From an uncultured Brevundimonas sp. (GTDB taxonomy: Bacteria; Pseudomonadota; Alphaproteobacteria; Caulobacterales; Caulobacteraceae), in the NCBI RefSeq assembly GCF_947305955.1, contig NZ_CAMZFB010000001.1:1-64000 (forward strand): a stretch of DNA of 64,000 nucleotides, written 5' to 3'. Positions 1 to 64,000 of this stretch are shown here, piece after piece. Position numbers and translations under genes: made by a program. The notes beneath the pieces were generated by a model that did not search any database, was not told the DNA's origin, and saw only the letters and a program-made list of their open reading frames with translations. Positions within the stretch are counted from its first letter, which is position 1. The number at the start of each line of letters is the position of its first letter.

Positions 1-50
1 GCCGTATCAGACCGTGAAAGGGACTTATGACACGCTTCCCGATCAGATGA

Positions 51-3000
51 TCAGTGCTTGTAGTTCAGGCCGATCGAGAAGCGACGACCGAACGGATCAA
101 GGTTCGAGTAGAAGTTCCCGCCAACCCAGACCGGCGGTTCTGCGTCGAAGATGTTGACCACGCCTGCGCGCAGGGTCAGGTCATCACGCACCTTGTAGCG
201 AACGGTCAGATCGTTCCGCATGAAGTTTTCCAGACGGTGATAACGGGCTTCGCGGTTGTCCCAGTTGGTCACCGTCGCCGTACGACGGTTCAGATCCTGA
301 GCCGACTGCCAGTCAGCCGTCCAGGTAAGGCTGAAGGTGTCGTTCGGACGCCAGGTCAGGTTCGAGGCAAAGCGCACCCGCGGGTAATACACACTACCTT
401 CCGATGCGGTGTAATCTGCCGGATTATCGATATTGTTGAAGTTCTTCTGTTCGATCAGCCACGAACCGTTCAAGGAATGGTCGAGGCGGCCAAAATCACG
501 ACCCAGGAAGTTGCTCAGGTCCCAGTGGTAGCGGGTCGAGAAATCAAGGCCACGAACTTCGCGTTTCGCATAGTTGAGCGAGTCCTGGACGAAGCTGGTG
601 ATGACCATACGGTCATCACGCGGGGTGGCGGGATCATCAATCGGCGAACGGGTGACACGATCGCAGTTCTGCTTAACCAGGGTGCCTTCCGGGCCCGAGA
701 CACACAGCCCAACATTGGTACCAACAGCCACCGAAGCGATCACCTGATCAATGGTGATCTCATAGTAGTCCAGCACCAGTTGGAAGTTCGGGACGAAGCG
801 AGGCTGCATCACGACCGAGAAGGTGAAGGACTCGGATTCTTCCGGTTGCAGGTCGATATTGCCTTGGTTGAAGCCCGCCACACTGGACGGATACTCCGGA
901 CGGAAGGCATTCGGTGCATTGGGATTGGTAAAGCTGAAGGTGCCCGGCGCGAAACCAAGCTCCGCGGCCAGCAGCTCGCAGTTGGCCGCACGGCGGGCCT
1001 TCACCTCTTCGTCGATGATATTGTTGATCTGGCGGGAGTCACAGACATCCGTCGGCTGAGCGAAAGTCTGGGTCGCCGGCGCATAGTTTTCACTGAGCGT
1101 CGGGGCGCGAACCGAGGTGTTAAAGCTGGTCTTGAAGGCCAGATCCTGAATCGGGCGATAGACGAGGTTCACACCGTAAACATCGCTCTTACCGAAGTGC
1201 GAGAAGTCCGATGCACGGTACGAGGCCGTGAACTCGGCATAGTCACCCAGGAAGTTGTCGCGGAACAGCGGAATGCTGATTTCTGCGAAGCCTTCTTTCA
1301 CGGAATAGTCGTGATAGAGGAAATCCGGACCGGTGTTGGACAGCAGCCAACGACCAGCCGTCGTCTTGTCGCGGCCCGTACCTTCGGTGGCTTCCTTACG
1401 CCATTCTCCGCCTAAGGCGAACCCGATGGGGCCCGCACCCCAGAAGTCCCAGAGCTGGCCGGAGACCGTACCCATCACGTCATGCTGTTCGTTCATCTGA
1501 TCGATGACGATTTCCGAACGCACATAGGCCAGAGCTTCAGGCGACTGATTGCCTTCACCGAAGATGTTCAGCGGCTGACAGGCTTTGATATCGGGATCGT
1601 CTGCGCCGATCTGGGCCGGACCGACACCTTGTCCCGTCGTCGGATCATAAGGGTTGCGGTTGGTGACCAGGCCACCATTAGCCGTGGCCAGTTGCACGCG
1701 GCAGACAATAGCACCCGGCGTCCCGAGCACGCCCAAGGTGTCGACGACTGAATCCAGAGCATAGCTGAACCGTTCGCCATCGACCGAGCGCTCGTAGTTC
1801 TTGTTGTCCACGCGACCGTAGGTATAGCCGATGTCCCAATTCAGGTTCTTGATGAACCCGACCTGTTCCAGTTCGCCATCAAGCGAGATGACGTAGCGCT
1901 GCAGTTGCTTTTCATTGAGCTGCGGACGGGTCAGGGTCCAGGCCGAATAACGGGCAAACGGCATGGCTTGAGCCGGATTGGTGACACCGCCGTAGGGGAC
2001 GCCGCCCGCGCAGCCTGCCACAGTCAGACAATACACCGGCTGCACATTGTTCATGATAGCCGTCCGCAGGTTTGCTGGCAGGAAGGCATTGTCCAAACGG
2101 GTCAGGAAGGCCGACGGACCACTGGTACGGGCGCTCAGGATCTGGGCGGAGTTGGTCGCAGATCCGACATTGCCGATATACACATCGGCAAAGGCATAAC
2201 CGGTCGCCAGTTCAGTCGTTTCGTCCTGATACTTGGCTTCAAGGTGAAGGTTGACGTTTTCGGTCAGTTTAATGTTGGCTCCGACCTGGAACAGGGCGCG
2301 CTCGCTGGCCGGATAGATTGCGTCGACGTTGAATGTCGTGTTCGGGTTCAAACCATCACCGCCCACATTGGTGACCCGGTTGGTACCACCTTTCTGGACC
2401 CAGTCGCCGAAGTTCGCGAGACGCGCGTTCAGACCATCAAAAACCCAGGTGCGTCCCGGCTCCACGCCATAGCACATGGACTGCGTAATGCTGGTCGTAC
2501 ATTGGGCCGACGGAGAAATAAGCGGATTGTTCAAGGGGCTAGGCTGATAGTTGCCCGCCAAGGTCACCTGCCCCCATTTCATCAACTGCAGGGTACGGAC
2601 GTCGCGATACAGCATCGCGTCCCACACTCCGTCAGCAGGCACGGCCGTAGGGTCAGCATCATTGGTCGTAAACGACCAGCCGTCACGGAGCCAGTCGATG
2701 TCCTCGGCAGACATCGCATCGCCCTTTTCATACTCGCCATAGCCATACAGGTTCAGACGGTCGTCAAAGAAGTTGCGCCCGACCAGACCGGCGATGCGAT
2801 ACTGCATCTGCCCATCCTGGTTGATCTGGGCGGCGCGGGCATCGATCTCAATGCCATCAAAGTCTTCGCGCAGAACATAGTTCAGCACGCCGGATACCGC
2901 GTCGGCACCATACACCGACGAGGCACCGCCCGTCACAATCTCAATATTGCGGATCAGAAGACGCGGAATAACGTCGGAGTCCACAGACAGCGAACCTGCC

Positions 3001-3395
3001 GCCGAGCCGACATGGCGACGGCCGTTCACCAGAGAAAGGGTACGCCCCGCACCGAGAGAACCCAGGTTAGGCAGAGACAGACCACCAGCATTCAACACAC
3101 CTGCTGTGGTGTCGGACGGAACCTGCGAGTTCATCAGCGCCGGGATCGTCGCCAGATATTCAATGACCGAACTCTGCCCGGTTTCCAGGATCTCGTCCTT
3201 GGTGATCTGGATTAGCGGCGTCGGCGCGGTCGCCGGGTCACGGCGGATGCGCGAGCCCGTCACGACAACTTCCTGTACGCGAGTGACCTCGTCTTCGGAT
3301 TGTGCGGTCGAGCTTTGGGCAAATGCCGGAGCGGCCAGTGCCGCGAAGCTGACGATCATAGTCGTGCCGAGAAGCGCGTTTCTCATAGTGATCAT
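51..3395 (-). CDS. TonB-dependent receptor (large outer-membrane transporter)
   Basis: Energy-dependent outer-membrane uptake protein of about 1114 residues. A signal peptide (MRNALLGTTMIVSFAALAAP, cleaved near AFAQ) is followed by a TonB-box-like VQEVVVTGSRI, then a plug domain (about residues 45-190, with VYGADAVSGVLNYVLR) and a long beta-barrel ending RRFSIGLNYKH. It is longer than siderophore receptors (700-800 aa) and fits the oligosaccharide/peptide-type receptors abundant in Caulobacterales and sphingomonads; the substrate cannot be read from sequence. I use the ATG at 3395, preceded by GGAGAG, rather than the GTG at 3419 in the ORF track. The upstream region is AT-rich and carries a palindrome that may be an operator. 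There is no neighbouring FecI/FecR or TonB gene in the window. Confidence 0.9.
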   Translation of the reverse strand: MITMRNALLGTTMIVSFAALAAPAFAQSSTAQSEDEVTRVQEVVVTGSRIRRDPATAPTPLIQITKDEILETGQSSVIEYLATIPALMNSQVPSDTTAGVLNAGGLSLPNLGSLGAGRTLSLVNGRRHVGSAAGSLSVDSDVIPRLLIRNIEIVTGGASSVYGADAVSGVLNYVLREDFDGIEIDARAAQINQDGQMQYRIAGLVGRNFFDDRLNLYGYGEYEKGDAMSAEDIDWLRDGWSFTTNDADPTAVPADGVWDAMLYRDVRTLQLMKWGQVTLAGNYQPSPLNNPLISPSAQCTTSITQSMCYGVEPGRTWVFDGLNARLANFGDWVQKGGTNRVTNVGGDGLNPNTTFNVDAIYPASERALFQVGANIKLTENVNLHLEAKYQDETTELATGYAFADVYIGNVGSATNSAQILSARTSGPSAFLTRLDNAFLPANLRTAIMNNVQPVYCLTVAGCAGGVPYGGVTNPAQAMPFARYSAWTLTRPQLNEKQLQRYVISLDGELEQVGFIKNLNWDIGYTYGRVDNKNYERSVDGERFSYALDSVVDTLGVLGTPGAIVCRVQLATANGGLVTNRNPYDPTTGQGVGPAQIGADDPDIKACQPLNIFGEGNQSPEALAYVRSEIVIDQMNEQHDVMGTVSGQLWDFWGAGPIGFALGGEWRKEATEGTGRDKTTAGRWLLSNTGPDFLYHDYSVKEGFAEISIPLFRDNFLGDYAEFTASYRASDFSHFGKSDVYGVNLVYRPIQDLAFKTSFNTSVRAPTLSENYAPATQTFAQPTDVCDSRQINNIIDEEVKARRAANCELLAAELGFAPGTFSFTNPNAPNAFRPEYPSSVAGFNQGNIDLQPEESESFTFSVVMQPRFVPNFQLVLDYYEITIDQVIASVAVGTNVGLCVSGPEGTLVKQNCDRVTRSPIDDPATPRDDRMVITSFVQDSLNYAKREVRGLDFSTRYHWDLSNFLGRDFGRLDHSLNGSWLIEQKNFNNIDNPADYTASEGSVYYPRVRFASNLTWRPNDTFSLTWTADWQSAQDLNRRTATVTNWDNREARYHRLENFMRNDLTVRYKVRDDLTLRAGVVNIFDAEPPVWVGGNFYSNLDPFGRRFSIGLNYKH

Positions 3396-3424
3396 AGGTC
3401 TCTCCGAACGGTTTGACACCGGTA

Positions 3425-3448
3425 TGTCTGATTACAGACACATGTTAG
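3425..3448 (-). promoter_or_regulatory. Palindrome and direct repeats upstream of the TonB receptor
   Basis: A perfect palindrome TGTCTG-ATTA-CAGACA lies at 3425-3440, about 30 nt upstream of the receptor start. On the receptor's strand the same stretch reads as two direct TGTGTCT copies 4 nt apart followed by CAGACA. This looks like a transcription-factor site or a 5'-leader hairpin. No regulator can be assigned from the sequence. Confidence 0.4.
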
Positions 3449-3732
3449 ACACATTCTTGATCTGCCCGTCACCGATCGAAATTCGTCGTTACTTACGTAT
3501 TTTCGCTTAATACGGCAAAGCTTATAGCAAAGCTTAAAACCTTAATTCACATTTTTTGAATATGAGATGCTCGTTTCAATTGATTGTAATTTCGAGGCAA
3601 AAATGAATATTTTCTATACATTAAAGTTTAACTGCAAAGCTTGAAATCCATCGTATCTCAATATTTCTGGGCTATACTAAAGGTTGCATATTGTTGGATT
3701 GAGTTGCCTAAAAACATCACAGGATTCAGACC
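3449..3732. other. AT-rich divergent intergenic region
   Basis: This spacer between the TonB receptor and the small GNAT gene is clearly richer in A+T than the surrounding coding DNA. It contains three copies of GCAAAGCTT (near 3513, 3527 and 3632) and presumably both divergent promoters. I see no convincing ORF or RNA in it. Confidence 0.5.
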
Positions 3733-4044
3733 ATGACACTCGATAACGACATTAGAGATAATGATAAGCTTAGCCGTTACGAGATCGAAGTAGATGGAAA
3801 ACTGGCTTACGTCGAGTACAACAACGTGGCCGGCGGGCGTCTGGTATCCAAGACACTGGTTCCGCCGGAACTCGAAGGGCGCGGGATTGCTTCGCGGTTG
3901 GCGAAGCATGTGCTTCAGGACATTCGCGACAAGGGTTTGAAGATCCTCCCGACTTGCACCTTCTTCGCGGCCTATATCCAAAAGCATCCGGATGAATATG
4001 CCGATCTGGTTCAGGATGGGTACAAGGCGGTTCTGGGGCTTTAA
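3733..4044 (+). CDS. Small GCN5-related N-acetyltransferase (YjdJ type)
   Basis: Single-domain protein of 103 residues matching the short GNAT-like family typified by YjdJ/Acetyltransf_CG. The core is VEYNNVAGGRLVSKTLVPP followed by the acetyl-CoA loop ELEGRGIASRLAKHVL, then KILPTCTFFAAYIQKHPDEY near the C-terminus. The GRGIA loop and the TCTFFAAY segment are characteristic of the family. The substrate is unknown. The gene stands alone after an AT-rich spacer, with the flavoprotein gene 58 nt downstream on the same strand. Confidence 0.8.
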   Translation: MTLDNDIRDNDKLSRYEIEVDGKLAYVEYNNVAGGRLVSKTLVPPELEGRGIASRLAKHVLQDIRDKGLKILPTCTFFAAYIQKHPDEYADLVQDGYKAVLGL

Positions 4045-4102
4045 GCGCCACGGGACGAAGGGCGGGTTCGCTTTCCCGCCCTTGGCCTGCTAGGGCAGGC
4101 CC

Positions 4103-5326
4103 ATGAAGACCAACACCCTTGATGTCCTGATTGTCGGAGCCGGCGCTGCCGGCATGATGTGCGCGATCGAAGCGGGCAAGCGCGGTCGCCGCGTGCGCGT
4201 GATCGACCATGCCAAGGCTCCCGGCGAGAAGATCCGCATCTCGGGCGGCGGTCGCTGCAACTTTACCAATACGGGCATCCATCCCGCCGCCTATCTGGGC
4301 GAGAACCCGCGTTTCGCCCTGTCGGCGCTGAAACGGTTTTCGCAGCACGACTTCATCAAGATGGTCGAGCGGCACCGCATTCCCTATCACGAGAAAACCC
4401 TCGGCCAGCTGTTCTGCGACGACAGCGCCAAGGACATCATCAAGATGCTGACCGACGAGATGAAGGCGGCCGGCGTGATCCTGTCGCTGAACCTCGGGGT
4501 CAAGGCCATCAACAAAACGGGCACGCTCTTCAGCGTCGATCTGGATGACGGGTCGCGCGTGGAGGCGCAGTCGGTCGTCATCGCTACCGGTGCCAAGTCA
4601 ATCCCCAAGATGGGGGCCACGGGCTGGGCCTATGATGTGGCGCGCCAGTTCGGCCTGCGCGTGACCGATACCCGCCCGGGGCTGGTGCCCCTGACCTTCG
4701 AGCCGACGCTGCTAGAGAGCCTGAAGCCACTGGCCGGCGTCTCGTTGGATGCCGTCGTCCAGCACAAGGCCCCGAAGGATGCGGCAGCGGGCCGCCCGAG
4801 CAAACCGACGCAGTTCCGCGAGGGCCTGCTGTTCACCCACCGTGGCCTGTCGGGACCGTCGATCCTGCAGATCAGCTCCTATTGGCGCGAGGGCGAGGCC
4901 ATCACCGTCAACTTGGCCCCTGATATCGACGTGGCCGCCGCCCTGCTGGCCGCCAAGAACGAAAACGGCAAGCAGATGGTCCATACCGCCATGGGCCACA
5001 TCGTCCCGCGCCGTCTGGCCGAGGTGCTGTGCGAACGCGCGGGCCTGAAGGGCAAGCTGGCCGAACAGGGCGACAAGAAGCTGCGCGCCCTGGCCGAAAG
5101 CGCCAATGCATGGACGGTGAAGCCCGTCGGCTCCGAAGGCTATCGTACGGCGGAGGTGACGCTGGGCGGCGTCGATACCACCCAACTGGACCAGCAGACG
5201 ATGGAGGCCAAGGACGTGAAAGGCCTCTATTTCATCGGCGAGGCGGTGGATATCACCGGCTGGCTGGGCGGCTATAATTTCCAGTGGGCGTGGTCGTCCG
5301 GCTGGGCGGCGGGTCAGGCCGCCTGA
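4103..5326 (+). CDS. HI0933/BaiN-family FAD-dependent oxidoreductase
   Basis: Flavoprotein of 407 residues. The N-terminus carries the Rossmann FAD motif VGAGAAGMMCAIEAG, then the family signature ISGGGRCNFTN, and the C-terminus carries the second FAD contact GLYFIGEAVDITGWLGGYNF. This is the HI0933/YhiN/BaiN family (also annotated TIGR03862), whose physiological substrate is mostly unknown. Length is normal. It starts at an ATG 58 nt after the GNAT gene and converges on the next gene with only 19 nt between stops, with no terminator visible. Confidence 0.88.
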   Translation: MKTNTLDVLIVGAGAAGMMCAIEAGKRGRRVRVIDHAKAPGEKIRISGGGRCNFTNTGIHPAAYLGENPRFALSALKRFSQHDFIKMVERHRIPYHEKTLGQLFCDDSAKDIIKMLTDEMKAAGVILSLNLGVKAINKTGTLFSVDLDDGSRVEAQSVVIATGAKSIPKMGATGWAYDVARQFGLRVTDTRPGLVPLTFEPTLLESLKPLAGVSLDAVVQHKAPKDAAAGRPSKPTQFREGLLFTHRGLSGPSILQISSYWREGEAITVNLAPDIDVAAALLAAKNENGKQMVHTAMGHIVPRRLAEVLCERAGLKGKLAEQGDKKLRALAESANAWTVKPVGSEGYRTAEVTLGGVDTTQLDQQTMEAKDVKGLYFIGEAVDITGWLGGYNFQWAWSSGWAAGQAA

Positions 5327-5345
5327 CGCCACGTCTTGATAGATA

Positions 5346-7058
5346 TCAGGCGGCGGCTTCGGCGGACTTCATCAAGGGCGCGAGGCTTCTGAGCAGCTCC
5401 GGCGAGGTCTTGAGTAGTTCGCGTCCCTCGGTGGAGCGGATCACCTTGATGACCTCGGCGCGGGCCTGATCGGTCAGCTTGCCGAACGGGGCCGCCTCGC
5501 CCGTGGCGATCTTCAAGAGGACAGACAGACGCTGGGCCAGCGGCTTTGGCGCATTGACGATCTGGGGCAGGAGGCGGGCTTCGTCCGCGATCCGTGCGCC
5601 GAGATTGCCCAAGGTGATGACGGCGTTTTCGGCATCCTTGCCCGTCAGGCCCGCGCCCTCGATGGCCTGTTGCAGGCGGCGCAGAGATGCCAGCTTGTGC
5701 GTGGGCGGTGAGACTTGGCCCCTGATCTCCGTCTCGAACCGCAGAGATGAAATACAGGCCTCCAGCCAACGTGCCGCTGCGCGCTTGCTGCTGCCGCCGG
5801 TGACGTTGTCGCTGAGACGCGCCAGTCGCTCGGCCTCGGCTAAGACATTAGGGCAGTCCTTCACATAGGCCGCCACAAAGTCCGCATTCACCAACAGGCG
5901 CGACCGCTCGATAAAGGCGTTCTGGACCTCTTCGAGCGTCAGCAGACGCCCTGCCGCCGCCGTCAGCGACATCGCCAGCGCCCGCAGGATGTTGATCTCG
6001 CCCTCGGCATCGCCGGAATGGAGCCGCCGCTGGCTGGTCAATTCGCGCAGCACCATCTTGGCCAGAGCGGCAGCGACCATGGGAAAATCCCCTGCCGCCA
6101 GACGTTCACCCAGCCTTGCGGCCGGACCATCGACCGGTGGCACCATGACGGCCAGCTTGGGGTCCTGGGCGACAATGGTGGCGACCTCGACAGGAGCGAC
6201 CATGCGCACCACGGCGGCCAAGGTAGCCCCCTGATCCAGAGACGGGCCGAACAGTTCCGGCAGATTATAGCGGGCCGCCAGCATCTCGCAGAGGATCTGT
6301 TCGACCGGCACCATGATCATGGCCCGAACAGGACCTGCAGCCGGTGCGCGGTCGCACATCTCCAGCAAGGTCGCCAGACGCGCCCGTGCGCCGACCTTGC
6401 CTTCCAGACCGCGCGCTACAGCGCCACCCATGCGGAAAGCGCGATCGGGGTGACCCTGAAGCTTCTCGGCGATCTGTTCGATCGGGATGCGGGCCGGATC
6501 GTCGAACTCGCCCTTGCGACCGGCGCGGGCGATACGCTCGACGGTGTCGTCGGCCAGTTTTTGATAGATGCGGATCAGGGCATGGACGTCCTGTCCGGTG
6601 GCCTGGGATTCCGGCACGGCGACCTTTTGGATCGCGTGCTGGACCTCGGCGCCGGATGCATCCAGTCGCTCGGCCAGAAGGGGCGAATGCAGAAGCTCGA
6701 ACGCCGTCGCGCCCTGACGACGCAGCCAGTCCTCCAGCACCTGTCCGAGGGATTCGCGCGCATGGAGCGTATAAAGCTCTGCGGGCGTGCGGCAGGCAGG
6801 GCCGGTCGGGCCCTCGATCTTGGATTTCTTGCGAACAGGATCGGGTGTGCCCAGACGCAAGACATTGACGGTCGAGAACTCCATCGTCGCCGGATTGAGG
6901 GTTTCCTTGGTCACCTTGACCGCGGCGGCGATGCGGTCGCGGATCACCTCTTCGGCGGTGGTGATGCTGAAGCGGCGGTCCTCATTGGCCATAAGCAAGG
7001 TCCAGTCCGCATTGGCGGTCTTGCGTATGTAAATTTCGTAGTGGACCGGTCCGGCCAT
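5346..7058 (-). CDS. Conserved hypothetical protein, about 570 aa, unknown function
   Basis: I do not recognise a named domain. The protein starts with a short beta-rich segment (HYEIYIRKTANADWTLLMANEDRRFS) and is then largely alpha-helical and Ala/Leu/Arg-rich, with no signal peptide or membrane segment. It may be restricted to Caulobacterales. I take the ATG at 7058 instead of the in-frame TTG at 7064. It is divergent from chvI across a 210-nt spacer, so it could share regulatory DNA with that envelope-stress system; that link is inference. Codon use and base composition match the neighbours, so the gene looks native and under selection. Confidence 0.75.
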   Translation of the reverse strand: MAGPVHYEIYIRKTANADWTLLMANEDRRFSITTAEEVIRDRIAAAVKVTKETLNPATMEFSTVNVLRLGTPDPVRKKSKIEGPTGPACRTPAELYTLHARESLGQVLEDWLRRQGATAFELLHSPLLAERLDASGAEVQHAIQKVAVPESQATGQDVHALIRIYQKLADDTVERIARAGRKGEFDDPARIPIEQIAEKLQGHPDRAFRMGGAVARGLEGKVGARARLATLLEMCDRAPAAGPVRAMIMVPVEQILCEMLAARYNLPELFGPSLDQGATLAAVVRMVAPVEVATIVAQDPKLAVMVPPVDGPAARLGERLAAGDFPMVAAALAKMVLRELTSQRRLHSGDAEGEINILRALAMSLTAAAGRLLTLEEVQNAFIERSRLLVNADFVAAYVKDCPNVLAEAERLARLSDNVTGGSSKRAAARWLEACISSLRFETEIRGQVSPPTHKLASLRRLQQAIEGAGLTGKDAENAVITLGNLGARIADEARLLPQIVNAPKPLAQRLSVLLKIATGEAAPFGKLTDQARAEVIKVIRSTEGRELLKTSPELLRSLAPLMKSAEAAA

Positions 7059-7199
7059 CTTCAACCCGCGTCGATATTTTGCGAGCCAATTTGTAAATCA
7101 GAGAGATTAACGTTCAGCTTCACCATACAAAAGATGAAGGGGGTTGAACCTAAAGTTGGCTCCCCCCATTTCCTGTGGCCGTAATCTGCCTTAATCATA

Positions 7200-7224
7200 A
7201 CGCACGGTACCGTTTGCCGTGCGT
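7200..7224. promoter_or_regulatory. Inverted repeat upstream of chvI
   Basis: ACGCACGG and CCGTGCGT form a perfect 8-bp inverted repeat with a 9-nt centre, about 45 nt upstream of the chvI start. It could be an operator, for example for autoregulation, or a hairpin in the chvI 5' leader. No T-run follows, so it is not a terminator. Confidence 0.4.
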
Positions 7225-7268
7225 ATATTACGGCCCAATCGTCCGCGTTCGTTCGCAAGGAGAAGCCC

Positions 7269-7979
7269 TTGGCTAACATCACCCTGGTCGATGACGACGA
7301 AAACATCGTCGCGTCCGTATCCCTGGCGCTGGAAAGCCATGGCCACAAAATCACGGCCTATCACGACGGTGCCTCGGGCCTCGAGGCGCTCGAGACCACG
7401 CCGCCGGATCTGGCTATTCTGGATGTGAAGATGCCGCGCATGGACGGCATGGAAGTGCTGCGCCGTCTGCGCCAGACCTCCAACATCCCCGTCATCATGC
7501 TGACGTCCAAGGACGAGGAAATCGACGAGATCCTCGGCTTCAACCTTGGTGCCGACGACTATATGCACAAGCCGTTCAGCCAGCGTCTGCTGCTGGAACG
7601 CGTCAAGGCCCTGCTGCGCCGTGCGGGCGTTGAAGGCACCGATATGGCCGACACCTCCGGTGCAAGCGATGCCAACAAGGCCATCAAGCGTGGCCCGCTG
7701 GCCATGGATCCGGCCCGTCACGAATGCACCTGGGACGGCAAGCCGGTGAAGCTGACCGTCACCGAATTCCTGCTGCTGCAAGCTCTGGCCCAACGCCCGG
7801 GCTTCGTGAAGAGCCGCGACAACCTGATGGACGCGGCCTACGACGATCAGGTCTATGTCGACGACCGCACCATCGACAGCCACGTGAAGCGCATGCGTAA
7901 GAAGTTCCGCATGGTTGACCCTGAATTCGACGCGATCGAGACCCTGTATGGCGTCGGCTACCGCTACCGCGAAGCCTAA
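7269..7979 (+). CDS. chvI: Response regulator ChvI (OmpR/PhoB family)
   Basis: 236-residue regulator of envelope/acid/osmotic stress responses in alphaproteobacteria. The receiver domain (about 1-120) has the acidic pocket VDDDEN, the phosphoacceptor in [13 protein letters not shown] and the conserved Lys in YMHKPF. The C-terminal winged helix (about 140-236) ends [20 protein letters not shown]...GVGYRY. The start is a TTG at 7269 preceded by AGGAG. The chvG reading frame begins inside the chvI 3' end, and hprK-EIIA-HPr follow, an arrangement known from other alphaproteobacteria. Confidence 0.95.
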
Positions 7980-9546
7980 GACTGACAAGCCGCGCAGACG
8001 GTTCCGTTTCGGCGGATCGCGTCTGGGCGGCTTTATGCTGGCCCTCAATCTTCTCAGCCTGCTGATCATGATCGGCGGGGCACTGGCTCTGAACGAATGG
8101 AGCCGGGGGTTGATCAATGCCCGACAGGAATCGCTGTCGGTGCAGGCCGAACTTCTGTCCAACGTGCTGGGCGAGTTGGGGATCACCCAAGGCGATCCCT
8201 ATCCGGTACTGGACGACCGCGCCGCCGCCTTCTGGCTACGCGACAACTTCATTCCTACCGGCCAGCGCGCCCGCCTGTTCGACATGGACGGGATTCAGGT
8301 TTCGGATTCCTACAACGTCTCGGACAATATTCCCGGTCAGCCGCTGCCGCCCGCCCGTCCCGCGGGCTCGCCCCTGCCGGAAGAGCCGTCGCCGCAACTG
8401 ATCGAACAGGCTCGCAGCGAAGCCGACGCGGCACTGGCCGCCGAGGTGGAACTGGCCCTGCAAGGCGAACCCCAAGCCACCATCCGCCGCAATGAAGAGG
8501 GCGAACGGGTGGTTTCGGTGTCCCTGCCCGTGCGTCACGTCCAGCAGGTGCTCGGCGTGCTGACGCTGGAAGCGGGCGATGTGAATGCCACACTGGCGGC
8601 CCAGCGCCGCGCCCTGATGCCGTTCGCCTTTGTGGCCTTGGCGGTGAACCTTCTGGCCTCGCTGATCCTGCATCTGTTTGTAGCTCGTCCGGTGCTGCGT
8701 CTGTCGGCAGCAGCGGATCAGGTCCGTCTGCAACGCGCCCGCGCCATCTCCCTGCCCGACCTGACCATCCGTAAGGACGAGGTCGGCGGTCTGGCCCGCG
8801 CGCTGGAACAGATGACCGACACATTGTCGATGCGGATGGACGCCATCGAGCGTTTTGCCGCCGACGTGTCGCACGAGATCAAGAACCCGCTGACCTCGAT
8901 CCGCTCGGCGCTCGAAACCCTGCCGCTGGTCAAGACGGACGAGCAACGCGCCCGCCTGACCAATCTGCTGCAAAACGATGTGCGTCGTCTGGATCGCCTG
9001 ATTACCGACATCTCCAACGCCTCGCGTCTGGATGCCGAGCTGTCGCGTGACCGTCCACGCCAGATCGATCTGGGCGAGCTGTTGAGCGACATCATCGGCG
9101 TCTATGAGAATAGCCTGCGCGAGGGGGATATCCCCGTGCGTCTGGTCAATACGGCTGGCCAGGATGTGTCGGTCATTGGCCGTGACACGCCGCTGGGTCA
9201 GGTGTTCCGCAACCTGATCGACAATGCCCGCTCGTTCAGCCCCACGGGTGGCGAGGTGCGCGTCTTCCTTGAAAAGGACAGCACCCCGAACTTCTGGCGC
9301 ATCCGCGTCGAGGACGACGGCCCCGGTATCCCGCCCGACAACCTCGAGACCGTGTTCGAGCGTTTCTATACCTCGCGTCCCAAGGGCACGGCCTTTGGCA
9401 ACAACTCGGGCCTTGGCCTGTCGATTGTGCGCCAGATCGTGACCGCGCACGAAGGCACTGTGGTGGCCGAGAACCGCACCGAGGGCGATGCAGTGAAGGG
9501 CGCGACCTTTACGGTGCGCCTGCCTGTCGCCAACCGCCGGCTGTGA
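7948..9546 (+). CDS. chvG: Sensor histidine kinase ChvG (ExoS-like)
   Basis: Membrane sensor kinase partner of ChvI. It has TM1 near residues 28-48, a periplasmic domain (about 50-220), TM2 ([21 protein letters not shown]), a HAMP linker, the H-box [19 protein letters not shown], and ATPase boxes [18 protein letters not shown] and [11 protein letters not shown] chose the ATG at 7948, which overlaps chvI by 32 nt; the ORF track uses a TTG at 7915. The overlap suggests translational coupling. The C-terminus overlaps hprK by 4 nt (GTGA). Confidence 0.93.
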
Positions 9547-9980
9547 ACGACCAGCCGATCCACGCCACCACCGTCGCCATCCGCTGTGACAACAGCGGCA
9601 ACAGCGAGTGGCGCGGCGTCGTGCTGCGCGGCCCATCCGGCATCGGCAAAAGCGATCTGGCGCTGCACCTGATCGCCATGGGCGGGCGTCTGGTCGCCGA
9701 TGACCGGACCTTGATCTGGGCCAGTGGTGACGGCGTGTTTGCCCGCTGTCCCAACCCTATTCGCGGACTGATCGAGGCGCGGTCGGTGGGTATTATGACC
9801 CTGCCTGCGATGGAGCTGGTCCGTGTGCGGCTGGTCGTGGACCTGTATGATCACGCGCCCGAACGCTGTCCCGATCCGCAAGTGATACAGTGGCTTGGTC
9901 TCACCCTGCCGCTCATTTCCATCGACGCGCGATCCGCAGGGGCTGCCAGCCTGATCCACCGCGTCACAGAAGCCCTTTGA
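9543..9980 (+). CDS. hprK: HPr kinase/phosphorylase, short alphaproteobacterial form
   Basis: 145-residue protein made only of the C-terminal catalytic domain of HprK. It has the P-loop GPSGIGKSDLALHL and the family signature IRGLIEARSVGIM. It phosphorylates or dephosphorylates HPr on a serine. Firmicute HprK is about twice as long because of an extra N-terminal domain, and the short form is normal in alphaproteobacteria. The start is a GTG at 9543 overlapping the chvG stop (GTGA), so it is probably translationally coupled. The HPr gene lies downstream in the same direction. Confidence 0.93.
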   Translation: MNDQPIHATTVAIRCDNSGNSEWRGVVLRGPSGIGKSDLALHLIAMGGRLVADDRTLIWASGDGVFARCPNPIRGLIEARSVGIMTLPAMELVRVRLVVDLYDHAPERCPDPQVIQWLGLTLPLISIDARSAGAASLIHRVTEAL

Positions 9981-10090
9981 ACCTTTGTGGGTTTGCCTCT
10001 AAGACTATCGGTTTGCAGCGGCATTGGCGGACAATGATCTGCCCCGCTTCATAATGTTCGACGGGTTAGGACCATACTGGTGTTGGCTTT

Positions 10091-10495
10091 ATGATCGGTC
10101 TTGTGATCGTCACCCACGGGGGCCTGGCTTCCGAATTCATTTCGGCGATGGAACACGTCGTCGGACCGCAGAGCGGCGTGGCCGCCATCTGCATCGGGCC
10201 GGAAGACGATATGGAACGTCGCCGTCAGGACATCCTTGATGCCTCGGCGGCGGTGGATGATGGCGATGGCGTTATCCTGCTGACCGACATGTTCGGTGGC
10301 ACGCCGTCCAATCTGGCTATTTCCGTTATGGAACAGACCAAGGCCGAGGTGATCGCCGGACTGAACCTGCCCATGCTGATCAAGCTGGCCAGCGTGCGTA
10401 ACCGCGAGACGCTGGAAGCCTGTGTCGCCCATGCCCAGGATGCGGGGCGTAAATATATCTCGGTCGCGTCGTGGGTTCTGGCGGGGGACAAATGA
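10091..10495 (+). CDS. PTS EIIA component, mannose family (regulatory EIIA-Man)
   Basis: 134-residue EIIA of the mannose family with the phosphorylatable His in IVTHGGLASEFISAME and the segment VILLTDMFGGTPSNLA. No EIIB or EIIC gene accompanies it, so it most likely acts in a regulatory phosphorelay rather than in sugar import, as known for alphaproteobacterial PTS proteins (inference from family). It overlaps the HPr start codon by 4 nt (ATGA). The 110 nt after hprK hold no terminator that I can see. Confidence 0.92.
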   Translation: MIGLVIVTHGGLASEFISAMEHVVGPQSGVAAICIGPEDDMERRRQDILDASAAVDDGDGVILLTDMFGGTPSNLAISVMEQTKAEVIAGLNLPMLIKLASVRNRETLEACVAHAQDAGRKYISVASWVLAGDK

Positions 10496-10770
10496 GCCAG
10501 ACCGCCAAGGTGACCCTGTCGATCTGCAACCAGCGCGGCCTGCACGCGCGGGCCTCTGCCAAATTCGTCAAAACGGCTTCGGAGTTTGAATCCGAAATCC
10601 GCGTCAGCAAGGACGGCACCACCGTCGATGCCCGCTCGATCATGGGCCTGTTGATGCTGGGTGCCGGTATCGGCTCGACCATCGACGTCGAGGCCGAAGG
10701 CCCCGATGCCGAGGGCGCCATGGCGGCGCTGACCGATCTGGTCGAGCGCCGCTTTGACGAGGACCAATAG
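10492..10770 (+). CDS. Phosphocarrier protein HPr
   Basis: 92-residue phosphocarrier. The active-site His is in NQRGLHARASAKFVKTA and the regulatory Ser, target of HprK, is in VDARSIMGLLMLGA. Presence of the Ser site fits the adjacent hprK. I use the ATG at 10492, which overlaps the EIIA stop (ATGA), rather than the 10471 start in the ORF track. The gene ends 8 nt from the stop of the convergent MhqO/MhqD-like fusion, with no obvious terminator between. Confidence 0.95.
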   Translation: MSQTAKVTLSICNQRGLHARASAKFVKTASEFESEIRVSKDGTTVDARSIMGLLMLGAGIGSTIDVEAEGPDAEGAMAALTDLVERRFDEDQ

Positions 10771-10778
10771 GGCCGCGC

Positions 10779-12302
10779 TTACAGCCCTTGGATCCAGTTC
10801 TCGATTTCGGCCTGATCGGCATCGGTCATCCAGTGCCCCAGCCCCAGAACCTTGTGGCTGACCTCATGTCCCGCCGCCGACAGATCCGCCGTCAGGGCGG
10901 TGGCACGATCAACCGACACCAGATGGTCGCTATCGCCTGACACCAACAGGATACGGCCCTGCCCCTGCACGGGCTCGACCTCGCCTTCCAGAACCTTCAT
11001 CCCGCGCAACAGGACAGCCTGCCGGACGGTATCGGGATAGAGCTGGGCCATGGCGGCGATCATGTTCGCGCCGTTTGAATAGCCCAGCAGCATCAGCTTA
11101 TCCGGATCGAGCGCATAGCCACGGATGGCACCGGCCATAAAGGCGTTGAAGGCTGCAGCCTCGGAGCGAATGTCGTCCTGATCGAACTCGCCCGGTCCAA
11201 AGCGGCGGAACCAACGCAGCTTGCCCTCTTCGGTCGCGCGCCCGCGCACGGCAAGGATGGCGGCCTTCGGGTTAATCCGGTGCGCCAGCGGCATCAGATC
11301 GCCCTCATCCCCGCCCGTCCCGTGCAGGACGACGATGGTGCTGCCATCCATCTCCTCTGGCCAATAGAAGCGGTGCACGAAGGGCAGGTCGCGCTTGGGG
11401 CAACGCATCTCGCCCGGCCGTGCGAACTGCGGCAGGCGGATACGAAGCTCCTCGGCCACATGGGGCATGATTTCGGGCGGGAATTTCAGCGTCTGGCCCA
11501 GTTGGTCGGCGGGTTCGTCAGCGCTCATACCGGGGGCATCGGTCGCATATTCGATCAGCAGGCCCGAGGTATCGCGCACATAGAGCGACACGAAATACTG
11601 GCGATCATGCACATTGGTCGGGCCGTGATTGATCAGGTCCAGCCGCATCTGGCGTACAGCCTCGATATCCGGCGCGCGGAAGGCGACATGGTCCGGCACC
11701 CCTGCCCCCTTCACCGAAGGCGGGAAGCCGGTGACAGCATGGATGTCCACAATATCGGTATCGGATTTCAGGCGGGTGATCGCGCCCTCGGTCCTGTCGT
11801 GCTGATAGCCGAAGCGACCGATGAAGGCAGAGGTTGCCTCGGCCACGTCGCTCAGCACCGTAATGCCGCGAATATGACAGGGTGCCGTCACCGATCCCGA
11901 TCCGGTCGCCGCCTCGCTGGCCACCAGCTTGATAATCAGACCGTCGGGGTCCTTCAGCCGCAGGACGGATTCGCCGAACTCTTTCAGCGGCCCCTCCACA
12001 GGGATGTTGGCCGAGATGGCCCGCATCATCCATTCGCCCAGACTGTCCGCCGGAACCGCAAAGGCGATTTCGGACACCTGTCCCAGACCGGTGCGGCCCC
12101 GCCCCGTAGCCTCCCACACAAGGAAGCTAACCAGCGTGCCGGGGCGACCTTGGGGATCACCATAGAAGAGGTGCAGCTGCTGGGCGTCCTCATAGCCACC
12201 CGTCTGTTTGACGAGGCTGAGCCCCAGAAAGCCCATGTAGAAGTCCACATTGGCCTGAACATCGGCGGTAATGCTGGTGACGTGGTGAATGCCCGTGGTC
12301 AC
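10779..12302 (-). CDS. Fused MhqO-like ring-cleaving dioxygenase and MhqD-like hydrolase
   Basis: About 507 residues in two parts. The N-terminal roughly 310 residues are two glyoxalase/VOC modules (TTGIHHVTSITADVQANVDF; RGITVLSDVAEATSAFIGRF) of the MhqO/LinE-like dioxygenase family. The C-terminal roughly 190 residues are an alpha/beta hydrolase with the oxyanion segment VVLHGTGGDEGDL, nucleophile GYSNGANM, acid SGDSDHLV and base GLGHWMTD, like carboxylesterase MhqD. In Bacillus, mhqO and mhqD are separate genes induced by quinones. I prefer the GTG at 12302, with GAAAGAG upstream, over the TTG at 12353. It lies 63 nt downstream of a GST gene on the same strand, supporting a role in quinone/catechol or other electrophile detoxification (inference). 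Confidence 0.85.
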   Translation of the reverse strand: MTTGIHHVTSITADVQANVDFYMGFLGLSLVKQTGGYEDAQQLHLFYGDPQGRPGTLVSFLVWEATGRGRTGLGQVSEIAFAVPADSLGEWMMRAISANIPVEGPLKEFGESVLRLKDPDGLIIKLVASEAATGSGSVTAPCHIRGITVLSDVAEATSAFIGRFGYQHDRTEGAITRLKSDTDIVDIHAVTGFPPSVKGAGVPDHVAFRAPDIEAVRQMRLDLINHGPTNVHDRQYFVSLYVRDTSGLLIEYATDAPGMSADEPADQLGQTLKFPPEIMPHVAEELRIRLPQFARPGEMRCPKRDLPFVHRFYWPEEMDGSTIVVLHGTGGDEGDLMPLAHRINPKAAILAVRGRATEEGKLRWFRRFGPGEFDQDDIRSEAAAFNAFMAGAIRGYALDPDKLMLLGYSNGANMIAAMAQLYPDTVRQAVLLRGMKVLEGEVEPVQGQGRILLVSGDSDHLVSVDRATALTADLSAAGHEVSHKVLGLGHWMTDADQAEIENWIQGL

Positions 12303-12365
12303 GATATCTCTTTCAATGAAAATGGACCCCGTGCCATGCGGACGCGGGGCCAATAGTATTCGGTT

Positions 12366-12983
12366 TTACTTGCCCGCTTCGCGGTCCAGAACCTTTTGCA
12401 CCGCAGGGTCAGCCGCCAGACGGTCATGCAGGGCCAGCACATTCGGATACTGCGACAGATGGCCCTCCAACAGCTTCTTGCCCCAGCGGATCATGGGGAA
12501 GGCATAGGCGTCCATCACCGACTTGGTGCCAAGAATCCACTCGCGGCCCTCAAGGTGTTTATTCAAGGCGGCAAACTGTTTGTGGGCCAGGGCGTGACCG
12601 GCCTTCACCACCTTTTGGCGCGCTTCGTCGCTGTCGTCGGTGGTGTAGCGGGCGGGCATGAAGATCGGCCAGAAGGAGGCGTGCATGTCGCTGGTGAAGA
12701 AGGACGACCAGCGATGGGCCTCGGCCCGCTCGCGCAGGCTGTCGCCACCGGTCAGGCCCGCTTCGGGATGTTTGTGCGCCAGATAGTCAAGGATCGCCCC
12801 CGCCTGCGTCAGCAGCCATCCGTCGTCTTCACGAAGGGTCGGCACCGCACCCGCAGGATTGACTGCCAATAGCTCCGGCGAGCCATAGCCAACCTTGACC
12901 GCCTCATACGGTGCACCAATCCACTCCAGCACAATATGCGGTGCCAGCGAGCAAGCCCCAACGGCGTAATAAAGCGTCGGCAT
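12366..12983 (-). CDS. Glutathione S-transferase, beta-class-like
   Basis: 205-residue GST. The thioredoxin-fold N-terminus begins MPTLYYAVGACSLAPHIVLE, where the Cys of GACSLAPH is the beta-class active-site cysteine, and NPAGAVPTL holds the cis-Pro. An all-alpha C-terminal domain follows (about residues 85-205). The start ATG at 12983 is preceded by AAGGACGAC and is preferred over the upstream 13007 start. It is followed on the same strand by the MhqO/MhqD-like fusion, so the two may form one detoxification operon. Confidence 0.88.
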   Translation of the reverse strand: MPTLYYAVGACSLAPHIVLEWIGAPYEAVKVGYGSPELLAVNPAGAVPTLREDDGWLLTQAGAILDYLAHKHPEAGLTGGDSLRERAEAHRWSSFFTSDMHASFWPIFMPARYTTDDSDEARQKVVKAGHALAHKQFAALNKHLEGREWILGTKSVMDAYAFPMIRWGKKLLEGHLSQYPNVLALHDRLAADPAVQKVLDREAGK

Positions 12984-13181
12984 CAATGTCGTCCTTTGCG
13001 TTTCCAATCAGGCATCAGCCCGGTTGCAGTTCACATGGTCACTCGCTCCGCGCGCCGAAAGCCATCGGCGGCCCACCTCAATGTGACACCATGTAAAACG
13101 GCAAATCAAACGGTCGGTTGCCGCGGCAAACGCCGCAATGGCAGGTCAAATCACCGCCAGAATATCCATTGTGCAGGAAGA

Positions 13182-13257
<76 letters not shown>

Positions 13258-13368
13258 GTGCGGTGGAGATAAGGACGACAGGTCCGGCCTGTCAACGGGT
13301 CGTTGGCCTGCTTGGCTATTGTCGTACGGATCGCTAGAAGGGACGGCTTGAAACAGGGATAGACACCG

Positions 13369-13689
13369 ATGGCCGCCGGCTTTGTGAACTTCTTCTTTCT
13401 GGTGCTGAACTGGTCGCTGGACCTTGTGGTCATTGCCATCATCGCCAACGCCATCCTCAGCTGGCTGCTGGCGTTTGACGTCATCAACTATCGCAACCGT
13501 TTCGTCTATCAGATCGCCACCGGGCTGGACCGCTTCACCTCGCCGCTGTTGGCACCGCTGCGCCGTTTCATCCCGTCGCTGGGCGGCATCGACATCACGC
13601 CGATCATTCTGTTGTTGGTGATCCGCGCCCTTCAGTCGACCGTCATCGTGGCCCTGCATAACCTTTGCCTTGGCATGGTGGGCTATTGA
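13369..13689 (+). CDS. YggT family membrane protein
   Basis: 106-residue integral membrane protein with two hydrophobic stretches (about 5-35 and 75-103) around the conserved cytoplasmic segment TGLDRFTSPLLAPLRRFIP and GIDITPIILLLVIRAL. These are the two halves of the YggT/Ycf19 repeat. YggT proteins are linked to osmotic tolerance and division-associated membrane organisation, but the biochemical role is unsettled. The gene sits just after tRNA-Ala on the opposite strand. Confidence 0.88.
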   Translation: MAAGFVNFFFLVLNWSLDLVVIAIIANAILSWLLAFDVINYRNRFVYQIATGLDRFTSPLLAPLRRFIPSLGGIDITPIILLLVIRALQSTVIVALHNLCLGMVGY

Positions 13690-13819
13690 GCTAGGGCTTG
13701 CAGGTCACGCCCCTATGCATTTCCGACATCGCGTCGCCATTCGTGACTTGCACCCAGCGTAGCGGCCTCTAATGCTGTTCAGCCTAACTGTTCAGTTCTG
13801 TCGGAAGCCCTAGTTGACC

Positions 13820-14701
13820 ATGAGCGGATTCAAAACTGTCGCCATCATTGGCGCCGGTCAGATGGGGGCAGGTATTGCCCAGACCGTCGCCACCGGTGGC
13901 TATGACGTCAAAATCTATGACGCGGCAGAAGGACGCTCCACGCTGGCACTGGGTGAAGTCGCCGCCAGTCTTGCCCGCCGCAGTGCGCGTGGACTGATTG
14001 GCGAGGCCGAAGCCCACGCGTCGCTGGGCCGCATCCAGCAAGCGGGCTCCATTGTCGAACTGGTGACCGGCGCCGATCTGGTGATCGAGGCGGCCAGCGA
14101 GGACGAGGCCGTCAAAAAAGCCGTTCTGGCCGATGCCGTGCCGCATCTGTCGGCCCATACGGTCATTGCCAGCAACACTTCGTCGATTTCCATCACCCGT
14201 CTGGCCTCGGTGACCGACCGTCCGGACCGCTTTATCGGCCTTCATTTCATGAAGCCGGCACCGGTGATGCGACTGGTCGAGATCGTGCGCGGCATCGCCA
14301 CCTCGGCCGAGACCTATGACCAGGCGGTCGCCTTTGCCGAGAGCCTTGGCAAGGAGACCACCGTCTCCGAAGACTTCCCCGCCTTCATCGTCAACCGCAT
14401 CCTTGTGCCGATGATGAACGAGGCGATTTACACCCTTTATGAGGGCGTCGGCACGGTCACCTCGATCGACCGCGCCCTCAAGCTTGGCGCAAATCATCCT
14501 ATGGGCCCGCTTGAACTTGCGGACTTTATGGGGCTGGATGTGGCTCTGGCCATCATGAACGTGCTTCATGAGGGTCTGGCAGACAGCAAATACCGCCCGT
14601 GCCCGCTGCTGGTGAAATATGTCGAGGCCGGCTGGCTTGGGCGAAAGACCGGCCGCGGTTTCTATGACTATTCGGGCGAAACTCCGGTACCCACACGCTG
14701 A
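13820..14701 (+). CDS. 3-hydroxybutyryl-CoA dehydrogenase
   Basis: 293-residue NAD(P)-dependent dehydrogenase interconverting 3-hydroxyacyl-CoA (typically C4) and acetoacetyl-CoA. It has the Rossmann motif [16 protein letters not shown], catalytic His in [13 protein letters not shown], and the C-terminal dimerisation domain [16 protein letters not shown]...[11 protein letters not shown]. Length matches the single-domain PaaH/Hbd type. I use the ATG at 13820 rather than the TTG at 13814. Its stop overlaps the next start (TGATG). A PHB depolymerase lies about 12 kb away, so a role in C4-CoA or PHB metabolism is plausible but not shown. Confidence 0.92.
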
Positions 14702-15276
14702 TGATTGAACACGCCGCCCCCACCCCGCCCCGCACGGATCGCGAAAGCGCCACGAGCATCATCGACCGTTTTCCGGGGGGCGAACGTGTTGCACCGCGTA
14801 ATAGCCCGCAGTCCAAGATTCTGGCCGTCCTGCTGGCCGCCGCATGGCCGCCGCTGCTGGTGACCCTGCCGATCTGGCCGCCGCATCACTATTGGGCGGG
14901 GCTGGATACCGACTGGCGGCTGGTGCTGCTGGCGGTGGGGCTAATCGCCACGCCGATCTTCATGGCCCGTCTGGCCAAGGCCAAGCGCCCGAACAATGCA
15001 CCGTGGACGCGCCGTGCGGTTGTGGCCCGCTATGTCATCTATGGGGGCCTTCTGACGGCTGTCCTTCAGATCCTGATGACCCTTGTTCTGGCCATCGTCG
15101 CCGGTTTCTCGGGCGAGAGCTTTGTTCAGGCTCTGGGCGCGATCGAGACGGTCGTGCTGGTGTTCGGGGTTCTGGGCGTTCCCCTCGCTCTGATGGTGGG
15201 TGTCAGCTACGCCCTGTGGGGCGGGCTGTGTGTGGCCTATATCGGCTATAAGAAGGTGAACGTTTCACGCTTCTAA
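14701..15276 (+). CDS. Hypothetical membrane protein
   Basis: 191 residues, not recognised. After a hydrophilic N-terminus of about 40 residues there are roughly four hydrophobic helices: ILAVLLAAAWPPLLVTLPIW, LVLLAVGLIATPIFMARLA, YVIYGGLLTAVLQILMTLVL, and a final stretch ending in GLCVAYIGYKK. The start overlaps the stop of the dehydrogenase gene by one base, so it is probably translationally coupled to it. The DUF418 gene follows 29 nt after the stop, behind its own strong ribosome-binding site. Confidence 0.7.
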   Translation: MIEHAAPTPPRTDRESATSIIDRFPGGERVAPRNSPQSKILAVLLAAAWPPLLVTLPIWPPHHYWAGLDTDWRLVLLAVGLIATPIFMARLAKAKRPNNAPWTRRAVVARYVIYGGLLTAVLQILMTLVLAIVAGFSGESFVQALGAIETVVLVFGVLGVPLALMVGVSYALWGGLCVAYIGYKKVNVSRF

Positions 15277-15305
15277 AGCCCAGATGACCATCGGGAGGGG
15301 TGGCC

Positions 15306-16505
15306 ATGACGGTAGCGGATAATCGACTGATATCGCTGGACAGCCTTCGTGGTCTGGCTGTACTCGGCATTCTTGTCGTGAACATCATGGCCTTTGCCTG
15401 GCCGATGACTGTGGCCATGGATGCCACAGCCGGTCCGTTTGCGATCGATGGCATGCTGTCGGGCAACGACCGCCTGTTCTACTGGGTCGAGCAGACCTTC
15501 TTCGTCGATCGTTTCCGCAACCTGTTCACCCTGTTGTTCGGGGTCAGCCTGTTTCTGGTGGGCGGAGAGCGCACCGACAAGGATCGCGGGCGCCTGTTGC
15601 GACGGCGCCTTGGCTGGCTGGCCGTGTTTGGCCTCGTCCACGGGTTGCTGATCTGGTTTGGCGATATTCTACTGTTCTATGCGTTTTGCGGCCTGTTCGC
15701 CATGCTGGCGCGCTCGCTGTCGGGGCGTATCCTGATCATCATCGGCGGGGGGATCACCGCGGCCCTTGGTTTTTGCCAGCTCGGGTTTGGCCTGCTGCTG
15801 CCCATGCTGCCGCCGGAGTTTTCCGCGTCCATGTCGGGCGAGCAGACCGCGGATGTATTCGGCTCGGTCACCGATATCATCGCGGCCTATCAGTCCGGCC
15901 TAGTCGGGGCTTTGATCGAGAACCTGAAGGCGTGGCTGATCGTCCAGCTCAGCAGCCTGATGATCATGCCATTCTCGTCCATCCCGATCATGCTGCTGGG
16001 CATGGGGCTGTTCAAGGTAGGCTTCTTCCACGGGCGGGTCAGGGCGTGGATCTATTGGGCGCTGATCGCCGTCACGGCGGTGGCACTGGCCGCTCGCGGC
16101 TGGGCCGTGCATGTCGAAAGTTTGGTCCCTCCCGTCGAAATGCCGTCGCGGGGGCTGGATGAAGCCACAGCAGGGCTTTCTGTGCTGATCACCATCGGAT
16201 ACGCCGCCCTGGTCATCATGGTGCCGGTGATGTTCCGCTGGCTTGCCCCTGTGGGCCAGATGGCCTTTACGACCTACCTCTGCCAGTCGCTGATCATGGC
16301 CTTTGCCTTCTATGCGCCATTTGGGCCAAAGCTGTTTGGCACCGTGCCACCCGGCCAGATGTGGACATGGATTATCGGGTGCTGGATCGCCCAGATTGTC
16401 TTTGCGCATGTATGGATGCGGTTCTTTAGATGGGGTCCGCTGGAGTGGGTGTGGCGCTGCCTGACCTACGGTCGCAAGCTCGAGATCCGCAAATCCCTCC
16501 CCTAG
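15306..16505 (+). CDS. DUF418 family membrane protein
   Basis: About 399-residue polytopic membrane protein. It starts with the family signature LISLDSLRGLAVLGILVVN and has about eight to ten hydrophobic segments. The C-terminal DUF418 region includes APVGQMAFTTYLCQSL and the aromatic FAHVWMRFFRWGPLEWVWR. The fold resembles membrane acyltransferases (YeiB/OpgC type), but no substrate is established. I chose the ATG at 15306 with GGGAGGGG 5 nt upstream, over the GTG at 15300. hisS follows after 41 nt. Confidence 0.85.
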   Translation: MTVADNRLISLDSLRGLAVLGILVVNIMAFAWPMTVAMDATAGPFAIDGMLSGNDRLFYWVEQTFFVDRFRNLFTLLFGVSLFLVGGERTDKDRGRLLRRRLGWLAVFGLVHGLLIWFGDILLFYAFCGLFAMLARSLSGRILIIIGGGITAALGFCQLGFGLLLPMLPPEFSASMSGEQTADVFGSVTDIIAAYQSGLVGALIENLKAWLIVQLSSLMIMPFSSIPIMLLGMGLFKVGFFHGRVRAWIYWALIAVTAVALAARGWAVHVESLVPPVEMPSRGLDEATAGLSVLITIGYAALVIMVPVMFRWLAPVGQMAFTTYLCQSLIMAFAFYAPFGPKLFGTVPPGQMWTWIIGCWIAQIVFAHVWMRFFRWGPLEWVWRCLTYGRKLEIRKSLP

Positions 16506-16546
16506 TCGCATTGCAGCGGGACGTGTGATGGCTTAATCGCCACCGC

Positions 16547-18031
16547 ATGACCGATACTGCACGCCCAGACACCCGCCCCGAAGCACGCTCACCCCGCGGT
16601 TTTCAGGACCGTCGCGGCCATGATTTGAGCGTCGAGCGTCAACTGATCGCGCGCGTGTCGGAAGTTTACGAGCGCTGGGGCTTTGAGGCCCTTGAGACGC
16701 CCGCCTTTGAATATGTCGATGCGCTGGGCAAATTCCTGCCGGACACCGACCGCCCGAACGAAGGCGTTCTGGCGCTGGAGGACGACGACGACCAGTGGAT
16801 GGCCCTGCGCTATGACCACACGGCGCCGCTGGCCCGCTTTGCGGCGCAGAACTGGGAAACCCTGCCCAAGCCGTTCCGCCGCTATGCCTATGGTCCGGTC
16901 TGGCGCAATGAGAAGCCGGGTCCAGGCCGCTTCCGCGAGTTCTGGCAGTGCGATGCCGATACCGTAGGTTCCGACCGCCCCGAGGCCGACGCCGAAATCA
17001 TCGCTATGGGCGTTGAGGGTCTGGGGGCCGCTGGCCTCGAGGCCGGTCAGGCCGTTATCCGCGTCTCCAACCGCAAACTGTTCGACGGTCTGTTCGACGC
17101 CGCCGGTATCACCGACACCAACCAGCGCCTGACCGCCCTGCGCGCCGTCGATAAATACGACCGTCTGGGTATCGAAGGCGTACGCCTTCTGCTGGGCGAA
17201 GGCCGTCTGGATGAGTCCGGTGACTACACCAAGGGGGCCAATGTTCCGGCCAGCCTGATCACCAGCATCGAGGCCTTCCTCGCTTCGGCCGAACAGCCGG
17301 GCCTGTCGCGCGCCGAGGTTCTGGACGCCATTGCCAATGTCGGTGCCGGTCTGGGCGCTGCGGGCGAAGCGGCTCTGAAGGAACTGTCGGCCATCGACCG
17401 CGCCCTGAACGCCATGGGCGTGGCGCAGGATGCGGTGAAGTTCGACCCGACCATCGTGCGTGGTCTGGAATACTACACTGCCACCGTGTTCGAGGCCGAG
17501 CTGCTGCTGGAGACCAAGGACGAGAAGGGCCGCCCGATGCGCTTCGGCTCGATCGGCGGCGGTGGCCGGTATGACGATCTGGTCGCCCGCTTCACCGGCC
17601 AGCAGGTTCCGGCCACCGGCTTCTCCTTCGGTGTGTCGCGTCTGGCCTCGGCCCTGAAGGCTGCAGGCAAGACGGGCGAAGGCCGCACCCGCGGACCGGT
17701 CGTCGTCATCGTCTTCTCGGACGACGACATGCAGCACTATCTGGATGCCGTGGCCGAGCTGCGCAACGCAGGCATTCCGGCAGAGCTGTATCTGGGTCGC
17801 GCCGGCATGAAGGCCCAGTTCAAATATGCCGACCGTCGCAACGCCCCCGCCGCCGTCATCCTCGGCGGTGACGAGATCGCAGCGGGCGAAGTCACCATCA
17901 AGGATCTGGACGCCGGTCGCGCCCAAGCCGCCAACATCGCCGACAACGAAGCATGGAAGGCTGCCCGCCCCGGTCAGGTCAAGGTCGCCCGTTCGGAGCT
18001 GGTTGCCACCATCAAGGGCATTATCGAATAA
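16547..18031 (+). CDS. hisS: Histidyl-tRNA synthetase
   Basis: 494-residue class II synthetase charging tRNA-His. Visible are motif 2 (RYAYGPVWRNEKPGPGRFREFWQ cut short here by convention), the HisA motif VRGLEYYTATVFE, motif 3 (FSFGVSRLAS), and a C-terminal anticodon-binding domain starting near GPVVVIVF. It is longer than E. coli HisS (424 aa) and carries insertions typical of the alphaproteobacterial type. The ATG at 16547 follows DUF418 by 41 nt. No tRNA-His is present in the window. Confidence 0.95.
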   Translation: MTDTARPDTRPEARSPRGFQDRRGHDLSVERQLIARVSEVYERWGFEALETPAFEYVDALGKFLPDTDRPNEGVLALEDDDDQWMALRYDHTAPLARFAAQNWETLPKPFRRYAYGPVWRNEKPGPGRFREFWQCDADTVGSDRPEADAEIIAMGVEGLGAAGLEAGQAVIRVSNRKLFDGLFDAAGITDTNQRLTALRAVDKYDRLGIEGVRLLLGEGRLDESGDYTKGANVPASLITSIEAFLASAEQPGLSRAEVLDAIANVGAGLGAAGEAALKELSAIDRALNAMGVAQDAVKFDPTIVRGLEYYTATVFEAELLLETKDEKGRPMRFGSIGGGGRYDDLVARFTGQQVPATGFSFGVSRLASALKAAGKTGEGRTRGPVVVIVFSDDDMQHYLDAVAELRNAGIPAELYLGRAGMKAQFKYADRRNAPAAVILGGDEIAAGEVTIKDLDAGRAQAANIADNEAWKAARPGQVKVARSELVATIKGIIE

Positions 18032-18149
18032 GTTTCGAGAAATTACCTGCAACCCCATCAGGTTATCATCGATAACTCATAAATCCTTCGATTCCTTGCT
18101 TTCATTCGATTGACGCAAGGGCATCGATTGGGCCAATTGGGGTCACTCG

Positions 18150-18263
18150 AGGGACGCAGCGCGGTGGCGCAGCAGTCACTTGGAGGCGTTTCGGGGAGGA
18201 AACGTCCGCTCCATCAGAGAGCGAGAAGGCCCGCTGCGATGTATCCCCCGCAGCGGGCTTTTT
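18150..18263 (+). ncRNA. Candidate small structured RNA with intrinsic terminator
   Basis: Between hisS and the convergent M13 peptidase lies a non-coding stretch with a hairpin CGTTTC-GGGGAG-GAAACG, extended by GGAG/CTCC at its base (18182-18212). It is followed by a strong terminator, GCCCGCTGCG...CGCAGCGGGC then TTTTTC (18229-18263). The extra hairpin 120-200 nt after hisS suggests a separate small RNA or a processed hisS 3' UTR rather than only a terminator. I cannot match it to a named RNA family, and no convincing promoter is visible. Confidence 0.35.
18229..18263 (+). terminator. Rho-independent terminator downstream of hisS / candidate RNA
   Basis: A perfect 10-bp stem GCCCGCTGCG / CGCAGCGGGC with a 10-nt loop is followed by TTTTTC. 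Confidence 0.85.
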
Positions 18264-18342
18264 CATGCCTGCATCCCAAGCTTCAGCTTAATCGCGCACG
18301 TTCATGCTTAACGCCGATACTCCGTGCGGCAGCGTCGCGCAT

Positions 18343-18372
18343 GAAAAAGGCCGGTGGGAAACCACCGGCCTT
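18343..18372 (-). terminator. Terminator of the M13 peptidase gene
   Basis: The stem GGCCGGTGG / CCACCGGCC has a GAAA-type tetraloop. On the minus strand it is followed by TTTTTC, directly after the peptidase stop codon region. Confidence 0.85.
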
Positions 18373-18401
18373 CTCACTATCGAAACATTTTCGATAATCG
18401 C

Positions 18402-20531
18402 TTACCAGAGACGGACGCGGTCTTCCGGAGCGAGGTAGTATTTGTCGGTCGGCTGTACGTCGAAGGCCGAGTACCACTCGTCAACGTTACGCAGCGGGCC
18501 GATGACGCGGAACTGGGCGGCCGAGTGCGGGTCGGTGGCGACCTGCTGGATCAGTGCCTGCTCGCGATACTTCGACTGCCACACCTGGGCCCAGCCATAG
18601 AAGAAGCGCTGCTCGCCCGTCAGGCCGTCGATGACCGGAGCCTCTTGGCCCTTCAGCGACAGACGATAGGCATGCAGGCCCACGGCCACGCCCGAAGCGT
18701 CACCGATGTTCTCGCCCATGGTCAGGTTCGGGTTGATCTTATAACCGGCGACCGGCTCGAACTGGGCGTACTGCTCACCCAGACGGGTGGTCAGGGCCAC
18801 GAAGTTGGCGCGGTCTTCCGGCGTCCACCAGTCGCGCAGGACGCCATCGCCGTCCGACTTGGAGCCCTGGTCGTCGAAGCCGTGGCCGATTTCGTGACCG
18901 ATCACGCCGCCGATGCCGCCATAGTTCACAGCCGCATCGCCATTCGGATCGAAGAACGGCGGCTGCAGGATGGCAGCCGGGAAGACGATCTCGTTATTGA
19001 CCGAGTTGTAGTAGGCGTTGACGGTTTGCGGAGTCATGCCCCACTCGGTCTTGTCGACCGGCTTGTCCAGACGCGAAACGCGGTCGGCATAGGACCACTG
19101 GCGCATACGGATGGCGTTGCCGACCAGATCGTCGCCACGGATTTCCAGAGCCGAATAATCACGCCACTTGTCCGGATAGCCGATCTTGACGGTGAATTTG
19201 TTCAGCTTGTCGAGGGCGGCGGCCTTGGTCTCATCGCCCATCCAGGTCAGGTTCTGGATACGCTCGGCTTGGGCCAGACGCAGGTTGGCGACCAGTTCTT
19301 CCATTTGGGCCTTGTATTCCGGCGGGAAGTACTGGGCGACGTACAGACGGCCTGCGGCTTCACCCAGAGCGCCCTCGGCGAAGGAGATGGCGCGCTTCTC
19401 GCGGGTGCGCTGCTCGGGCTGGCCCTGCAGGTCGCGATCGCGGAAGGCCCAGCGCAGGTCGGCAAAACGCTGCGACAGCAGCGGAGCCATTTGATCGGCG
19501 GTGTGGAACGCCTGCCAGGCCTTCAGCACATCCAGATCGGCTTCGGCATAGATGGCCGCCATCTTCGGCATGGCCGTGTCTTGGCGCACGATGATGCGGT
19601 CGGCATGGCCAAGACCCGCAGCATTGTAGAAGCCCTGCCAGTCAAAGCCCGGTGCCTCGGCCGCCAGCGACTGGATGGTGTATTCATTATAGGTGCGGTC
19701 GCGGTTGCGGTTTTCCGCAGGCGTCCAGTGAGCCTGAGCGATACGGTTTTCCAGATCGACGATCTGGGCCGCGGTTTCGACCGGATTGTCCCAGCCGATC
19801 TGGGTCAGCATGTCGGCCACATAGGCCTGATACTTTTCTTTCTTCTCGGTGAAGCGCTCGTCCAGATAGTAGTCGCGGTTCGGCAGACCGATGCCCGAGT
19901 GGCCGGTCGAGACGACGTGGCGGGTCGGGTTCTTGGCGTCTGCGCTGACAAAGGCACCAAAGAAGGCCGCACCGAAGTCACCATTGTGCGCGCCCATATA
20001 GGTGGCCATGGCTTCATGGCTGTCGATGGCGCGGATATTGGCGAGGTACGGAGCCAGCGGCTGGGCGTCCAGCGCCTCGATGCGGGCTTCGTCGATATAG
20101 GAGCGGTAGGCGTCGGCGATCTTCTGCTCGTCAGAGCCGGCAACCAGATCGGTACGGGCGGCCAGACCCAGCACCAGCTCCTTCATGCGGTTGTCCGACA
20201 GTTCGCGCAGCAGCGGGAACGAGCCGTAAGACGTGCGGTCCGATGGAATGACCAGTTGTTCGAAGGCGGCGCCATTGGCGTGGAAGAAGAAGTTCTCGCC
20301 CGGGCGCACCGAGGTGTCACGGCCGGAGAGGTCGAAACCCCAGGTGCCGTAGCGGGGGCTTTCGGTGCCCTGCCAGCCACCATTGGCCGCCTTGGCCATC
20401 GGCGTTTCGAACAGGCTGACCATCTCGCATTCGCTGTCGATGCAGGCGTGATCGTGCGCTGCCGTTTGCGCCATGGCTGCTGCAGGCATCACCAGAGCTG
20501 CAACGGCGGCACTTACCAGGAGTCTTTTCAT
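18402..20531 (-). CDS. M13 family metallopeptidase (PepO/neprilysin-like)
   Basis: Secreted zinc endopeptidase of about 709 residues. The signal peptide MKRLLVSAAVAALVMPAAAM ends at AQ. Key motifs are the substrate-binding NAYYNSVNNEIVFPAAI, the zinc site VIGHEIGHGFDDQG, the third ligand ENIGD, and the family's C-terminal Trp (DRVRLW). I choose the ATG at 20531, preceded by GAGGGACAG, because it places a signal peptide at the N-terminus; the ORF track extends 77 codons further without support. It probably acts in the periplasm on peptides. A 483-nt spacer separates it from the divergent TetR gene. Confidence 0.93.
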   Translation of the reverse strand: MKRLLVSAAVAALVMPAAAMAQTAAHDHACIDSECEMVSLFETPMAKAANGGWQGTESPRYGTWGFDLSGRDTSVRPGENFFFHANGAAFEQLVIPSDRTSYGSFPLLRELSDNRMKELVLGLAARTDLVAGSDEQKIADAYRSYIDEARIEALDAQPLAPYLANIRAIDSHEAMATYMGAHNGDFGAAFFGAFVSADAKNPTRHVVSTGHSGIGLPNRDYYLDERFTEKKEKYQAYVADMLTQIGWDNPVETAAQIVDLENRIAQAHWTPAENRNRDRTYNEYTIQSLAAEAPGFDWQGFYNAAGLGHADRIIVRQDTAMPKMAAIYAEADLDVLKAWQAFHTADQMAPLLSQRFADLRWAFRDRDLQGQPEQRTREKRAISFAEGALGEAAGRLYVAQYFPPEYKAQMEELVANLRLAQAERIQNLTWMGDETKAAALDKLNKFTVKIGYPDKWRDYSALEIRGDDLVGNAIRMRQWSYADRVSRLDKPVDKTEWGMTPQTVNAYYNSVNNEIVFPAAILQPPFFDPNGDAAVNYGGIGGVIGHEIGHGFDDQGSKSDGDGVLRDWWTPEDRANFVALTTRLGEQYAQFEPVAGYKINPNLTMGENIGDASGVAVGLHAYRLSLKGQEAPVIDGLTGEQRFFYGWAQVWQSKYREQALIQQVATDPHSAAQFRVIGPLRNVDEWYSAFDVQPTDKYYLAPEDRVRLW

Positions 20532-21014
20532 ATCTGTCCCTCGAATAGAGTCATCTTTAGCAATGCCCTTGGGCGTTGAATGCGGCAGACGACTTGTTCG
20601 CAGATTGATTAGGCTACCCACCGATGCCCGACAATAGTGGCAGAGGCTTCCAACCAAGACATTGGTCGAAAACAGGAATCTGCGAAATTTCTTGAGGCAG
20701 GAGTTTTCTGTATATCCGAGCCCGAGAAAACATTGTTGCGCCACCCGTTGAAATGGCCACAAAAACGCAAGTTTTTTTCTCGGGGCTAGTAAAAATACTT
20801 ACTTAAATCGCAATTCAGAGGGCTTTGGGCATGCATTTGGACGGATTTTCGACCCATTTTGGTCACTGTTCGATGATGTTAGTTCGCTCCAGCAAATCGC
20901 CCCGTACCGCTGTTCGCCCGTCATTGTTACCGCAGCGACCTTGGTCCGGGACCGATCCAGTTTCGGCGGCTCTCCCCGCCTGTTTTAAGTTTTAGTGATA
21001 GAGTATTTAAGTCG
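20532..21014. other. Divergent intergenic region, M13 peptidase / TetR
   Basis: This 483-nt spacer is comparatively AT-rich between 20620 and 21000. It must carry the promoters of both divergent genes and possibly the TetR operator. I see no clear operator palindrome, RNA or ORF. The M13 ORF is open across part of it but has no supported start there. Confidence 0.4.
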
Positions 21015-21671
21015 ATGACCGAGACCGTCGTTGTCGCTTCTGCGACCGCCGAATCCGAAGCCAAGCCGCGCGTAAACCGTCGCCAGGTGGCCAAGGCCCG
21101 TACCCGCCTGAAAGTTCTGGAAGCTGCCCGCAACCTGTTTGCGGAACGTGGCTATGACGCCGCCACCATCCGTGACATCGCCAAGGGCGCTGGCATGTCG
21201 ACCGGTGCGGTTTTCGCCAACTTCCAAGACAAGGCCGAACTGTTCGAAGCCGTCTTCGCTGAAGAAATGGCTGCCCTCGCCGAAGACTTTGCCGCTGGCA
21301 TCGCCATCGACGACACCACCGCCGCCCGTCTGGCCGGTGGCCTGACCGCCGGTTACCACCGCGCTCTCGATCACCTGCCGCTGATGCAGGCTATGGTCGC
21401 CCGTTCGTGGTTCCAGCCGGAAGACGCCGACAAGCGCGTCCGTGAATTTCTCGCCCCGATCATGTCGGCCCTGAGCGAAGTCCTGCAAGCCGGTATCGCC
21501 AAGGGCGAGCTGCGTCAGGACATCGACGTGGCCATGATCGCCCGCATGGTGTGGGACATCTATCTGTCGAACTTCCGCCGCGCAGCTTTCGACAACTGGG
21601 GCATCGAAGAGCTGACGCCGCTGGTCCGCAAGCAAATGGACGCCCTGCTGGGCGGCCAGCTGGCCAAGTAA
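21015..21671 (+). CDS. TetR family transcriptional regulator
   Basis: 218-residue repressor-type regulator. After a basic N-terminal extension of about 25 residues (PRVNRRQVAKARTRLK), the TetR helix-turn-helix is AARNLFAERGYDAATIRDIA and KGAGMSTGAVFANFQDKAEL. The C-terminal ligand domain (about 75-218) gives no ligand. The divergent neighbour is the M13 peptidase and the convergent neighbour is a Rieske oxygenase; either, or a distant locus, could be its target. Confidence 0.9.
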   Translation: MTETVVVASATAESEAKPRVNRRQVAKARTRLKVLEAARNLFAERGYDAATIRDIAKGAGMSTGAVFANFQDKAELFEAVFAEEMAALAEDFAAGIAIDDTTAARLAGGLTAGYHRALDHLPLMQAMVARSWFQPEDADKRVREFLAPIMSALSEVLQAGIAKGELRQDIDVAMIARMVWDIYLSNFRRAAFDNWGIEELTPLVRKQMDALLGGQLAK

Positions 21672-21694
21672 GTCCGGGACATCCGTTCCAAAAG

Positions 21695-21727
21695 AAAGGC
21701 CGGAAGGGAAACCTTCCGGCCTTTTTT
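21695..21727 (+). terminator. Bidirectional terminator, TetR / Rieske oxygenase
   Basis: The perfect stem AAAGGCCGGAAGG-GAAA-CCTTCCGGCCTTT is followed by a T-run on the plus strand and TTTCTTTT on the minus strand. It serves both convergent genes. Confidence 0.9.
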
Positions 21728-21735
21728 CTTGGACG

Positions 21736-22845
21736 TCAGCTGCGCCAGCGCAGGACGGTCTCCTTGACCGGATTGACGAAGGCCCTGCCTTCGGCACGGC
21801 TGAGCAGCCATTCCTTCTTGGTCTGCTGGTACCATTTGGCCTGTTGGTCGGCGTCATCGATCCAGATGAAGGTCGGATCGTATTTCAGACCCTCGTTCTG
21901 AAGATTGACCATGCCGCCATCCTGCTGGAGGAAGGCCACGACACCTGCGCGAAGGAAGGGCTTCATCAGCCCGAAAATCCAGTGGTCGGACCAGAAGACC
22001 TGCGTCACGCGCGTGCGCTTGTCGGTAATCGGGGTCAGCAGGGTCAGCGCCAGCACATAGCGGCTGCCAACCTGAATATGCTCCCACCGATAACCCGGCA
22101 GGCGGAAGCTGATCTCGGTCTCGGGGGTGCCGCCCAGTATCTTATAAAGGCGGCTGTTGGACGAAGGCTTGTGCCGCATCATGGTCCAGCCAAAGGGCGA
22201 GGGCGCAAAGGCCTTGGCCTTTTCGTGCATGGACTTGGCCGAGCGCCACCACCACTGTCGATGCACATAGGGGCCATGGGCCGGATCCATCAGGCCGATG
22301 GACGCATGGTCGATATGGCTTTCAAAATCCATCCATTCAAACAGGCGGATATCGCCGTCGGCACCGGGAAAGACGGGCGGCTCGTGATCCGGCTCTGACG
22401 GATGGCGCGGATCGGCGGCCATCCAGACGAAGATCAGGCCCTGGCTTTCCCGAACCGGATAGTTGCGGACCTTGAACCGCTGCGGATCAACATTCTGCCC
22501 GTCACACAGCGAAGGAATGGCGGCGCACACACCATCGGTGCGGAAACGCCAGCCGTGATAGGGACATTCGACCGTCTCGCCCTCGCCGTCGCGCTCGACC
22601 AGACGGCCTGCGGACAGGGGGGCGGCGCGGTGCGGACAGACATCGCGCAGGGCATAGACCTCGCCCGCGCGGGTACGGCCCAGCAGGACAGGCTCGCCCA
22701 TCACCTCATAGCGTTTGAGCGAGGCGGCCCCGACCTGTCGAGACAGCGCTACAAAATACCAGGCATCGGTGACATAACCCTTGCCGAACGCTGTCGACGG
22801 CTTGGGGACGACGGACGGCACAACCTGTGATGCGTCACTCTTCAT
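21736..22845 (-). CDS. Rieske non-heme iron oxygenase, alpha subunit
   Basis: 369-residue ring-hydroxylating-type oxygenase. The N-terminal Rieske [2Fe-2S] ligands are CPHRAAPLSAGRL and, about 20 residues later, CPYHGWRF. The C-terminal catalytic domain has the mononuclear-iron segment DHASIGLMDPAHGPYVH. No beta subunit, ferredoxin or reductase gene is adjacent, so electrons must come from elsewhere. The substrate (aromatic, sterol or quaternary amine) cannot be told. It is divergent from the alpha/beta hydrolase and converges on TetR. Confidence 0.9.
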   Translation of the reverse strand: MKSDASQVVPSVVPKPSTAFGKGYVTDAWYFVALSRQVGAASLKRYEVMGEPVLLGRTRAGEVYALRDVCPHRAAPLSAGRLVERDGEGETVECPYHGWRFRTDGVCAAIPSLCDGQNVDPQRFKVRNYPVRESQGLIFVWMAADPRHPSEPDHEPPVFPGADGDIRLFEWMDFESHIDHASIGLMDPAHGPYVHRQWWWRSAKSMHEKAKAFAPSPFGWTMMRHKPSSNSRLYKILGGTPETEISFRLPGYRWEHIQVGSRYVLALTLLTPITDKRTRVTQVFWSDHWIFGLMKPFLRAGVVAFLQQDGGMVNLQNEGLKYDPTFIWIDDADQQAKWYQQTKKEWLLSRAEGRAFVNPVKETVLRWRS

Positions 22846-22949
22846 CCGGTTGTCATATCAAGTCGGCGCTGACATGTCCTGCTGGACATTATAGAGAACT
22901 TTGTTTTATAAAGTCGCGTAAGAAAACATATCCATCGGAGAGAACGCCC

Positions 22950-23909
22950 TTGTCCCGCAAAGCACTTATGGCGGCCATGCTCGCCCTGCCCCTTTCGCTG
23001 ACACTGCCGACGGTCAGCGCAATGGCCCAAACCCAAGCTCACGGCTCGGATCATGGCCACCAGCATGCCGACTTCCAGTCCGACCGCATCCACGTTCGCG
23101 TTGATGGTTTGGAAGGTGGGCCGGACGTGGTCCTTATTCCGGGCCTGACCTCGTCGCCGCGCATCTGGCAGGACACGGTGGACCAGCTTTCGGCGACCCA
23201 CCGCATCCACCGCATCCACGTCAACGGCTTTGCTGGAGCCCCTGCGGGCGGCAATGCCCAGTCGGGTGAAGAGCCTTCGCCGTTCGTCGTGCCGGTGGCC
23301 GAAGAGATCGCCCGCTATATCGAAGCGAACGGCCTTCAGAAGCCCGCCGTCATCGGCCACTCGCTGGGCGGCACCCTCGCCATGACGCTGGCCTCGCGCC
23401 ATCCCGATGCTGTCAGCAAGGTGATGGTCGTGGACATGCTGCCCTTCGTTGGCGCGATGTTCGGCCCTCCCGGTGCCACGACGGCTGAAAGCGTCCAGCC
23501 GGTGGCGCTGAATATGTGGCGTCAGCAGGCCTCGATCTCGCGCGAAGACTACAACACCGCAGGTGTCGCGACCGTCACGGGCATGGTCAATAATGAGGCC
23601 CGCCGTCCCATGGCGATCGAGGATGTCGAGCGTTCGGACCAAGCCGTCGCGGCGGCAGCCTATTATGATCTGGTCATCAGCGACCTGCGGGCTGATCTGC
23701 CCAAGATCACCGTCCCGATGACGGTGCTCTATGTGAAGTTCAACGATGCGCGCATGACCAATGAGATCACCGACATGATCTACCGCGCCAGCTTCTCGAC
23801 CCGGCCGGAGACCACGCTGAAACGCATCGACGACAGCGCCCACTTCATCATGTTCGACCAGCCCGAAGTGTTTGCGGCAGAAGTCGATAGCTTCCTGAAA
23901 TCCAATTAA
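22950..23909 (+). CDS. Secreted alpha/beta hydrolase
   Basis: 319-residue exported hydrolase. The N-terminus SRKALMAAMLALPLSLTLPT with VSAMAQ is a signal peptide, followed by a His-rich spacer (AHGSDHGHQHADF). The fold has the oxyanion LIPGLTSSPRIW, nucleophile elbow VIGHSLGGTL and catalytic His in DSAHFIMFDQPEVF. I choose a TTG start at 22950, behind CGGAGAGAA, because it begins exactly at the signal peptide; the ORF track start at 22827 would put 41 extra residues in front. The substrate is unknown. Confidence 0.85.
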   Translation: MSRKALMAAMLALPLSLTLPTVSAMAQTQAHGSDHGHQHADFQSDRIHVRVDGLEGGPDVVLIPGLTSSPRIWQDTVDQLSATHRIHRIHVNGFAGAPAGGNAQSGEEPSPFVVPVAEEIARYIEANGLQKPAVIGHSLGGTLAMTLASRHPDAVSKVMVVDMLPFVGAMFGPPGATTAESVQPVALNMWRQQASISREDYNTAGVATVTGMVNNEARRPMAIEDVERSDQAVAAAAYYDLVISDLRADLPKITVPMTVLYVKFNDARMTNEITDMIYRASFSTRPETTLKRIDDSAHFIMFDQPEVFAAEVDSFLKSN

Positions 23910-23950
23910 GTCGCCATCAAACGGTCGACAGTTTATGGATGGTGTCGAGT

Positions 23951-23976
23951 ACCCCCGAGCCGCTAGGTTCGGGGGT
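23951..23976 (+). promoter_or_regulatory. Strong hairpin in the leader of the PBP gene
   Basis: ACCCCCGAGCC-GCTA-GGTTCGGGGGT forms a stem with one G-T wobble about 20 nt upstream of the PBP start. There is no following T-run, so a leader structure or RNA stabiliser is more likely than a terminator. Confidence 0.4.
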
Positions 23977-23996
23977 GGCTGACCACGAGGACTTCC

Positions 23997-26036
23997 ATGG
24001 CGCGTAACGACCGTAACCCTAATGCCGAGCCCAAGCCTCGCCGTTCATTCTTCGGACGGCTGTTCTATTGGGGTTCGGTTCTGGCCGTTTGGGGCCTGAT
24101 TTTTGCGGTCGTCTTCTTTGCGATTTTCGCGCGCGACCTGCCTGATACCTCCAGCCTCTATAATGTCGACCGCCAGCCGTCGGTGACCTATCTGGACCGC
24201 AGCGGCGCGCTGATTGCCGTGCGCGGGTCGCAGATGGCCCCGCCGGTCGATCTGGACTCCCTGCCCGACTATGTCCCCGCCGCCTTTGTGGCCATCGAGG
24301 ACCGTCGCTTCTGGAGCCACCCGGGCTTTGACCCCATCGGCATGAGCCGCGCCATGGCGTCCAACCTCAAGGCCAAGCGCGTGGTTCAGGGTGGCTCGAC
24401 CATCACCCAGCAGCTGGCCAAGAACCTGTTCCTGACGCCGGACCAGAACCTGAAGCGCAAGGTTCAGGAGCTGATGCTGGCTGTCTGGCTGGAAGTGAAA
24501 TTCTCCAAGAAAGAGATCCTCGCCCTCTATCTGAACCGCGTCTATTTCGGTGCCGGTGCCTACGGTATCGAGGCCGCCTCGCAGCGCTATTTCGACAAGC
24601 CGGCCCAGCAACTCACCGTAGGCGAAGCCGCCCTTCTGGCAGGCCTTCTGAAGGCCCCTTCGCGCTATTCTCCGGTGAGCGAAAGCGAGCGCGCGGCGGG
24701 CCGTGCCACCGTCGTTCTGAACTCCATGGTCGAGACGGGCATCATCACCGAGGCCCAGCGTCAGGCCGCCGTGGCCGAGCCGGTGCGCGTGTCGCGCACG
24801 CTGGCCAGCCAGCACGCCCAGTATTTCATCGACTGGCTCGACAAACAGGTCCGCAGCATGGTCGGCGAACAGACCGAGGACCTGATCGTCGAGACCACGC
24901 TGGACCTGTCGATCCAGACCGATGCCGAACGCGCTGTCCGCCGCATCATCGACCGCGACAAGGACAAGGGCGTCGAACAGGCCGCTCTGGTGGCCATGGA
25001 CGGCGATGGCCGCGTGCGCGCCATGATCGGCGGGGCCTCCTATCCTGACAGCCAGTTCAACCGCGCCACCGAAGCGCGCCGTCAGGCGGGTTCCGCATGG
25101 AAGCCGTTCGTTTATCTAGCCGCGCTGGAAGCGGGCTATACGCCGGATACCGTGGTGGTGGATGAGCCTGTCACCATCGGTGGCTGGTCGCCGCGCAACT
25201 ATTCGGGCGGCTTTGCCGGTCAGATGACGCTGGCACAGGCCGTCGCCCAGTCCACCAATACGGTCGCCGCTGCCGTGGCCGATCAGGTGGGCCGCAGCAA
25301 TGTCGCCAATGTCGCGCGCCGTCTGGGCATTACCGGCAATATCAGCACCTCGCCGTCGATGGCGCTGGGTGCGGTCGAGGTGTCGCCGCTGGAAATGGCA
25401 CAGGCCTATGACGCCTTTGCCAATGGCGGACGCCGCGTGAAAGCCTATGGCATCAGCCGTATCCGTACCAAGTCGGGCCGCATCGTCTATCAACACGGCG
25501 GAGCCGAGGCCAATCAGGCCATCCATAACCCGTCACTCTATTATCTGAACCAGATGTTGCGCGGTGTGGTCACCGGCGGCACCGGCCGCGCGGCAGCCGT
25601 GGGTGGTCGCGATATCGCGGGCAAGACCGGCACGACCTCCGATTACAAGGATGCCTGGTTCGTCGGCTATACCGGCGGCTTTACCGCTGCGGTGTGGGTC
25701 GGCAAGGACGACAACACCCCGATGCGCCGCATCTCCGGCGGCGGAGCACCGGCAGCGATCTGGGCCACCTTTATGCAGGCCGCCCTGCCCAAACTGGCGG
25801 TTCAGGCCATTCCCAACGGTCCAGCCCTGCCGGACGGCTGGGTCCCGCCGGATCCGGTGGGTGACCTGATGCGCGACATCGAAGAGCCGCTGGTCGACGA
25901 TACCAATGTGCCGATCGAGGACCCGATCTATGACGGCCCTGTCGATCCCAAACGCCCCGTAGAGACCGCGCCTCCGGCACAGGCTCCGAACCCGAAGCCC
26001 GCGCCCAAGCCGTCCAACGAGGCGCTCTTCTACTAG
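23997..26036 (+). CDS. Class A penicillin-binding protein (PBP1-type)
   Basis: 679-residue bifunctional peptidoglycan synthase. It has a cytoplasmic basic N-terminus, one TM helix (about 24-47), and a glycosyltransferase GT51 domain with EDRRFWSHPGFDPIG and QGGSTITQQLAKNLFL. The transpeptidase domain has SxxK (GSAWKPF), SxN (STN) and KTGTTSDY. The C-terminus is a Pro-rich tail. It polymerises and crosslinks the wall in the periplasm. The ATG at 23997 follows GAGGACTT. It stands after the hydrolase gene and converges on the YgjP-like gene with 8 nt between stops. Confidence 0.93.
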   Translation: MARNDRNPNAEPKPRRSFFGRLFYWGSVLAVWGLIFAVVFFAIFARDLPDTSSLYNVDRQPSVTYLDRSGALIAVRGSQMAPPVDLDSLPDYVPAAFVAIEDRRFWSHPGFDPIGMSRAMASNLKAKRVVQGGSTITQQLAKNLFLTPDQNLKRKVQELMLAVWLEVKFSKKEILALYLNRVYFGAGAYGIEAASQRYFDKPAQQLTVGEAALLAGLLKAPSRYSPVSESERAAGRATVVLNSMVETGIITEAQRQAAVAEPVRVSRTLASQHAQYFIDWLDKQVRSMVGEQTEDLIVETTLDLSIQTDAERAVRRIIDRDKDKGVEQAALVAMDGDGRVRAMIGGASYPDSQFNRATEARRQAGSAWKPFVYLAALEAGYTPDTVVVDEPVTIGGWSPRNYSGGFAGQMTLAQAVAQSTNTVAAAVADQVGRSNVANVARRLGITGNISTSPSMALGAVEVSPLEMAQAYDAFANGGRRVKAYGISRIRTKSGRIVYQHGGAEANQAIHNPSLYYLNQMLRGVVTGGTGRAAAVGGRDIAGKTGTTSDYKDAWFVGYTGGFTAAVWVGKDDNTPMRRISGGGAPAAIWATFMQAALPKLAVQAIPNGPALPDGWVPPDPVGDLMRDIEEPLVDDTNVPIEDPIYDGPVDPKRPVETAPPAQAPNPKPAPKPSNEALFY

Positions 26037-26044
26037 GCCCCGCC

Positions 26045-26773
26045 CTAGCCGCCGATGGCGTGAAGCTCTACGCCGTGCTGTTTCAGCCAGCGGCGCATGG
26101 GCTTGTGATCTCCGATCAGGCTTTCGACCACGGCCCAGTATTCAGGGCTGTGGTCGGCCCTGACCAGATGGGCCACCTCATGGGCAGCCAGATAGTCGGC
26201 CACCTTTTCAGGGGCCATCACCACCCTCCAGCTATAGCGGATCGAGCGGTTGTGCGGGCTGCATGAGCCCCAGCGCGAACGGGTATCGACAATGGATATC
26301 CGTACCGGCTTCTGGCCGAGTTGGGCGAGGTAGTGCTCGGTCCGCTCCACCAGAAACAGCCGCGCCTGTTTGCGGAACCAGTTCTCGATACGTCGGGCAT
26401 AGGCCTCGCCCTCGCCACCGGCCCGCAGGACAGGGCCATCGGGCAGATCGATCAGCCGTGCCGCACCTACACCCTCGATGCCCTCAAGGCGGATTGGACG
26501 CCCCAGCAGGGGGATGGTCATACCGGGGGCGAACGGGCGGATTTCAGACGCCCCGTCCAGCTTTTCAGCGATCCATTCGGCTTTGGTCTGGGCAAAGGCG
26601 ACGCCCTGCGCCAACGCTGATGCCGATGGCACCACCACCACCGCTTCACGCGACGCGGCGTCGATGCGGATGGAGAGCCTGCGCGCCCGTCTGTTGACCG
26701 ACAGCCTCAGGGTATGACCGCTGGCGAGGGCCAGTCGGTCACCGTCCCTGTATCTAGGCTGAAAAAGCTTCAT
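26045..26773 (-). CDS. YgjP-like M48/DUF45 metallopeptidase
   Basis: 242-residue protein of the YgjP/WLM (DUF45) metallopeptidase group. The zinc site is LAAHEVAHLVRADHSPEYWAVV, preceded by the family segment VDTRSRWGSCSPHNRSIRYSWR. It is cytosolic, with no signal peptide, and its substrate is unknown. I choose the ATG at 26773, which overlaps the upstream PHB depolymerase gene by 20 nt and suggests coupling. The ORF track start at 26854 would add 27 residues with no homology-like features. Confidence 0.87.
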   Translation of the reverse strand: MKLFQPRYRDGDRLALASGHTLRLSVNRRARRLSIRIDAASREAVVVVPSASALAQGVAFAQTKAEWIAEKLDGASEIRPFAPGMTIPLLGRPIRLEGIEGVGAARLIDLPDGPVLRAGGEGEAYARRIENWFRKQARLFLVERTEHYLAQLGQKPVRISIVDTRSRWGSCSPHNRSIRYSWRVVMAPEKVADYLAAHEVAHLVRADHSPEYWAVVESLIGDHKPMRRWLKQHGVELHAIGG

Positions 26774-28022
26774 TGGCGGCGATGAAATCCCGAAGTCGCG
26801 GATAGATCTGCTCGCGGAAGCGGCGACCGTTGAAGACGCCATAGTGGCCGACATCGGCCTGTACGTGAAGCAGGCGACGCCTGTCGGGAATGTTCGGGGT
26901 CAGAACGTGGGCCGCCTGTGTCTGGCCGACACCGGAGATGTCGTCGTTCTCGCCCTCGATGGTGGCCAGACCGATATCGGTTATGGCGGCCAGATCGACC
27001 TTGCGCTCGCGATGGGTCAGCAGACCGCGCGGCAACAAATACTGCTGGAACACATAGTCGATGGTCTGGAGATAAAACTCTTCGGTCAGGTCCAGCACCG
27101 AGAGGTATTCGTCATAGAATTCCTCGTGCTTTTCGACGCCGTCGCCATCACCCACGACCAGACTGTCGAAATAGCGCCTGTGGGCGTCGAGGTGTTTCTC
27201 CTCGTTCATCGACATGAAGCTGTAGAGCTGGACAAAGCCCGGATAGACACGGCGGCCCGCACCCGCATAGGGCAGCGGCACGGTATGGATCATGTTCGAG
27301 CGGAACCAGGTAAACGGCTTTTCCTCGGCCAACTGGTTGGTCACCGTCGGCGACAGTCGCGCATCAATGGGCGAGCCGAGGAAGCTCATAGAGGCGGGAC
27401 GGTTGGGGTGGTTGTCCTCGGCCATAAGGGCACAGGCCGCCAGCACGGGCGGCCCCGGCTGGCACACGGCCACAACATGGGCGCGACCGCCGATGGCCGT
27501 CAGCATGTCGCGCACATGGTCGATATAGTCGTGGAAGTCGAACCGCCCCTCCAGCAGGGGAACTTCGCGGGCATTGGTCCAGTCAGTGATGTGGACGTCA
27601 AAGTCCTGAAGGAAGCCTTCGACCGTCCCGCGCAACAAGGTGGCGTAGTGGCCCGACAGCGGTGCCACGATCACAAGATTGGGGCGCTCGCCCTTTTGGC
27701 CCGCAGCCGCCAGATCGGCGGGGTCGCGGGTGAATTTCAGCAGTCGGCACCATGCCGTTGACCACACCACCGACTGCGACACGGCCACCGGCCTGTCATT
27801 GATGGTGACGCTGTCCAGCTTCCACTCGGGCTTGCCATAGCGACGGGTCAGGCTCTCGATCAGCTCTGCGGCGGCAAAGGCGGTGCGCCCCATGGCGGTG
27901 TCGGACGCCAGATTGAACGGCGAAGTCCAGAACTCGCGCGCCATCTGCGCCCCGAGGCGCAGCGGCATGGCGGAATGATAGGCAAGCTCGTGCCAAGCGT
28001 AGAGCATAGTGAACCGATACAT
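26754..28022 (-). CDS. phaZ: Intracellular polyhydroxybutyrate depolymerase PhaZ
   Basis: 422-residue cytosolic depolymerase that mobilises PHB granules. Landmarks are PLSGHYATLLRGTVEGFLQD, the lipase-box-like VAVCQPGPPVLAA with a cysteine as putative nucleophile as in Ralstonia PhaZa, and the C-terminal HVQADVGHYGVFNGRRF with the likely catalytic His. The start is uncertain between 28022 and the ATG 15 nt downstream. No PHB synthase is in the window. The YgjP-like gene overlaps its 3' end. Confidence 0.9.
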   Translation of the reverse strand: MYRFTMLYAWHELAYHSAMPLRLGAQMAREFWTSPFNLASDTAMGRTAFAAAELIESLTRRYGKPEWKLDSVTINDRPVAVSQSVVWSTAWCRLLKFTRDPADLAAAGQKGERPNLVIVAPLSGHYATLLRGTVEGFLQDFDVHITDWTNAREVPLLEGRFDFHDYIDHVRDMLTAIGGRAHVVAVCQPGPPVLAACALMAEDNHPNRPASMSFLGSPIDARLSPTVTNQLAEEKPFTWFRSNMIHTVPLPYAGAGRRVYPGFVQLYSFMSMNEEKHLDAHRRYFDSLVVGDGDGVEKHEEFYDEYLSVLDLTEEFYLQTIDYVFQQYLLPRGLLTHRERKVDLAAITDIGLATIEGENDDISGVGQTQAAHVLTPNIPDRRRLLHVQADVGHYGVFNGRRFREQIYPRLRDFIAANEAFSA

Positions 28023-28140
28023 CGCGCCCGTCAGGACAGGCAGGGGTCAGACAGTCTCATACTGCAACGCACAATGAACCACGGTCGATCCACTATGGAA
28101 AGCGTAACCTTGGTTGCGTATGGCGGGTTTGACCGCCCGT

Positions 28141-28767
28141 TCAGCCTCTGGCCATCGCATTGCGGATCAGGGACACCGTGCGGTCCGGTCCCAGATCCGA
28201 GGCCAGCGGGCTGCGGAACTTGCCGTCCGGTCCCATCAGATAGACGGTCAGGCTGTGGTTCATCGTATAGCCTTCGCCCTCTCCGACCTTTTCATAGAAG
28301 ACGCGATAGGCCTTGGCCGCATCGGCGACCTGTTGGTCCGAGCCGGTCAGGCCGATCACACCCTTGGGGAAGCCGTCCGAGGACAGATAGTCCTTGAGCG
28401 CCTGCGGGGTATCGCGGGCCGGATCGATGCTGATGAAGACCATCTGCAGCTTGTCTGCGTCGTCGCCCATCTGTTCCTGCACCGCGTTCAGGACGCCCAG
28501 AGTGGTCGGGCAATAGTCGGGGCAGTAGGTAAAGCCAAAGAAGACCAGCGACCATTTGCCGTTCAGGATGGACTGATCAACGGTCTGGCCATCCTGATTG
28601 ACCAAGGTGAAGTCACCACCGACCAGCGGCTGGCCAGTCGCGACCTCATGGGCGCGCGGGGCGTCCGATCCATTGCGCTCGTTCCACACCAGAACGGTCG
28701 TGAAGAACAGGCCGATCGCCAAGGCTGTGATCACGGCGGCAAAGATGACAATCGAACGACGGGGCAT
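28141..28767 (-). CDS. SCO1/SenC family copper chaperone-like protein
   Basis: 208-residue membrane-anchored thioredoxin-fold protein. A TM helix (IVIFAAVITALAIGLFFTTV) is followed by the copper site FTYCPDYCPTT (CxxxC) and the distal His in YTMNHSLTVYLMGP. SCO1 proteins deliver copper to the CuA site of cytochrome c oxidase or act in thiol redox. I take the ATG at 28767. It is divergent from regB over 77 nt. In Rhodobacter the homologue senC/prrC also neighbours the redox regulators RegB/RegA. Confidence 0.92.
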   Translation of the reverse strand: MPRRSIVIFAAVITALAIGLFFTTVLVWNERNGSDAPRAHEVATGQPLVGGDFTLVNQDGQTVDQSILNGKWSLVFFGFTYCPDYCPTTLGVLNAVQEQMGDDADKLQMVFISIDPARDTPQALKDYLSSDGFPKGVIGLTGSDQQVADAAKAYRVFYEKVGEGEGYTMNHSLTVYLMGPDGKFRSPLASDLGPDRTVSLIRNAMARG

Positions 28768-28844
28768 GACCAAACCTAGATGCAGGATATCTGTGCGCCA
28801 TTCAGACCCATGGGCGGGCGCAGATATAGGGGTATAAGAGCAAG

Positions 28845-30317
28845 GTGAACCATACAGAAGCCCCCTCCCTGTCGCAGGCCGTGGCCGATGCCGCCCGCAG
28901 CGGCACGCGCGATCTTCTGGATCTGTCGCGCCAGTCCAGCCGTGGGCGGGGCCTCAGCATCCGCACCCTGATCGTTCTGCGCTGGCTGACGATTGCCGGA
29001 CAGCTGGCGGCGGTTCTGCTGGCCTATTGGGCGCTGAGCTTCCCCCTGCCCCTGATTTCGTGTCTGGCGGTGATCGGGGCCAGTGTGGCGGTCAACCTTG
29101 CAACCATGGCCCGCACGCGCAAGCAGCAGGTCAATCTGCGTCAGGAAAGCCGCACAACCTTCCAGCTGGGTTTTGACGTCCTGCAGCTGTCGGCTCTGCT
29201 GTTTTTGACGGGCGGCCTGACCAATCCCTTCTGCCTGCTGTTAGTAGCGCCCGTGACCGTGGCCGCGGCAAGCCTGCCGTCCCGTCAGGCGCTGGGTCTG
29301 GCGACGCTGGCGCTCATCTGTGTGGCGGGGATGTTCTGGTGGTCCCTGCCCCTGCCGTGGCGCACGGACGAGGCGCTGGAACTGCCGGGCCTTTACCGGA
29401 TGGAGCTGGGTATCGCCCTGATCACCGGCGTGCTGTTCACATCCGGCTATGCATGGAAGGTCGCCAGCGATGCCGAACGGCTGGAACTGGCACTGGCCAC
29501 GACGCAGGATGTCTTGCAACGTGAGCAGAGGCTGGCGGCGATTGGCGGTCTGGCCGCCGCTGCCGCACACGAACTGGGCACGCCCTTGGCGACCATTCAG
29601 ATCGTGGCGCGCGAAATGCTGCGTCATGCCGACAGCGACGGGGCCTTGGCCGAAGAGGCCAATCTGATCCTGCAACAGGCCGCGCGGTGCCGCGAAATCC
29701 TGAACCAGCTTTCGGACGCGCACCACAATGACGATGGCCCCTTTGCCGAGGCCGAACTCAAGGCCGTGCTGCAGGAGGTCGCCGCCCCGCATCAGGGCTT
29801 TGATCTGGATTTTGACCTCAAGGTGGTCGCGCCCGAGGGTCAGCCCCTGCCACGCATCTATCGCCAGCCGGAGGTCATCCATGGCCTGTCGGCACTGGTC
29901 GAGAACGCCGCCGATTTCGCCAACCAGACCGTCAGCATGGTCGCCACGGTCGATGCGGGCTGGATCACCGTCGACATCAGCGATGACGGCCCGGGCTTTG
30001 CGCCCGATGTCGTGCCGCGCCTTGGCGATCCCTATGTGACGACGCGCCCGCAGAACAAGGCCCGCCGCGCGCTGGCCAAGCAGCTGGCCACGGCTGGACA
30101 GGACCACTCCACCCCCATCGCCCCCAGTCAGGGCGGCATGGGGCTGGGTTTCTTTATCGCCCGCACCCTGCTGGAGCGCAGCGGGGCGCGTGTCTCTATC
30201 GGTTCCGGCCTTGCCCGCCCCGAGGGTCACGGGCATGGCGCACGCGTATCTGTCCGCTGGCCTCGCCAAAGACTTGAAGCCCACCAACCCGATCAGGATG
30301 ACATCTCCGCGGGCTAG
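28845..30317 (+). CDS. regB: Redox-sensing histidine kinase RegB/PrrB/ActS
   Basis: 490-residue membrane kinase. About six TM helices (roughly 40-215) include the ubiquinone-linked motif GGLTNPFCLLLVAPVTVAA. The H-box is AAAAAHELGTPLATIQIV, the redox-active cysteine lies in AARCREILNQL, and the ATPase boxes are DISDDGPGFAP and GGMGLGFFIARTLLER. It senses aerobic respiratory or redox state and phosphorylates RegA. The start is a GTG at 28845 with AAGAGCAAG upstream. regA follows 87 nt downstream on the same strand. Confidence 0.94.
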   Translation: MNHTEAPSLSQAVADAARSGTRDLLDLSRQSSRGRGLSIRTLIVLRWLTIAGQLAAVLLAYWALSFPLPLISCLAVIGASVAVNLATMARTRKQQVNLRQESRTTFQLGFDVLQLSALLFLTGGLTNPFCLLLVAPVTVAAASLPSRQALGLATLALICVAGMFWWSLPLPWRTDEALELPGLYRMELGIALITGVLFTSGYAWKVASDAERLELALATTQDVLQREQRLAAIGGLAAAAAHELGTPLATIQIVAREMLRHADSDGALAEEANLILQQAARCREILNQLSDAHHNDDGPFAEAELKAVLQEVAAPHQGFDLDFDLKVVAPEGQPLPRIYRQPEVIHGLSALVENAADFANQTVSMVATVDAGWITVDISDDGPGFAPDVVPRLGDPYVTTRPQNKARRALAKQLATAGQDHSTPIAPSQGGMGLGFFIARTLLERSGARVSIGSGLARPEGHGHGARVSVRWPRQRLEAHQPDQDDISAG

Positions 30318-30404
30318 GGCCGCGTGGAACCATATGTCGCACCTGCTCCCTTGGTTCTTGACCTGAGGGGTGCGAGGCCCGACCTGAAGGCGCAGGAGAA
30401 GTTG

Positions 30405-30959
30405 ATGTCCGAACTCGAAAACCTGATTGCCGACCTTGCCGACAAGTCCGTGCTTTTGCTGGACGATGATCAGGCCCTTCGCACCCGTCTGGGCCGCGCA
30501 CTGGAATCGCGGGGCTTTGTGGTCACGCTTGCGGCATCCGTCGCCGAGGCTCAGGGCATTATCCGCGAAGCGCCGCCGGCCTTTGCTGTGCTGGACATGC
30601 GCCTTGAGGACGGCAATGGGCTGAAGGTAGTCGAGGCTCTGCGCGATGCGCGCGAGGATGCCCGCATTGTCATGCTGACCGGCTATGGGGCCATCGCCAC
30701 GGCGGTCGCCGCTGTGAAGGCCGGTGCCGTAGACTATCTGCAAAAGCCGGCCGATGCCGATGATGTGGTCAAGGCCCTGCTGTCCGCTGGCGAAGCGCCC
30801 GAGCCCCCCGAGAACCCCATGAGCGCCGACCGCGTCCGCTGGGAACATATCCAGCGCGTGTTCGAACTGTGCGACCAGAACGTTTCCGAGACGGCACGCC
30901 GCCTTGGCATGCACCGCCGCACCCTCCAGCGCATCCTCGCCAAGCGCGCGCCGCGCTAA
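30405..30959 (+). CDS. regA: Redox response regulator RegA/PrrA/ActR
   Basis: 184-residue two-domain regulator. The receiver has LLLDDDQALR, phosphoacceptor VLDMRLEDGNGL and Lys in DYLQKPADADD. A proline-containing linker (PEPPENP) is followed by a Fis-type helix-turn-helix, CDQNVSETARRLGMHRRTLQ, ending RILAKRAPR as in RegA. I use the ATG at 30405, with AGGAGAAG upstream, not the 30324 start. The gene is followed immediately by a tandem hairpin repeat array. Confidence 0.95.
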   Translation: MSELENLIADLADKSVLLLDDDQALRTRLGRALESRGFVVTLAASVAEAQGIIREAPPAFAVLDMRLEDGNGLKVVEALRDAREDARIVMLTGYGAIATAVAAVKAGAVDYLQKPADADDVVKALLSAGEAPEPPENPMSADRVRWEHIQRVFELCDQNVSETARRLGMHRRTLQRILAKRAPR

Positions 30960-30971
30960 CTGCTTTATAGT

Positions 30972-31147
30972 GCCCTACGCCAGCGCCGCGGGCGCTGACT
31001 ACTTGAGGGCGCTCTTGCCCTAACGCCAGCACCACGGGTGCTGGCTACTTGAGGGCGTTTCTGCTCTATCGCCTGCGCCGCGGGCGCTGGCTACTTGAGG
31101 GCGTTTTTGCCCTACTCCAGCGTCGCGGTCGCTGGCTGCTTTAAGGT
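30972..31147 (+). repeat. Tandem nested-hairpin repeats, array A (4 units)
   Basis: Units start at 30972, 31017, 31063 and 31109 (period 45-46). Each has an outer stem GCCCT / AGGGC (GCTCT in unit 3) enclosing an inner stem such as CAGCGCC-GCG-GGCGCTG or CCAGCACC-ACG-GGTGCTGG, followed by CTACTTG before the right outer arm. Short T-rich spacers (GTTTTT, GTTTCT) separate the units. Unit 4 is degenerate. The array fills the convergent gap between regA and mmcB and probably also works as a terminator. Confidence 0.85.
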
Positions 31148-31605
31148 TAGGATCCAACCTCGCTGCGGGCCAATCGGAAGGCGCTGAGCCGTCCGAATGC
31201 GATCAGCATGGCCTTGCGACGTGCCGCCGCCAATGGCTCTGGCGGGGCGTCGCGCACCACCGCCCCCCCGAAACCGTCGGCTATGATCAGGCCCGGTTCA
31301 TCCGGCAGGACGCCTTCGGGAAAGTCCGGCGAGACGGCAAAATAGAAGGCATCGCAATAGGGCGCATATTCATGCCATTTACGATCGACGCGAAAATCGT
31401 CAATGCCGGATTTGACCTCGACAATGATGATGTCGCCCTTCTTGCCCAAGGCCAGAACATCGGCGCGGCGACCGTTTGGCAGGCACACCTCCATCAAGGG
31501 TGCATAGCCCATATCCGCCAACAGGCGGGCGGCTCCGCGCGTCACCGCATGGGTGGTTTCGGTGCGCGAAAAGCGTAGCTCGATATCGGCAGGGGCTAGG
31601 GCCAT
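31147..31605 (-). CDS. mmcB: MmcB family DNA repair protein
   Basis: 152-residue PD-(D/E)XK-nuclease-like protein. The core RRADVLALGKKGDIIIVEVKSG supplies the acidic and Lys residues of the fold, and the region KWHEYAPYCDAFYFAV is also typical. MmcB was described in Caulobacter as a DNA-damage-induced factor needed for mitomycin C survival. No clear LexA box is visible just upstream, where the next gene of the same strand ends 18 nt away. It is the last gene of a probable thpR-GNAT-mmcB operon and its stop lies beside repeat array A. Confidence 0.85.
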   Translation of the reverse strand: MALAPADIELRFSRTETTHAVTRGAARLLADMGYAPLMEVCLPNGRRADVLALGKKGDIIIVEVKSGIDDFRVDRKWHEYAPYCDAFYFAVSPDFPEGVLPDEPGLIIADGFGGAVVRDAPPEPLAAARRKAMLIAFGRLSAFRLARSEVGS

Positions 31606-31623
31606 GCCAATATTATGTTCTTC

Positions 31624-32208
31624 TTACGTTCCGTCCACAAGGCGTTGGCGGTTGATCTGCCATTCGTCTTTTGTCTGACCCCAGATATTGCAGGTTGCCG
31701 TATCGAACGGGACAGGCAGCGGACGCGGGCCACGGTTTTTGGACCCCAGCTTTTCGGCCACCTTTTCCGAGGGTTTGTTCCGCGGATCGATGCAGTGGAT
31801 CACGTCATGCCAGCCCAGCACATCGAAGGCATAGTCCATGGTCGCAATGGCCGCTTCCATCGCATAGCCCTTGCCGTGGGCATCGGGGTGCAGGCTCCAG
31901 CCCACTTCCCTGCCAGGCCAGTCATAGGGGTGAAGCGGGCCGATCCGGCCCAGCCATAGCCCCGTCTGTTTGTCGATGACCGAGAACATGCCCTCGCCGT
32001 GCAGGGCCCACATGCCGACCACCATGGCCATGGTGCGCCAGACCTGATGCTTGGACTGGGTGCCGCCTATGAACTGGCTGGCCTCTTCGTCCGCCAGCAG
32101 CTCGCACCAGCGCGGGAAGTCCTCCAGCGTCGGTGGACGCAGGATCAGCCGCTCGGTCTCCAGCGTGGGGCCGACACGGGTTTCAGTGGTTCCGGTCCAA
32201 GGCGTCAC
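31624..32208 (-). CDS. GNAT family N-acetyltransferase (RimJ/RimL type)
   Basis: 194-residue acetyltransferase of the RimJ/RimL-like group. It has LETERLILRPPTLEDFPRW near the N-terminus, an acetyl-CoA site at VGWSLHPDAHGKGYAMEAA, and NKPSEKVAEKLGSK near the C-terminus. The substrate is unknown. I use the GTG at 32208, which overlaps the thpR stop by 4 nt (GTGA) and indicates translational coupling; the ORF track start at 32328 would run through the thpR 3' end. Confidence 0.88.
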   Translation of the reverse strand: MTPWTGTTETRVGPTLETERLILRPPTLEDFPRWCELLADEEASQFIGGTQSKHQVWRTMAMVVGMWALHGEGMFSVIDKQTGLWLGRIGPLHPYDWPGREVGWSLHPDAHGKGYAMEAAIATMDYAFDVLGWHDVIHCIDPRNKPSEKVAEKLGSKNRGPRPLPVPFDTATCNIWGQTKDEWQINRQRLVDGT

Positions 32209-32744
32209 AGATGATACTCCCTCTCCAGCGTATAGACGCTGCCCTCCCGCGTCAGGACGCTGGAATAGAGGCCGAACGTCGTAAAGCGGATCGGGGGGGA
32301 CTGGAGCAGGTTGTGCCCTGTAATCCAAGCGCCAACGCGGTCCGGGTTCGTTTCGGGCTTCAGATAGGCCAGGGTGACGTGGGGGCGATATTCGCGCCGT
32401 TCGGGCGGCAGGCCCGCACGGTCGCCCGCCGATTTGCAGCGGGCGGCCAGTTGGCTCAGCGCCTCATTGGGTTTTACCCCTGCCCAGATGGTGTGGCTCT
32501 GGTGATTGTCGCCAAAAGCCCCGACACCGTTCAGCTCCAGATCAAAGGCTCCGCGCCCTTCGGCCCGCACCAGTTCGGAGGCCAGATCATCGGCCTGTCG
32601 CTCGGTCGCGTCACCATAGAAGGCCAGCGTAATGTGCAGCTGGTCCAGCGGTCGCCACTTGGCCCCCGGCAAACCGGTCTGGCGGCGTTGCAGGGTTTCA
32701 GCGATGTGTTCGGGCACGTGCAGGGCGGTGAAGAGTCTGAGCAT
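32205..32744 (-). CDS. thpR: RNA 2',3'-cyclic phosphodiesterase (2H superfamily)
   Basis: 179-residue 2H phosphoesterase, formerly called 2'-5' RNA ligase. Its two catalytic His motifs are HITLAFYG and HVTLAYLK, about 90 residues apart. It hydrolyses 2',3'-cyclic phosphate RNA ends. I use the ATG at 32744 (MLRLFTALHVPEHI), the usual N-terminus of the family, rather than 32798. It is the first gene of the thpR-GNAT-mmcB set and is divergent from the BI-1 gene over 124 nt. Confidence 0.9.
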   Translation of the reverse strand: MLRLFTALHVPEHIAETLQRRQTGLPGAKWRPLDQLHITLAFYGDATERQADDLASELVRAEGRGAFDLELNGVGAFGDNHQSHTIWAGVKPNEALSQLAARCKSAGDRAGLPPERREYRPHVTLAYLKPETNPDRVGAWITGHNLLQSPPIRFTTFGLYSSVLTREGSVYTLEREYHL

Positions 32745-32868
32745 GCGACCGTTGGTAGCGGCTGGAACGGACGACTTAAAGGCGGGTTTTCCTTGCATAG
32801 GAGACTGCGCGACCCGATATTTCCATCAAGGTCGGCATACTCCGACCATTTGGGAGACGAATTTCGCG

Positions 32869-33618
32869 ATGAGCGACTTCAACAACGGCTATGCGCGCCC
32901 GCTTCCGCAGTCGGCGGACATGTCCGTCGACGCCGGTCTGCGCGCCTTCATGCTGGGCGTTTACAACAAGCTGGCCCTCGGCCTCGCTGTTGCAGGCGTG
33001 CTGGCCTACATCACCGGCAACGTTCCGGCTGTTCAACAGCTGCTGTTCGCACGCATGCCGGATGGCCGCATCGGCCTGACCCTGCTGGGTATGATCGTTC
33101 AGTTCTCGCCGCTGGTCATGCTGTTCGGTTCGATGTTCTTCATGAAGAACCCGACCGCCCGTGGCGTGAACCTGCTGTACTGGGCCGTGGTGGCCACCAT
33201 CGGTGCGGGTCTGGGCGTTCTGTTCCTGACCTATACGGGCGGTTCTCTGGCTTCGACCTTCTTCGTGACGGCGGCAGCCTTCGCCGGTCTGAGCCTCGTC
33301 GGCTACACGACCAAGAAGGACCTGTCGGGCATGGGCACCTTCCTGATCATGGGTGTGATCGGTCTGGTCATCGCTACGCTCGTGAACGCCTTCATCGTGA
33401 AGTCGGGCATGTTTGGTCTGGTCATCTCGGGCCTTGGCGTCCTGATCTTCGCGGGCCTCATCGCCTATGACACCCAGCGTCTGAAGATGACCTACTACGC
33501 TCTGGGCGGCGACCAGCAGGCTCTGGGCGTGGCCACCGGCTTCGGTGCGCTCAGCCTGTTCATCAACTTCATCAACCTGTTCCAGTTCCTGCTCGCCTTC
33601 CTCGGCCAGCGTGAATAG
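32869..33618 (+). CDS. Bax inhibitor-1/YccA family membrane protein
   Basis: 249-residue protein with seven hydrophobic helices and the BI-1 landmarks LRAFMLGVYNKLALGLAVAG at the start and IFAGLIAYDTQRLK plus LFINFINLFQFLLAFLG at the end. Bacterial BI-1 proteins are pH-sensitive calcium-leak channels in one structural example and modulate membrane protein turnover (YccA) in another. I use the ATG at 32869 with GGGAGACGA upstream. Repeat array B and a terminator follow its stop. Confidence 0.9.
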   Translation: MSDFNNGYARPLPQSADMSVDAGLRAFMLGVYNKLALGLAVAGVLAYITGNVPAVQQLLFARMPDGRIGLTLLGMIVQFSPLVMLFGSMFFMKNPTARGVNLLYWAVVATIGAGLGVLFLTYTGGSLASTFFVTAAAFAGLSLVGYTTKKDLSGMGTFLIMGVIGLVIATLVNAFIVKSGMFGLVISGLGVLIFAGLIAYDTQRLKMTYYALGGDQQALGVATGFGALSLFINFINLFQFLLAFLGQRE

Positions 33619-33630
33619 GGCTTTTTAAGT

Positions 33631-33715
33631 GCGCTATGGCAGCGACGCGGTCGCTGCCGACTTGAGCGCGTTAAGTGCGCTATGGCAGCGACACGGTCGC
33701 TGCCGACTTGAGCGC
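33631..33715 (+). repeat. Tandem nested-hairpin repeats, array B (2 units)
   Basis: Units lie at 33631-33669 and 33677-33715 (period 46). The outer stem is GCGCT / AGCGC and the inner stem CAGCGAC-(GCG or ACG)-GTCGCTG, with GACTTG before the right outer arm. It has the same architecture as array A with different, compensated stem sequences. It lies 12 nt after the BI-1 stop and before that gene's terminator. Confidence 0.85.
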
Positions 33716-33726
33716 GATGAAGTTCA

Positions 33727-33755
33727 AGCCCCTGCCATACGGCGGGGGCTTTTTT
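33727..33755 (+). terminator. Terminator of the BI-1 gene
   Basis: AGCCCCTGCC-ATAC-GGCGGGGGCT is followed by TTTTT. The 3' end touches the stop of the convergent DUF2794 gene. Confidence 0.9.
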
Positions 33756-34090
33756 CATTCCACCACCGTAAAGCGGCGGCTGTCGAAGACCTTGAGCACC
33801 TGAGCCAGTTCGCGGCCGCGTTTCAGGATGATGCCGCCCTCGCCGATCACGGCGTACTGACCCTGTTTCAGGCGCAGCGCGGGGCGTTTTTCGATGCGGT
33901 AGGCAGGGGCGTCGCCATGACGGCGAAAGACCGCGAACTCGGCCACGTCCTTGAGCCCCGCCATTGAATAGTCGCGCCACTCGCCCTGCGCGACCATCCG
34001 TCCATAAACGCGAAGCAGTTGGTCCAACTCGCGACGGTCCCAGAATACGGGTCCGGCCAGCGGGGTTTCAGGCGTCGGATCAAAGTTCAT
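33755..34090 (-). CDS. DUF2794 domain protein
   Basis: 111-residue soluble protein matching the alphaproteobacterial DUF2794 family: FWDRRELDQLLRVYGRMVAQGEWRDYSM, FAVFRRHGDAPAYRIEKRPAL, and a terminal KVFDSRRFTVVE. Function is unknown. It is often found near lipid or cell-envelope genes, and here it is divergent from fabI over 122 nt. Length is normal for the family. Confidence 0.85.
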   Translation of the reverse strand: MNFDPTPETPLAGPVFWDRRELDQLLRVYGRMVAQGEWRDYSMAGLKDVAEFAVFRRHGDAPAYRIEKRPALRLKQGQYAVIGEGGIILKRGRELAQVLKVFDSRRFTVVE

Positions 34091-34212
34091 AACCTCAATC
34101 TAGTCCCCCCGCGCCCGAAAGCCAGCCTCGCCAATCTTGACCCTGCGTCTTGTCAGTGGCGGCGGGGGCGTCCAAAAGACGGGCAACAGATTTGATTTCC
34201 AGGAGACACACC

Positions 34213-35028
34213 ATGGCTGACGGCTGGGATATGCCTAAGGGCGAGCTGATGAAGGGCAAGAAGGGCCTGATCATGGGCGTTGCCAACTCCAACTCGATCG
34301 CTTGGGGCATTGCCTCGCAGCTGGCGGCTCAGGGTGCGGAACTGGCCTTTACCTACCTCGGCGAAAGCCTCGAGCGCCGCGTGCGCCCGCTGGCCGAAAG
34401 CGTCGGCGCCAAGGCCATCATCCCGTGCGACGTCTCTGACGACGCCTCGATGGATGCCGCCTTTGCCCAGCTTAAGGAAACCTTCGGCGAGATCGACTTC
34501 GTGGTCCACTCGGTCGCCTTCGCCAACAAGAACGAGCTGCAAGGCTCGTTCGTCGACAACACCACCCGCGACAGCTTCCTGCTGGCCATGAACATCTCGG
34601 TGTACAGCTTCGTGGACGTGGCCCGTCGCTCGGCCGAGTTGATGCCGAACGGTGGCTCGATGATCACCCTGACCTATCTGGGTTCGGAACGCGTGATCCC
34701 GAACTACAACACCATGGGCGTGGCCAAGGCCGGTCTTGAGGCCGCCACCCGCTACATCGCCCGTGACCTCGGCCCGAAGAACATCCGCGTCAACGCCATC
34801 TCGGCCGGTGCCATGCGTACCCTGTCGCTGGCCGGTATCTCGGGCGGCCGTGGCCTGCACTCCAAGTCGGCGCAGTTCTCGCTGATCAAGGAAGAGACCT
34901 CGATGGAAGGCGTCGCTGGCGCCGCCCTGTGGCTGACCTCGGATCTGGGCCGCTCCACCACCGGTGAAGTGGTTCACGTCGACGCCGGTTTCCACGCCGT
35001 CGGCCTGCCGGACGATCTCGAAGTCTAA
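34213..35028 (+). CDS. fabI: Enoyl-[acyl-carrier-protein] reductase FabI
   Basis: 271-residue NADH-dependent enoyl-ACP reductase of type II fatty-acid synthesis. It has the cofactor segment LIMGVANSNSIAWGIASQLA, the active-site Tyr and Lys in YNTMGVAKAGLEAATRY (Y-x6-K), and NAISAGAMRTLSLAGI lining the triclosan/substrate pocket. The ATG at 34213 follows AGGAGA; the ORF track start at 34150 is too far upstream. A good terminator closes the gene. Confidence 0.96.
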   Translation: MADGWDMPKGELMKGKKGLIMGVANSNSIAWGIASQLAAQGAELAFTYLGESLERRVRPLAESVGAKAIIPCDVSDDASMDAAFAQLKETFGEIDFVVHSVAFANKNELQGSFVDNTTRDSFLLAMNISVYSFVDVARRSAELMPNGGSMITLTYLGSERVIPNYNTMGVAKAGLEAATRYIARDLGPKNIRVNAISAGAMRTLSLAGISGGRGLHSKSAQFSLIKEETSMEGVAGAALWLTSDLGRSTTGEVVHVDAGFHAVGLPDDLEV

Positions 35029-35046
35029 TCAGCAGTTTCCAGATGA

Positions 35047-35076
35047 GGCGGTGCTTTCCAAGGCACCGCCTTTTTT
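35047..35076 (+). terminator. Terminator of fabI
   Basis: GGCGGTGC-TTTCCAAG-GCACCGCC is followed by six Ts. It ends only 4 nt before the ATG assigned to the BenE transporter. Confidence 0.9.
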
Positions 35077-35080
35077 GTGC

Positions 35081-36244
35081 ATGAACGCCAGCGACGCAAA
35101 ATCCCTACCCCCTGCCAGCTTTGCTGCCGCCACGGTGGCGACGGTGATCGGCTTTGGCGGGACCGTGGCACTGGTCGTGCAGGCCGGACAGGCGCTGGGG
35201 GCCAATACAGCCCAGATCATCTCCATGCTGGCTGCGCTGGCGCTGGGGATCGGACTGACAGGCGCGGTACTCAGCTGGCGTCTCAAGATGCCGGTGGTCA
35301 TGGCGTGGTCGACGCCGGGTGCTGCGCTTTTGGCGACCAGTGCCGGATATGACTGGCCCACCGCCGTCGGGGCCTTTTTGCTGGCCGCCCTGATGATGGT
35401 GGTCACAGGGATGATCCCCGCCTTGGGTCGGCTGGCGGCGCGTATTCCCTCCGGCGTGGCCTCGGGGATGCTGGCCGGTGTCTTGCTACCCTTCTGTTTG
35501 AAGCTGTTTCAGGCGGTGTCGGTCGATGCGGCCTTTGTTATCGGCCTGATCGTTCTGTTTCTGGTGGCGAAGCGGTTCGCAGCCACATGGGCGGTGCCTG
35601 TGGTGTTGGTGGCGGCATTTGTGGTGCTGGGCCTGCGCGGGCAGCTGGCGCTGTCGTTCGATACCGGCTGGATGACGCGTCTTGCGCCAACCGTGCCCCA
35701 GTTCGACTGGAAGGCCGCCATTGGGCTGGCTCTACCGCTCTATCTGGTGACGCTGGCGTCCCAAAACCTGCCGGGCCTCGTCGTGCTGCGGGCCGCAGGC
35801 TATGAGCCACCTGCCAACCGTCTGATCTTCTGGGGCGGGCTGGCCAGTACTCTGGCCGCGCCCTTCGGGGCCCATGGTGTAAACCTTGCCGCGATCACGG
35901 CGGCGCTTTGCACCAATCCCGAAGCCCATCCCGATACCGCGCAGCGGTGGAAGGTGGGTGTAATCTATGGTGGGCTTTATCTGGTGGTGGCCCTGTTCAT
36001 TCCGCCGCTGGTGCAGTTGTTTGTGGCCATGCCCGCCCATGTGCTGGCCAGCGTCACCGGCATCGCCCTGCTCGCCCCGCTGGCGGGCGCTCTGGGCGGT
36101 GTGTTCAAGGACGAGGCGTACCGCGAGCCTGCCCTGCTGACCTTTGCCTGTACGGCGTCCGGACTGGCGCTTTGGGGTATTGGATCAGCCTTCTGGGGGC
36201 TGATGGTCGGCTTTGCGGCTCTGGCTATCCTCAAGCGTCCATAG
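35081..36244 (+). CDS. BenE family benzoate/H+ symporter-like transporter
   Basis: 387-residue membrane protein with about 11-12 hydrophobic helices. BenE landmarks are VIGFGGTVALVVQAGQALGA, PVVMAWSTPGAALLA and FGAHGVNLAAITAALCT. The family imports benzoate or related aromatic acids. A Rieske oxygenase lies 12 kb away, but no benzoate pathway is present, so the substrate is open. The start is uncertain: the ATG at 35081 comes 4 nt after the fabI terminator T-run and has no ribosome-binding site, so the message may be leaderless or the true start may lie elsewhere. Confidence 0.88.
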   Translation: MNASDAKSLPPASFAAATVATVIGFGGTVALVVQAGQALGANTAQIISMLAALALGIGLTGAVLSWRLKMPVVMAWSTPGAALLATSAGYDWPTAVGAFLLAALMMVVTGMIPALGRLAARIPSGVASGMLAGVLLPFCLKLFQAVSVDAAFVIGLIVLFLVAKRFAATWAVPVVLVAAFVVLGLRGQLALSFDTGWMTRLAPTVPQFDWKAAIGLALPLYLVTLASQNLPGLVVLRAAGYEPPANRLIFWGGLASTLAAPFGAHGVNLAAITAALCTNPEAHPDTAQRWKVGVIYGGLYLVVALFIPPLVQLFVAMPAHVLASVTGIALLAPLAGALGGVFKDEAYREPALLTFACTASGLALWGIGSAFWGLMVGFAALAILKRP

Positions 36245-36332
36245 CCACGCTTTACATTCCGGCCCTTTACAGTCCGCAGCGACGTGGCACCTTGAGTGAC
36301 GACCGATAACGGCGCAATCCAAGGAGGGATCC

Positions 36333-36506
36333 ATGGCCCACAAGTTCGAAGTCTATCAGGACAAGGCCGGCGAGTACCGCGTTCGCTTCAAATACAACTC
36401 CGAGATCATCTTCTCGACCGAAGGCTATTCGGACAAGTCGGGAGCCAAGCGCGCCATCGAGTCGATCAAGAAATACGTCGCCGACGCACCGGTCGAAGAC
36501 GCATAG
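36333..36506 (+). CDS. DUF1508/YegP family protein (57 aa, absent from the ORF track)
   Basis: A 57-residue single-copy YegP/DUF1508 repeat: KFEVYQDKAGEYRVRFKYNS, then EIIFSTEGYSDKSGAKRAIE and IKKYV. The ATG at 36333 is preceded by a textbook AAGGAGG. It was below the ORF track's length cutoff. The fold is a small alpha/beta unit found in one or two copies, and its function is unknown. A bidirectional terminator follows, shared with the convergent rimM. BenE ends 88 nt upstream. Confidence 0.92.
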   Translation: MAHKFEVYQDKAGEYRVRFKYNSEIIFSTEGYSDKSGAKRAIESIKKYVADAPVEDA

Positions 36507-36524
36507 GTCTTTAGCCACACGGCA

Positions 36525-36566
36525 CAAAAAAAGGGGCAGCGGATCGAACTCCGCTGCCCCTTTCTT
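36525..36566 (+). terminator. Bidirectional terminator, DUF1508 gene / rimM
   Basis: GGGGCAGCGGA-TCGAAC-TCCGCTGCCCC forms a perfect 11-bp stem with an A-run on one side and TTTCTTTT on the other. Confidence 0.92.
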
Positions 36567-36570
36567 TTGA

Positions 36571-37098
36571 TCAGTCTGGATCGCGTTCGCTGATCTCGGC
36601 GGGGCGGATGATCCGCAGCCAGCCGTCCGCAATATGCAGTTCCGGCACCGCCGCCTTGGTGAACGGCAGGTACCACGTCGGACCACCTTCGGCCGGTGCG
36701 ATTTCCAGCATGTCGTCGGCACCGAAATTTTGGACGGCCTTCACCTTGCCGATGACCTTGTCGTCGGCATCACGGCCCTCAAGGCCGATCAGGTCGGCGA
36801 GATAGAACTCGTCCTCGTCCGGTTCCGGCAGTTGGTCGCGGTGGACATAGAGCTTGCGGCCACGGGCGGCGTCGGCCTCTTCCTTGGTGGTCAGCTCTTT
36901 GACCTTGGCCACCAGACCATGCTTGTCCGGACGGGCCGACAGGATGGTCAGCACCGGCTGGCCCTTGGCGTCCAACAGGGGCGAATAGGTCTTCAGCGAC
37001 TGGGCATCGGCGGTATAGGCGGTGATCTTCACCTCGCCTTTCACACCGAAGGCACCACCGATCTGGGCCACCAGAATATATTTATCGTCGCCGCTCAA
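36571..37098 (-). CDS. rimM: Ribosome maturation factor RimM
   Basis: 175-residue 30S maturation factor. The N-terminal beta-barrel begins LVAQIGGAFGVKGEVKI and the C-terminal PRC-barrel has DEFYLADLIGLEG and GPTWYLPFTKAAVP. It acts on the 16S rRNA 3' domain with S19. The start is TTG at 37098, with AAGGAGC upstream. It is downstream of ffh-rpsP on the same strand, but the usual next gene, trmD, is absent; a terminator follows instead. Confidence 0.94.
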   Translation of the reverse strand: MSGDDKYILVAQIGGAFGVKGEVKITAYTADAQSLKTYSPLLDAKGQPVLTILSARPDKHGLVAKVKELTTKEEADAARGRKLYVHRDQLPEPDEDEFYLADLIGLEGRDADDKVIGKVKAVQNFGADDMLEIAPAEGGPTWYLPFTKAAVPELHIADGWLRIIRPAEISERDPD

Positions 37099-37135
37099 CT
37101 CGGGCTCCTTGGGTTCAACTCACGTCCAGATAGCA

Positions 37136-37162
37136 GAAAAGCAGCGCCCTTGCGGGCGCTGC
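37136..37162 (-). terminator. Intercistronic terminator/attenuator, rpsP to rimM
   Basis: GCAGCGCCC-(loop)-GGGCGCTGC is followed on the minus strand by TTTTCT. It lies in the 101-nt gap between rpsP and rimM and could reduce read-through into rimM. Confidence 0.8.
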
Positions 37163-37199
37163 CTTCCTTAAATCATCGAAGTTACCGATGAAGCCGTAA

Positions 37200-37652
37200 T
37201 CAGGCTTCGGTGGTTTCTTCAGCAGCCGGGGCTTCTTCAGCGGCCGGAGCAGCAGCAGCGGCTTCAGCTTCAGCCTTGGCAGCAGCTTCGGCTTCCAGAC
37301 GGTCGGCTTCGCGTTGAGCACGTTCTTCAGCGCGCTCTTGAGCCTTCTTGCCCGGGGTACCCTTCTTCGGGTTGTTGCCTTGCACCCACTTGACCTTTTG
37401 GCCCAGAACTTCGTCTTGCGACAGGAAGCGAGCAACGCGGTCGGTCGGCTGAGCGCCCTTGACCAGCCATTCGTTGATGCGCTCGACCTTCAGGGTCACG
37501 CGCGGGGTCGCGCCGTCCTTCGGCAGCATCGGGTTGTACGAGCCAACCTTCTCGAGGAACTTACCGTCGCGCGGAGCGCGGGCGTCGGCAACGACGATGT
37601 GGTAGTAAGGACGCTTCTTGGAGCCACCACGGGCCAGACGGATCTTCAGCAT
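37200..37652 (-). CDS. rpsP: 30S ribosomal protein S16
   Basis: 150-residue S16. The core is [35 protein letters not shown] and [20 protein letters not shown]. The last 50 or so residues are a low-complexity Ala/Glu-rich tail ([20 protein letters not shown]), longer than in E. coli (82 aa) but common in alphaproteobacteria. It lies between ffh and rimM. Confidence 0.96.
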
Positions 37653-37673
37653 TTTAGTCTCTTTCTAGGAAAG

Positions 37674-39197
37674 TCAGTTTTTCTTGGGGAAGCCCGGAAG
37701 ACCCGGAAGCCCCCCCGGAAGTTGTCCGCCACCCAGGCCGGCCATGCGGTCCTGAAGGGCTTTCAATTCGTCGGCGCTGGGTTCCGGCATCTTGCCGCCG
37801 CCCAGTGCTTTCAGGCGGGCCATGTCGGGACCGCCGCCGCCCATGCCGGGCAGTCCGCCCATCATGGCCGCCATCTTTTGCAGGTTCTTGCCGCCGCCCT
37901 TGGACAGCGACTTGACCATGTCGGACATCTGACGGTGCTGTTTCAGCAGACGGTTGATGTCCTGAACCTCTACGCCCGAACCGGCCGCGATACGCTTCTT
38001 GCGGCTGGCGTTCAGCAGATCGGGCTTCTTGCGCTCGGCCTTGGTCATCGAGGAGATCACGGCCAACTGGCGGTCGATCATCTTATCGGTGACATTGTTG
38101 TCGGCCATCTGGTTCTTCAGCTTGGCCACGCCCGGCAGAAGACCCATGATGCCCTGAAGGCCGCCCATCTTCTTCATCTGGTTCAGCTGGGCCGCCAGAT
38201 CATCGAGGTCGAACTGGCCCTTGGCCAGCTTGCGGGCCATCTTCTCGGCCTTGGCTTGGTCGAGATCGGCAGCGGCCTTTTCGACCAGGGCCACGATGTC
38301 GCCCTGACCGAGGATACGGCCAGCGACACGGCGGGCGTCGAAGACGTCGAGTTGATCGACCTTTTCACCGGCACCCAGATATTTGATCGGCAGGCCGGTG
38401 ACGGCGCGCATCGACAGCATGGCACCGCCACGACCGTCACCATCGGCGCGGGTCAGGATCAGGCCCGTCAGCGGCAGACGCTCGTTGAAGGCGGCGGCCG
38501 TGCGAACGGCGTCCTGACCGGTCAGGCTGTCGGCGACCAGCAGGGTCTCGATCGGCTTGGCGATGTCGGCCACTTCGGCGACTTCGTTCATCAGCGCTTC
38601 GTCGAGCGTGATGCGGCCCGCGGTGTCGAGGATCAGGACGTCAAAGCCCTGAAGTTTCGCCGATTGCAGAGCGCGGCGGGTGATCTGGACAGCGCTTTCG
38701 CCGGCCACGATCGGCAGGGTGGCGACCTCGATCTGCTGACCCAGGGTGGCCAGCTGTTCCATGGCGGCCGGACGACGGATGTCCAGCGAGGCCATCATCA
38801 CCTTCTTGCGGTCGAACTTCGACAGACGCAGGGCCAGCTTGGCCGAGGTGGTGGTCTTACCCGAGCCCTGCAGACCGGCCATCAGGATGACGGCGGGCGG
38901 GGCGGCATTGGTATTCAGCGGGACCGGCTCTTCGCCGCCCAGCATGTCGACGAGGCCGTCATAGACGATCTTGATGACCTGATCCGCCGGCTTGACCGAG
39001 CGGATGACTTCCTCGCCCGTCGCCTGTTCCTTGGCGCGGTTGATGAAGTCCTTGACGACCGGAAGAGCGACGTCGGCTTCGAGCAGGGCGACGCGGACCT
39101 CGCGCAGCGCCTCTTCGACATCCTTAGCGGACAGCGCGCCGCGACCGGTAATCCGGTCGAATACGCCAGTCAGCCGCTCGTTCAGAGCATCAAACAT
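37674..39197 (-). CDS. ffh: Signal recognition particle protein Ffh (SRP54)
   Basis: 507-residue SRP GTPase for co-translational membrane targeting. The N domain is followed by G-domain motifs LQGSGKTTTSAKLALRL, LDIRRPAAMEQL, DTAGRITLDEAL and TRADGDGRGGA. The Met-rich M domain includes MKKMGGLQGIMGLLPG and GSGVEVQDINRLLKQH, ending in a Gly/Met/Pro-rich tail. It is the first gene of ffh-rpsP-rimM. The upstream 540 nt contain hairpin repeats and an inverted repeat. Confidence 0.96.
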   Translation of the reverse strand: MFDALNERLTGVFDRITGRGALSAKDVEEALREVRVALLEADVALPVVKDFINRAKEQATGEEVIRSVKPADQVIKIVYDGLVDMLGGEEPVPLNTNAAPPAVILMAGLQGSGKTTTSAKLALRLSKFDRKKVMMASLDIRRPAAMEQLATLGQQIEVATLPIVAGESAVQITRRALQSAKLQGFDVLILDTAGRITLDEALMNEVAEVADIAKPIETLLVADSLTGQDAVRTAAAFNERLPLTGLILTRADGDGRGGAMLSMRAVTGLPIKYLGAGEKVDQLDVFDARRVAGRILGQGDIVALVEKAAADLDQAKAEKMARKLAKGQFDLDDLAAQLNQMKKMGGLQGIMGLLPGVAKLKNQMADNNVTDKMIDRQLAVISSMTKAERKKPDLLNASRKKRIAAGSGVEVQDINRLLKQHRQMSDMVKSLSKGGGKNLQKMAAMMGGLPGMGGGGPDMARLKALGGGKMPEPSADELKALQDRMAGLGGGQLPGGLPGLPGFPKKN

Positions 39198-39250
39198 TCA
39201 AAACCTCAAATCCGTGGCGGGTCCGTTGGCTCGGCTCCATACGACAACGG

Positions 39251-39279
39251 CCTCTGTGGACGATACTCGTCGACAGAGG
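39251..39279. promoter_or_regulatory. Long inverted repeat upstream of ffh
   Basis: CCTCTGT-G-GACGA-TAC-TCGTC-G-ACAGAGG is a 13-nt-arm inverted repeat, perfect except one G/G mismatch, 54 nt upstream of the ffh start. It may be a leader hairpin of ffh or an operator. It lacks the CTCAAGTAG motif of the nearby repeats. Confidence 0.5.
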
Positions 39280-39306
39280 GTTCTCGCCTGCCTCGTTCTT
39301 TATTGA

Positions 39307-39339
39307 GGGGCTATCGGCCGGTCGGCCTACTTGAGCCCC
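39307..39339 (+). repeat. Nested-hairpin repeat, locus C unit 1
   Basis: The outer stem GGGGC / GCCCC (extendable to 6 bp as GGGGCT / AGCCCC) encloses the inner stem GGCCG-GT-CGGCC, with CTACTTGA before the right arm. It is the same family as arrays A and B, in plus orientation. Confidence 0.75.
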
Positions 39340-39382
39340 GTGGGGTCAAGCGGTGCCTGCGTTCCTGAGCGCCCGAAGGGCC

Positions 39383-39412
39383 GTGCTCAAGTAGCGCAAA
39401 GCGCGGTAGCAC
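39383..39412 (-). repeat. Nested-hairpin repeat, locus C unit 2 (opposite orientation)
   Basis: The outer stem GTGCT / AGCAC encloses GCGC-AAA-GCGC, with the conserved CTCAAGTAG on the left arm of the plus strand. It is inverted relative to unit 1, 44 nt away. Confidence 0.75.
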
Positions 39413-39741
39413 ACTCGACAAAGCTGTCGTGCAGGTGGAGACGCGAGTTTCACTTGCGCCGGAAGTGGCGGCTTATGCCCCATTTTCAAGCCTGTGTCGA
39501 CTCAGGAGTCGCCGCACCGACAAGGGCTAGATTGCGCGGCTCTGCGGGCTTCCTTGTGAAGAATAAAATTCCTGTAATGTTAAACTTGAGTCATTTCTTT
39601 CAAGTAATCATTTCAAACAATTATAAATTTGTCCGATTTATACCGCATAGGCGTCATTCTGTATTCAATATCGGCGTTCATACAGGCAGCCAGTGAAGAT
39701 GAATATCTCGAAGACAAACCTCTCAAACTGGAAACGCCCCA
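39413..39741. other. Intergenic region upstream of the UrcA gene
   Basis: After the repeats this spacer changes from G+C-rich (to about 39550) to AT-rich (39560-39660, with AATAAAATTCCTGTAATG). The AT-rich part presumably carries the urcA-type promoter. I see no ORF or named RNA here. Confidence 0.4.
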
Positions 39742-40047
39742 ATGATCAAAACTGCTTTTATCGCCGCCACCGCCCTGTTTGCTGCAACCTCGGCCTATGC
39801 CGATCCGATCAGCATCAGCACGGACCAGATTGACACCGTCGCCGGTGCCGCCCGCTTTGAGCGTGACGTGAACCGCGCCGCCCGCTCGCTCTGCGTCGAC
39901 ATCCGCGGTGTCCGTAACGTGGCCTGCAAACAGGCCGTCCGTGACGAGGCCATGGCCCAGCTGCCGGCCGCCCAGCGTCAGGCCTATGCCCAGATGCGCG
40001 GTGCCCGCGAAACCCAATACGCCGCCAACCGCGCCAACCAAGGCTAA
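39742..40047 (+). CDS. UrcA family protein
   Basis: 101-residue secreted protein. A signal peptide (MIKTAFIAATALFAATSAYA) precedes the UrcA-type core RFERDVNRAARSLC followed by ACKQAVRDEAMAQL, with two Cys probably in a disulfide. The family is common in Caulobacterales and sphingomonads and has no established function. It stands alone with a terminator about 85 nt downstream. Confidence 0.85.
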   Translation: MIKTAFIAATALFAATSAYADPISISTDQIDTVAGAARFERDVNRAARSLCVDIRGVRNVACKQAVRDEAMAQLPAAQRQAYAQMRGARETQYAANRANQG

Positions 40048-40095
40048 GTCGCGGCCCTGACTGTCAGTATGCGTTGTTGAGTTGGTTGTAGAGTT

Positions 40096-40127
40096 GTCCG
40101 GACCCACGCCTCCATAACGGTCCGGAC
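40096..40127. repeat. Paired GTCCGGAC palindromes
   Basis: GTCCGGACC, 14 nt, GGTCCGGAC: two copies of the 8-bp palindrome GTCCGGAC arranged as a 9-bp inverted repeat, just before the terminator of the UrcA gene. Confidence 0.5.
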
Positions 40128-40130
40128 GCA

Positions 40131-40165
40131 AAGGCACCGGCCTCGGGGGAGGTCGGTGCCTTTTC
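40131..40165 (+). terminator. Terminator of the UrcA gene
   Basis: GGCACCG-G-CCTC-GGGG-GAGG-T-CGGTGCC is followed by TTTT. Confidence 0.85.
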
Positions 40166-40194
40166 CCCGTCTGTGGGCAGGGCAGTGCCCATAA

Positions 40195-40224
40195 GAAAAC
40201 GGCCGGTGGATCGCTCCACCGGCC
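40195..40224 (-). terminator. Terminator of the M3 peptidase gene
   Basis: GGCCGGTGGA-TCGC-TCCACCGGCC forms a perfect 10-bp stem. On the minus strand it is followed by GTTTTC, 22 nt after the peptidase stop. Confidence 0.85.
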
Positions 40225-40246
40225 GCCTTCATTTCCGGTATCCGAC

Positions 40247-42421
40247 TTAGTGGGTCGGGAAACCGCGCACCTTCAGCAGGGCTGCCACATCCGGGTTACG
40301 GCCACGGAACTGGCGATAGGCCTCGCCGCGATCCGTGGTGTTGCCCGGGGCCAGCATCAGGGCCTTGAAGCGGGTTGCGATGTCCGGATTGAAGACATCG
40401 CCCGACTCCTCGAAATAGGCCCAGGTGTCCGCGTCCATGGTTTCCGACCACAGGTAGGAATAGTAGCCCGCCGAATAGGCGTCGGACGTGAACAGGTGGT
40501 TGAACTGCGGCAGACGGTGCCGCATCACGATTTCCTTCGGCATGCCGATGCGGTCCAGCGACGCCTTTTCAAAGGCGGCGATGTCGGTCGGCGGCGTGGC
40601 CTGGGTGTGCATGTCCATGTCGACGATGGCCGACGACAGATAGGACACGGTGGCGTAGCCCTGGTTGAAGGTCGAGGAAGCCTCGATCTTGTCCACCAGC
40701 GACTGCGGCATCGGCTGGCCGGTTTCAACGTGCTTCATATAGCCGTCGAGGATCGGACGGGTCAGCACCCAGTGCTCGTGCACCTGCGACGGGTATTCCA
40801 CGAAGTCGCGCGGGGTTTCGCCGAACGACGGATAGTCCACCACCGACGAGTAGTAGTGCAGGGTGTGGCCGAATTCGTGGAACAGGGTCTCGGCGTCATC
40901 CAGGGAGATGAGCAGAGGCTGGCCTTCCTCGGCCTTGACGAAGTTGTTGTTGTTCGAGGCCAGGATCGGCTTGGAGCCTGTCAGGTTCGAGAACGAACGA
41001 TAGGTCGTCATCCATGCACCCGAACGCTTGCCTGGACGGGCGAAGTCGTCGGCATAATACAGGCCGATCAGGCGGTCGGTTGCCTTGTCGCGGACCTCAT
41101 AGGTGGTGACGTCAGGCTCGAAGGTCGAGACCGAACCCTTGGGCAGTTTGACGAATTTGAAGCCGTACAGACGCTCGGCCATGTAGAAGGAGGCTTCGCG
41201 CACGGCGTGCAGTTCGAAGTAGGGTTTGATCTCGTTCTGGTCGAGGTCGTACTTCGCCTTACGGACCTTCTCTGCGTAGTACAGATAGTCCCACGGCTCG
41301 ATGTCGTGGCCGGCGATCGCCTTCATGTCGGCGACTTCCTCGGCCACGCGAGCCTTGGCCGGAGCCCAGACGCGTTCCATCAGTTCCATAGCCGCCGCAG
41401 GGGTCTTGGCCATGGTGTCCTGCATGCGCCATTCGGCGTGGTTGGTGAAGCCCAGCAGGCGGGCGCGCTGGTGACGCAGGGCCACGATACGGGCGATGGT
41501 CGACTTGGTGTCGTTGGCATCGCCGTTGTCGCCACGGTTCACAAATTTGCGCCAGACCTTTTCACGCAGGGCGCGGTCGTCGGCAAAGGTCAGGAAGGGA
41601 TCGACGCTGGAGCGGGTGTTCAGGATGGCCCAGCCCTGGATGTTGCGGGCCCGTGCGGCGGCCGCAGCTGCAGCCTTGCTCGAGGCATCGAGGCCGCGCA
41701 GACCCTCTTCGGTTTCGATCACCGTCCAGGTGTTCTCGTCGGCGACGACCTTTTGACCGAAGGCGGTGAAGGCATTCGACAGCTCGGCATTGATACGGCC
41801 CAGTTCGGCCTTGCCGGCGGCGTCCAGTGCCGCGCCATTGCGGATGAAGGCGTCGCGGCGACGCTCGGCCAGACGCTTTTGCTGGGCATTGAGGCCAGCT
41901 GCGTCGGCGTTGTCAGCCACGGCCTTCACGCGCTGGAACAGCTTTTCATTGAAGGTGATTTCATCGAACGCCGCAGTCAGTACCGACGAAATCTCGGCTT
42001 CCAGACGATCCCATTCGTCGCCGCCGATGTTCGAGGTCATCACGCTGAAGATGTTGAAGGCGCGATCGATCGGCTCGCCGGCCAGTTCCATCGCCACGAT
42101 GGTGTTGGCAAAGGTCGGGGCGTCAGCGTTGTTGGCGATGGCGTTGATGTCGGCGCGTTGCAGCTCGATACCTTCCAGAAGGGCCTCGCGCATCTTGGCC
42201 GGCGTGACCTTGTCCCACGGGGGTACGCCACCATAGGGACCGGTCCACGGCTGCAGCAGTTCGGCGCGCGGCGCGGCCGACGGCATGACGGCGCGGGCGA
42301 TGGCCTCTTCTTCTCTCAGGTTCATCGGGTTCGTGGTGCCTCCGGTGCCGGTTCCCGCCGTTGCGCAGGCCGATAGTGCAAGGAGGCTACCGCCTCCGAT
42401 AAGAAGGTGACGTCTGTGCAT
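40247..42421 (-). CDS. M3 family metallopeptidase (peptidyl-dipeptidase Dcp-like)
   Basis: 724-residue zinc peptidase. The N-terminus MHRRHLLIGGGSLLALSAC has a lipobox (LSAC), so the protein is probably a lipoprotein; the RRHLL start also gives a weak Tat resemblance. The catalytic site is ETLFHEFGHTLHYYSS, followed by VEYPSQVHEHW as in Dcp. It cleaves oligopeptides, probably in the periplasm. Length is normal for Dcp/oligopeptidase A relatives. It is divergent from murI over 116 nt. Confidence 0.93.
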   Translation of the reverse strand: MHRRHLLIGGGSLLALSACATAGTGTGGTTNPMNLREEEAIARAVMPSAAPRAELLQPWTGPYGGVPPWDKVTPAKMREALLEGIELQRADINAIANNADAPTFANTIVAMELAGEPIDRAFNIFSVMTSNIGGDEWDRLEAEISSVLTAAFDEITFNEKLFQRVKAVADNADAAGLNAQQKRLAERRRDAFIRNGAALDAAGKAELGRINAELSNAFTAFGQKVVADENTWTVIETEEGLRGLDASSKAAAAAAARARNIQGWAILNTRSSVDPFLTFADDRALREKVWRKFVNRGDNGDANDTKSTIARIVALRHQRARLLGFTNHAEWRMQDTMAKTPAAAMELMERVWAPAKARVAEEVADMKAIAGHDIEPWDYLYYAEKVRKAKYDLDQNEIKPYFELHAVREASFYMAERLYGFKFVKLPKGSVSTFEPDVTTYEVRDKATDRLIGLYYADDFARPGKRSGAWMTTYRSFSNLTGSKPILASNNNNFVKAEEGQPLLISLDDAETLFHEFGHTLHYYSSVVDYPSFGETPRDFVEYPSQVHEHWVLTRPILDGYMKHVETGQPMPQSLVDKIEASSTFNQGYATVSYLSSAIVDMDMHTQATPPTDIAAFEKASLDRIGMPKEIVMRHRLPQFNHLFTSDAYSAGYYSYLWSETMDADTWAYFEESGDVFNPDIATRFKALMLAPGNTTDRGEAYRQFRGRNPDVAALLKVRGFPTH

Positions 42422-42537
42422 TCGGTCTCTCCCAACCCAGATTTCGTGCGCCGGGGTGTTGCAACCCTAGCGTTTCCACATGTGGGTGTAGTGCGAAGTG
42501 ATGGACGGCGAAACCCTTGAGGTCTAAAGGCCGCAGT

Positions 42538-43404
42538 ATGGCGATAGGCGTTTTTGACTCCGGTGTGGGTGGACTGACGGTTCACCGTGAACTCGTTTCG
42601 CGATTTGCGGAGCGTGATTTCATCTATTTGGGCGATCAGGCCCATGCCCCCTATGGCGGTCGCGGCGGCGAGGAAATCGTCGAGCTGACCCGCAAGGGCT
42701 GCGAGACCCTGTTCCGCGCGGGCGCGTCTGTCGTGGTGCTGGCGTGCAATACCGCCTCCGCCATTGCGCTGCGCCGCCTGCAACAGACGTGGATCCCGGG
42801 CCTGCACAAGGAGCTGGGCCGTCCGGTCAATGTGCTGGGCATCATCGTGCCGACCATCGAGGCCGCCACCGGCCTGCCGTGGTCCTATGAGGCCGAGCGC
42901 GACGGGCGTCTGGAAGGCGAAAAGAAAGAAGCCATCGACATCACGGGCATCTTCTGCACCGCCGCCACGGCCATGAGCCGCGTCTATGAGATCGAGATCG
43001 ACAAGCGCCGCACCGACCTTGCCGTCTTTACCGAGCCTTGCCCCGGCCTTGCCGGCCTGATCGAGCTGGGCGCGCCGGAAGACGAGCTGCGCGTGGTGGT
43101 GCGCGACCACGTGGATTCCCTGCGCCGCCGTATCGGGCGCCATCCGGACAAGGCCATTTTGGGCTGCACCCACTATGAGATCGTCGCCGACCTGTTCGCC
43201 GAGGCCCTCCCTGAAGGCGTCGAAGTCATCAGCCAGCCGACGGCGGTTGCCGACAGTCTGGAACGCTATTTCGAGCGCCATCCGGAATATGATCTGGGGA
43301 ACAGCGGACGCCGCACCTTCCTGACCACGGGCCAGCCCGGCCCGCAGTCAGACCTGATCGCGCGTTTCTGGGGCGCGCCCCTGACGTTCGACGCCGCCGA
43401 ATAG
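42538..43404 (+). CDS. murI: Glutamate racemase
   Basis: 288-residue cofactor-independent racemase providing D-glutamate for peptidoglycan. It has IGVFDSGVGGLTVHREL, the first catalytic Cys in VVLACNTASAIALR, and the second in ILGCTHYEIVADL. I use the ATG at 42538 in place of 42517. The segment EAERDGRLEGEKKEAIDITG looks like a short insertion relative to E. coli-type enzymes. The stop lies 4 nt from the convergent lipoprotein gene. Confidence 0.94.
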   Translation: MAIGVFDSGVGGLTVHRELVSRFAERDFIYLGDQAHAPYGGRGGEEIVELTRKGCETLFRAGASVVVLACNTASAIALRRLQQTWIPGLHKELGRPVNVLGIIVPTIEAATGLPWSYEAERDGRLEGEKKEAIDITGIFCTAATAMSRVYEIEIDKRRTDLAVFTEPCPGLAGLIELGAPEDELRVVVRDHVDSLRRRIGRHPDKAILGCTHYEIVADLFAEALPEGVEVISQPTAVADSLERYFERHPEYDLGNSGRRTFLTTGQPGPQSDLIARFWGAPLTFDAAE

Positions 43405-43408
43405 GCGA

Positions 43409-43912
43409 CTAGCGGCCAAAGCTGGCTGCGGTTGCCTTTTGGCGCTCCCAATATTCGGCACCGTTCGAGGGTTTGAACATGGTGCGGACCACGCCGCGTC
43501 TGTCGACGACGGCGAAGGTGTTGGTGCGCGCCTGATAGATCAGAACATCGCCATTGGGGCGGCTGACCTTTTCAGCATCAGCAGGCGGGGTTTTGGTGAA
43601 GGCCTTGGCCTTTTCCAGATAGTCCTCGGCACTGGTCGCCCCGAAATCGGCACCATTGCGCTCATAGAGGCGAACAGCCTTGGCCCCAGCCGTTTCGCGC
43701 CGGTTGGAGGTCAGGACCACCGCCGCCTGAGCCGGAGCCTCCGGCGGGGTTTGGACTTGCGCGATCTGGGGCGCGGCCTGTTCGCTCAAGGCCAGAGGGG
43801 CGGCTGCGGGTGCCCCTTCCCTGTCCCGCGTTTCGACGGCTGAACCGCCGTTACCGCACGCCGCCAGCAATAGCGCAGCCGCCAGCGCGCCCCCCGAAAT
43901 CTGCCTCATCAC
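43409..43912 (-). CDS. Lipoprotein with a polymorphic-toxin-like C-terminal domain
   Basis: 167 residues. The signal and lipobox (GALAAALLLAAC) are followed by a Pro/Ala-rich linker to about residue 70 and a compact C-terminal domain of about 90 residues: YERNGADFGATSAEDYLEKA, PNGDVLIYQARTNTFAVVDR, VVRTMFKPSNGAEYW. From memory this pattern resembles small C-terminal domains of secreted polymorphic/CdiA-type toxins, which are RNase-like. I cannot confirm that here. No immunity gene is adjacent, so it may be a domesticated or inactive version. It converges on murI. Confidence 0.7.
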   Translation of the reverse strand: MMRQISGGALAAALLLAACGNGGSAVETRDREGAPAAAPLALSEQAAPQIAQVQTPPEAPAQAAVVLTSNRRETAGAKAVRLYERNGADFGATSAEDYLEKAKAFTKTPPADAEKVSRPNGDVLIYQARTNTFAVVDRRGVVRTMFKPSNGAEYWERQKATAASFGR

Positions 43913-44028
43913 CCACCCCCTTTAGATATCAACGTTATTATTAATAGGGGCGTTCGGCTGCTTATGGCAACGCTTGTGCGACGCGGCTTTGTCTCGACGC
44001 CGTCATCATCCAAGTCTACACACAGGGC

Positions 44029-45267
44029 ATGAGCCATACGTCCCTCACCGGTCGCCGCGTCCTGCTAATCATTGGCGGGGGTATTGCTGCCTATAAGGCG
44101 CTGGAACTGGTTCGCCTGATCCGCAAGGCGGGCGGCGATGTCACGACCGTCCTGACCAAGGCGGGGGCCGAGTTCGTTACCCCCATGTCGCTGGCGGCAC
44201 TGAGCGGGCATCCCGTCCGGCAGGACCTGTTCATGCCCGAAGACGAGACGGCCATGGGCCATATCGAACTGTCGCGCTGGGCCGATCTGGTGGTTGTGGC
44301 TCCGGCCACCGCCGGGCTGATCGCCAAGGCGGCCAATGGCATGGCTGACGATCTGGCCTCCACCACCCTGCTCGCCACGGACAAGAAGACCCTTTGGGCA
44401 CCCGCCATGAATGTACGGATGTGGGAGCATCCGGCGGTTCAGGCCAATGTCGCCAAGCTGAAAGCCTTTGACGGCTTCCATCGCGGTGTCTTTGTCGGTC
44501 CCGATCAGGGCGAAATGGCCTGTGGCGAGTTCGGATTTGGCCGCATGGCCGAGCCCGCTGTCATTCTGGATGCCATTGCCGCGCAACTGTCGGGCGACAA
44601 GCCGCTGGCGGGGCGCAAGGCCGTCATCACCGCCGGCCCGACGTTCGAAGCGATCGACCCCGTGCGCGGCCTGACCAACAGGTCCAGCGGCAAGCAGGGC
44701 TATGCCGTCGCGGCGGCTCTCGCGGAACTGGGGGCCGAGGTGACGCTGGTTTCCGGCCCCGTATTCCTCAATCCCCCTGCGGGCGTGCGCCGCATTCCGG
44801 TCGAGGCTGCCACCGAGATGCTGGCCGCCGTCGAGGCCGAGCTGAAAGCTGCGCCCGTGGACATCGCCGTGATGAGCGCAGCCGTGGCCGACTGGCGCGT
44901 GGACGGCATCGCCACCGGCAAGATCAAGAAGGTGCCGGGTGGCGGCCCCCCTGCCCTGCAACTGATCGAAAATCCCGACATTCTGGCTGCGGTATCCAAA
45001 TCCGGTCCGTCGCGACCCAAGCTGGTCGTTGGCTTTGCCGCAGAGACGTCCGACCTCGAAGCCAATGCCAAGGCCAAACTGTCGCGCAAGGGCTGTGACT
45101 GGATCGTCGGCAATGACGTCAGCGAGAACGTCTTTGGCTCGGACGGCAATGCCGCCACCCTGTTTACCCGTGACGGCAGCGAAAGCTGGGCGCGTCAGTC
45201 CAAGACCGACATCGCCAACCGTCTGGCCCAACGCATCGTCGAACACTTCAAGGCTAATCCTCAATGA
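44029..45267 (+). CDS. coaBC: Bifunctional phosphopantothenoylcysteine decarboxylase / synthetase
   Basis: 412-residue CoA-biosynthesis enzyme. The N-terminal CoaC flavoprotein domain has [19 protein letters not shown], catalytic-His region [20 protein letters not shown] and the [13 protein letters not shown] motif. The C-terminal CoaB domain has [30 protein letters not shown] and [20 protein letters not shown]. It makes 4'-phosphopantetheine in two steps. It overlaps dut by 4 nt (ATGA), a common alphaproteobacterial pairing. Confidence 0.95.
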
Positions 45268-45713
45268 GCACCCTGCGTATCCTGCCCCTGCCCCACGCCG
45301 AAGGCTTGGCACTTCCGGCCTATGAGACGCCGGGGTCCGCAGGCATGGACCTTCGCGCGGCCATCGGCGCGGACGAGGTGCTGACCCTGCAACCGGGGGC
45401 TCGGGCGCTGGTCCCGACGGGGCTGAAGATCGCGCTGGAGCCGGGCTTTGAGGCGCAGGTGCGTCCGCGTTCGGGTCTGGCGCTGAAGCACGGCATCACC
45501 ACCCTGAATTCGCCCGGCACCATCGACAGCGACTATCGCGGCGAGCTGGGCGTCATCCTGATCAACCATGGTCAGGAAGCCTTCGAAATCCGCCGTGGCG
45601 AGCGCATCGCCCAGATGGTCATCGCCCGCCACGAGCAATGCATTATTGAGATCACCGATACTCTTGACGAGACCCAGCGCGGTGAAGGAGGCTTTGGCTC
45701 CACGGGGAAATAA
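45264..45713 (+). CDS. dut: dUTP pyrophosphatase (dUTPase)
   Basis: 149-residue trimeric dUTPase that removes dUTP and makes dUMP. All five motifs are visible: [48 protein letters not shown] and GGFGSTG. The ATG at 45264 overlaps the coaBC stop. The BLUF gene follows 30 nt after the stop on the same strand. Confidence 0.96.
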
Positions 45714-45743
45714 GCACCGCAAACGGTGCGAGGGGGAGGCGAG

Positions 45744-46154
45744 ATGAACGAACTGGATTGTCTGGTGTACGTCAGTCGCAGCACGCTGGACGACGACGCC
45801 CTGCCCGCCGCGCTGGCCGATATCGTCAAGGTCGCGTCCTACCTGAACCGCGAAGCCGGTATTACCGGCATACTCACCTATCACAGCGGCCAGTTCGTCC
45901 AGTTGCTGGAGGGTCCACCGGCCGCCATCGATCGGCTGATGATCCATCTGCATTTCGATGAACGGCATCAAGACATCCGCATTGTGGCCCGCGGCCGTAT
46001 CCAGACCAAGGAGGCGCTCTCCTGGGCCATGATTGCCCCGGAGCAAGACCATCCTTTGCGGAAGAGTCTCGGCGAGTTGCTGAGCGCGCCGCCGCAGACC
46101 ATCCAACCGTGGCGGCAGCTATTGTTGCAAATGATGCTTGAGCCCAGCGCCTAA
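45744..46154 (+). CDS. Single-domain BLUF blue-light photoreceptor
   Basis: 136-residue FAD-binding BLUF protein. The key Tyr is in CLVYVSRSTLDD, the Asn in SYLNREAGITGILTYH, the Gln in QFVQLLEGPP, and DERHQDIRIV and LSWAMI are also conserved. All residues for the blue-light hydrogen-bond switch are present. There is no fused output domain, only a short C-terminal helix (about 100-136), so it must signal through a partner or oligomer. The ATG at 45744 has GGGGGAGG upstream. Its stop overlaps that of the convergent EamA gene by 3 nt. Confidence 0.92.
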   Translation: MNELDCLVYVSRSTLDDDALPAALADIVKVASYLNREAGITGILTYHSGQFVQLLEGPPAAIDRLMIHLHFDERHQDIRIVARGRIQTKEALSWAMIAPEQDHPLRKSLGELLSAPPQTIQPWRQLLLQMMLEPSA

Positions 46155-47062
46155 ACGCTGGCGTTGGCGCTGGGCGGCGTGATCTCGCGCTGGCGGACGC
46201 GCTCGCGCCACGCCGTATAGACACCGCTGGCGGCAATCAGGGCCGCACCGCAAAGCGTGGCGGGTGTGGGCACATCCGACATCAAAGCCCACCCCAGAAG
46301 CACCGCGCCCACCATCTGTAGATAGTCCAGCGGGGCCAGCGTCGACACAGGCGCATGGCGCAGGGAGGTGGTCATCAGCATCTGGGCAAAGCCGCCCGCC
46401 AGCCCGCCTGCCGACAGCACGCCGATGACCGCAAGGCTGTGCACATGGCCGTTGAACAGCGAGACCGTGCCGCCCACGAGGGCGCAGGCGATGAAGAACC
46501 AGAAGACGATGGATGTGGCGCTTTCCGTCTTGCCCAACTGGCGAAGGGTGACGGTGACAGAAGCGGCCACGAACGCCCCCGCCAGCGAGAACAGCAGACC
46601 CACCAGCGGTGGTGCCCCCTCTGCCCCCGGACGCACCACCACGATCACGCCTAAAAAGCCGATCAGGATGGCAATCCAGCGATGGATGCCGACGCTTTCC
46701 TTCAACAGGACAATGGACAGCAGGGTCGCAAAGATAGGCGCGGTAAAGCCAATGGTCGTGGCATCGGCCAAGGGAAGGTGTTTGATGCCCTCGAAGATCA
46801 GGAAGATGCCCGACACCCCCAACGCGCAGCGCCACAGGTGGACGAAAGGCCGCTTGGTCTTGATAGCCTCCAGCCCCTGTTTCTGGCTGGCGACCCACAG
46901 CATCACCACCGGAAGCCCGAACAGGGCGCGGTAGAAGACCATTTCACTGGCCGCGACCGGCTCCAGTGTCGCGGCCCATTTCATCAGGCCAAAGCTCAGC
47001 GAGAAACACAGGGCCGAGACGGCCCGTAGGGTGACGCCGTAGCTGGAACCGGATCTGATCAT
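46151..47062 (-). CDS. EamA/DMT family transporter
   Basis: 303-residue membrane protein with ten hydrophobic helices arranged as two EamA repeats. Repeat 1 begins LRAVSALCFSLSFGLMKWAA and repeat 2 begins PPLVGLLFSLAGAFVAASVTV. It is likely a metabolite exporter (amino acid or nucleotide-type) of unknown substrate. It follows dapB by 11 nt on the same strand, so it may be co-transcribed with dnaJ-dapB. Confidence 0.88.
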   Translation of the reverse strand: MIRSGSSYGVTLRAVSALCFSLSFGLMKWAATLEPVAASEMVFYRALFGLPVVMLWVASQKQGLEAIKTKRPFVHLWRCALGVSGIFLIFEGIKHLPLADATTIGFTAPIFATLLSIVLLKESVGIHRWIAILIGFLGVIVVVRPGAEGAPPLVGLLFSLAGAFVAASVTVTLRQLGKTESATSIVFWFFIACALVGGTVSLFNGHVHSLAVIGVLSAGGLAGGFAQMLMTTSLRHAPVSTLAPLDYLQMVGAVLLGWALMSDVPTPATLCGAALIAASGVYTAWRERVRQREITPPSANASV

Positions 47063-47073
47063 GACGCGTGGCC

Positions 47074-47823
47074 TCAGGCCTGACGGAAGCCGAGAACGTC
47101 CTGCATGTCGTAAAGGCCCGGCTGGCGGTTACGCACCCATGCCGCGGCGGCCACAGCGCCCTTGGCAAATAGGCTGCGGTCGATGGCCGAGTGCGACAGG
47201 CTGAGCACCTCGTCCTCGGACGCGAACATGACGGTGTGCTCGCCAATGATGCCGCCGCCACGGATGGTGGAGAAGCCGATCTTGCCGCTTTCGCGCGGGC
47301 CCTGCACGCCGTCGTAAGGCGCGGTGCGAAGGTCCGACAGGTCGGCACGGCGACCATCGGCAGCCGCCTCGCCCAGCATCAGGGCCGTGCCCGAGGGGCT
47401 GTCGACCTTGCGTCGATGGTGGGCCTCGGTGATCTCGATATCCCAGTCGGTGCCGTCCAGACGCTGGGCCGCGTTGCGGACCAGACCGATCAGCATGTTC
47501 ACGCCCAGCGAGAAGTTGCCGCTTTTGACGATGGCGATCTTTTCGGATGCAGCCTCGATGGCGGCTTCCTGCTCCTCGTTCAGCCCCGTAGAGCCGATAA
47601 CCAGCGCGGGGCCGCCAGCCTCGGCGCAGGCCTTGGCCAATGCCACCGAGGCCTCGGGCGTCGAGAAGTCGATGATGACGTCACAGAGCTTCAGATCGAC
47701 CGTGTCGCCACGATCGAAACGGGCCGCGACCACAACATCCGAACGAGCGTCCAGAACGTTGGAGACAGCGCGGCCCATGCGTCCGCGATAGCCGGAGATT
47801 CCGGCGTGGAAAATATCACTCAC
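47074..47823 (-). CDS. dapB: 4-hydroxy-tetrahydrodipicolinate reductase
   Basis: 249-residue enzyme of the lysine/diaminopimelate pathway. The NAD(P)-binding GISGYRGRMGRAVSNVL is followed by IDFSTPEAS, the catalytic EAHHRRKVDSPSGTALMLGE and GENTV-like GEHTVMFASEDE. The start is a GTG at 47823 overlapping the dnaJ stop (GTGA), implying coupled translation with the chaperone gene. DapB feeds both lysine and peptidoglycan synthesis. Confidence 0.95.
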   Translation of the reverse strand: MSDIFHAGISGYRGRMGRAVSNVLDARSDVVVAARFDRGDTVDLKLCDVIIDFSTPEASVALAKACAEAGGPALVIGSTGLNEEQEAAIEAASEKIAIVKSGNFSLGVNMLIGLVRNAAQRLDGTDWDIEITEAHHRRKVDSPSGTALMLGEAAADGRRADLSDLRTAPYDGVQGPRESGKIGFSTIRGGGIIGEHTVMFASEDEVLSLSHSAIDRSLFAKGAVAAAAWVRNRQPGLYDMQDVLGFRQA

Positions 47824-49034
47824 GCAGCGTCTTCTTTCGAGCCGTCGGTTTCACCACCCATAATATCGGCCCAGAAACGTTTGGCCTTGCCCGCGAAGCT
47901 GGTGTTACGGGGGGTTTGTTTTTCGCCGAGCGATGCGGCCAGCTCTTGCAGAAGTTCCTTCTGGCGAGCGGTCAGATCGGTCGGGGTTTCCACGAACAGC
48001 TCGACCACCAGATCGCCGCGCGAACGGCCGTTCAGGTGCGGCATGCCCTTGCCCTTGATGCGGACGGTACGGCCCGTTTGCGAGCCGGCGGGCACATCGA
48101 CCGCCTGCCTGCACGCGCCATCACAGGCCGTCGAGACAAGGCAGGGCGCATCCACAACGCCGCCGAGAGCCGCGACCGTCATCGGGACCGGCACCGTTAC
48201 CAGCAGGTCGAGATTGTCGCGCTCAAACAGTTCGTGCGGCTTCACCGACAGGAAGACGTAAAGGTCACCGCGCGGACCACCGCGCTGTCCGGCCTCGCCC
48301 TCACCCGTCAGGCGGATGCGCGAGCCGTCATCGACACCTGCCGGAATCTTGAGAGACAGGCGACGGGTCTTGCGGACCTGACCCTGACCACGGCACTCGG
48401 GGCACGGGTCGGAAATGGTCTCGCCCGAGCCACCGCAACGCGGGCACGTACGCTCGACTTGGAAAAAGCCGTTGGCCTGACGCACGCGGCCAGCGCCGCC
48501 GCAGGTCGAGCAGATGTCGGGCTTGCTGCCCGCCTTGGCCCCCGAGCCTTCGCACGGCTCGCAGGTCATCATGGTGGGGATGGAGATTTCGACCTCGGCA
48601 CCCTGATAGGCCTGCTCGAGGGTGATCGCCATGTCATAGCGCAGGTCCGAACCGCGACGCGGGCCATGGTTGGCGCGGCCGCCACGGCCACCGCCCATGC
48701 CGAAGGCATCGCCAAAGGCGTCGCCGAAGACCTGACTGAAGATGTCGTTGATATCGTGGAAGCCCGCGCCGCCCTGACCGAACGGATTGCCGCCGCCACC
48801 GGCACCGCCGTTCACGCCAGCGTGGCCAAAGCGGTCGTAAGCGGCACGCTTCTGCTCGTCGGACAGGACCGAATAGGCTTCCGAAATCTCTTTGAACTTG
48901 GCGACAGACTCCTCAGAGCCGCCATTGCGGTCAGGGTGGTGCTGCATCGCCAGCTTGCGATAGGCACTCTTGAGGCCAGGGGCATCGATCGTGCGCTCGA
49001 CCCCGAGGATTTCGTAATAGTCACGTTGCGCCAT
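47820..49034 (-). CDS. dnaJ: Chaperone protein DnaJ
   Basis: 404-residue type I Hsp40. It has a J domain with YYEILGVER and QHHPDRNGG (HPD), a Gly/Phe-rich linker, four CxxCxGxG zinc repeats (CEPCEGSG, CSTCGGAG, CPRCGGSG, CPECRGQG) and a C-terminal substrate domain. CDGACRQAVDVP looks like a short extra cysteine-containing insertion in the C-terminal domain. It is separated from dnaK by 342 nt holding a terminator and repeat array D, and overlaps dapB by 4 nt. Confidence 0.95.
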   Translation of the reverse strand: MAQRDYYEILGVERTIDAPGLKSAYRKLAMQHHPDRNGGSEESVAKFKEISEAYSVLSDEQKRAAYDRFGHAGVNGGAGGGGNPFGQGGAGFHDINDIFSQVFGDAFGDAFGMGGGRGGRANHGPRRGSDLRYDMAITLEQAYQGAEVEISIPTMMTCEPCEGSGAKAGSKPDICSTCGGAGRVRQANGFFQVERTCPRCGGSGETISDPCPECRGQGQVRKTRRLSLKIPAGVDDGSRIRLTGEGEAGQRGGPRGDLYVFLSVKPHELFERDNLDLLVTVPVPMTVAALGGVVDAPCLVSTACDGACRQAVDVPAGSQTGRTVRIKGKGMPHLNGRSRGDLVVELFVETPTDLTARQKELLQELAASLGEKQTPRNTSFAGKAKRFWADIMGGETDGSKEDAA

Positions 49035-49147
49035 CAGGCGTTCGTCCTCTTACCTTCCCGCCGCCTCGCGAACCTGTTGTCGGCCGTCGAAAGCGGATGA
49101 TCCAGCAGACATTGGTGGCCGGATCGTATGATGCAAGTTCCTAAGCT
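49035..49147. other. dnaJ upstream spacer
   Basis: These 113 nt between the repeat array and dnaJ contain no ORF or named RNA that I can see. They may hold a dnaJ-specific promoter, because the dnaK terminator lies upstream. Confidence 0.35.
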
Positions 49148-49310
49148 GTCCTCAACCCACTCCGCGGGCAATGGGACGACCTCACCAAGCCGTCCTCAAG
49201 TAGCCCAAAGGGCGGTAGGACAACTTAACAAACCCGTCCTCAACTAGCCCAAAGGGCGATAGGACAACTTAACCAAGCCGTCCTCAAGTAGCCCGAACGG
49301 GCGATAGGAC
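49148..49310 (-). repeat. Tandem nested-hairpin repeats, array D (4 units, period 44)
   Basis: Units start at 49148, 49192, 49236 and 49280, exactly 44 nt apart. The outer stem is GTCCT / AGGAC (GGGAC in unit 1) and the inner stem GCCC-AAA-GGGC, or GCCCG-AA-CGGGC in unit 4. CTCAAGTAG (CTCAACTAG in one) is on the plus-strand left arm. Unit 1 is degenerate. The array lies between dnaK and dnaJ. Confidence 0.88.
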
Positions 49311-49316
49311 AACCTA

Positions 49317-49351
49317 TGAAAGACCCCGCCTACCAGCCGGCAAGCGGGGCC
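49317..49351 (-). terminator. Terminator of dnaK
   Basis: GGCCCCGC-(loop)-GCGGGGTC is followed on the minus strand by TTTC, 26 nt after the dnaK stop. Confidence 0.8.
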
Positions 49352-49376
49352 TTCAGTTTACTCAAGCCCCGAGCGA

Positions 49377-51275
49377 TCAGGACTTCTTGTCGGCGTCGTC
49401 CGAGACTTCCTCGAACTCGGCATCGACCACGCCGTCGTCAGCCGGTTGTTCGGCTGCACCGGCGTCGCCCTGTTGGGCGGCGTACATGGCTTCACCCAGC
49501 TTCATCGAGGCTTGGGCCAGTGCGTTGGTCTTTTCACGGATGGCTTCCGGATCGGTGCCGTCCTTGGCCGACTTCAGCTCGTCGATGGCGGTCTGGATGG
49601 CGGTCTTTTCAGCTTCGCCAACCTTGTCGCCGTGCTCCGACAGAGCCTTTTCGGTCGAGTGGATCAGGGCGTCAGCCGAGTTCACGGCTTCGACCAGTTC
49701 CTTGCGGGCCTTGTCCGCCGCAGCATTGGCTTCGGCTTCCTTGACCATCTTCTCGATGTCGTCATCCGACAGGCCACCGTTGGCCTGAATGCGGATCGAG
49801 TGTTCCTTGTTCGTTGCCTTGTCCTTGGCCGTGACGTGCACGATGCCGTTGGCGTCGATGTCGAAGGCGACCTCGATCTGCGGCATGCCGCGCGGTGCCG
49901 GCGGAATGCCCATCAGGTCGAACTGACCCAGCAGCTTGTTGTCCGCAGCCATCGGGCGCTCGCCCTGGAACACGCGGATGGTCACAGCCGACTGGTTGTC
50001 CTCGGCGGTCGAGAAGACCTGGGCCTTCTTGGTCGGGATGGTGGTGTTGCGCTCGATCAGCGGGGTGAACACACCGCCCAGGGTCTCGATGCCGAGGGTC
50101 AGCGGGGTCACATCCAGCAGCAGCACGTCCTTGACGTCGCCTTGCAGAACGCCAGCTTGAACAGCAGCGCCCAGAGCCACGACTTCGTCAGGGTTCACGC
50201 CCTTGTGCGGTTCCTTGCCGAAGTATTTCTTCACGGCTTCCTGAACGGCGGGCATGCGGGTCATACCACCGACCAGAACCACTTCGTCGATGTCCGAAGC
50301 CTTCAGGCCGGCGTCGGCCAGAGCCTTCTTGCACGGCTCGATGGTGCGGGCGATCAGGTCTTCGACCAGAGCTTCCAGCTTGGCGCGCGACAGCTTGATG
50401 TTCAGGTGCAGCGGGCCCGAAGCGTTCATGGTGATGAACGGCAGGTTGACCTCGTACTGCGTGGTCGAGGACAGTTCCTTCTTGGCCTTTTCGGCCTCTT
50501 CCTTCAGGCGCTGCAGAGCGAGCTTGTCCTGACGCAGGTCGACGCCCTGCTCCTTCTTGAACTCGTCGGCGAGGTAGTCGACCAGACGCAGGTCGAAGTC
50601 TTCACCGCCGAGGAAGGTGTCGCCGTTGGTCGACTTCACTTCGAACACGCCGTCGCCGATCTCGAGGATCGAGACGTCGAAGGTACCACCGCCGAGGTCG
50701 TAAACGGCGATCTTCTGACCGTCGTTCTTGTCGAGGCCATAGGCCAGAGCGGCAGCGGTCGGCTCGTTGATGATACGCAGGACTTCGAGGCCAGCGATCT
50801 TGCCGGCGTCCTTGGTGGCCTGACGCTGGGCGTCGTTGAAGTAGGCCGGAACCGTGATGACGGCCTGGGTGACGGTTTCACCCAGATAAGCCTCGGCGGC
50901 CTCCTTCATCTTGGTCAGGGTGTAGGCCGAAACCTGTTGCGGCGAGTAGTCCTTGCCGTGGGCCTTGACCCAGGCGTCGCCGTTCGGGCCCTTGGTGATT
51001 TCAAAGGGCACCATGCCCTTGTCCTTGGCCACCACCGGATCGTCGAAATTGCGGCCGATCAGGCGCTTGATCGCGAAGAAGGTGTTGGCCGGGTTGGTCA
51101 CAGCCTGACGCTTGGCAGGCTGACCCACCAGAACTTCACCGCCGTCCTGGATCGCGACCACCGACGGGGTGGTGCGAGCGCCTTCGGCGTTTTCGATGAC
51201 CTTGGGGTTGGTGCCGTCCATGACGGCGACGCACGAGTTGGTGGTGCCGAGGTCGATGCCGATAATCTTGGCCAT
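49377..51275 (-). CDS. dnaK: Chaperone protein DnaK (Hsp70)
   Basis: 632-residue Hsp70. The ATPase domain has [33 protein letters not shown] and [17 protein letters not shown]. The substrate domain includes [20 protein letters not shown], and an acidic lid ends [12 protein letters not shown] use the ATG at 51275 (MAKIIGI), the universal DnaK N-terminus. It is divergent from alkB. A terminator and repeat array separate it from dnaJ, so the two may be expressed in different ratios. Confidence 0.97.
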
Positions 51276-51567
51276 GGCCTTGTCTATTTCACTCCTTGCG
51301 GCGGGCGATGCGGCGGCCTTTAAAAGCGCCGCGCTTGACCGCCCCCAGTTGGGCTTGAGACGCCTCACCGGCAAGGCCGGATCAGCAGGTTAATTCCGAT
51401 TGGCCGTCTGCGTCGTGAACCCACGACCGCAACGTAACCGTTCGCAGTCGGATATGGGAAAGTCCCTAGCGGCTGCAAGGGCTTCTGGTGCAATGAATCC
51501 GATTTATGTGGCCACAGGGGCCAAACCCATGGACCGATGGCCTGAGGATCGCCAATCTGGGGCGGAA

Positions 51568-52212
51568 ATGCCCCCCGACCATGACGAGATATTACGCCTG
51601 CCCGCCCCTGTTCCGACAGGGCTGGATGGCTTTGTCCTGTGGCCACAGGCGATAACGATTGATCAACAAAATCAGATTGTTGATCAGTTACGCGAGATTG
51701 TGAGAGTTGCGCCGCTCTATCAGCCCGTCACGCCGGGCGGGCGGCCTTTTTCTGTCCGGATGACCAACTGTGGCCCCCTAGGGTGGGTATCGGATCGAAA
51801 CGGCTATCGATATCAGCCCCACCATCCCGTCACGGGCCAGCCATGGCCGGACATCCCGCCCCTATTGCTGGCGCTTTGGGCACAGGCGACGAACCACGGC
51901 CCGCCGCCGGATGCCTGTCTTATCAACTTTTATGATGCGGATGCCCGTATGGGTTTGCATCAGGACAAGGACGAGCAGGATTTCGCGGCCCCCGTCCTGT
52001 CCGTCTCACTGGGCGACACAGCCGTTTTCCGGTTTGGGCACGCAGACGGTGGATCAACGCGCTCGGTCAAGCTAGCGTCGGGCGATGTCTGTATGCTGTC
52101 CGGTCCGGCGCGACTGGCGCGCCATGGCGTCGACAGGATTTTATCGGGAACGTCCCGCCTGCTTCCATCCGGTGGGCGGATCAATCTGACTTTACGACGC
52201 GCCGTCAAATGA
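51568..52212 (+). CDS. alkB: AlkB-like 2-oxoglutarate/Fe(II) dioxygenase
   Basis: About 214-residue DNA/RNA demethylase that reverses N-alkyl base damage. The iron site is HQDKDE within NFYDADARMGLHQDKDE, the distal His is in LARHGVDRI, and the 2-oxoglutarate Arg is in RINLTLRR. The length from this ATG matches E. coli AlkB (216 aa). In-frame ATGs at 51493 and 51529 are alternatives, so the start is uncertain. It is divergent from dnaK. Confidence 0.88.
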   Translation: MPPDHDEILRLPAPVPTGLDGFVLWPQAITIDQQNQIVDQLREIVRVAPLYQPVTPGGRPFSVRMTNCGPLGWVSDRNGYRYQPHHPVTGQPWPDIPPLLLALWAQATNHGPPPDACLINFYDADARMGLHQDKDEQDFAAPVLSVSLGDTAVFRFGHADGGSTRSVKLASGDVCMLSGPARLARHGVDRILSGTSRLLPSGGRINLTLRRAVK

Positions 52213-52269
52213 TCTGGCGGCACAAGCACTTAATGTTTCACATGAAACGATAGACGAGGAAGTCGCCGA

Positions 52270-53178
52270 ATGCCCAGCATCACCACGCCCGACGGCCTTT
52301 CGCCCGATCAGAGCGCCCCGACCCGCCGCACCCTTGGCAAGCTGGCCGCCGGAGGCGCGGCCTTTGCCGCCTATGCCCCCGCCGCACTGGGACAGGATGC
52401 GGTTCCGGTTCACACATCGGATGAAGGGCTGGTAACGGGCGATATCTCCTATCCGTCGGCGGACGGGTTCGACCTCCCCGCCTATATCGCCCGCCCGGTA
52501 GGCGACGGCCCCTTCCCCGTCATCGTGGTGGTGTCGGAAATCTTCGGCCTGCACGAATACATCCGCGATGTCTGCCGCCGCGTGGCCCGTGCGGGCTATG
52601 TCGCCATCGCGCCCGCCTTCTTCGTGCGCGTGGCCGATCCGGCTCCGCTGAGCGACTTTCAGGAGATCATCGCCATCGTCAATCAGGCCAGCTATCCGCA
52701 GGTCATGGGCGATCTGAAAGCGACCCTGAACTGGGCCAAGGACCAAGCCTTTGCCGACAACGCCCGTGCGGGCATCACCGGCTTCTGCTGGGGCGGAAAG
52801 GTGGTGTGGCAGGCCTGCGCCCACCCTGATCTGAACTTCCGCGCCGGTGTGGCGTGGTACGGGCGCGTGGCCCCTGCCGCCAACGCCACCCCCGAACAAA
52901 TCGAGGCGGGTAAGCCGTGGCCCATCGAACTGGCCGCCGCCCTGCCCGTGCCGGTCATCGGCCTTTATGGCGATCAGGACAGCGGCATCCCCAATGACAG
53001 TGTGGCCGCCATGAACGAGGCCCTGTCCGCTGCCGACCGCACCGACAGCCGCATCACCCTGTTCGAAGGGGCGCAGCACGGTTTCCACGCCGATTACCGC
53101 CCCATGTTCCATCCGCAGCATGCCGCCGAGGGCGAGCGCCGGATGTTCGAGCATTTCGCGAACTTCGTGAAAGCCTGA
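52270..53178 (+). CDS. Exported dienelactone hydrolase family protein
   Basis: 302-residue alpha/beta hydrolase. An N-terminal TRRTLGKLAAGGAAFAAYAP stretch looks like a Tat signal and is followed by cleavage near ALGQ. Catalytic features are VVSEIFGLHEYIRD (Glu), GFCWGGK (Cys nucleophile), LYGDQDSGIP and the His in QHGFHADYRPMF. Substrates of this branch are uncertain and need not be dienelactone. The C-terminus ends just before a bidirectional terminator shared with grpE. Confidence 0.9.
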   Translation: MPSITTPDGLSPDQSAPTRRTLGKLAAGGAAFAAYAPAALGQDAVPVHTSDEGLVTGDISYPSADGFDLPAYIARPVGDGPFPVIVVVSEIFGLHEYIRDVCRRVARAGYVAIAPAFFVRVADPAPLSDFQEIIAIVNQASYPQVMGDLKATLNWAKDQAFADNARAGITGFCWGGKVVWQACAHPDLNFRAGVAWYGRVAPAANATPEQIEAGKPWPIELAAALPVPVIGLYGDQDSGIPNDSVAAMNEALSAADRTDSRITLFEGAQHGFHADYRPMFHPQHAAEGERRMFEHFANFVKA

Positions 53179-53183
53179 CAAAG

Positions 53184-53217
53184 AAAAACCCGCCGTCCAT
53201 CAGGGCGGCGGGTTTTT
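53184..53217 (+). terminator. Bidirectional terminator, dienelactone hydrolase / grpE
   Basis: AAAAACCCGCCG-(10 nt)-CGGCGGGTTTTT is a perfect 12-nt-arm inverted repeat with T-runs for both strands. Confidence 0.9.
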
Positions 53218-53239
53218 GCTTTTATACAGCTTCGGCCAA

Positions 53240-53860
53240 TCAGGCCTTTTCGTCCAGATTGTCGCCGGTACGCGGCGCATCGGCATAGGCACCGCCCGCC
53301 GCCGGACCCGAGCCCTTGGCCGCCACGACGACCATGGCCGCGCGGACCGTACGGTCGAACAGCGAATAACCCGGCTGCAGGGTCTGGATGACCTGACCGC
53401 CCTGAACCGTATCGGACGGCTGTTCCATCATGGCCTGATGGAAGTTGGGGTCGAACGGCTCACCCGCTTCGGGCGCGACCTTCTTCAGGCCGTTAGCTTC
53501 AAAGGCCGACAGCAGCGACTTCTGAACCAGTTCCAGACCGGTCACGAGGCTGGCGGTCGCACCTTCGGCATCCTTGGGCGCGGCCTGCAGAGCGCGCTCG
53601 AGGCTGTCGGCAACACCCAGCAGATCCTTGGAGAAGCGCTGGATCGCATAGGCGCGCGCATCGTTCAGCTGGGTCTCGGCACGGCGCTTGGTGTTCTCGG
53701 CCTCGGCGGCGGCACGCAGGGCGCGGTCGCGCCACTGGTCACGTTCCTCGATCAGGGCGTCGAGCGCGGCCATGCCCGCATCCTCGGTGCCCTCGGCGTC
53801 GATACCGTCGTGGATGTCCTGCTCGAGTTGGTCCCGGGTCTCTTCGTTATTGTCCGTCAC
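53240..53860 (-). CDS. grpE: Nucleotide exchange factor GrpE
   Basis: 206-residue DnaK cochaperone. The acidic N-terminal region is followed by a long helix ([21 protein letters not shown]) and the C-terminal beta domain with [19 protein letters not shown] and [20 protein letters not shown]. The start is a GTG at 53860, with AGGAAC upstream, overlapping the hrcA 3' end by 14 nt; this supports an hrcA-grpE operon as in Caulobacter. Confidence 0.95.
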
Positions 53861-54941
53861 GTTCCTGTCCGTCCAGAATACGGCCCAGCACCCGGGCGGT
53901 ATAATCCACCAGCGGGATGACACGGGCATAGTTCAGTCTTGCGGGTCCTATCACGCCGATGGCGCCAAGGACACGTTGTCTGCCTGACATATAGGGTGCC
54001 GCGATGACTGCGGAACCCGATAATGAAAATAGTCTTGTTTCCGCGCCGATATAGATGCGCACACCCTGCGCGGCCCCGACGTCGTCCAGAAGGCCGATCA
54101 GCTGTTCCTTCTGTTCCATGTCGTCGAACAGCACGCGCACGCGGTCCAGATCCTCGGCGGCGCTGGCATCCTGCAACAGGTTGCCGCGCCCGCGCACGAT
54201 CAGGCTGCGATCACGCTCGCCCTGCCCTGTCCATGCGGCCAGTCCCTGTTCGACCAGACGGGCGGCGGCCTCGTCCAGCTCGCGCTTGGCGACCTCCAGT
54301 TCGGCCTGCATTTCCTGACGGGCATCCGACAGGGCACGGCCCCGCAGCCGCTGGCTGAGGAAGTTGGACGCTTCCTGAAGCGTGGCGGGGGTGACACCCG
54401 CGCTCAGGTTCATGATGCGGTTCTCGACCGTGCCATCATCGGCCACCAGCACGGCCAGCGCCTGATCCGGGCCCAGTTTGACGAACTCGACATGGCGCAC
54501 GCCCGCATCGCTGACGGGGCTGGCGACAATGCCCGCCCCGCCCGCAAGGCCGGACAACAGGGCCGAGGCCGCCTCCAGCGCCTCTTCTACGTTGGCCCCG
54601 CGCCCGCCCGCGCCCATACCGCCCAGACGAGCGTCGATCTCGCGGCGCTCCTCCTGTCCGAGGTCCCCGACCTCCAGCAGGCCGTCCACGAACAGGCGCA
54701 GGCCCGCATGGGTCGGAGCCCTGCCCGCCGAGGTGTGCGGCGACAGGAGCAGACCCGCTGCCGTCAGTTGCTGCATGGTGTTGCGGATGGAGGCCGAGGA
54801 CAGCTGCACCCCGCCCTTCTGGATGGTGTGCGAGCCGACCGGCTCTCCGGTTTCAAGATAGGTCTCGACCACACGGCGGAAAATATCGCGTGCGCGGCTG
54901 TCCAGTGTCGCGAGACCCGGCGAGGGATGAAGCAGGCTCAT
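53847..54941 (-). CDS. hrcA: Heat-inducible transcription repressor HrcA
   Basis: 364-residue repressor. The N-terminal winged helix has [20 protein letters not shown] and [18 protein letters not shown]. The central region has [20 protein letters not shown], and the C-terminus has [19 protein letters not shown] and [16 protein letters not shown]. HrcA binds CIRCE elements of heat-shock operons such as groESL. No CIRCE is visible in this window, so neither dnaK nor its own operon seems to be a target. It is divergent from rph. Confidence 0.95.
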
Positions 54942-55057
54942 CGTCTGGTGACCTTGAAAACTCTCGCCGCACGCATGGACGCGCGGCGTCTTATTCAGGA
55001 TAAGCAGTCAACTGCGCCGTGCAAGTCACGGCGACCCCACTTTCCCGAGGTATTGCC

Positions 55058-55777
55058 ATGCGTCCATCCGAGCGCACCCCCGATCAAATGCGCGCCGTCA
55101 CCATCGAGACGGGCGTCACCCGCTATGCCGAAGGCTCGTGCATGGTCAGCTTTGGCCACACCAAGGTGCTGGTCACCGCCTCGGTCGAGGAAAAGGTGCC
55201 GGGCTGGATGCGTAACACCGGCAAGGGCTGGGTGACGGCTGAATACGGCATGCTGCCGCGCGCCACCCACACCCGTGGCCGCCGTGAAGCCGCCGCAGGC
55301 AAGCAATCGGGCCGCACGCAGGAAATCCAGCGCCTGATCGGCCGCTCGCTGCGCGCCGTGGTCGATCTGGAAGCTCTGGGCGAGCGTCAGGTGGTCGTGG
55401 ACTGCGACGTCATCCAGGCCGACGGCGGCACCCGCACCGCCTCCATCACCGGCGCATGGGTGGCCATGGCCATCGCCTTGAAGAAGATGGTCGAGGCCGG
55501 TGCCCTGACCAAGAGCCCGATCCTTGATCAGGTCGCCGCTGTCTCGTGCGGCATCTTTAACGACGTGGCCGTTCTGGACCTCGACTACGACGAGGATTCC
55601 ACCGCCGAGGCCGACAGCAACTATGTCCTGACCGGCGACGGCAACATCGTCGAAATCCAGGCCACCGGCGAAAAGCGCGGCTTCAGCCGTGCCGAGTTCG
55701 ACCAACTGTTCGCTCTGGCCGAAAAGGGCTGCACCGAACTGTTCGCCATCCAGAAGGCCGCCGTCGACGCGGCCTAA
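55058..55777 (+). CDS. rph: Ribonuclease PH
   Basis: 239-residue phosphorolytic 3' exonuclease that trims tRNA precursors. It has [20 protein letters not shown], the basic site [20 protein letters not shown] and the phosphate-site region [17 protein letters not shown]. Length equals the family norm. I use the ATG at 55058 (GAGG upstream) and not 55019. It is divergent from hrcA-grpE, the usual alphaproteobacterial order. Confidence 0.96.
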
Positions 55778-55832
55778 GGCGGAACTGGCGATATGGCTGG
55801 GGCTTATCTTTCTGAACAAGGAAGGAAGCCCC

Positions 55833-56213
55833 ATGCCCCGTCAAGCCATCGCCCTTGTGTCGACGAGCCTGTTCGCGCTGATACTCAGTGCCTGCGACGC
55901 CCGCCCGTCTGACCCCGTCCCTACCCCTACAGTCCCACCGACAACGCCCGCCGCCGCCGCCGCCGAAACGACAGCCGCCATCCAGTCCGGCAGTTTGTCA
56001 CCGCAGGGCCAGCCACTCGAAAAACCGGTCACCTGTCGCGAAGAGATCGGAGACGCCGCTGCACAGGCGCTGGTGCGTCGCTGCATTGCCGTAAGCCCCG
56101 CGACACGACCGCCGTGCAACGTCGCCAATCCCTGCCAGATGATCGAGGACGAGATTAAACGCGGCTGCGACTTCTTCGGCCCCAACGAAAAACCCGCCGA
56201 GTGCACGAGCTGA
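55833..56213 (+). CDS. Small lipoprotein, Cys-containing C-terminus
   Basis: 126 residues, not recognised. The signal peptide and lipobox are ALVSTSLFALILSAC. A Pro/Thr/Ala-rich spacer follows, then a hydrophilic domain with several cysteines (VTCREEIGD, RRCIAVS, PPCNVANPCQMIEDE, RGCDFFG, AECTS), probably disulfide-bonded in the periplasm. The ATG at 55833 has AAGGAAGG upstream; the ORF track start at 55689 would overlap rph. Repeat array E begins 4 nt after the stop. Confidence 0.8.
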   Translation: MPRQAIALVSTSLFALILSACDARPSDPVPTPTVPPTTPAAAAAETTAAIQSGSLSPQGQPLEKPVTCREEIGDAAAQALVRRCIAVSPATRPPCNVANPCQMIEDEIKRGCDFFGPNEKPAECTS

Positions 56214-56216
56214 AAT

Positions 56217-56398
56217 GCGCTCAAGTCGTGAGGGACCGCGCCACGAACGTAGCGCACTAATAACGCGCTCAAGTCGTGAGTGACCGTGTCACGAACGTAG
56301 CGCACTAATAACGCGCTCAAGTCGTGAGTGACCGTGTCACGAACGTAGCGCACTAATAACGCGCTCAAGAGTGAGTGACCGCGTCGCGAACGTAGCAC
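56217..56398 (-). repeat. Tandem nested-hairpin repeats, array E (4 units, period 48)
   Basis: Units start at 56217, 56265, 56313 and 56361, exactly 48 nt apart, with the identical spacer ACTAATAAC. The outer stem is GCGCT / AGCGC and the inner stem GTGAC-CGT-GTCAC, with CTCAAGTCG on the left arm. Units 2 and 3 are identical, unit 1 carries a few changes, and unit 4 is degenerate at both stems. It lies between the small lipoprotein gene and the convergent pnp. Confidence 0.9.
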
Positions 56399-56427
56399 CC
56401 GACAGAAGGCAAAGCCTTTTGTCGCTC

Positions 56428-56474
56428 GATCAAAAAACCCCGCCGGACGAAGTCCGACGGGGTTCTTTTTGATC
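56428..56474 (-). terminator. Bidirectional terminator before pnp 3' end
   Basis: GATCAAAAA with AACCCCG...CCGGAC-GAA-GTCCG...CGGGGTT and TTTTTGATC form a long near-perfect hairpin with T-runs for both strands. A smaller hairpin, GACA-GAAGGC-AAA-GCCTTT-TGTC, precedes it at 56401-56423. Confidence 0.9.
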
Positions 56475-56487
56475 AAAAGATCAACTC

Positions 56488-58716
56488 TTAGTCGCGGCGC
56501 GGACGACGACCGCCACGGTCGCCACCTTCACGCTTCGAACGACCACCGGTGTCTTCCGAAAGCGGCGGCTCGCCACGTTCGGCACGCTCGGCGTTGATCT
56601 TGTCGGTGATGTCCTCGCCGGTGGCTTGGTCAACAACCTTCATCGACAGCTTGGTCTTGCCGCGATCGTCGAAGCCCAGGAATTTGACCTTGACCTCTTG
56701 GCCTTCCGAAACGACGTCCGCCGGATTGGCGACGCGTTCCAGAGCCATCTGCGACACGTGGACCAGACCGTCACGGGCACCGAAGAAGTTCACGAAGGCA
56801 CCGAAGTCGACAACCTTCACAACCTTACCGGTGTAGATGGTGCCCACTTCCGGCTCGGCAGCGATGGAGTTGATCCAGTCGCGGGCCGCGTCGATCTTTT
56901 CCTGCTCGTTGGCAGCGATCTTGATCGTGCCGTCGTCAGCGATGTCGATCTTGGCGCCGGTCTTTTCCACGATTTCGCGGATGACCTTGCCGCCCGAACC
57001 GATGACTTCGCGGATCTTGTCGACAGCGATCTTGATCGACTCGATCTTCGGAGCGAACTCGCCCAGCTCGGTGCGCGGAGCGTCCATGGCCTTCGACATT
57101 TCGCCGAGGATGTGGCTGCGGCCGGCGTGAGCCTGAGCCAGAGCCTGCTTCATGATCTCCTCGGTGATGCCCGGGACCTTGATGTCCATCTGCAGCGAGG
57201 TGATGCCTTCCGAGGTACCGGCGACCTTGAAGTCCATGTCGCCCAGGTGGTCTTCGTCACCCAGGATGTCCGACAGGATGGCGAACTCGCCCGACGGCTC
57301 CAGGATCAGACCCATGGCGATACCCGACACCGGACGGATCAGCGGAACGCCAGCGTCCATCAGGGCCAGCGACGAACCGCAGACGGTAGCCATCGAGGAC
57401 GAGCCGTTCGACTCGGTGATCTCCGACACCAGGCGTATGGTGTACGGGAAGTCTTCCTTCGACGGCAGCATCGGACGGATGGCGCGCCATGCCAGCTTGC
57501 CGTGACCGATTTCGCGGCGACCCGGCGAGCCCATGCGGCCAGCTTCACCGACCGAGTACGGCGGGAAGTTGTAGTGCAGCAGGAAGTTTTCTTTGTAGGT
57601 GCCGGTCAGGCTGTCGATGTACTGCTCGTCTTCGCCGGTGCCCAGGGTCGCAACGACCAGAGCCTGGGTTTCACCGCGGGTGAACAGGGCCGAACCGTGA
57701 GTGCGCGGCAGGACGCCGACTTCCGAAACGATCGGACGGACCTTGTCGAGGGCACGGCCGTCAACGCGGTGGCCGTTCTCGATGATGTCGCGGCGCAGGA
57801 CTTCGGCTTCGCATTCCTTGAAGGCGGCCGAGAATTTCGACGAGTCAACGCCGTCCGGATTCTCGTCGGTCTTCACCAGAGCTTCGGCAGCCTTTTGCTT
57901 GGCAGCATCGACGCCCGAACGGCGGTCGTACTTGCCCGGCAGCTTGTAGGCAGCCTTGATCTCTTCGCCGACCAGCTTCTTGATCGAAGCGACGACGTCC
58001 GAGTGGTCTTCAGCCTGGAAGTCGAACGGCTCCTTGGCGGCGTGCTCGGCCAGATCGATGATGGCGTCGATGACCGGCTGCATGCCCTTGTGGGCAAACA
58101 TCAGGGCTTCGAGCATCTTCTCTTCCGAAAGCTCCTTGGCTTCGGATTCGACCATCATCAGGGCGTCAGCCGTACCGGCGACGACCAGATCCAGAGCCGA
58201 CTCTTCCATCTGGGCGATGGTCGGGTTCAGCACCAGCTCGCCGTCGATCATGCCGACGCGGGCGCCACCGATCGGGCCCATGAACGGAACGCCCGACAGG
58301 GTCAGGGCAGCCGAAGCGGCAACCATCGACAGGATGTCCGGATCGTTTTCCAGATCGTGCTGCAGGACGGTAACGATGACTTGCGTCTCGTTCTTGAAGC
58401 CCTTGACGAACAGCGGGCGGATCGGACGGTCGATCAGACGCGAAACCAGCGTCTCCTTCTCGGTCGGACGGCCTTCACGCTTGAAGTAGCCACCCGGGAT
58501 CTTGCCGGCTGCGAAAGTCTTTTCCTGGTAGTTCACGGTCAGCGGGAAGAAGTCCATTCCCGGCTTCGGTGCACGACCGTAGACGACGGTGGCCAGAACA
58601 ACGGTTTCACCGTAGGTGGCCAGCACAGCGCCGTCAGCCTGACGGGCGATGCGACCGGTTTCCAGCGTCAGCGGGCGACCCGCCCACTCGATCGTCTTGC
58701 GTTTGATATCGAACAT
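56488..58716 (-). CDS. pnp: Polyribonucleotide nucleotidyltransferase (PNPase)
   Basis: 742-residue 3'-5' phosphorolytic exonuclease and degradosome component. It has two RNase PH-like domains (first [20 protein letters not shown]; second [20 protein letters not shown] and [16 protein letters not shown]), then a KH domain ([20 protein letters not shown]) and an S1 domain ([20 protein letters not shown]). The tail is basic and Arg/Gly-rich ([14 protein letters not shown]). Length is slightly above E. coli (711). It is downstream of rpsO on the same strand. Confidence 0.96.
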
Positions 58717-58910
58717 TTTTCTTCTTTCGTCTCCCGCGGGCGTATTCCCGTCGGGGGTGTGCGGAGCGTCAGGTCGTTCAGTCCTTCAGTCCCCGATAAC
58801 CTGACAGCCCTCTGCCGTCAGATCGGTGAAGAGGACCATTTCTCGCGGCCCTCGCGTCGGTTGCGCCGTTGCATCCCACGGCGCCGGGAAACGTGCATAC
58901 TAGGTGCGGA
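58717..58910. other. rpsO-pnp intergenic region
   Basis: The 257-nt spacer between rpsO and pnp contains the 11-bp hairpin listed separately near the rpsO end. The remainder shows no ORF. The pnp leader region is where PNPase/RNase III autoregulation occurs in E. coli, but I cannot define such a site here. Confidence 0.4.
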
Positions 58911-58942
58911 ACGAGGCGCGGACGTGACCGCCCGCGCCTCGT
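58911..58942 (-). promoter_or_regulatory. Strong hairpin between rpsO and pnp
   Basis: ACGAGGCGCGG-(10 nt)-CCGCGCCTCGT is a perfect 11-bp inverted repeat 32 nt after the rpsO stop, with no T-run following. It fits an RNase III-type processing hairpin or a Rho-dependent or weak terminator between rpsO and pnp. Confidence 0.6.
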
Positions 58943-58973
58943 GGAAATTCATCCGATCCGCAACCGGGGCGCC

Positions 58974-59243
58974 TTAGCGACGCAGGCCCAGCTTGGCGAT
59001 CAGCGCTTGGTAACGAGCGCTGTCCACCTTGTTCAGGTGGTCAAGAAGACGACGACGTTGCGAAACCAGCTTCAGCAGGCCGCGACGCGAGTGGTTGTCT
59101 TTCTTGTGGGTCTTGAAGTGCTCGGTCAGGTTGGCAATGCGCTCCGAGAGGATTGCAACTTGAACTTCAGCCGAACCGGTGTCGCCTTGCGAGCGAGCGT
59201 TTTCAGCAATGACTTCAGCTTTACGGGCAGCCGTAATCGACAT
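58974..59243 (-). CDS. rpsO: 30S ribosomal protein S15
   Basis: 89-residue S15, exactly the usual length. It has [40 protein letters not shown] and [12 protein letters not shown]. It binds the central domain of 16S rRNA early in 30S assembly. It lies between truB and pnp in the classic order. Confidence 0.97.
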
Positions 59244-59258
59244 CGTATGTCCTTTCTT

Positions 59259-59298
59259 GCCCTATCGCTCGCCTCGCGGAGGCTCGCTGTATGAGGGC
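59259..59298 (+). repeat. Single nested-hairpin repeat, locus F (degenerate)
   Basis: The outer stem GCCCT / AGGGC encloses the inner stem GCCTC-GCG-GAGGC, with GTATG where other copies have ACTTG before the right arm. Same layout and loop (GCG) as arrays A and B. It lies between rpsO and truB. Confidence 0.6.
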
Positions 59299-59332
59299 GC
59301 TAGACAACCTGAAAACGAGACAGGGTCTGTTC

Positions 59333-60265
59333 TCAGGTGAGGTTAAATACGCGGTCCGGCGCTAGCCGTCCGGCCTTGAGATTGCAGAGGCAAACCAGCG
59401 TCCCGTCGGAGTAGATTGCGACAGTCCCCTCGTCCGAACCTAGCCGGCTTTGGAGCTGTTCAACCTGCTTCGGCAGAAGAACGATGGGTCGTCCCTGTCT
59501 CAGAGAGAGGGCTTCCTGTTCCGTCACGGCCAGATCCGGGATGTCGTCCAGAGCGGTCGCCACAGGCAGAAGGCCTTCAGAGGCGGTGCCCTTATGCGCC
59601 AAATCCTCGAGAAAATCCAGTGTGACGGCGTTCTGTACGTTAAACGGCCCCACCATCTCGCGTCTAAGGACAGAAACATGCCCTTCGGCACCGAGAACGG
59701 CGGCAAGATCTCGCGCCAGCGACCGGACATAGACGCCCTTGCCCGTACGCATGGTGATTTCGACGTGGTCGGCATCGGGCGCGTCGGTCACGGCGGCCTC
59801 GTGGATCGTCACGCGACGGGATTTCAGTTCCACTTCAACGCCTTCGCGCGCCAGATCATAAGCGCGCTCGCCATTGACACGGATGGCCGAAAAGGCAGGC
59901 GGAACCTGATCGATCGTACCAACGAACTGCGGCAGGGCGGCTTTGACCTGTTCCACCGTCGGGCGCACATCCGAGCGTCCGATGATCGTACCCTCGCGGT
60001 CGATACTATCGGTGGAGATGCCCCAGTGGATGACGAAGCGGTAGATTTTCTGCGCGTCCATCATGAACGGCACGGTCTTGGTCGCCTCGCCCAGCGCGAT
60101 AGGCAGGATGCCGGAGGCCAGCGGATCGAGCGTACCCGCATGGCCTGCCTTCTGGGCGTTGAACAGACGGCGAACCTTGGTCACAGCCTCGGTCGAGCCC
60201 ATCTCATAAGGCTTGTCGAGGCAGATCCAGCCGTTGACGATCTCGCCCTTCTTGCGACGGGCCAT
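59333..60265 (-). CDS. truB: tRNA pseudouridine(55) synthase TruB
   Basis: 310-residue enzyme that makes pseudouridine 55 in the tRNA T-loop. It has GWICLDKPYEMGSTEAVTKV, the catalytic Asp in HAGTLDPLASGILPIALGEA, and KIYRFVIHWGISTDS. The C-terminal PUA-like region is short. Its ATG overlaps the rbfA stop (TGATG), so the two are probably translationally coupled. Confidence 0.96.
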   Translation of the reverse strand: MARRKKGEIVNGWICLDKPYEMGSTEAVTKVRRLFNAQKAGHAGTLDPLASGILPIALGEATKTVPFMMDAQKIYRFVIHWGISTDSIDREGTIIGRSDVRPTVEQVKAALPQFVGTIDQVPPAFSAIRVNGERAYDLAREGVEVELKSRRVTIHEAAVTDAPDADHVEITMRTGKGVYVRSLARDLAAVLGAEGHVSVLRREMVGPFNVQNAVTLDFLEDLAHKGTASEGLLPVATALDDIPDLAVTEQEALSLRQGRPIVLLPKQVEQLQSRLGSDEGTVAIYSDGTLVCLCNLKAGRLAPDRVFNLT

Positions 60266-60717
60266 CAGTCTTCCTGCGGCTCGTCTTTGGCCTTCAGGTC
60301 GGCCTGAATGCGCGGATCATTGAACAGGGCGTCCATATAACCGGCGGCATTGAAGCTCTTGTCGTGCAGGAAACGCAGTTCCGGCGTGTATTTCATGTCG
60401 ATGCGACGACCCAGCAGGCCGCGCACAAACTTGGAATGCTCGTTCAGAGCCTTCTCGACGTCTTCTTCCAGACCGTTGGTGTCGGCGGTCGTAACGCCCG
60501 CGCCCAGCGGCTCGACAAAGACGGTCGCGTGACGCAGGTCCGGGCTCATGCGGACTTCGGTCACGGTCAGCGAGACGCCCATCAGGGCCTCGTCGTGGAT
60601 TTCGTTTTCACGCAGCACATCGACCAGAGCGTGACGGATCAGCTCGCCCGCGCGCAGCTGGCGCTGGCTGGGACCTTGCGGGCCGGTGGCGTTGCGGGTG
60701 TGTTGTTTGCGGGCCAT
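60265..60717 (-). CDS. rbfA: Ribosome-binding factor A
   Basis: 150-residue KH-fold 30S maturation and cold-adaptation factor. It has QRQLRAGELIRHALVDVLRE, VSLTVTEVRMSPDLRHATVF and the kinked-helix region SKFVRGLLGRRIDMKYTPEL with RFLHDKSF. It overlaps truB by 1 nt. Upstream, two envelope-type genes separate it from infB, which is unusual for this cluster. Confidence 0.95.
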   Translation of the reverse strand: MARKQHTRNATGPQGPSQRQLRAGELIRHALVDVLRENEIHDEALMGVSLTVTEVRMSPDLRHATVFVEPLGAGVTTADTNGLEEDVEKALNEHSKFVRGLLGRRIDMKYTPELRFLHDKSFNAAGYMDALFNDPRIQADLKAKDEPQED

Positions 60718-60789
60718 TTGACCTGCCTCCTTCTTCTCGCGCCGCCGGGGATCGGACGCCGGCTGATGAACGCGAAGGGCGGGGTCTAG

Positions 60790-61485
60790 TCATTGTGGAC
60801 GCTCAAGTCCAGTTCGACCCTCGTTATAGCGCTCGATCGCATCGGTCAGAGACTGCGAGCGCAAGGCGCGGCCAACGGGGACGCTAATGCCGCCCGCATA
60901 AAGCACCTGCGCCATCCAGTGGTTACAGACATGGGCGACCGAGAACCGCTCACCCGAGGCCCAGAAGGTCGCTTCATAGGGCACATCATCAGCCAGTCCG
61001 TCAGCGGCGATCGGATCACCTGAGGCCGTACTGGAAAGGGTCTGCAACAGTCGCTGACGGACGCCCTCTATGCCCGCCTGATCAAGGGTGAAGGCCACGC
61101 CCTCATAGGGAAAGGGTTTATCCGGCTGCGTTCTGACCGGAATAAGCCTGACCACGGCGGGTGATCCGCCCGGCGTAAACAGGGCGCGAAGTCCGTCGGG
61201 GATGCGGTCCCGCACCGGTCCCTGTTCGCGATAGAAGCGGCTGTCGCCCCACCCGACCAGAAACCAGTCGCCTTCACCGCTTTGGGCCACGGCCTCTGAC
61301 AGGGCGTCGTCATAGGCCATCAGCACATGGCGCGGCACGGCCAGATCGGTGTGAAAACCGTTGTCCAAGAGATAAAGGGTCGCTACTGGCGCGCCCCGTT
61401 CGGGCGCGGCTTTCCAGTCAGCGCTCCACCAACCCGCCAATGCGGCCATCACCATCACGCCAATCAGGATCAGGCCGCGCCACAT
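60790..61485 (-). CDS. TIGR02117/DUF2459 family protein
   Basis: 231-residue protein with one N-terminal membrane helix (LILIGVMVMAALAGWW), followed by the family pattern LLDNGFHTDLAVPRHVL, WFLVGWGDSRFYRE and the Cys/His segment FSVAHVCNHWMAQVL. Members occur near PHB or envelope genes in some bacteria and resemble NlpC/P60-like or transglutaminase-type folds in outline, but function is unknown. It is preceded by the 175-aa exported protein with 3 nt between, so the two are likely co-transcribed. Confidence 0.82.
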   Translation of the reverse strand: MWRGLILIGVMVMAALAGWWSADWKAAPERGAPVATLYLLDNGFHTDLAVPRHVLMAYDDALSEAVAQSGEGDWFLVGWGDSRFYREQGPVRDRIPDGLRALFTPGGSPAVVRLIPVRTQPDKPFPYEGVAFTLDQAGIEGVRQRLLQTLSSTASGDPIAADGLADDVPYEATFWASGERFSVAHVCNHWMAQVLYAGGISVPVGRALRSQSLTDAIERYNEGRTGLERPQ

Positions 61486-61488
61486 GTC

Positions 61489-62016
61489 CTAGCGGTCCGA
61501 AGGCATCTCGCCCGAGGCATTGGGCAGGCTGGCCCACTCGCCCCGATAGCGATAGTTCAACGCCACGCAGTGGCGATATTTGCCGTCAGGCCAGATGCCG
61601 ACAGCGTGCATGGTGACCGGACGCCCCGAGCGGACACGGCCCACCACAAACCACGCCTCGGTCGATCCCGGACACAGGGCGCGCGACAGGGCAGGCCCGT
61701 CACCCTCGGGCAGGATGGCATAGATGTCGCCGCCCCTCGCCTCGGACGGCAATGCCTCGGCGATCCCTGACGGGGATGCGGTGCGGAAACTGGCCGAGCC
61801 ACGGGCCGAGGTGGAGAACAGGCCGCGCACGCGCGTGGCACCGAACAGGCCCCGCTCGACCTCAAGCGTAATGCCGCGCGTCAGGGACTGGGTCGTACGA
61901 TCCGCAGCGTCAAAGGCGTAGAAACGCGTGTCGGCCAGGGCGGGCGTCGACAGGCCCGAAATCATCAAAACCACAGCGCCAAGGCCGTATCGAAAACGCA
62001 TCCAGGACTTCCCCAT
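61489..62016 (-). CDS. Hypothetical exported protein
   Basis: 175 residues, not recognised. It has a signal peptide (MRFRYGLGAVVLMISGLSTPALA) and then a beta-rich domain: ADTRFYAFDAADRTTQSLTR, DIYAILPEGDGPALSRALCP, AWFVVGRVRSGRPVTMHAVG and KYRHCVALNYRYRGEW, with two cysteines. It probably resides in the periplasm. It is followed 3 nt later by the DUF2459 gene and preceded by the infB terminator, so this pair forms its own unit inside the ribosome-maturation cluster. Confidence 0.75.
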   Translation of the reverse strand: MGKSWMRFRYGLGAVVLMISGLSTPALADTRFYAFDAADRTTQSLTRGITLEVERGLFGATRVRGLFSTSARGSASFRTASPSGIAEALPSEARGGDIYAILPEGDGPALSRALCPGSTEAWFVVGRVRSGRPVTMHAVGIWPDGKYRHCVALNYRYRGEWASLPNASGEMPSDR

Positions 62017-62068
62017 GATCTGGCCCCCCGCTGCAATCTGGGGGAGCGATCTTTGTCATGCAACCCAA

Positions 62069-62102
62069 AGAAAAAGGCGCGGTACCTTTCGATACCGCGC
62101 CC
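62069..62102 (-). terminator. Terminator of infB
   Basis: GGCGCGGTA-(8 nt)-TACCGCGCC is followed on the minus strand by TTTTTC, 34 nt after the infB stop. It sits upstream of the hypothetical/DUF2459/rbfA genes. Confidence 0.9.
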
Positions 62103-62134
62103 TTTGATCCTGTTCACTGTGGAACAACCGCACC

Positions 62135-64000
62135 CTAGTCGAGGGTGCGCTTGATCTCTTCCACGGTGAAGCATTCGATGAAGTCGCCTTCCTTGATGTC
62201 CTGGAAGCCGGCGAACTGCATGCCGCATTCCTGACCCGACGGGACTTCGTTGACTTCGTCCTTGAAGCGCTTGAGCGTGTTGAGCACGCCCAGTTCCAGC
62301 ACCACCACGTCGTCGCGGATGATACGGACGCGAGCGCCCTTGCGGACCACGCCTTCGGTGACACGGCAGCCGGCGATGCGGCCGACCTTGGTGATGTCGA
62401 AGGCTTGCAGCACCTTGGCGTTACCCAGGAAGGTTTCGCGTTGGATCGGTGCCAGCATGCCCGACAGCACGCCCTTAATGTCATCCAGCAGGTCGTAGAT
62501 GATCGAGTAGTAGCGGATCTCGACGCCTTCACGCTCGGCCAGATCGCGGGCCTGCTTGGAGGCACGGACGTTGAAGCCGAGGATCGGAGCGCCAGCCGAC
62601 TTGGCCAGGTTGACGTCGCTTTCGGTGATACCACCGGCAGCGTGGGCCACGATGCGCGCACGAACTTCGTCGTTGCCCATCTTCTCCAGCGAAGCGGCGA
62701 TGGCTTCGGCGGTACCCTGCACGTCCGACTTGATGAGGACCGGCAGTTCGCTGATCTTCTTCGAGCCGAGCTTGGCCATCATATCGGCCAGCGACAGAGC
62801 GCCACCCGACACTTGCGACTTCTCGCGCTTCTTGCGCTGACGGTATTCCACCAGCTCGCGGGCGCGGGCTTCGGATTCCACCACGGCGAACGCATCACCC
62901 GGCGTCGGAGCTTCCGACAGGCCGAGGATTTCGACCGGCAGCGACGGACCGGCTTCGGTCAGTTGCTCGTTGCGTTCGTTCAGCAGGGCACGGACCTTAC
63001 CCCATGCCGAGCCGGCCACGACGATCTCGCCGCGCTTCAGCGTACCGCGCTTGACCAGAACGGTCGCCACGGCACCACGGCCCTTGTCGAGCTGGGCTTC
63101 GATGACGACGCCTTCGGCCGAACGGTCCGGATTGGCGCGCAGTTCGAGAACTTCGGCTTGCAGCAGGATGGCGTCGGTCAGACCCTTGAGGTTGGTCTTT
63201 TCCTTGGCCGACAGTTCCACCACCATGGTGTCACCGCCGTAGGCTTCGGCCACGATCTCGTGTTGCAGCAGCTCGTTGATGACCTTCTGCGGATCAGCGC
63301 CCGGCTTGTCGATCTTGTTGACAGCCACGATGATCGGCGAGTTGGCGGCCTTGGCGTGCTGGATGGCTTCGACGGTCTGCGGCATGACGCCGTCGTCGGC
63401 AGCCACCACCAGAACCACGATGTCCGTGACGTTCGCACCGCGAGCACGCATGGCCGAGAAGGCGGCGTGGCCCGGGGTGTCGAGGAAGGTGATGCGCTGA
63501 CCATCTTCCAGACGAACCTGATAGGCACCGATGTGCTGGGTGATGCCACCGGCTTCGCCAGCGGCGACGTCGGTCGTACGCAGGGCGTCCAGCAGCGAGG
63601 TCTTGCCGTGGTCGACGTGACCCATGATGGCGACGACCGGAGCACGGGCTTCGGTAGCATCGCTGTCATCGGCTTGCGACAGGAAGCCCTCTTCAACGTC
63701 GGAGTCAGACACGCGCTTGACGGTCATGCCGTATTCCGAGGCCACCAGTTCGGCGGTATCGGAATCGATGACGTCGTTGATCTTCATCATCAGGCCCTGA
63801 CGCATCAGGAATTTGATGATGTCGACACCACGGACAGCCATACGGTTCGACAGTTCACCCACGGTGATGACGTCAGGAATGACGACTTCGCGCGGACGGT
63901 TCGGTGCGTCGGTCGACGAACCTTTACGCTTTTCTTTTTCACGTTCGCGGGCACGGCGGACCGAGGCCAGCGAGCGCATGCGTTCGGCACCGGCATCATC
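62135..64000 (-). CDS. infB: Translation initiation factor IF-2 (5' end beyond the window)
   Basis: The C-terminal 621 residues of IF-2; the reading frame is open to the window edge, so the ORF track start at 63979 is only an internal Met. The IF2_N-like region has [20 protein letters not shown]. The G domain follows with [27 protein letters not shown] and [10 protein letters not shown], then domain II and the fMet-tRNA-binding C2 domain. The preceding residues at the edge (DDAGAER) fit the charged linker of alphaproteobacterial IF-2. It normally follows nusA. A terminator ends the gene. Confidence 0.96.

Follow-up and report, generated by a model that had tools for sequence, protein, structure and literature searches.

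REP elements are believed to rely on RAYT transposases. The features given for GTAG-type REPs in the accounts of PMC3733652 (Di Nocera et al. 2013) and PMC8266576 (on E. coli REPs and TnpA-REP) are a hairpin, a GTAG-like tag, a stem mismatch, clustering, location at gene 3' ends and occasional copies inside genes. As described in PMC3733652, the members of REP families mostly stand in pairs, either head-to-head or tail-to-tail, and REPs of the CGTC superfamily predominate in Alphaproteobacteria. The names Brevundimonas, Caulobacter and several Rhodobacteraceae are absent from the main text of that paper.

Here we analysed a tandem array of hairpins, array E, in a 64,000-nt stretch of DNA from an uncultured Brevundimonas (the window). 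We consider it likely that array E arose by local amplification of a copy from an orphan, REP-like family of DNA palindromes, which spread long ago and has been vertically inherited.

Array E between a lipoprotein gene and pnp

Array E consists of four hairpin units of about 39 nt, which start at 56217, 56265, 56313 and 56361, exactly 48 nt apart. The initial annotation had reported this period together with identical spacers, and both were confirmed: all three spacers are the same 9 nt (ACTAATAAC), and only in unit 4 is the inner part offset by 47, by a 1-nt deletion. Units 2 and 3 are indeed identical, spacers included. TRF placed the array at 56217-56396 (period 48, 3.8 copies, 94% matches, score 311) and ranked it as the strongest tandem array of the window. 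The features of this region are as follows.

55833..56213, plus strand: small putative lipoprotein gene (lipobox LILSAC; no Pfam match)
56217..56255, minus strand: unit 1 of array E, long subtype, two inner-stem mismatches (model R2, 54.1 bits)
56265..56303, minus strand: unit 2 of array E, fully paired, same as unit 3 (R2, 55.5 bits)
56313..56351, minus strand: unit 3 of array E, same as unit 2 (R2, 55.5 bits)
56361..56398, minus strand: unit 4 of array E, 1-nt deletion, adjoins the conserved right flank CCGACAGAAGGC (R2, 41.9 bits)
56256..56264, no strand: spacer ACTAATAAC, again at 56304-56312 and 56352-56360
56425..56477 (about), no strand: strong hairpin, probable bidirectional terminator of the lipoprotein gene and pnp, judged from its fold
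56488..58716, minus strand: pnp, polynucleotide phosphorylase (Pfam)

The surroundings were also as the initial annotation had described them. The stop codon of the lipoprotein gene (TGA, 56211-56213) is followed by the array at the fourth base. The hairpin on the other side has T/A-rich flanks, and its fold would suit a terminator acting in both directions on the lipoprotein gene and pnp, which are convergent; it is missing from the list of a simple terminator scan. The repetitive minus-strand open reading frame over the array (55841-56476, 211 aa, with repeated ...SALLVRYVRDTVTHDL...) is present and is spurious. On both strands the array region folds as RNA far better than its shuffles (z -6.6 and -5.9). 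At gathering score, Rfam matched only one tRNA in the window, with weak sub-threshold matches at the terminator. A CRISPR was ruled out by the 9-nt spacers, which are identical where CRISPR spacers vary, and the plasmid search gave no match.

A family of two-storey hairpins and its relation to known repeats

Read on the minus strand, the array E unit is GCGCT-AC-GT-TC-GTGAC-ACG-GTCAC-TC-AC-GACTTG-AGCGC. The family to which it belongs shares this two-storey plan, in which an outer stem of 5 bp carries an asymmetric internal loop that is conserved and an inner hairpin that varies. The outer stem (NNNCT/AGNNN) closes with CT/AG. In the internal loop AYC faces T-R-CTTG, and the opposite strand reads CAAGTAG, CAAGCAG or CAAGTCG. 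Two subtypes were modelled. The inner hairpin of the short subtype (model R1, alignment A2) has 4 bp and a TTC-type triloop; that of the long subtype (model R2, alignment A4), which includes array E, has 2 bp, a TC/TC mismatch (GA/GA on the other strand), 5 bp and a GCG-type triloop.

Both stems covary strongly, and in each subtype the covariation greatly exceeds that of column shuffles and of slid partners. In the long subtype 97.8% of the cells are paired with 61 double changes, a level reached by 0/500 shuffles, and the slid controls gave 38-50%; the short subtype has 95.9% paired cells and 25 double changes. When the outer stem was not required, the three outer pairs beside CT/AG were paired in 91-100% of the copies (232 short and 82 long), which are upper estimates because some of the loci had been found with patterns or models that favour pairing. 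Outside the outer stem the pairing drops to background within about two bases, and the unit ends are thus defined. The tag beside the inner hairpin is AAGTA in 187 of 232 short copies and AAGCA in 61 of 82 long copies, and it is enclosed by the covarying outer stem. DNA folding of single units did not separate the strands, and the units of two relatives favour other folds in a single-sequence DNA model.

Beyond what the initial annotation had described, the hairpin family of array E also builds the remaining arrays of the window and is spread throughout the genome. The arrays at 30972, 33631 and 49190 and the inverted pair at 39306/39381 share its unit plan.

30972..31147, plus strand: array of three units and a degenerate fourth
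33631..33715, plus strand: array of two units
39306..39340, plus strand: short-subtype unit, half of an inverted pair, conserved in the relatives G024 and G104
39381..39414, minus strand: short-subtype unit, other half of the inverted pair
49190..49312, minus strand: array D, three short-subtype units between dnaK and dnaJ
59259..59298, plus strand: one copy of the long subtype, located between rpsO and truB and lacking in G024 and G104

Several features are shared with the GTAG superfamily as PMC3733652 and PMC8266576 present it. Both are short dispersed palindromic hairpins, mostly intergenic and near gene 3' ends, with a palindrome of 20-50 nt present in many copies; REPs are enriched between convergent or unidirectional genes, and the family between convergent ones. 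The family also has a conserved stem mismatch (long subtype), clustered copies, occasional copies in coding genes and, 5' of the hairpin on one strand, a GTAG, GCAG or GTCG tag. However, this tag is closed inside the covarying 5-bp outer stem, whereas the REP tetranucleotide is described as unpaired and terminal; the arrays are head-to-tail, and no RAYT/Y1 transposase was found in 24 of 25 genus genomes. With the CGTC superfamily, as described in PMC3733652, the family shares the character of alphaproteobacterial dispersed palindromes unlinked to transposase genes, but it has no CGTC tag in either alignment (A2, A4) and follows another stem and loop plan. Palindromes regularly spaced at single sites also recall BIMEs and REPINs, but those are inverted REP pairs, and here 10 direct arrays stand against 1 inverted pair in the genome. 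A REPtron joins REPs with a RAYT (TnpA-REP), and Y1_Tnp is found 0 times in the window's own genome and in 1 of 25 genus genomes. Because of the closed outer stem, the direct arrays and the missing Y1_Tnp, the family is called REP-like and orphan, rather than a REPtron or REPIN.

Distribution of the family and search for a transposase

The two models together find about 47 copies at 29 sites in the window's own genome, with 10 head-to-tail arrays of 2-4 units, of which array E is the longest. The units are 30-40 nt long and most deduplicated copies are intergenic. Each model matched in 25/25 genomes of the genus, which is Brevundimonas by named records. At the order level, matches were found in two g4 genomes of family f4 (131 and 15 with the short model) and in one further genome, and none in the others. 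A sample of the class gave matches in 7/240 genomes, including one with 19 (G299). Exact matches in named records were mostly from Brevundimonas, and also from Rhodobacteraceae such as Roseovarius, Sulfitobacter and Sediminimonas.

This distribution bears on a chance minisatellite, in which slippage would have multiplied an arbitrary intergenic sequence belonging to no wider family. Units 2 and 3 match each other perfectly, as do the spacers, and this would fit such an origin, but the origin is refuted by the genus-wide family, by the roughly 47 related hairpins of the genome and by the single units at site E in relatives, and we give it practically no credence.

Several other occurrences were recorded. 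One genome (G009) carries head-to-tail arrays of near-identical units, about 12 at a 40-nt period (L273, G009:C1:666500-669500) and 7 at a 38-nt period (L272, G009:C1:617500-620500). In several Brevundimonas (L050, L091, L120, L128, L154), an orthologous gene for a putative HI0933/BaiN-like flavoprotein contains an in-frame short-subtype unit, which encodes a PASSSPKGDRP-like insert. Seven contigs of the viral collection IMG/VR (L164-L170) have short-subtype units with mostly paired stems, and are possibly provirus flanks. In G012 (L268/L269), type II secretion-like genes lie on a duplicated segment, at least 4.5 kb long, whose copies are 99.96% identical, and family units with a conserved GCATGCGCGAAGCGCCAGGC... 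tail are present between and inside these genes. This three-copy segment was considered as a transposon and rejected, being a duplicated type II secretion-like gene cluster.

A RAYT/IS200 transposase was searched for as the partner of the family and was absent in nearly all genomes. Y1_Tnp (PF01797) was detected in the control, Caulobacter vibrioides, but it was not found in the window's own genome, in 24/25 genus genomes or in the copy-rich G027, G009, G015, G105 and G299. G027, from the same order, holds its 131 short-model matches in a 2.4-Mb genome. The sole match among the 25 genus genomes is a 405-aa open frame in G018 (L171), a possible RAYT.

The family could instead be a REP/REPIN family in active movement, with a RAYT (TnpA-REP) transposase acting in trans. 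The GTAG-like tag, the hairpin with its conserved mismatch, the CT just 5' of the tag, the intergenic location and the copy at 59259, absent in both relatives, would all agree with this. Besides the missing Y1_Tnp, also in the copy-rich genomes, the sites argue against it, since most family sites of the window are common to the relatives and the 59259 copy, compared with G024 and G104, has no clear target duplication or clean target-site signature. We regard present mobility of this kind as very unlikely. At that place (59245-59338, between rpsO and truB) the single unit and a further small hairpin replace about 16 nt of G024 and G104.

The same search also counts against the orphan REP-like reading, because the enzyme proposed for the spreading was not seen. 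The tag closed inside the outer stem, the predominance of head-to-tail arrays and the missing leading/lagging-strand bias also weigh against it. That reading, which we prefer, would have the ancestral spread driven by a single-strand-DNA mechanism of the RAYT/TnpA-REP type that has since been lost, after which the family would have been inherited vertically. A two-storey single-stranded DNA hairpin family copied and amplified by a non-Y1 enzyme, with the conserved internal loop as its recognition site, seems quite unlikely.

History of array E and the nature of the element

The window is syntenic with G024 and G104. At site E, between the lipoprotein gene and the pnp terminator, each of these relatives has one unit. 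A single unit also occurs in G059, G061, G071, G085, G086 and G091 and an interrupted one in G067; many genomes have no unit there, and four units are found only in the window's lineage. With two close relatives and at least 7 other species at one unit, the expansion from one to four is lineage-specific. The recent tandem duplication suggested by the initial annotation is therefore upheld by relatives in which the copy number is one and never four. Near pnp, a second palindrome (CCCTCTCCC...GGGAGAGGG) is nested within the site E unit at three loci (L185, L191, L212).

Unit 4 shares the right flank CCGACAGAAGGC with both relatives and is closest in sequence to their single units, and it is likely the ancestral copy. 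New copies were thus probably added on its left, as the hairpin with its 9-nt flank. Either replication slippage or unequal recombination could have caused such tandem amplification of hairpin and left flank. In units 2 and 3 both sides of the inner stem have changed, from GCGAC/GTCGC in the relatives to GTGAC/GTCAC, and unit 1 has lost two pairs. Other sites vary as well: site C has two units in the window and one in the relatives; G024 has two units at site D, where G104 lacks them; and at site A there is one unit in G104, whereas G024 has two that face the other way. Both relatives keep the inverted pair at 39306/39381.

If an RNA were under selection, G·U should be tolerated on the strand of that RNA. 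In the family stems 97% of the cells are Watson-Crick; G·T occurs 13 times and A·C 16 times. Of the copies in tandem intergenic regions, 30 have the sense and 45 the antisense orientation. The copies lie between convergent genes in 83 cases, tandem in 75 and divergent in 23, so that convergent places are enriched (83/181, 46%, versus a background of 129/547, 24%); these statistics depend on a crude gene caller and on a set of loci that the short-subtype pattern had helped to select. No leading/lagging-strand bias was seen in G105 and G107 (20/36 and 20/32, by a rough ori/ter estimate). Since G·T does not exceed A·C, no orientation bias is present and convergent ends are enriched, we prefer a DNA palindrome, or correction of one arm from the other through template switching, to a 3'-UTR RNA. 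Some of the covariation could also arise from template switching in the absence of selection, but this would leave unexplained why the internal loop remains conserved and unpaired.

The initial annotation had expected array E to be transcribed as a 3' UTR. A structured 3'-UTR RNA element that affects stability or decay or is bound by an RNA-binding protein, with a stronger effect when the copies are in tandem, would account for the strong covariation with a conserved asymmetric loop, for the array start just past the stop codon and before the terminator, and for the convergent gene ends. The G·U count and the lack of a sense bias leave this claim weak, and the reversed units at site A of G024, the position of array D beyond the dnaK terminator and the lack of any Rfam match to the element at gathering score are further points against it, so that we hold an RNA element to be unlikely. 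As for a role of the DNA palindromes at gene 3' ends, relief of supercoiling or protection from readthrough or 3' decay would be a guess.

In conclusion, the main point lies beyond array E, in the wider orphan REP-like family. Its orthologous sites and its arrays of 1, 2, 4, 7 and 12 units offer material for measuring array growth. A genus-wide REP-like family with well-paired covarying stems and fresh tandem arrays, in which RAYT goes undetected, raises the question of how such repeats persist.
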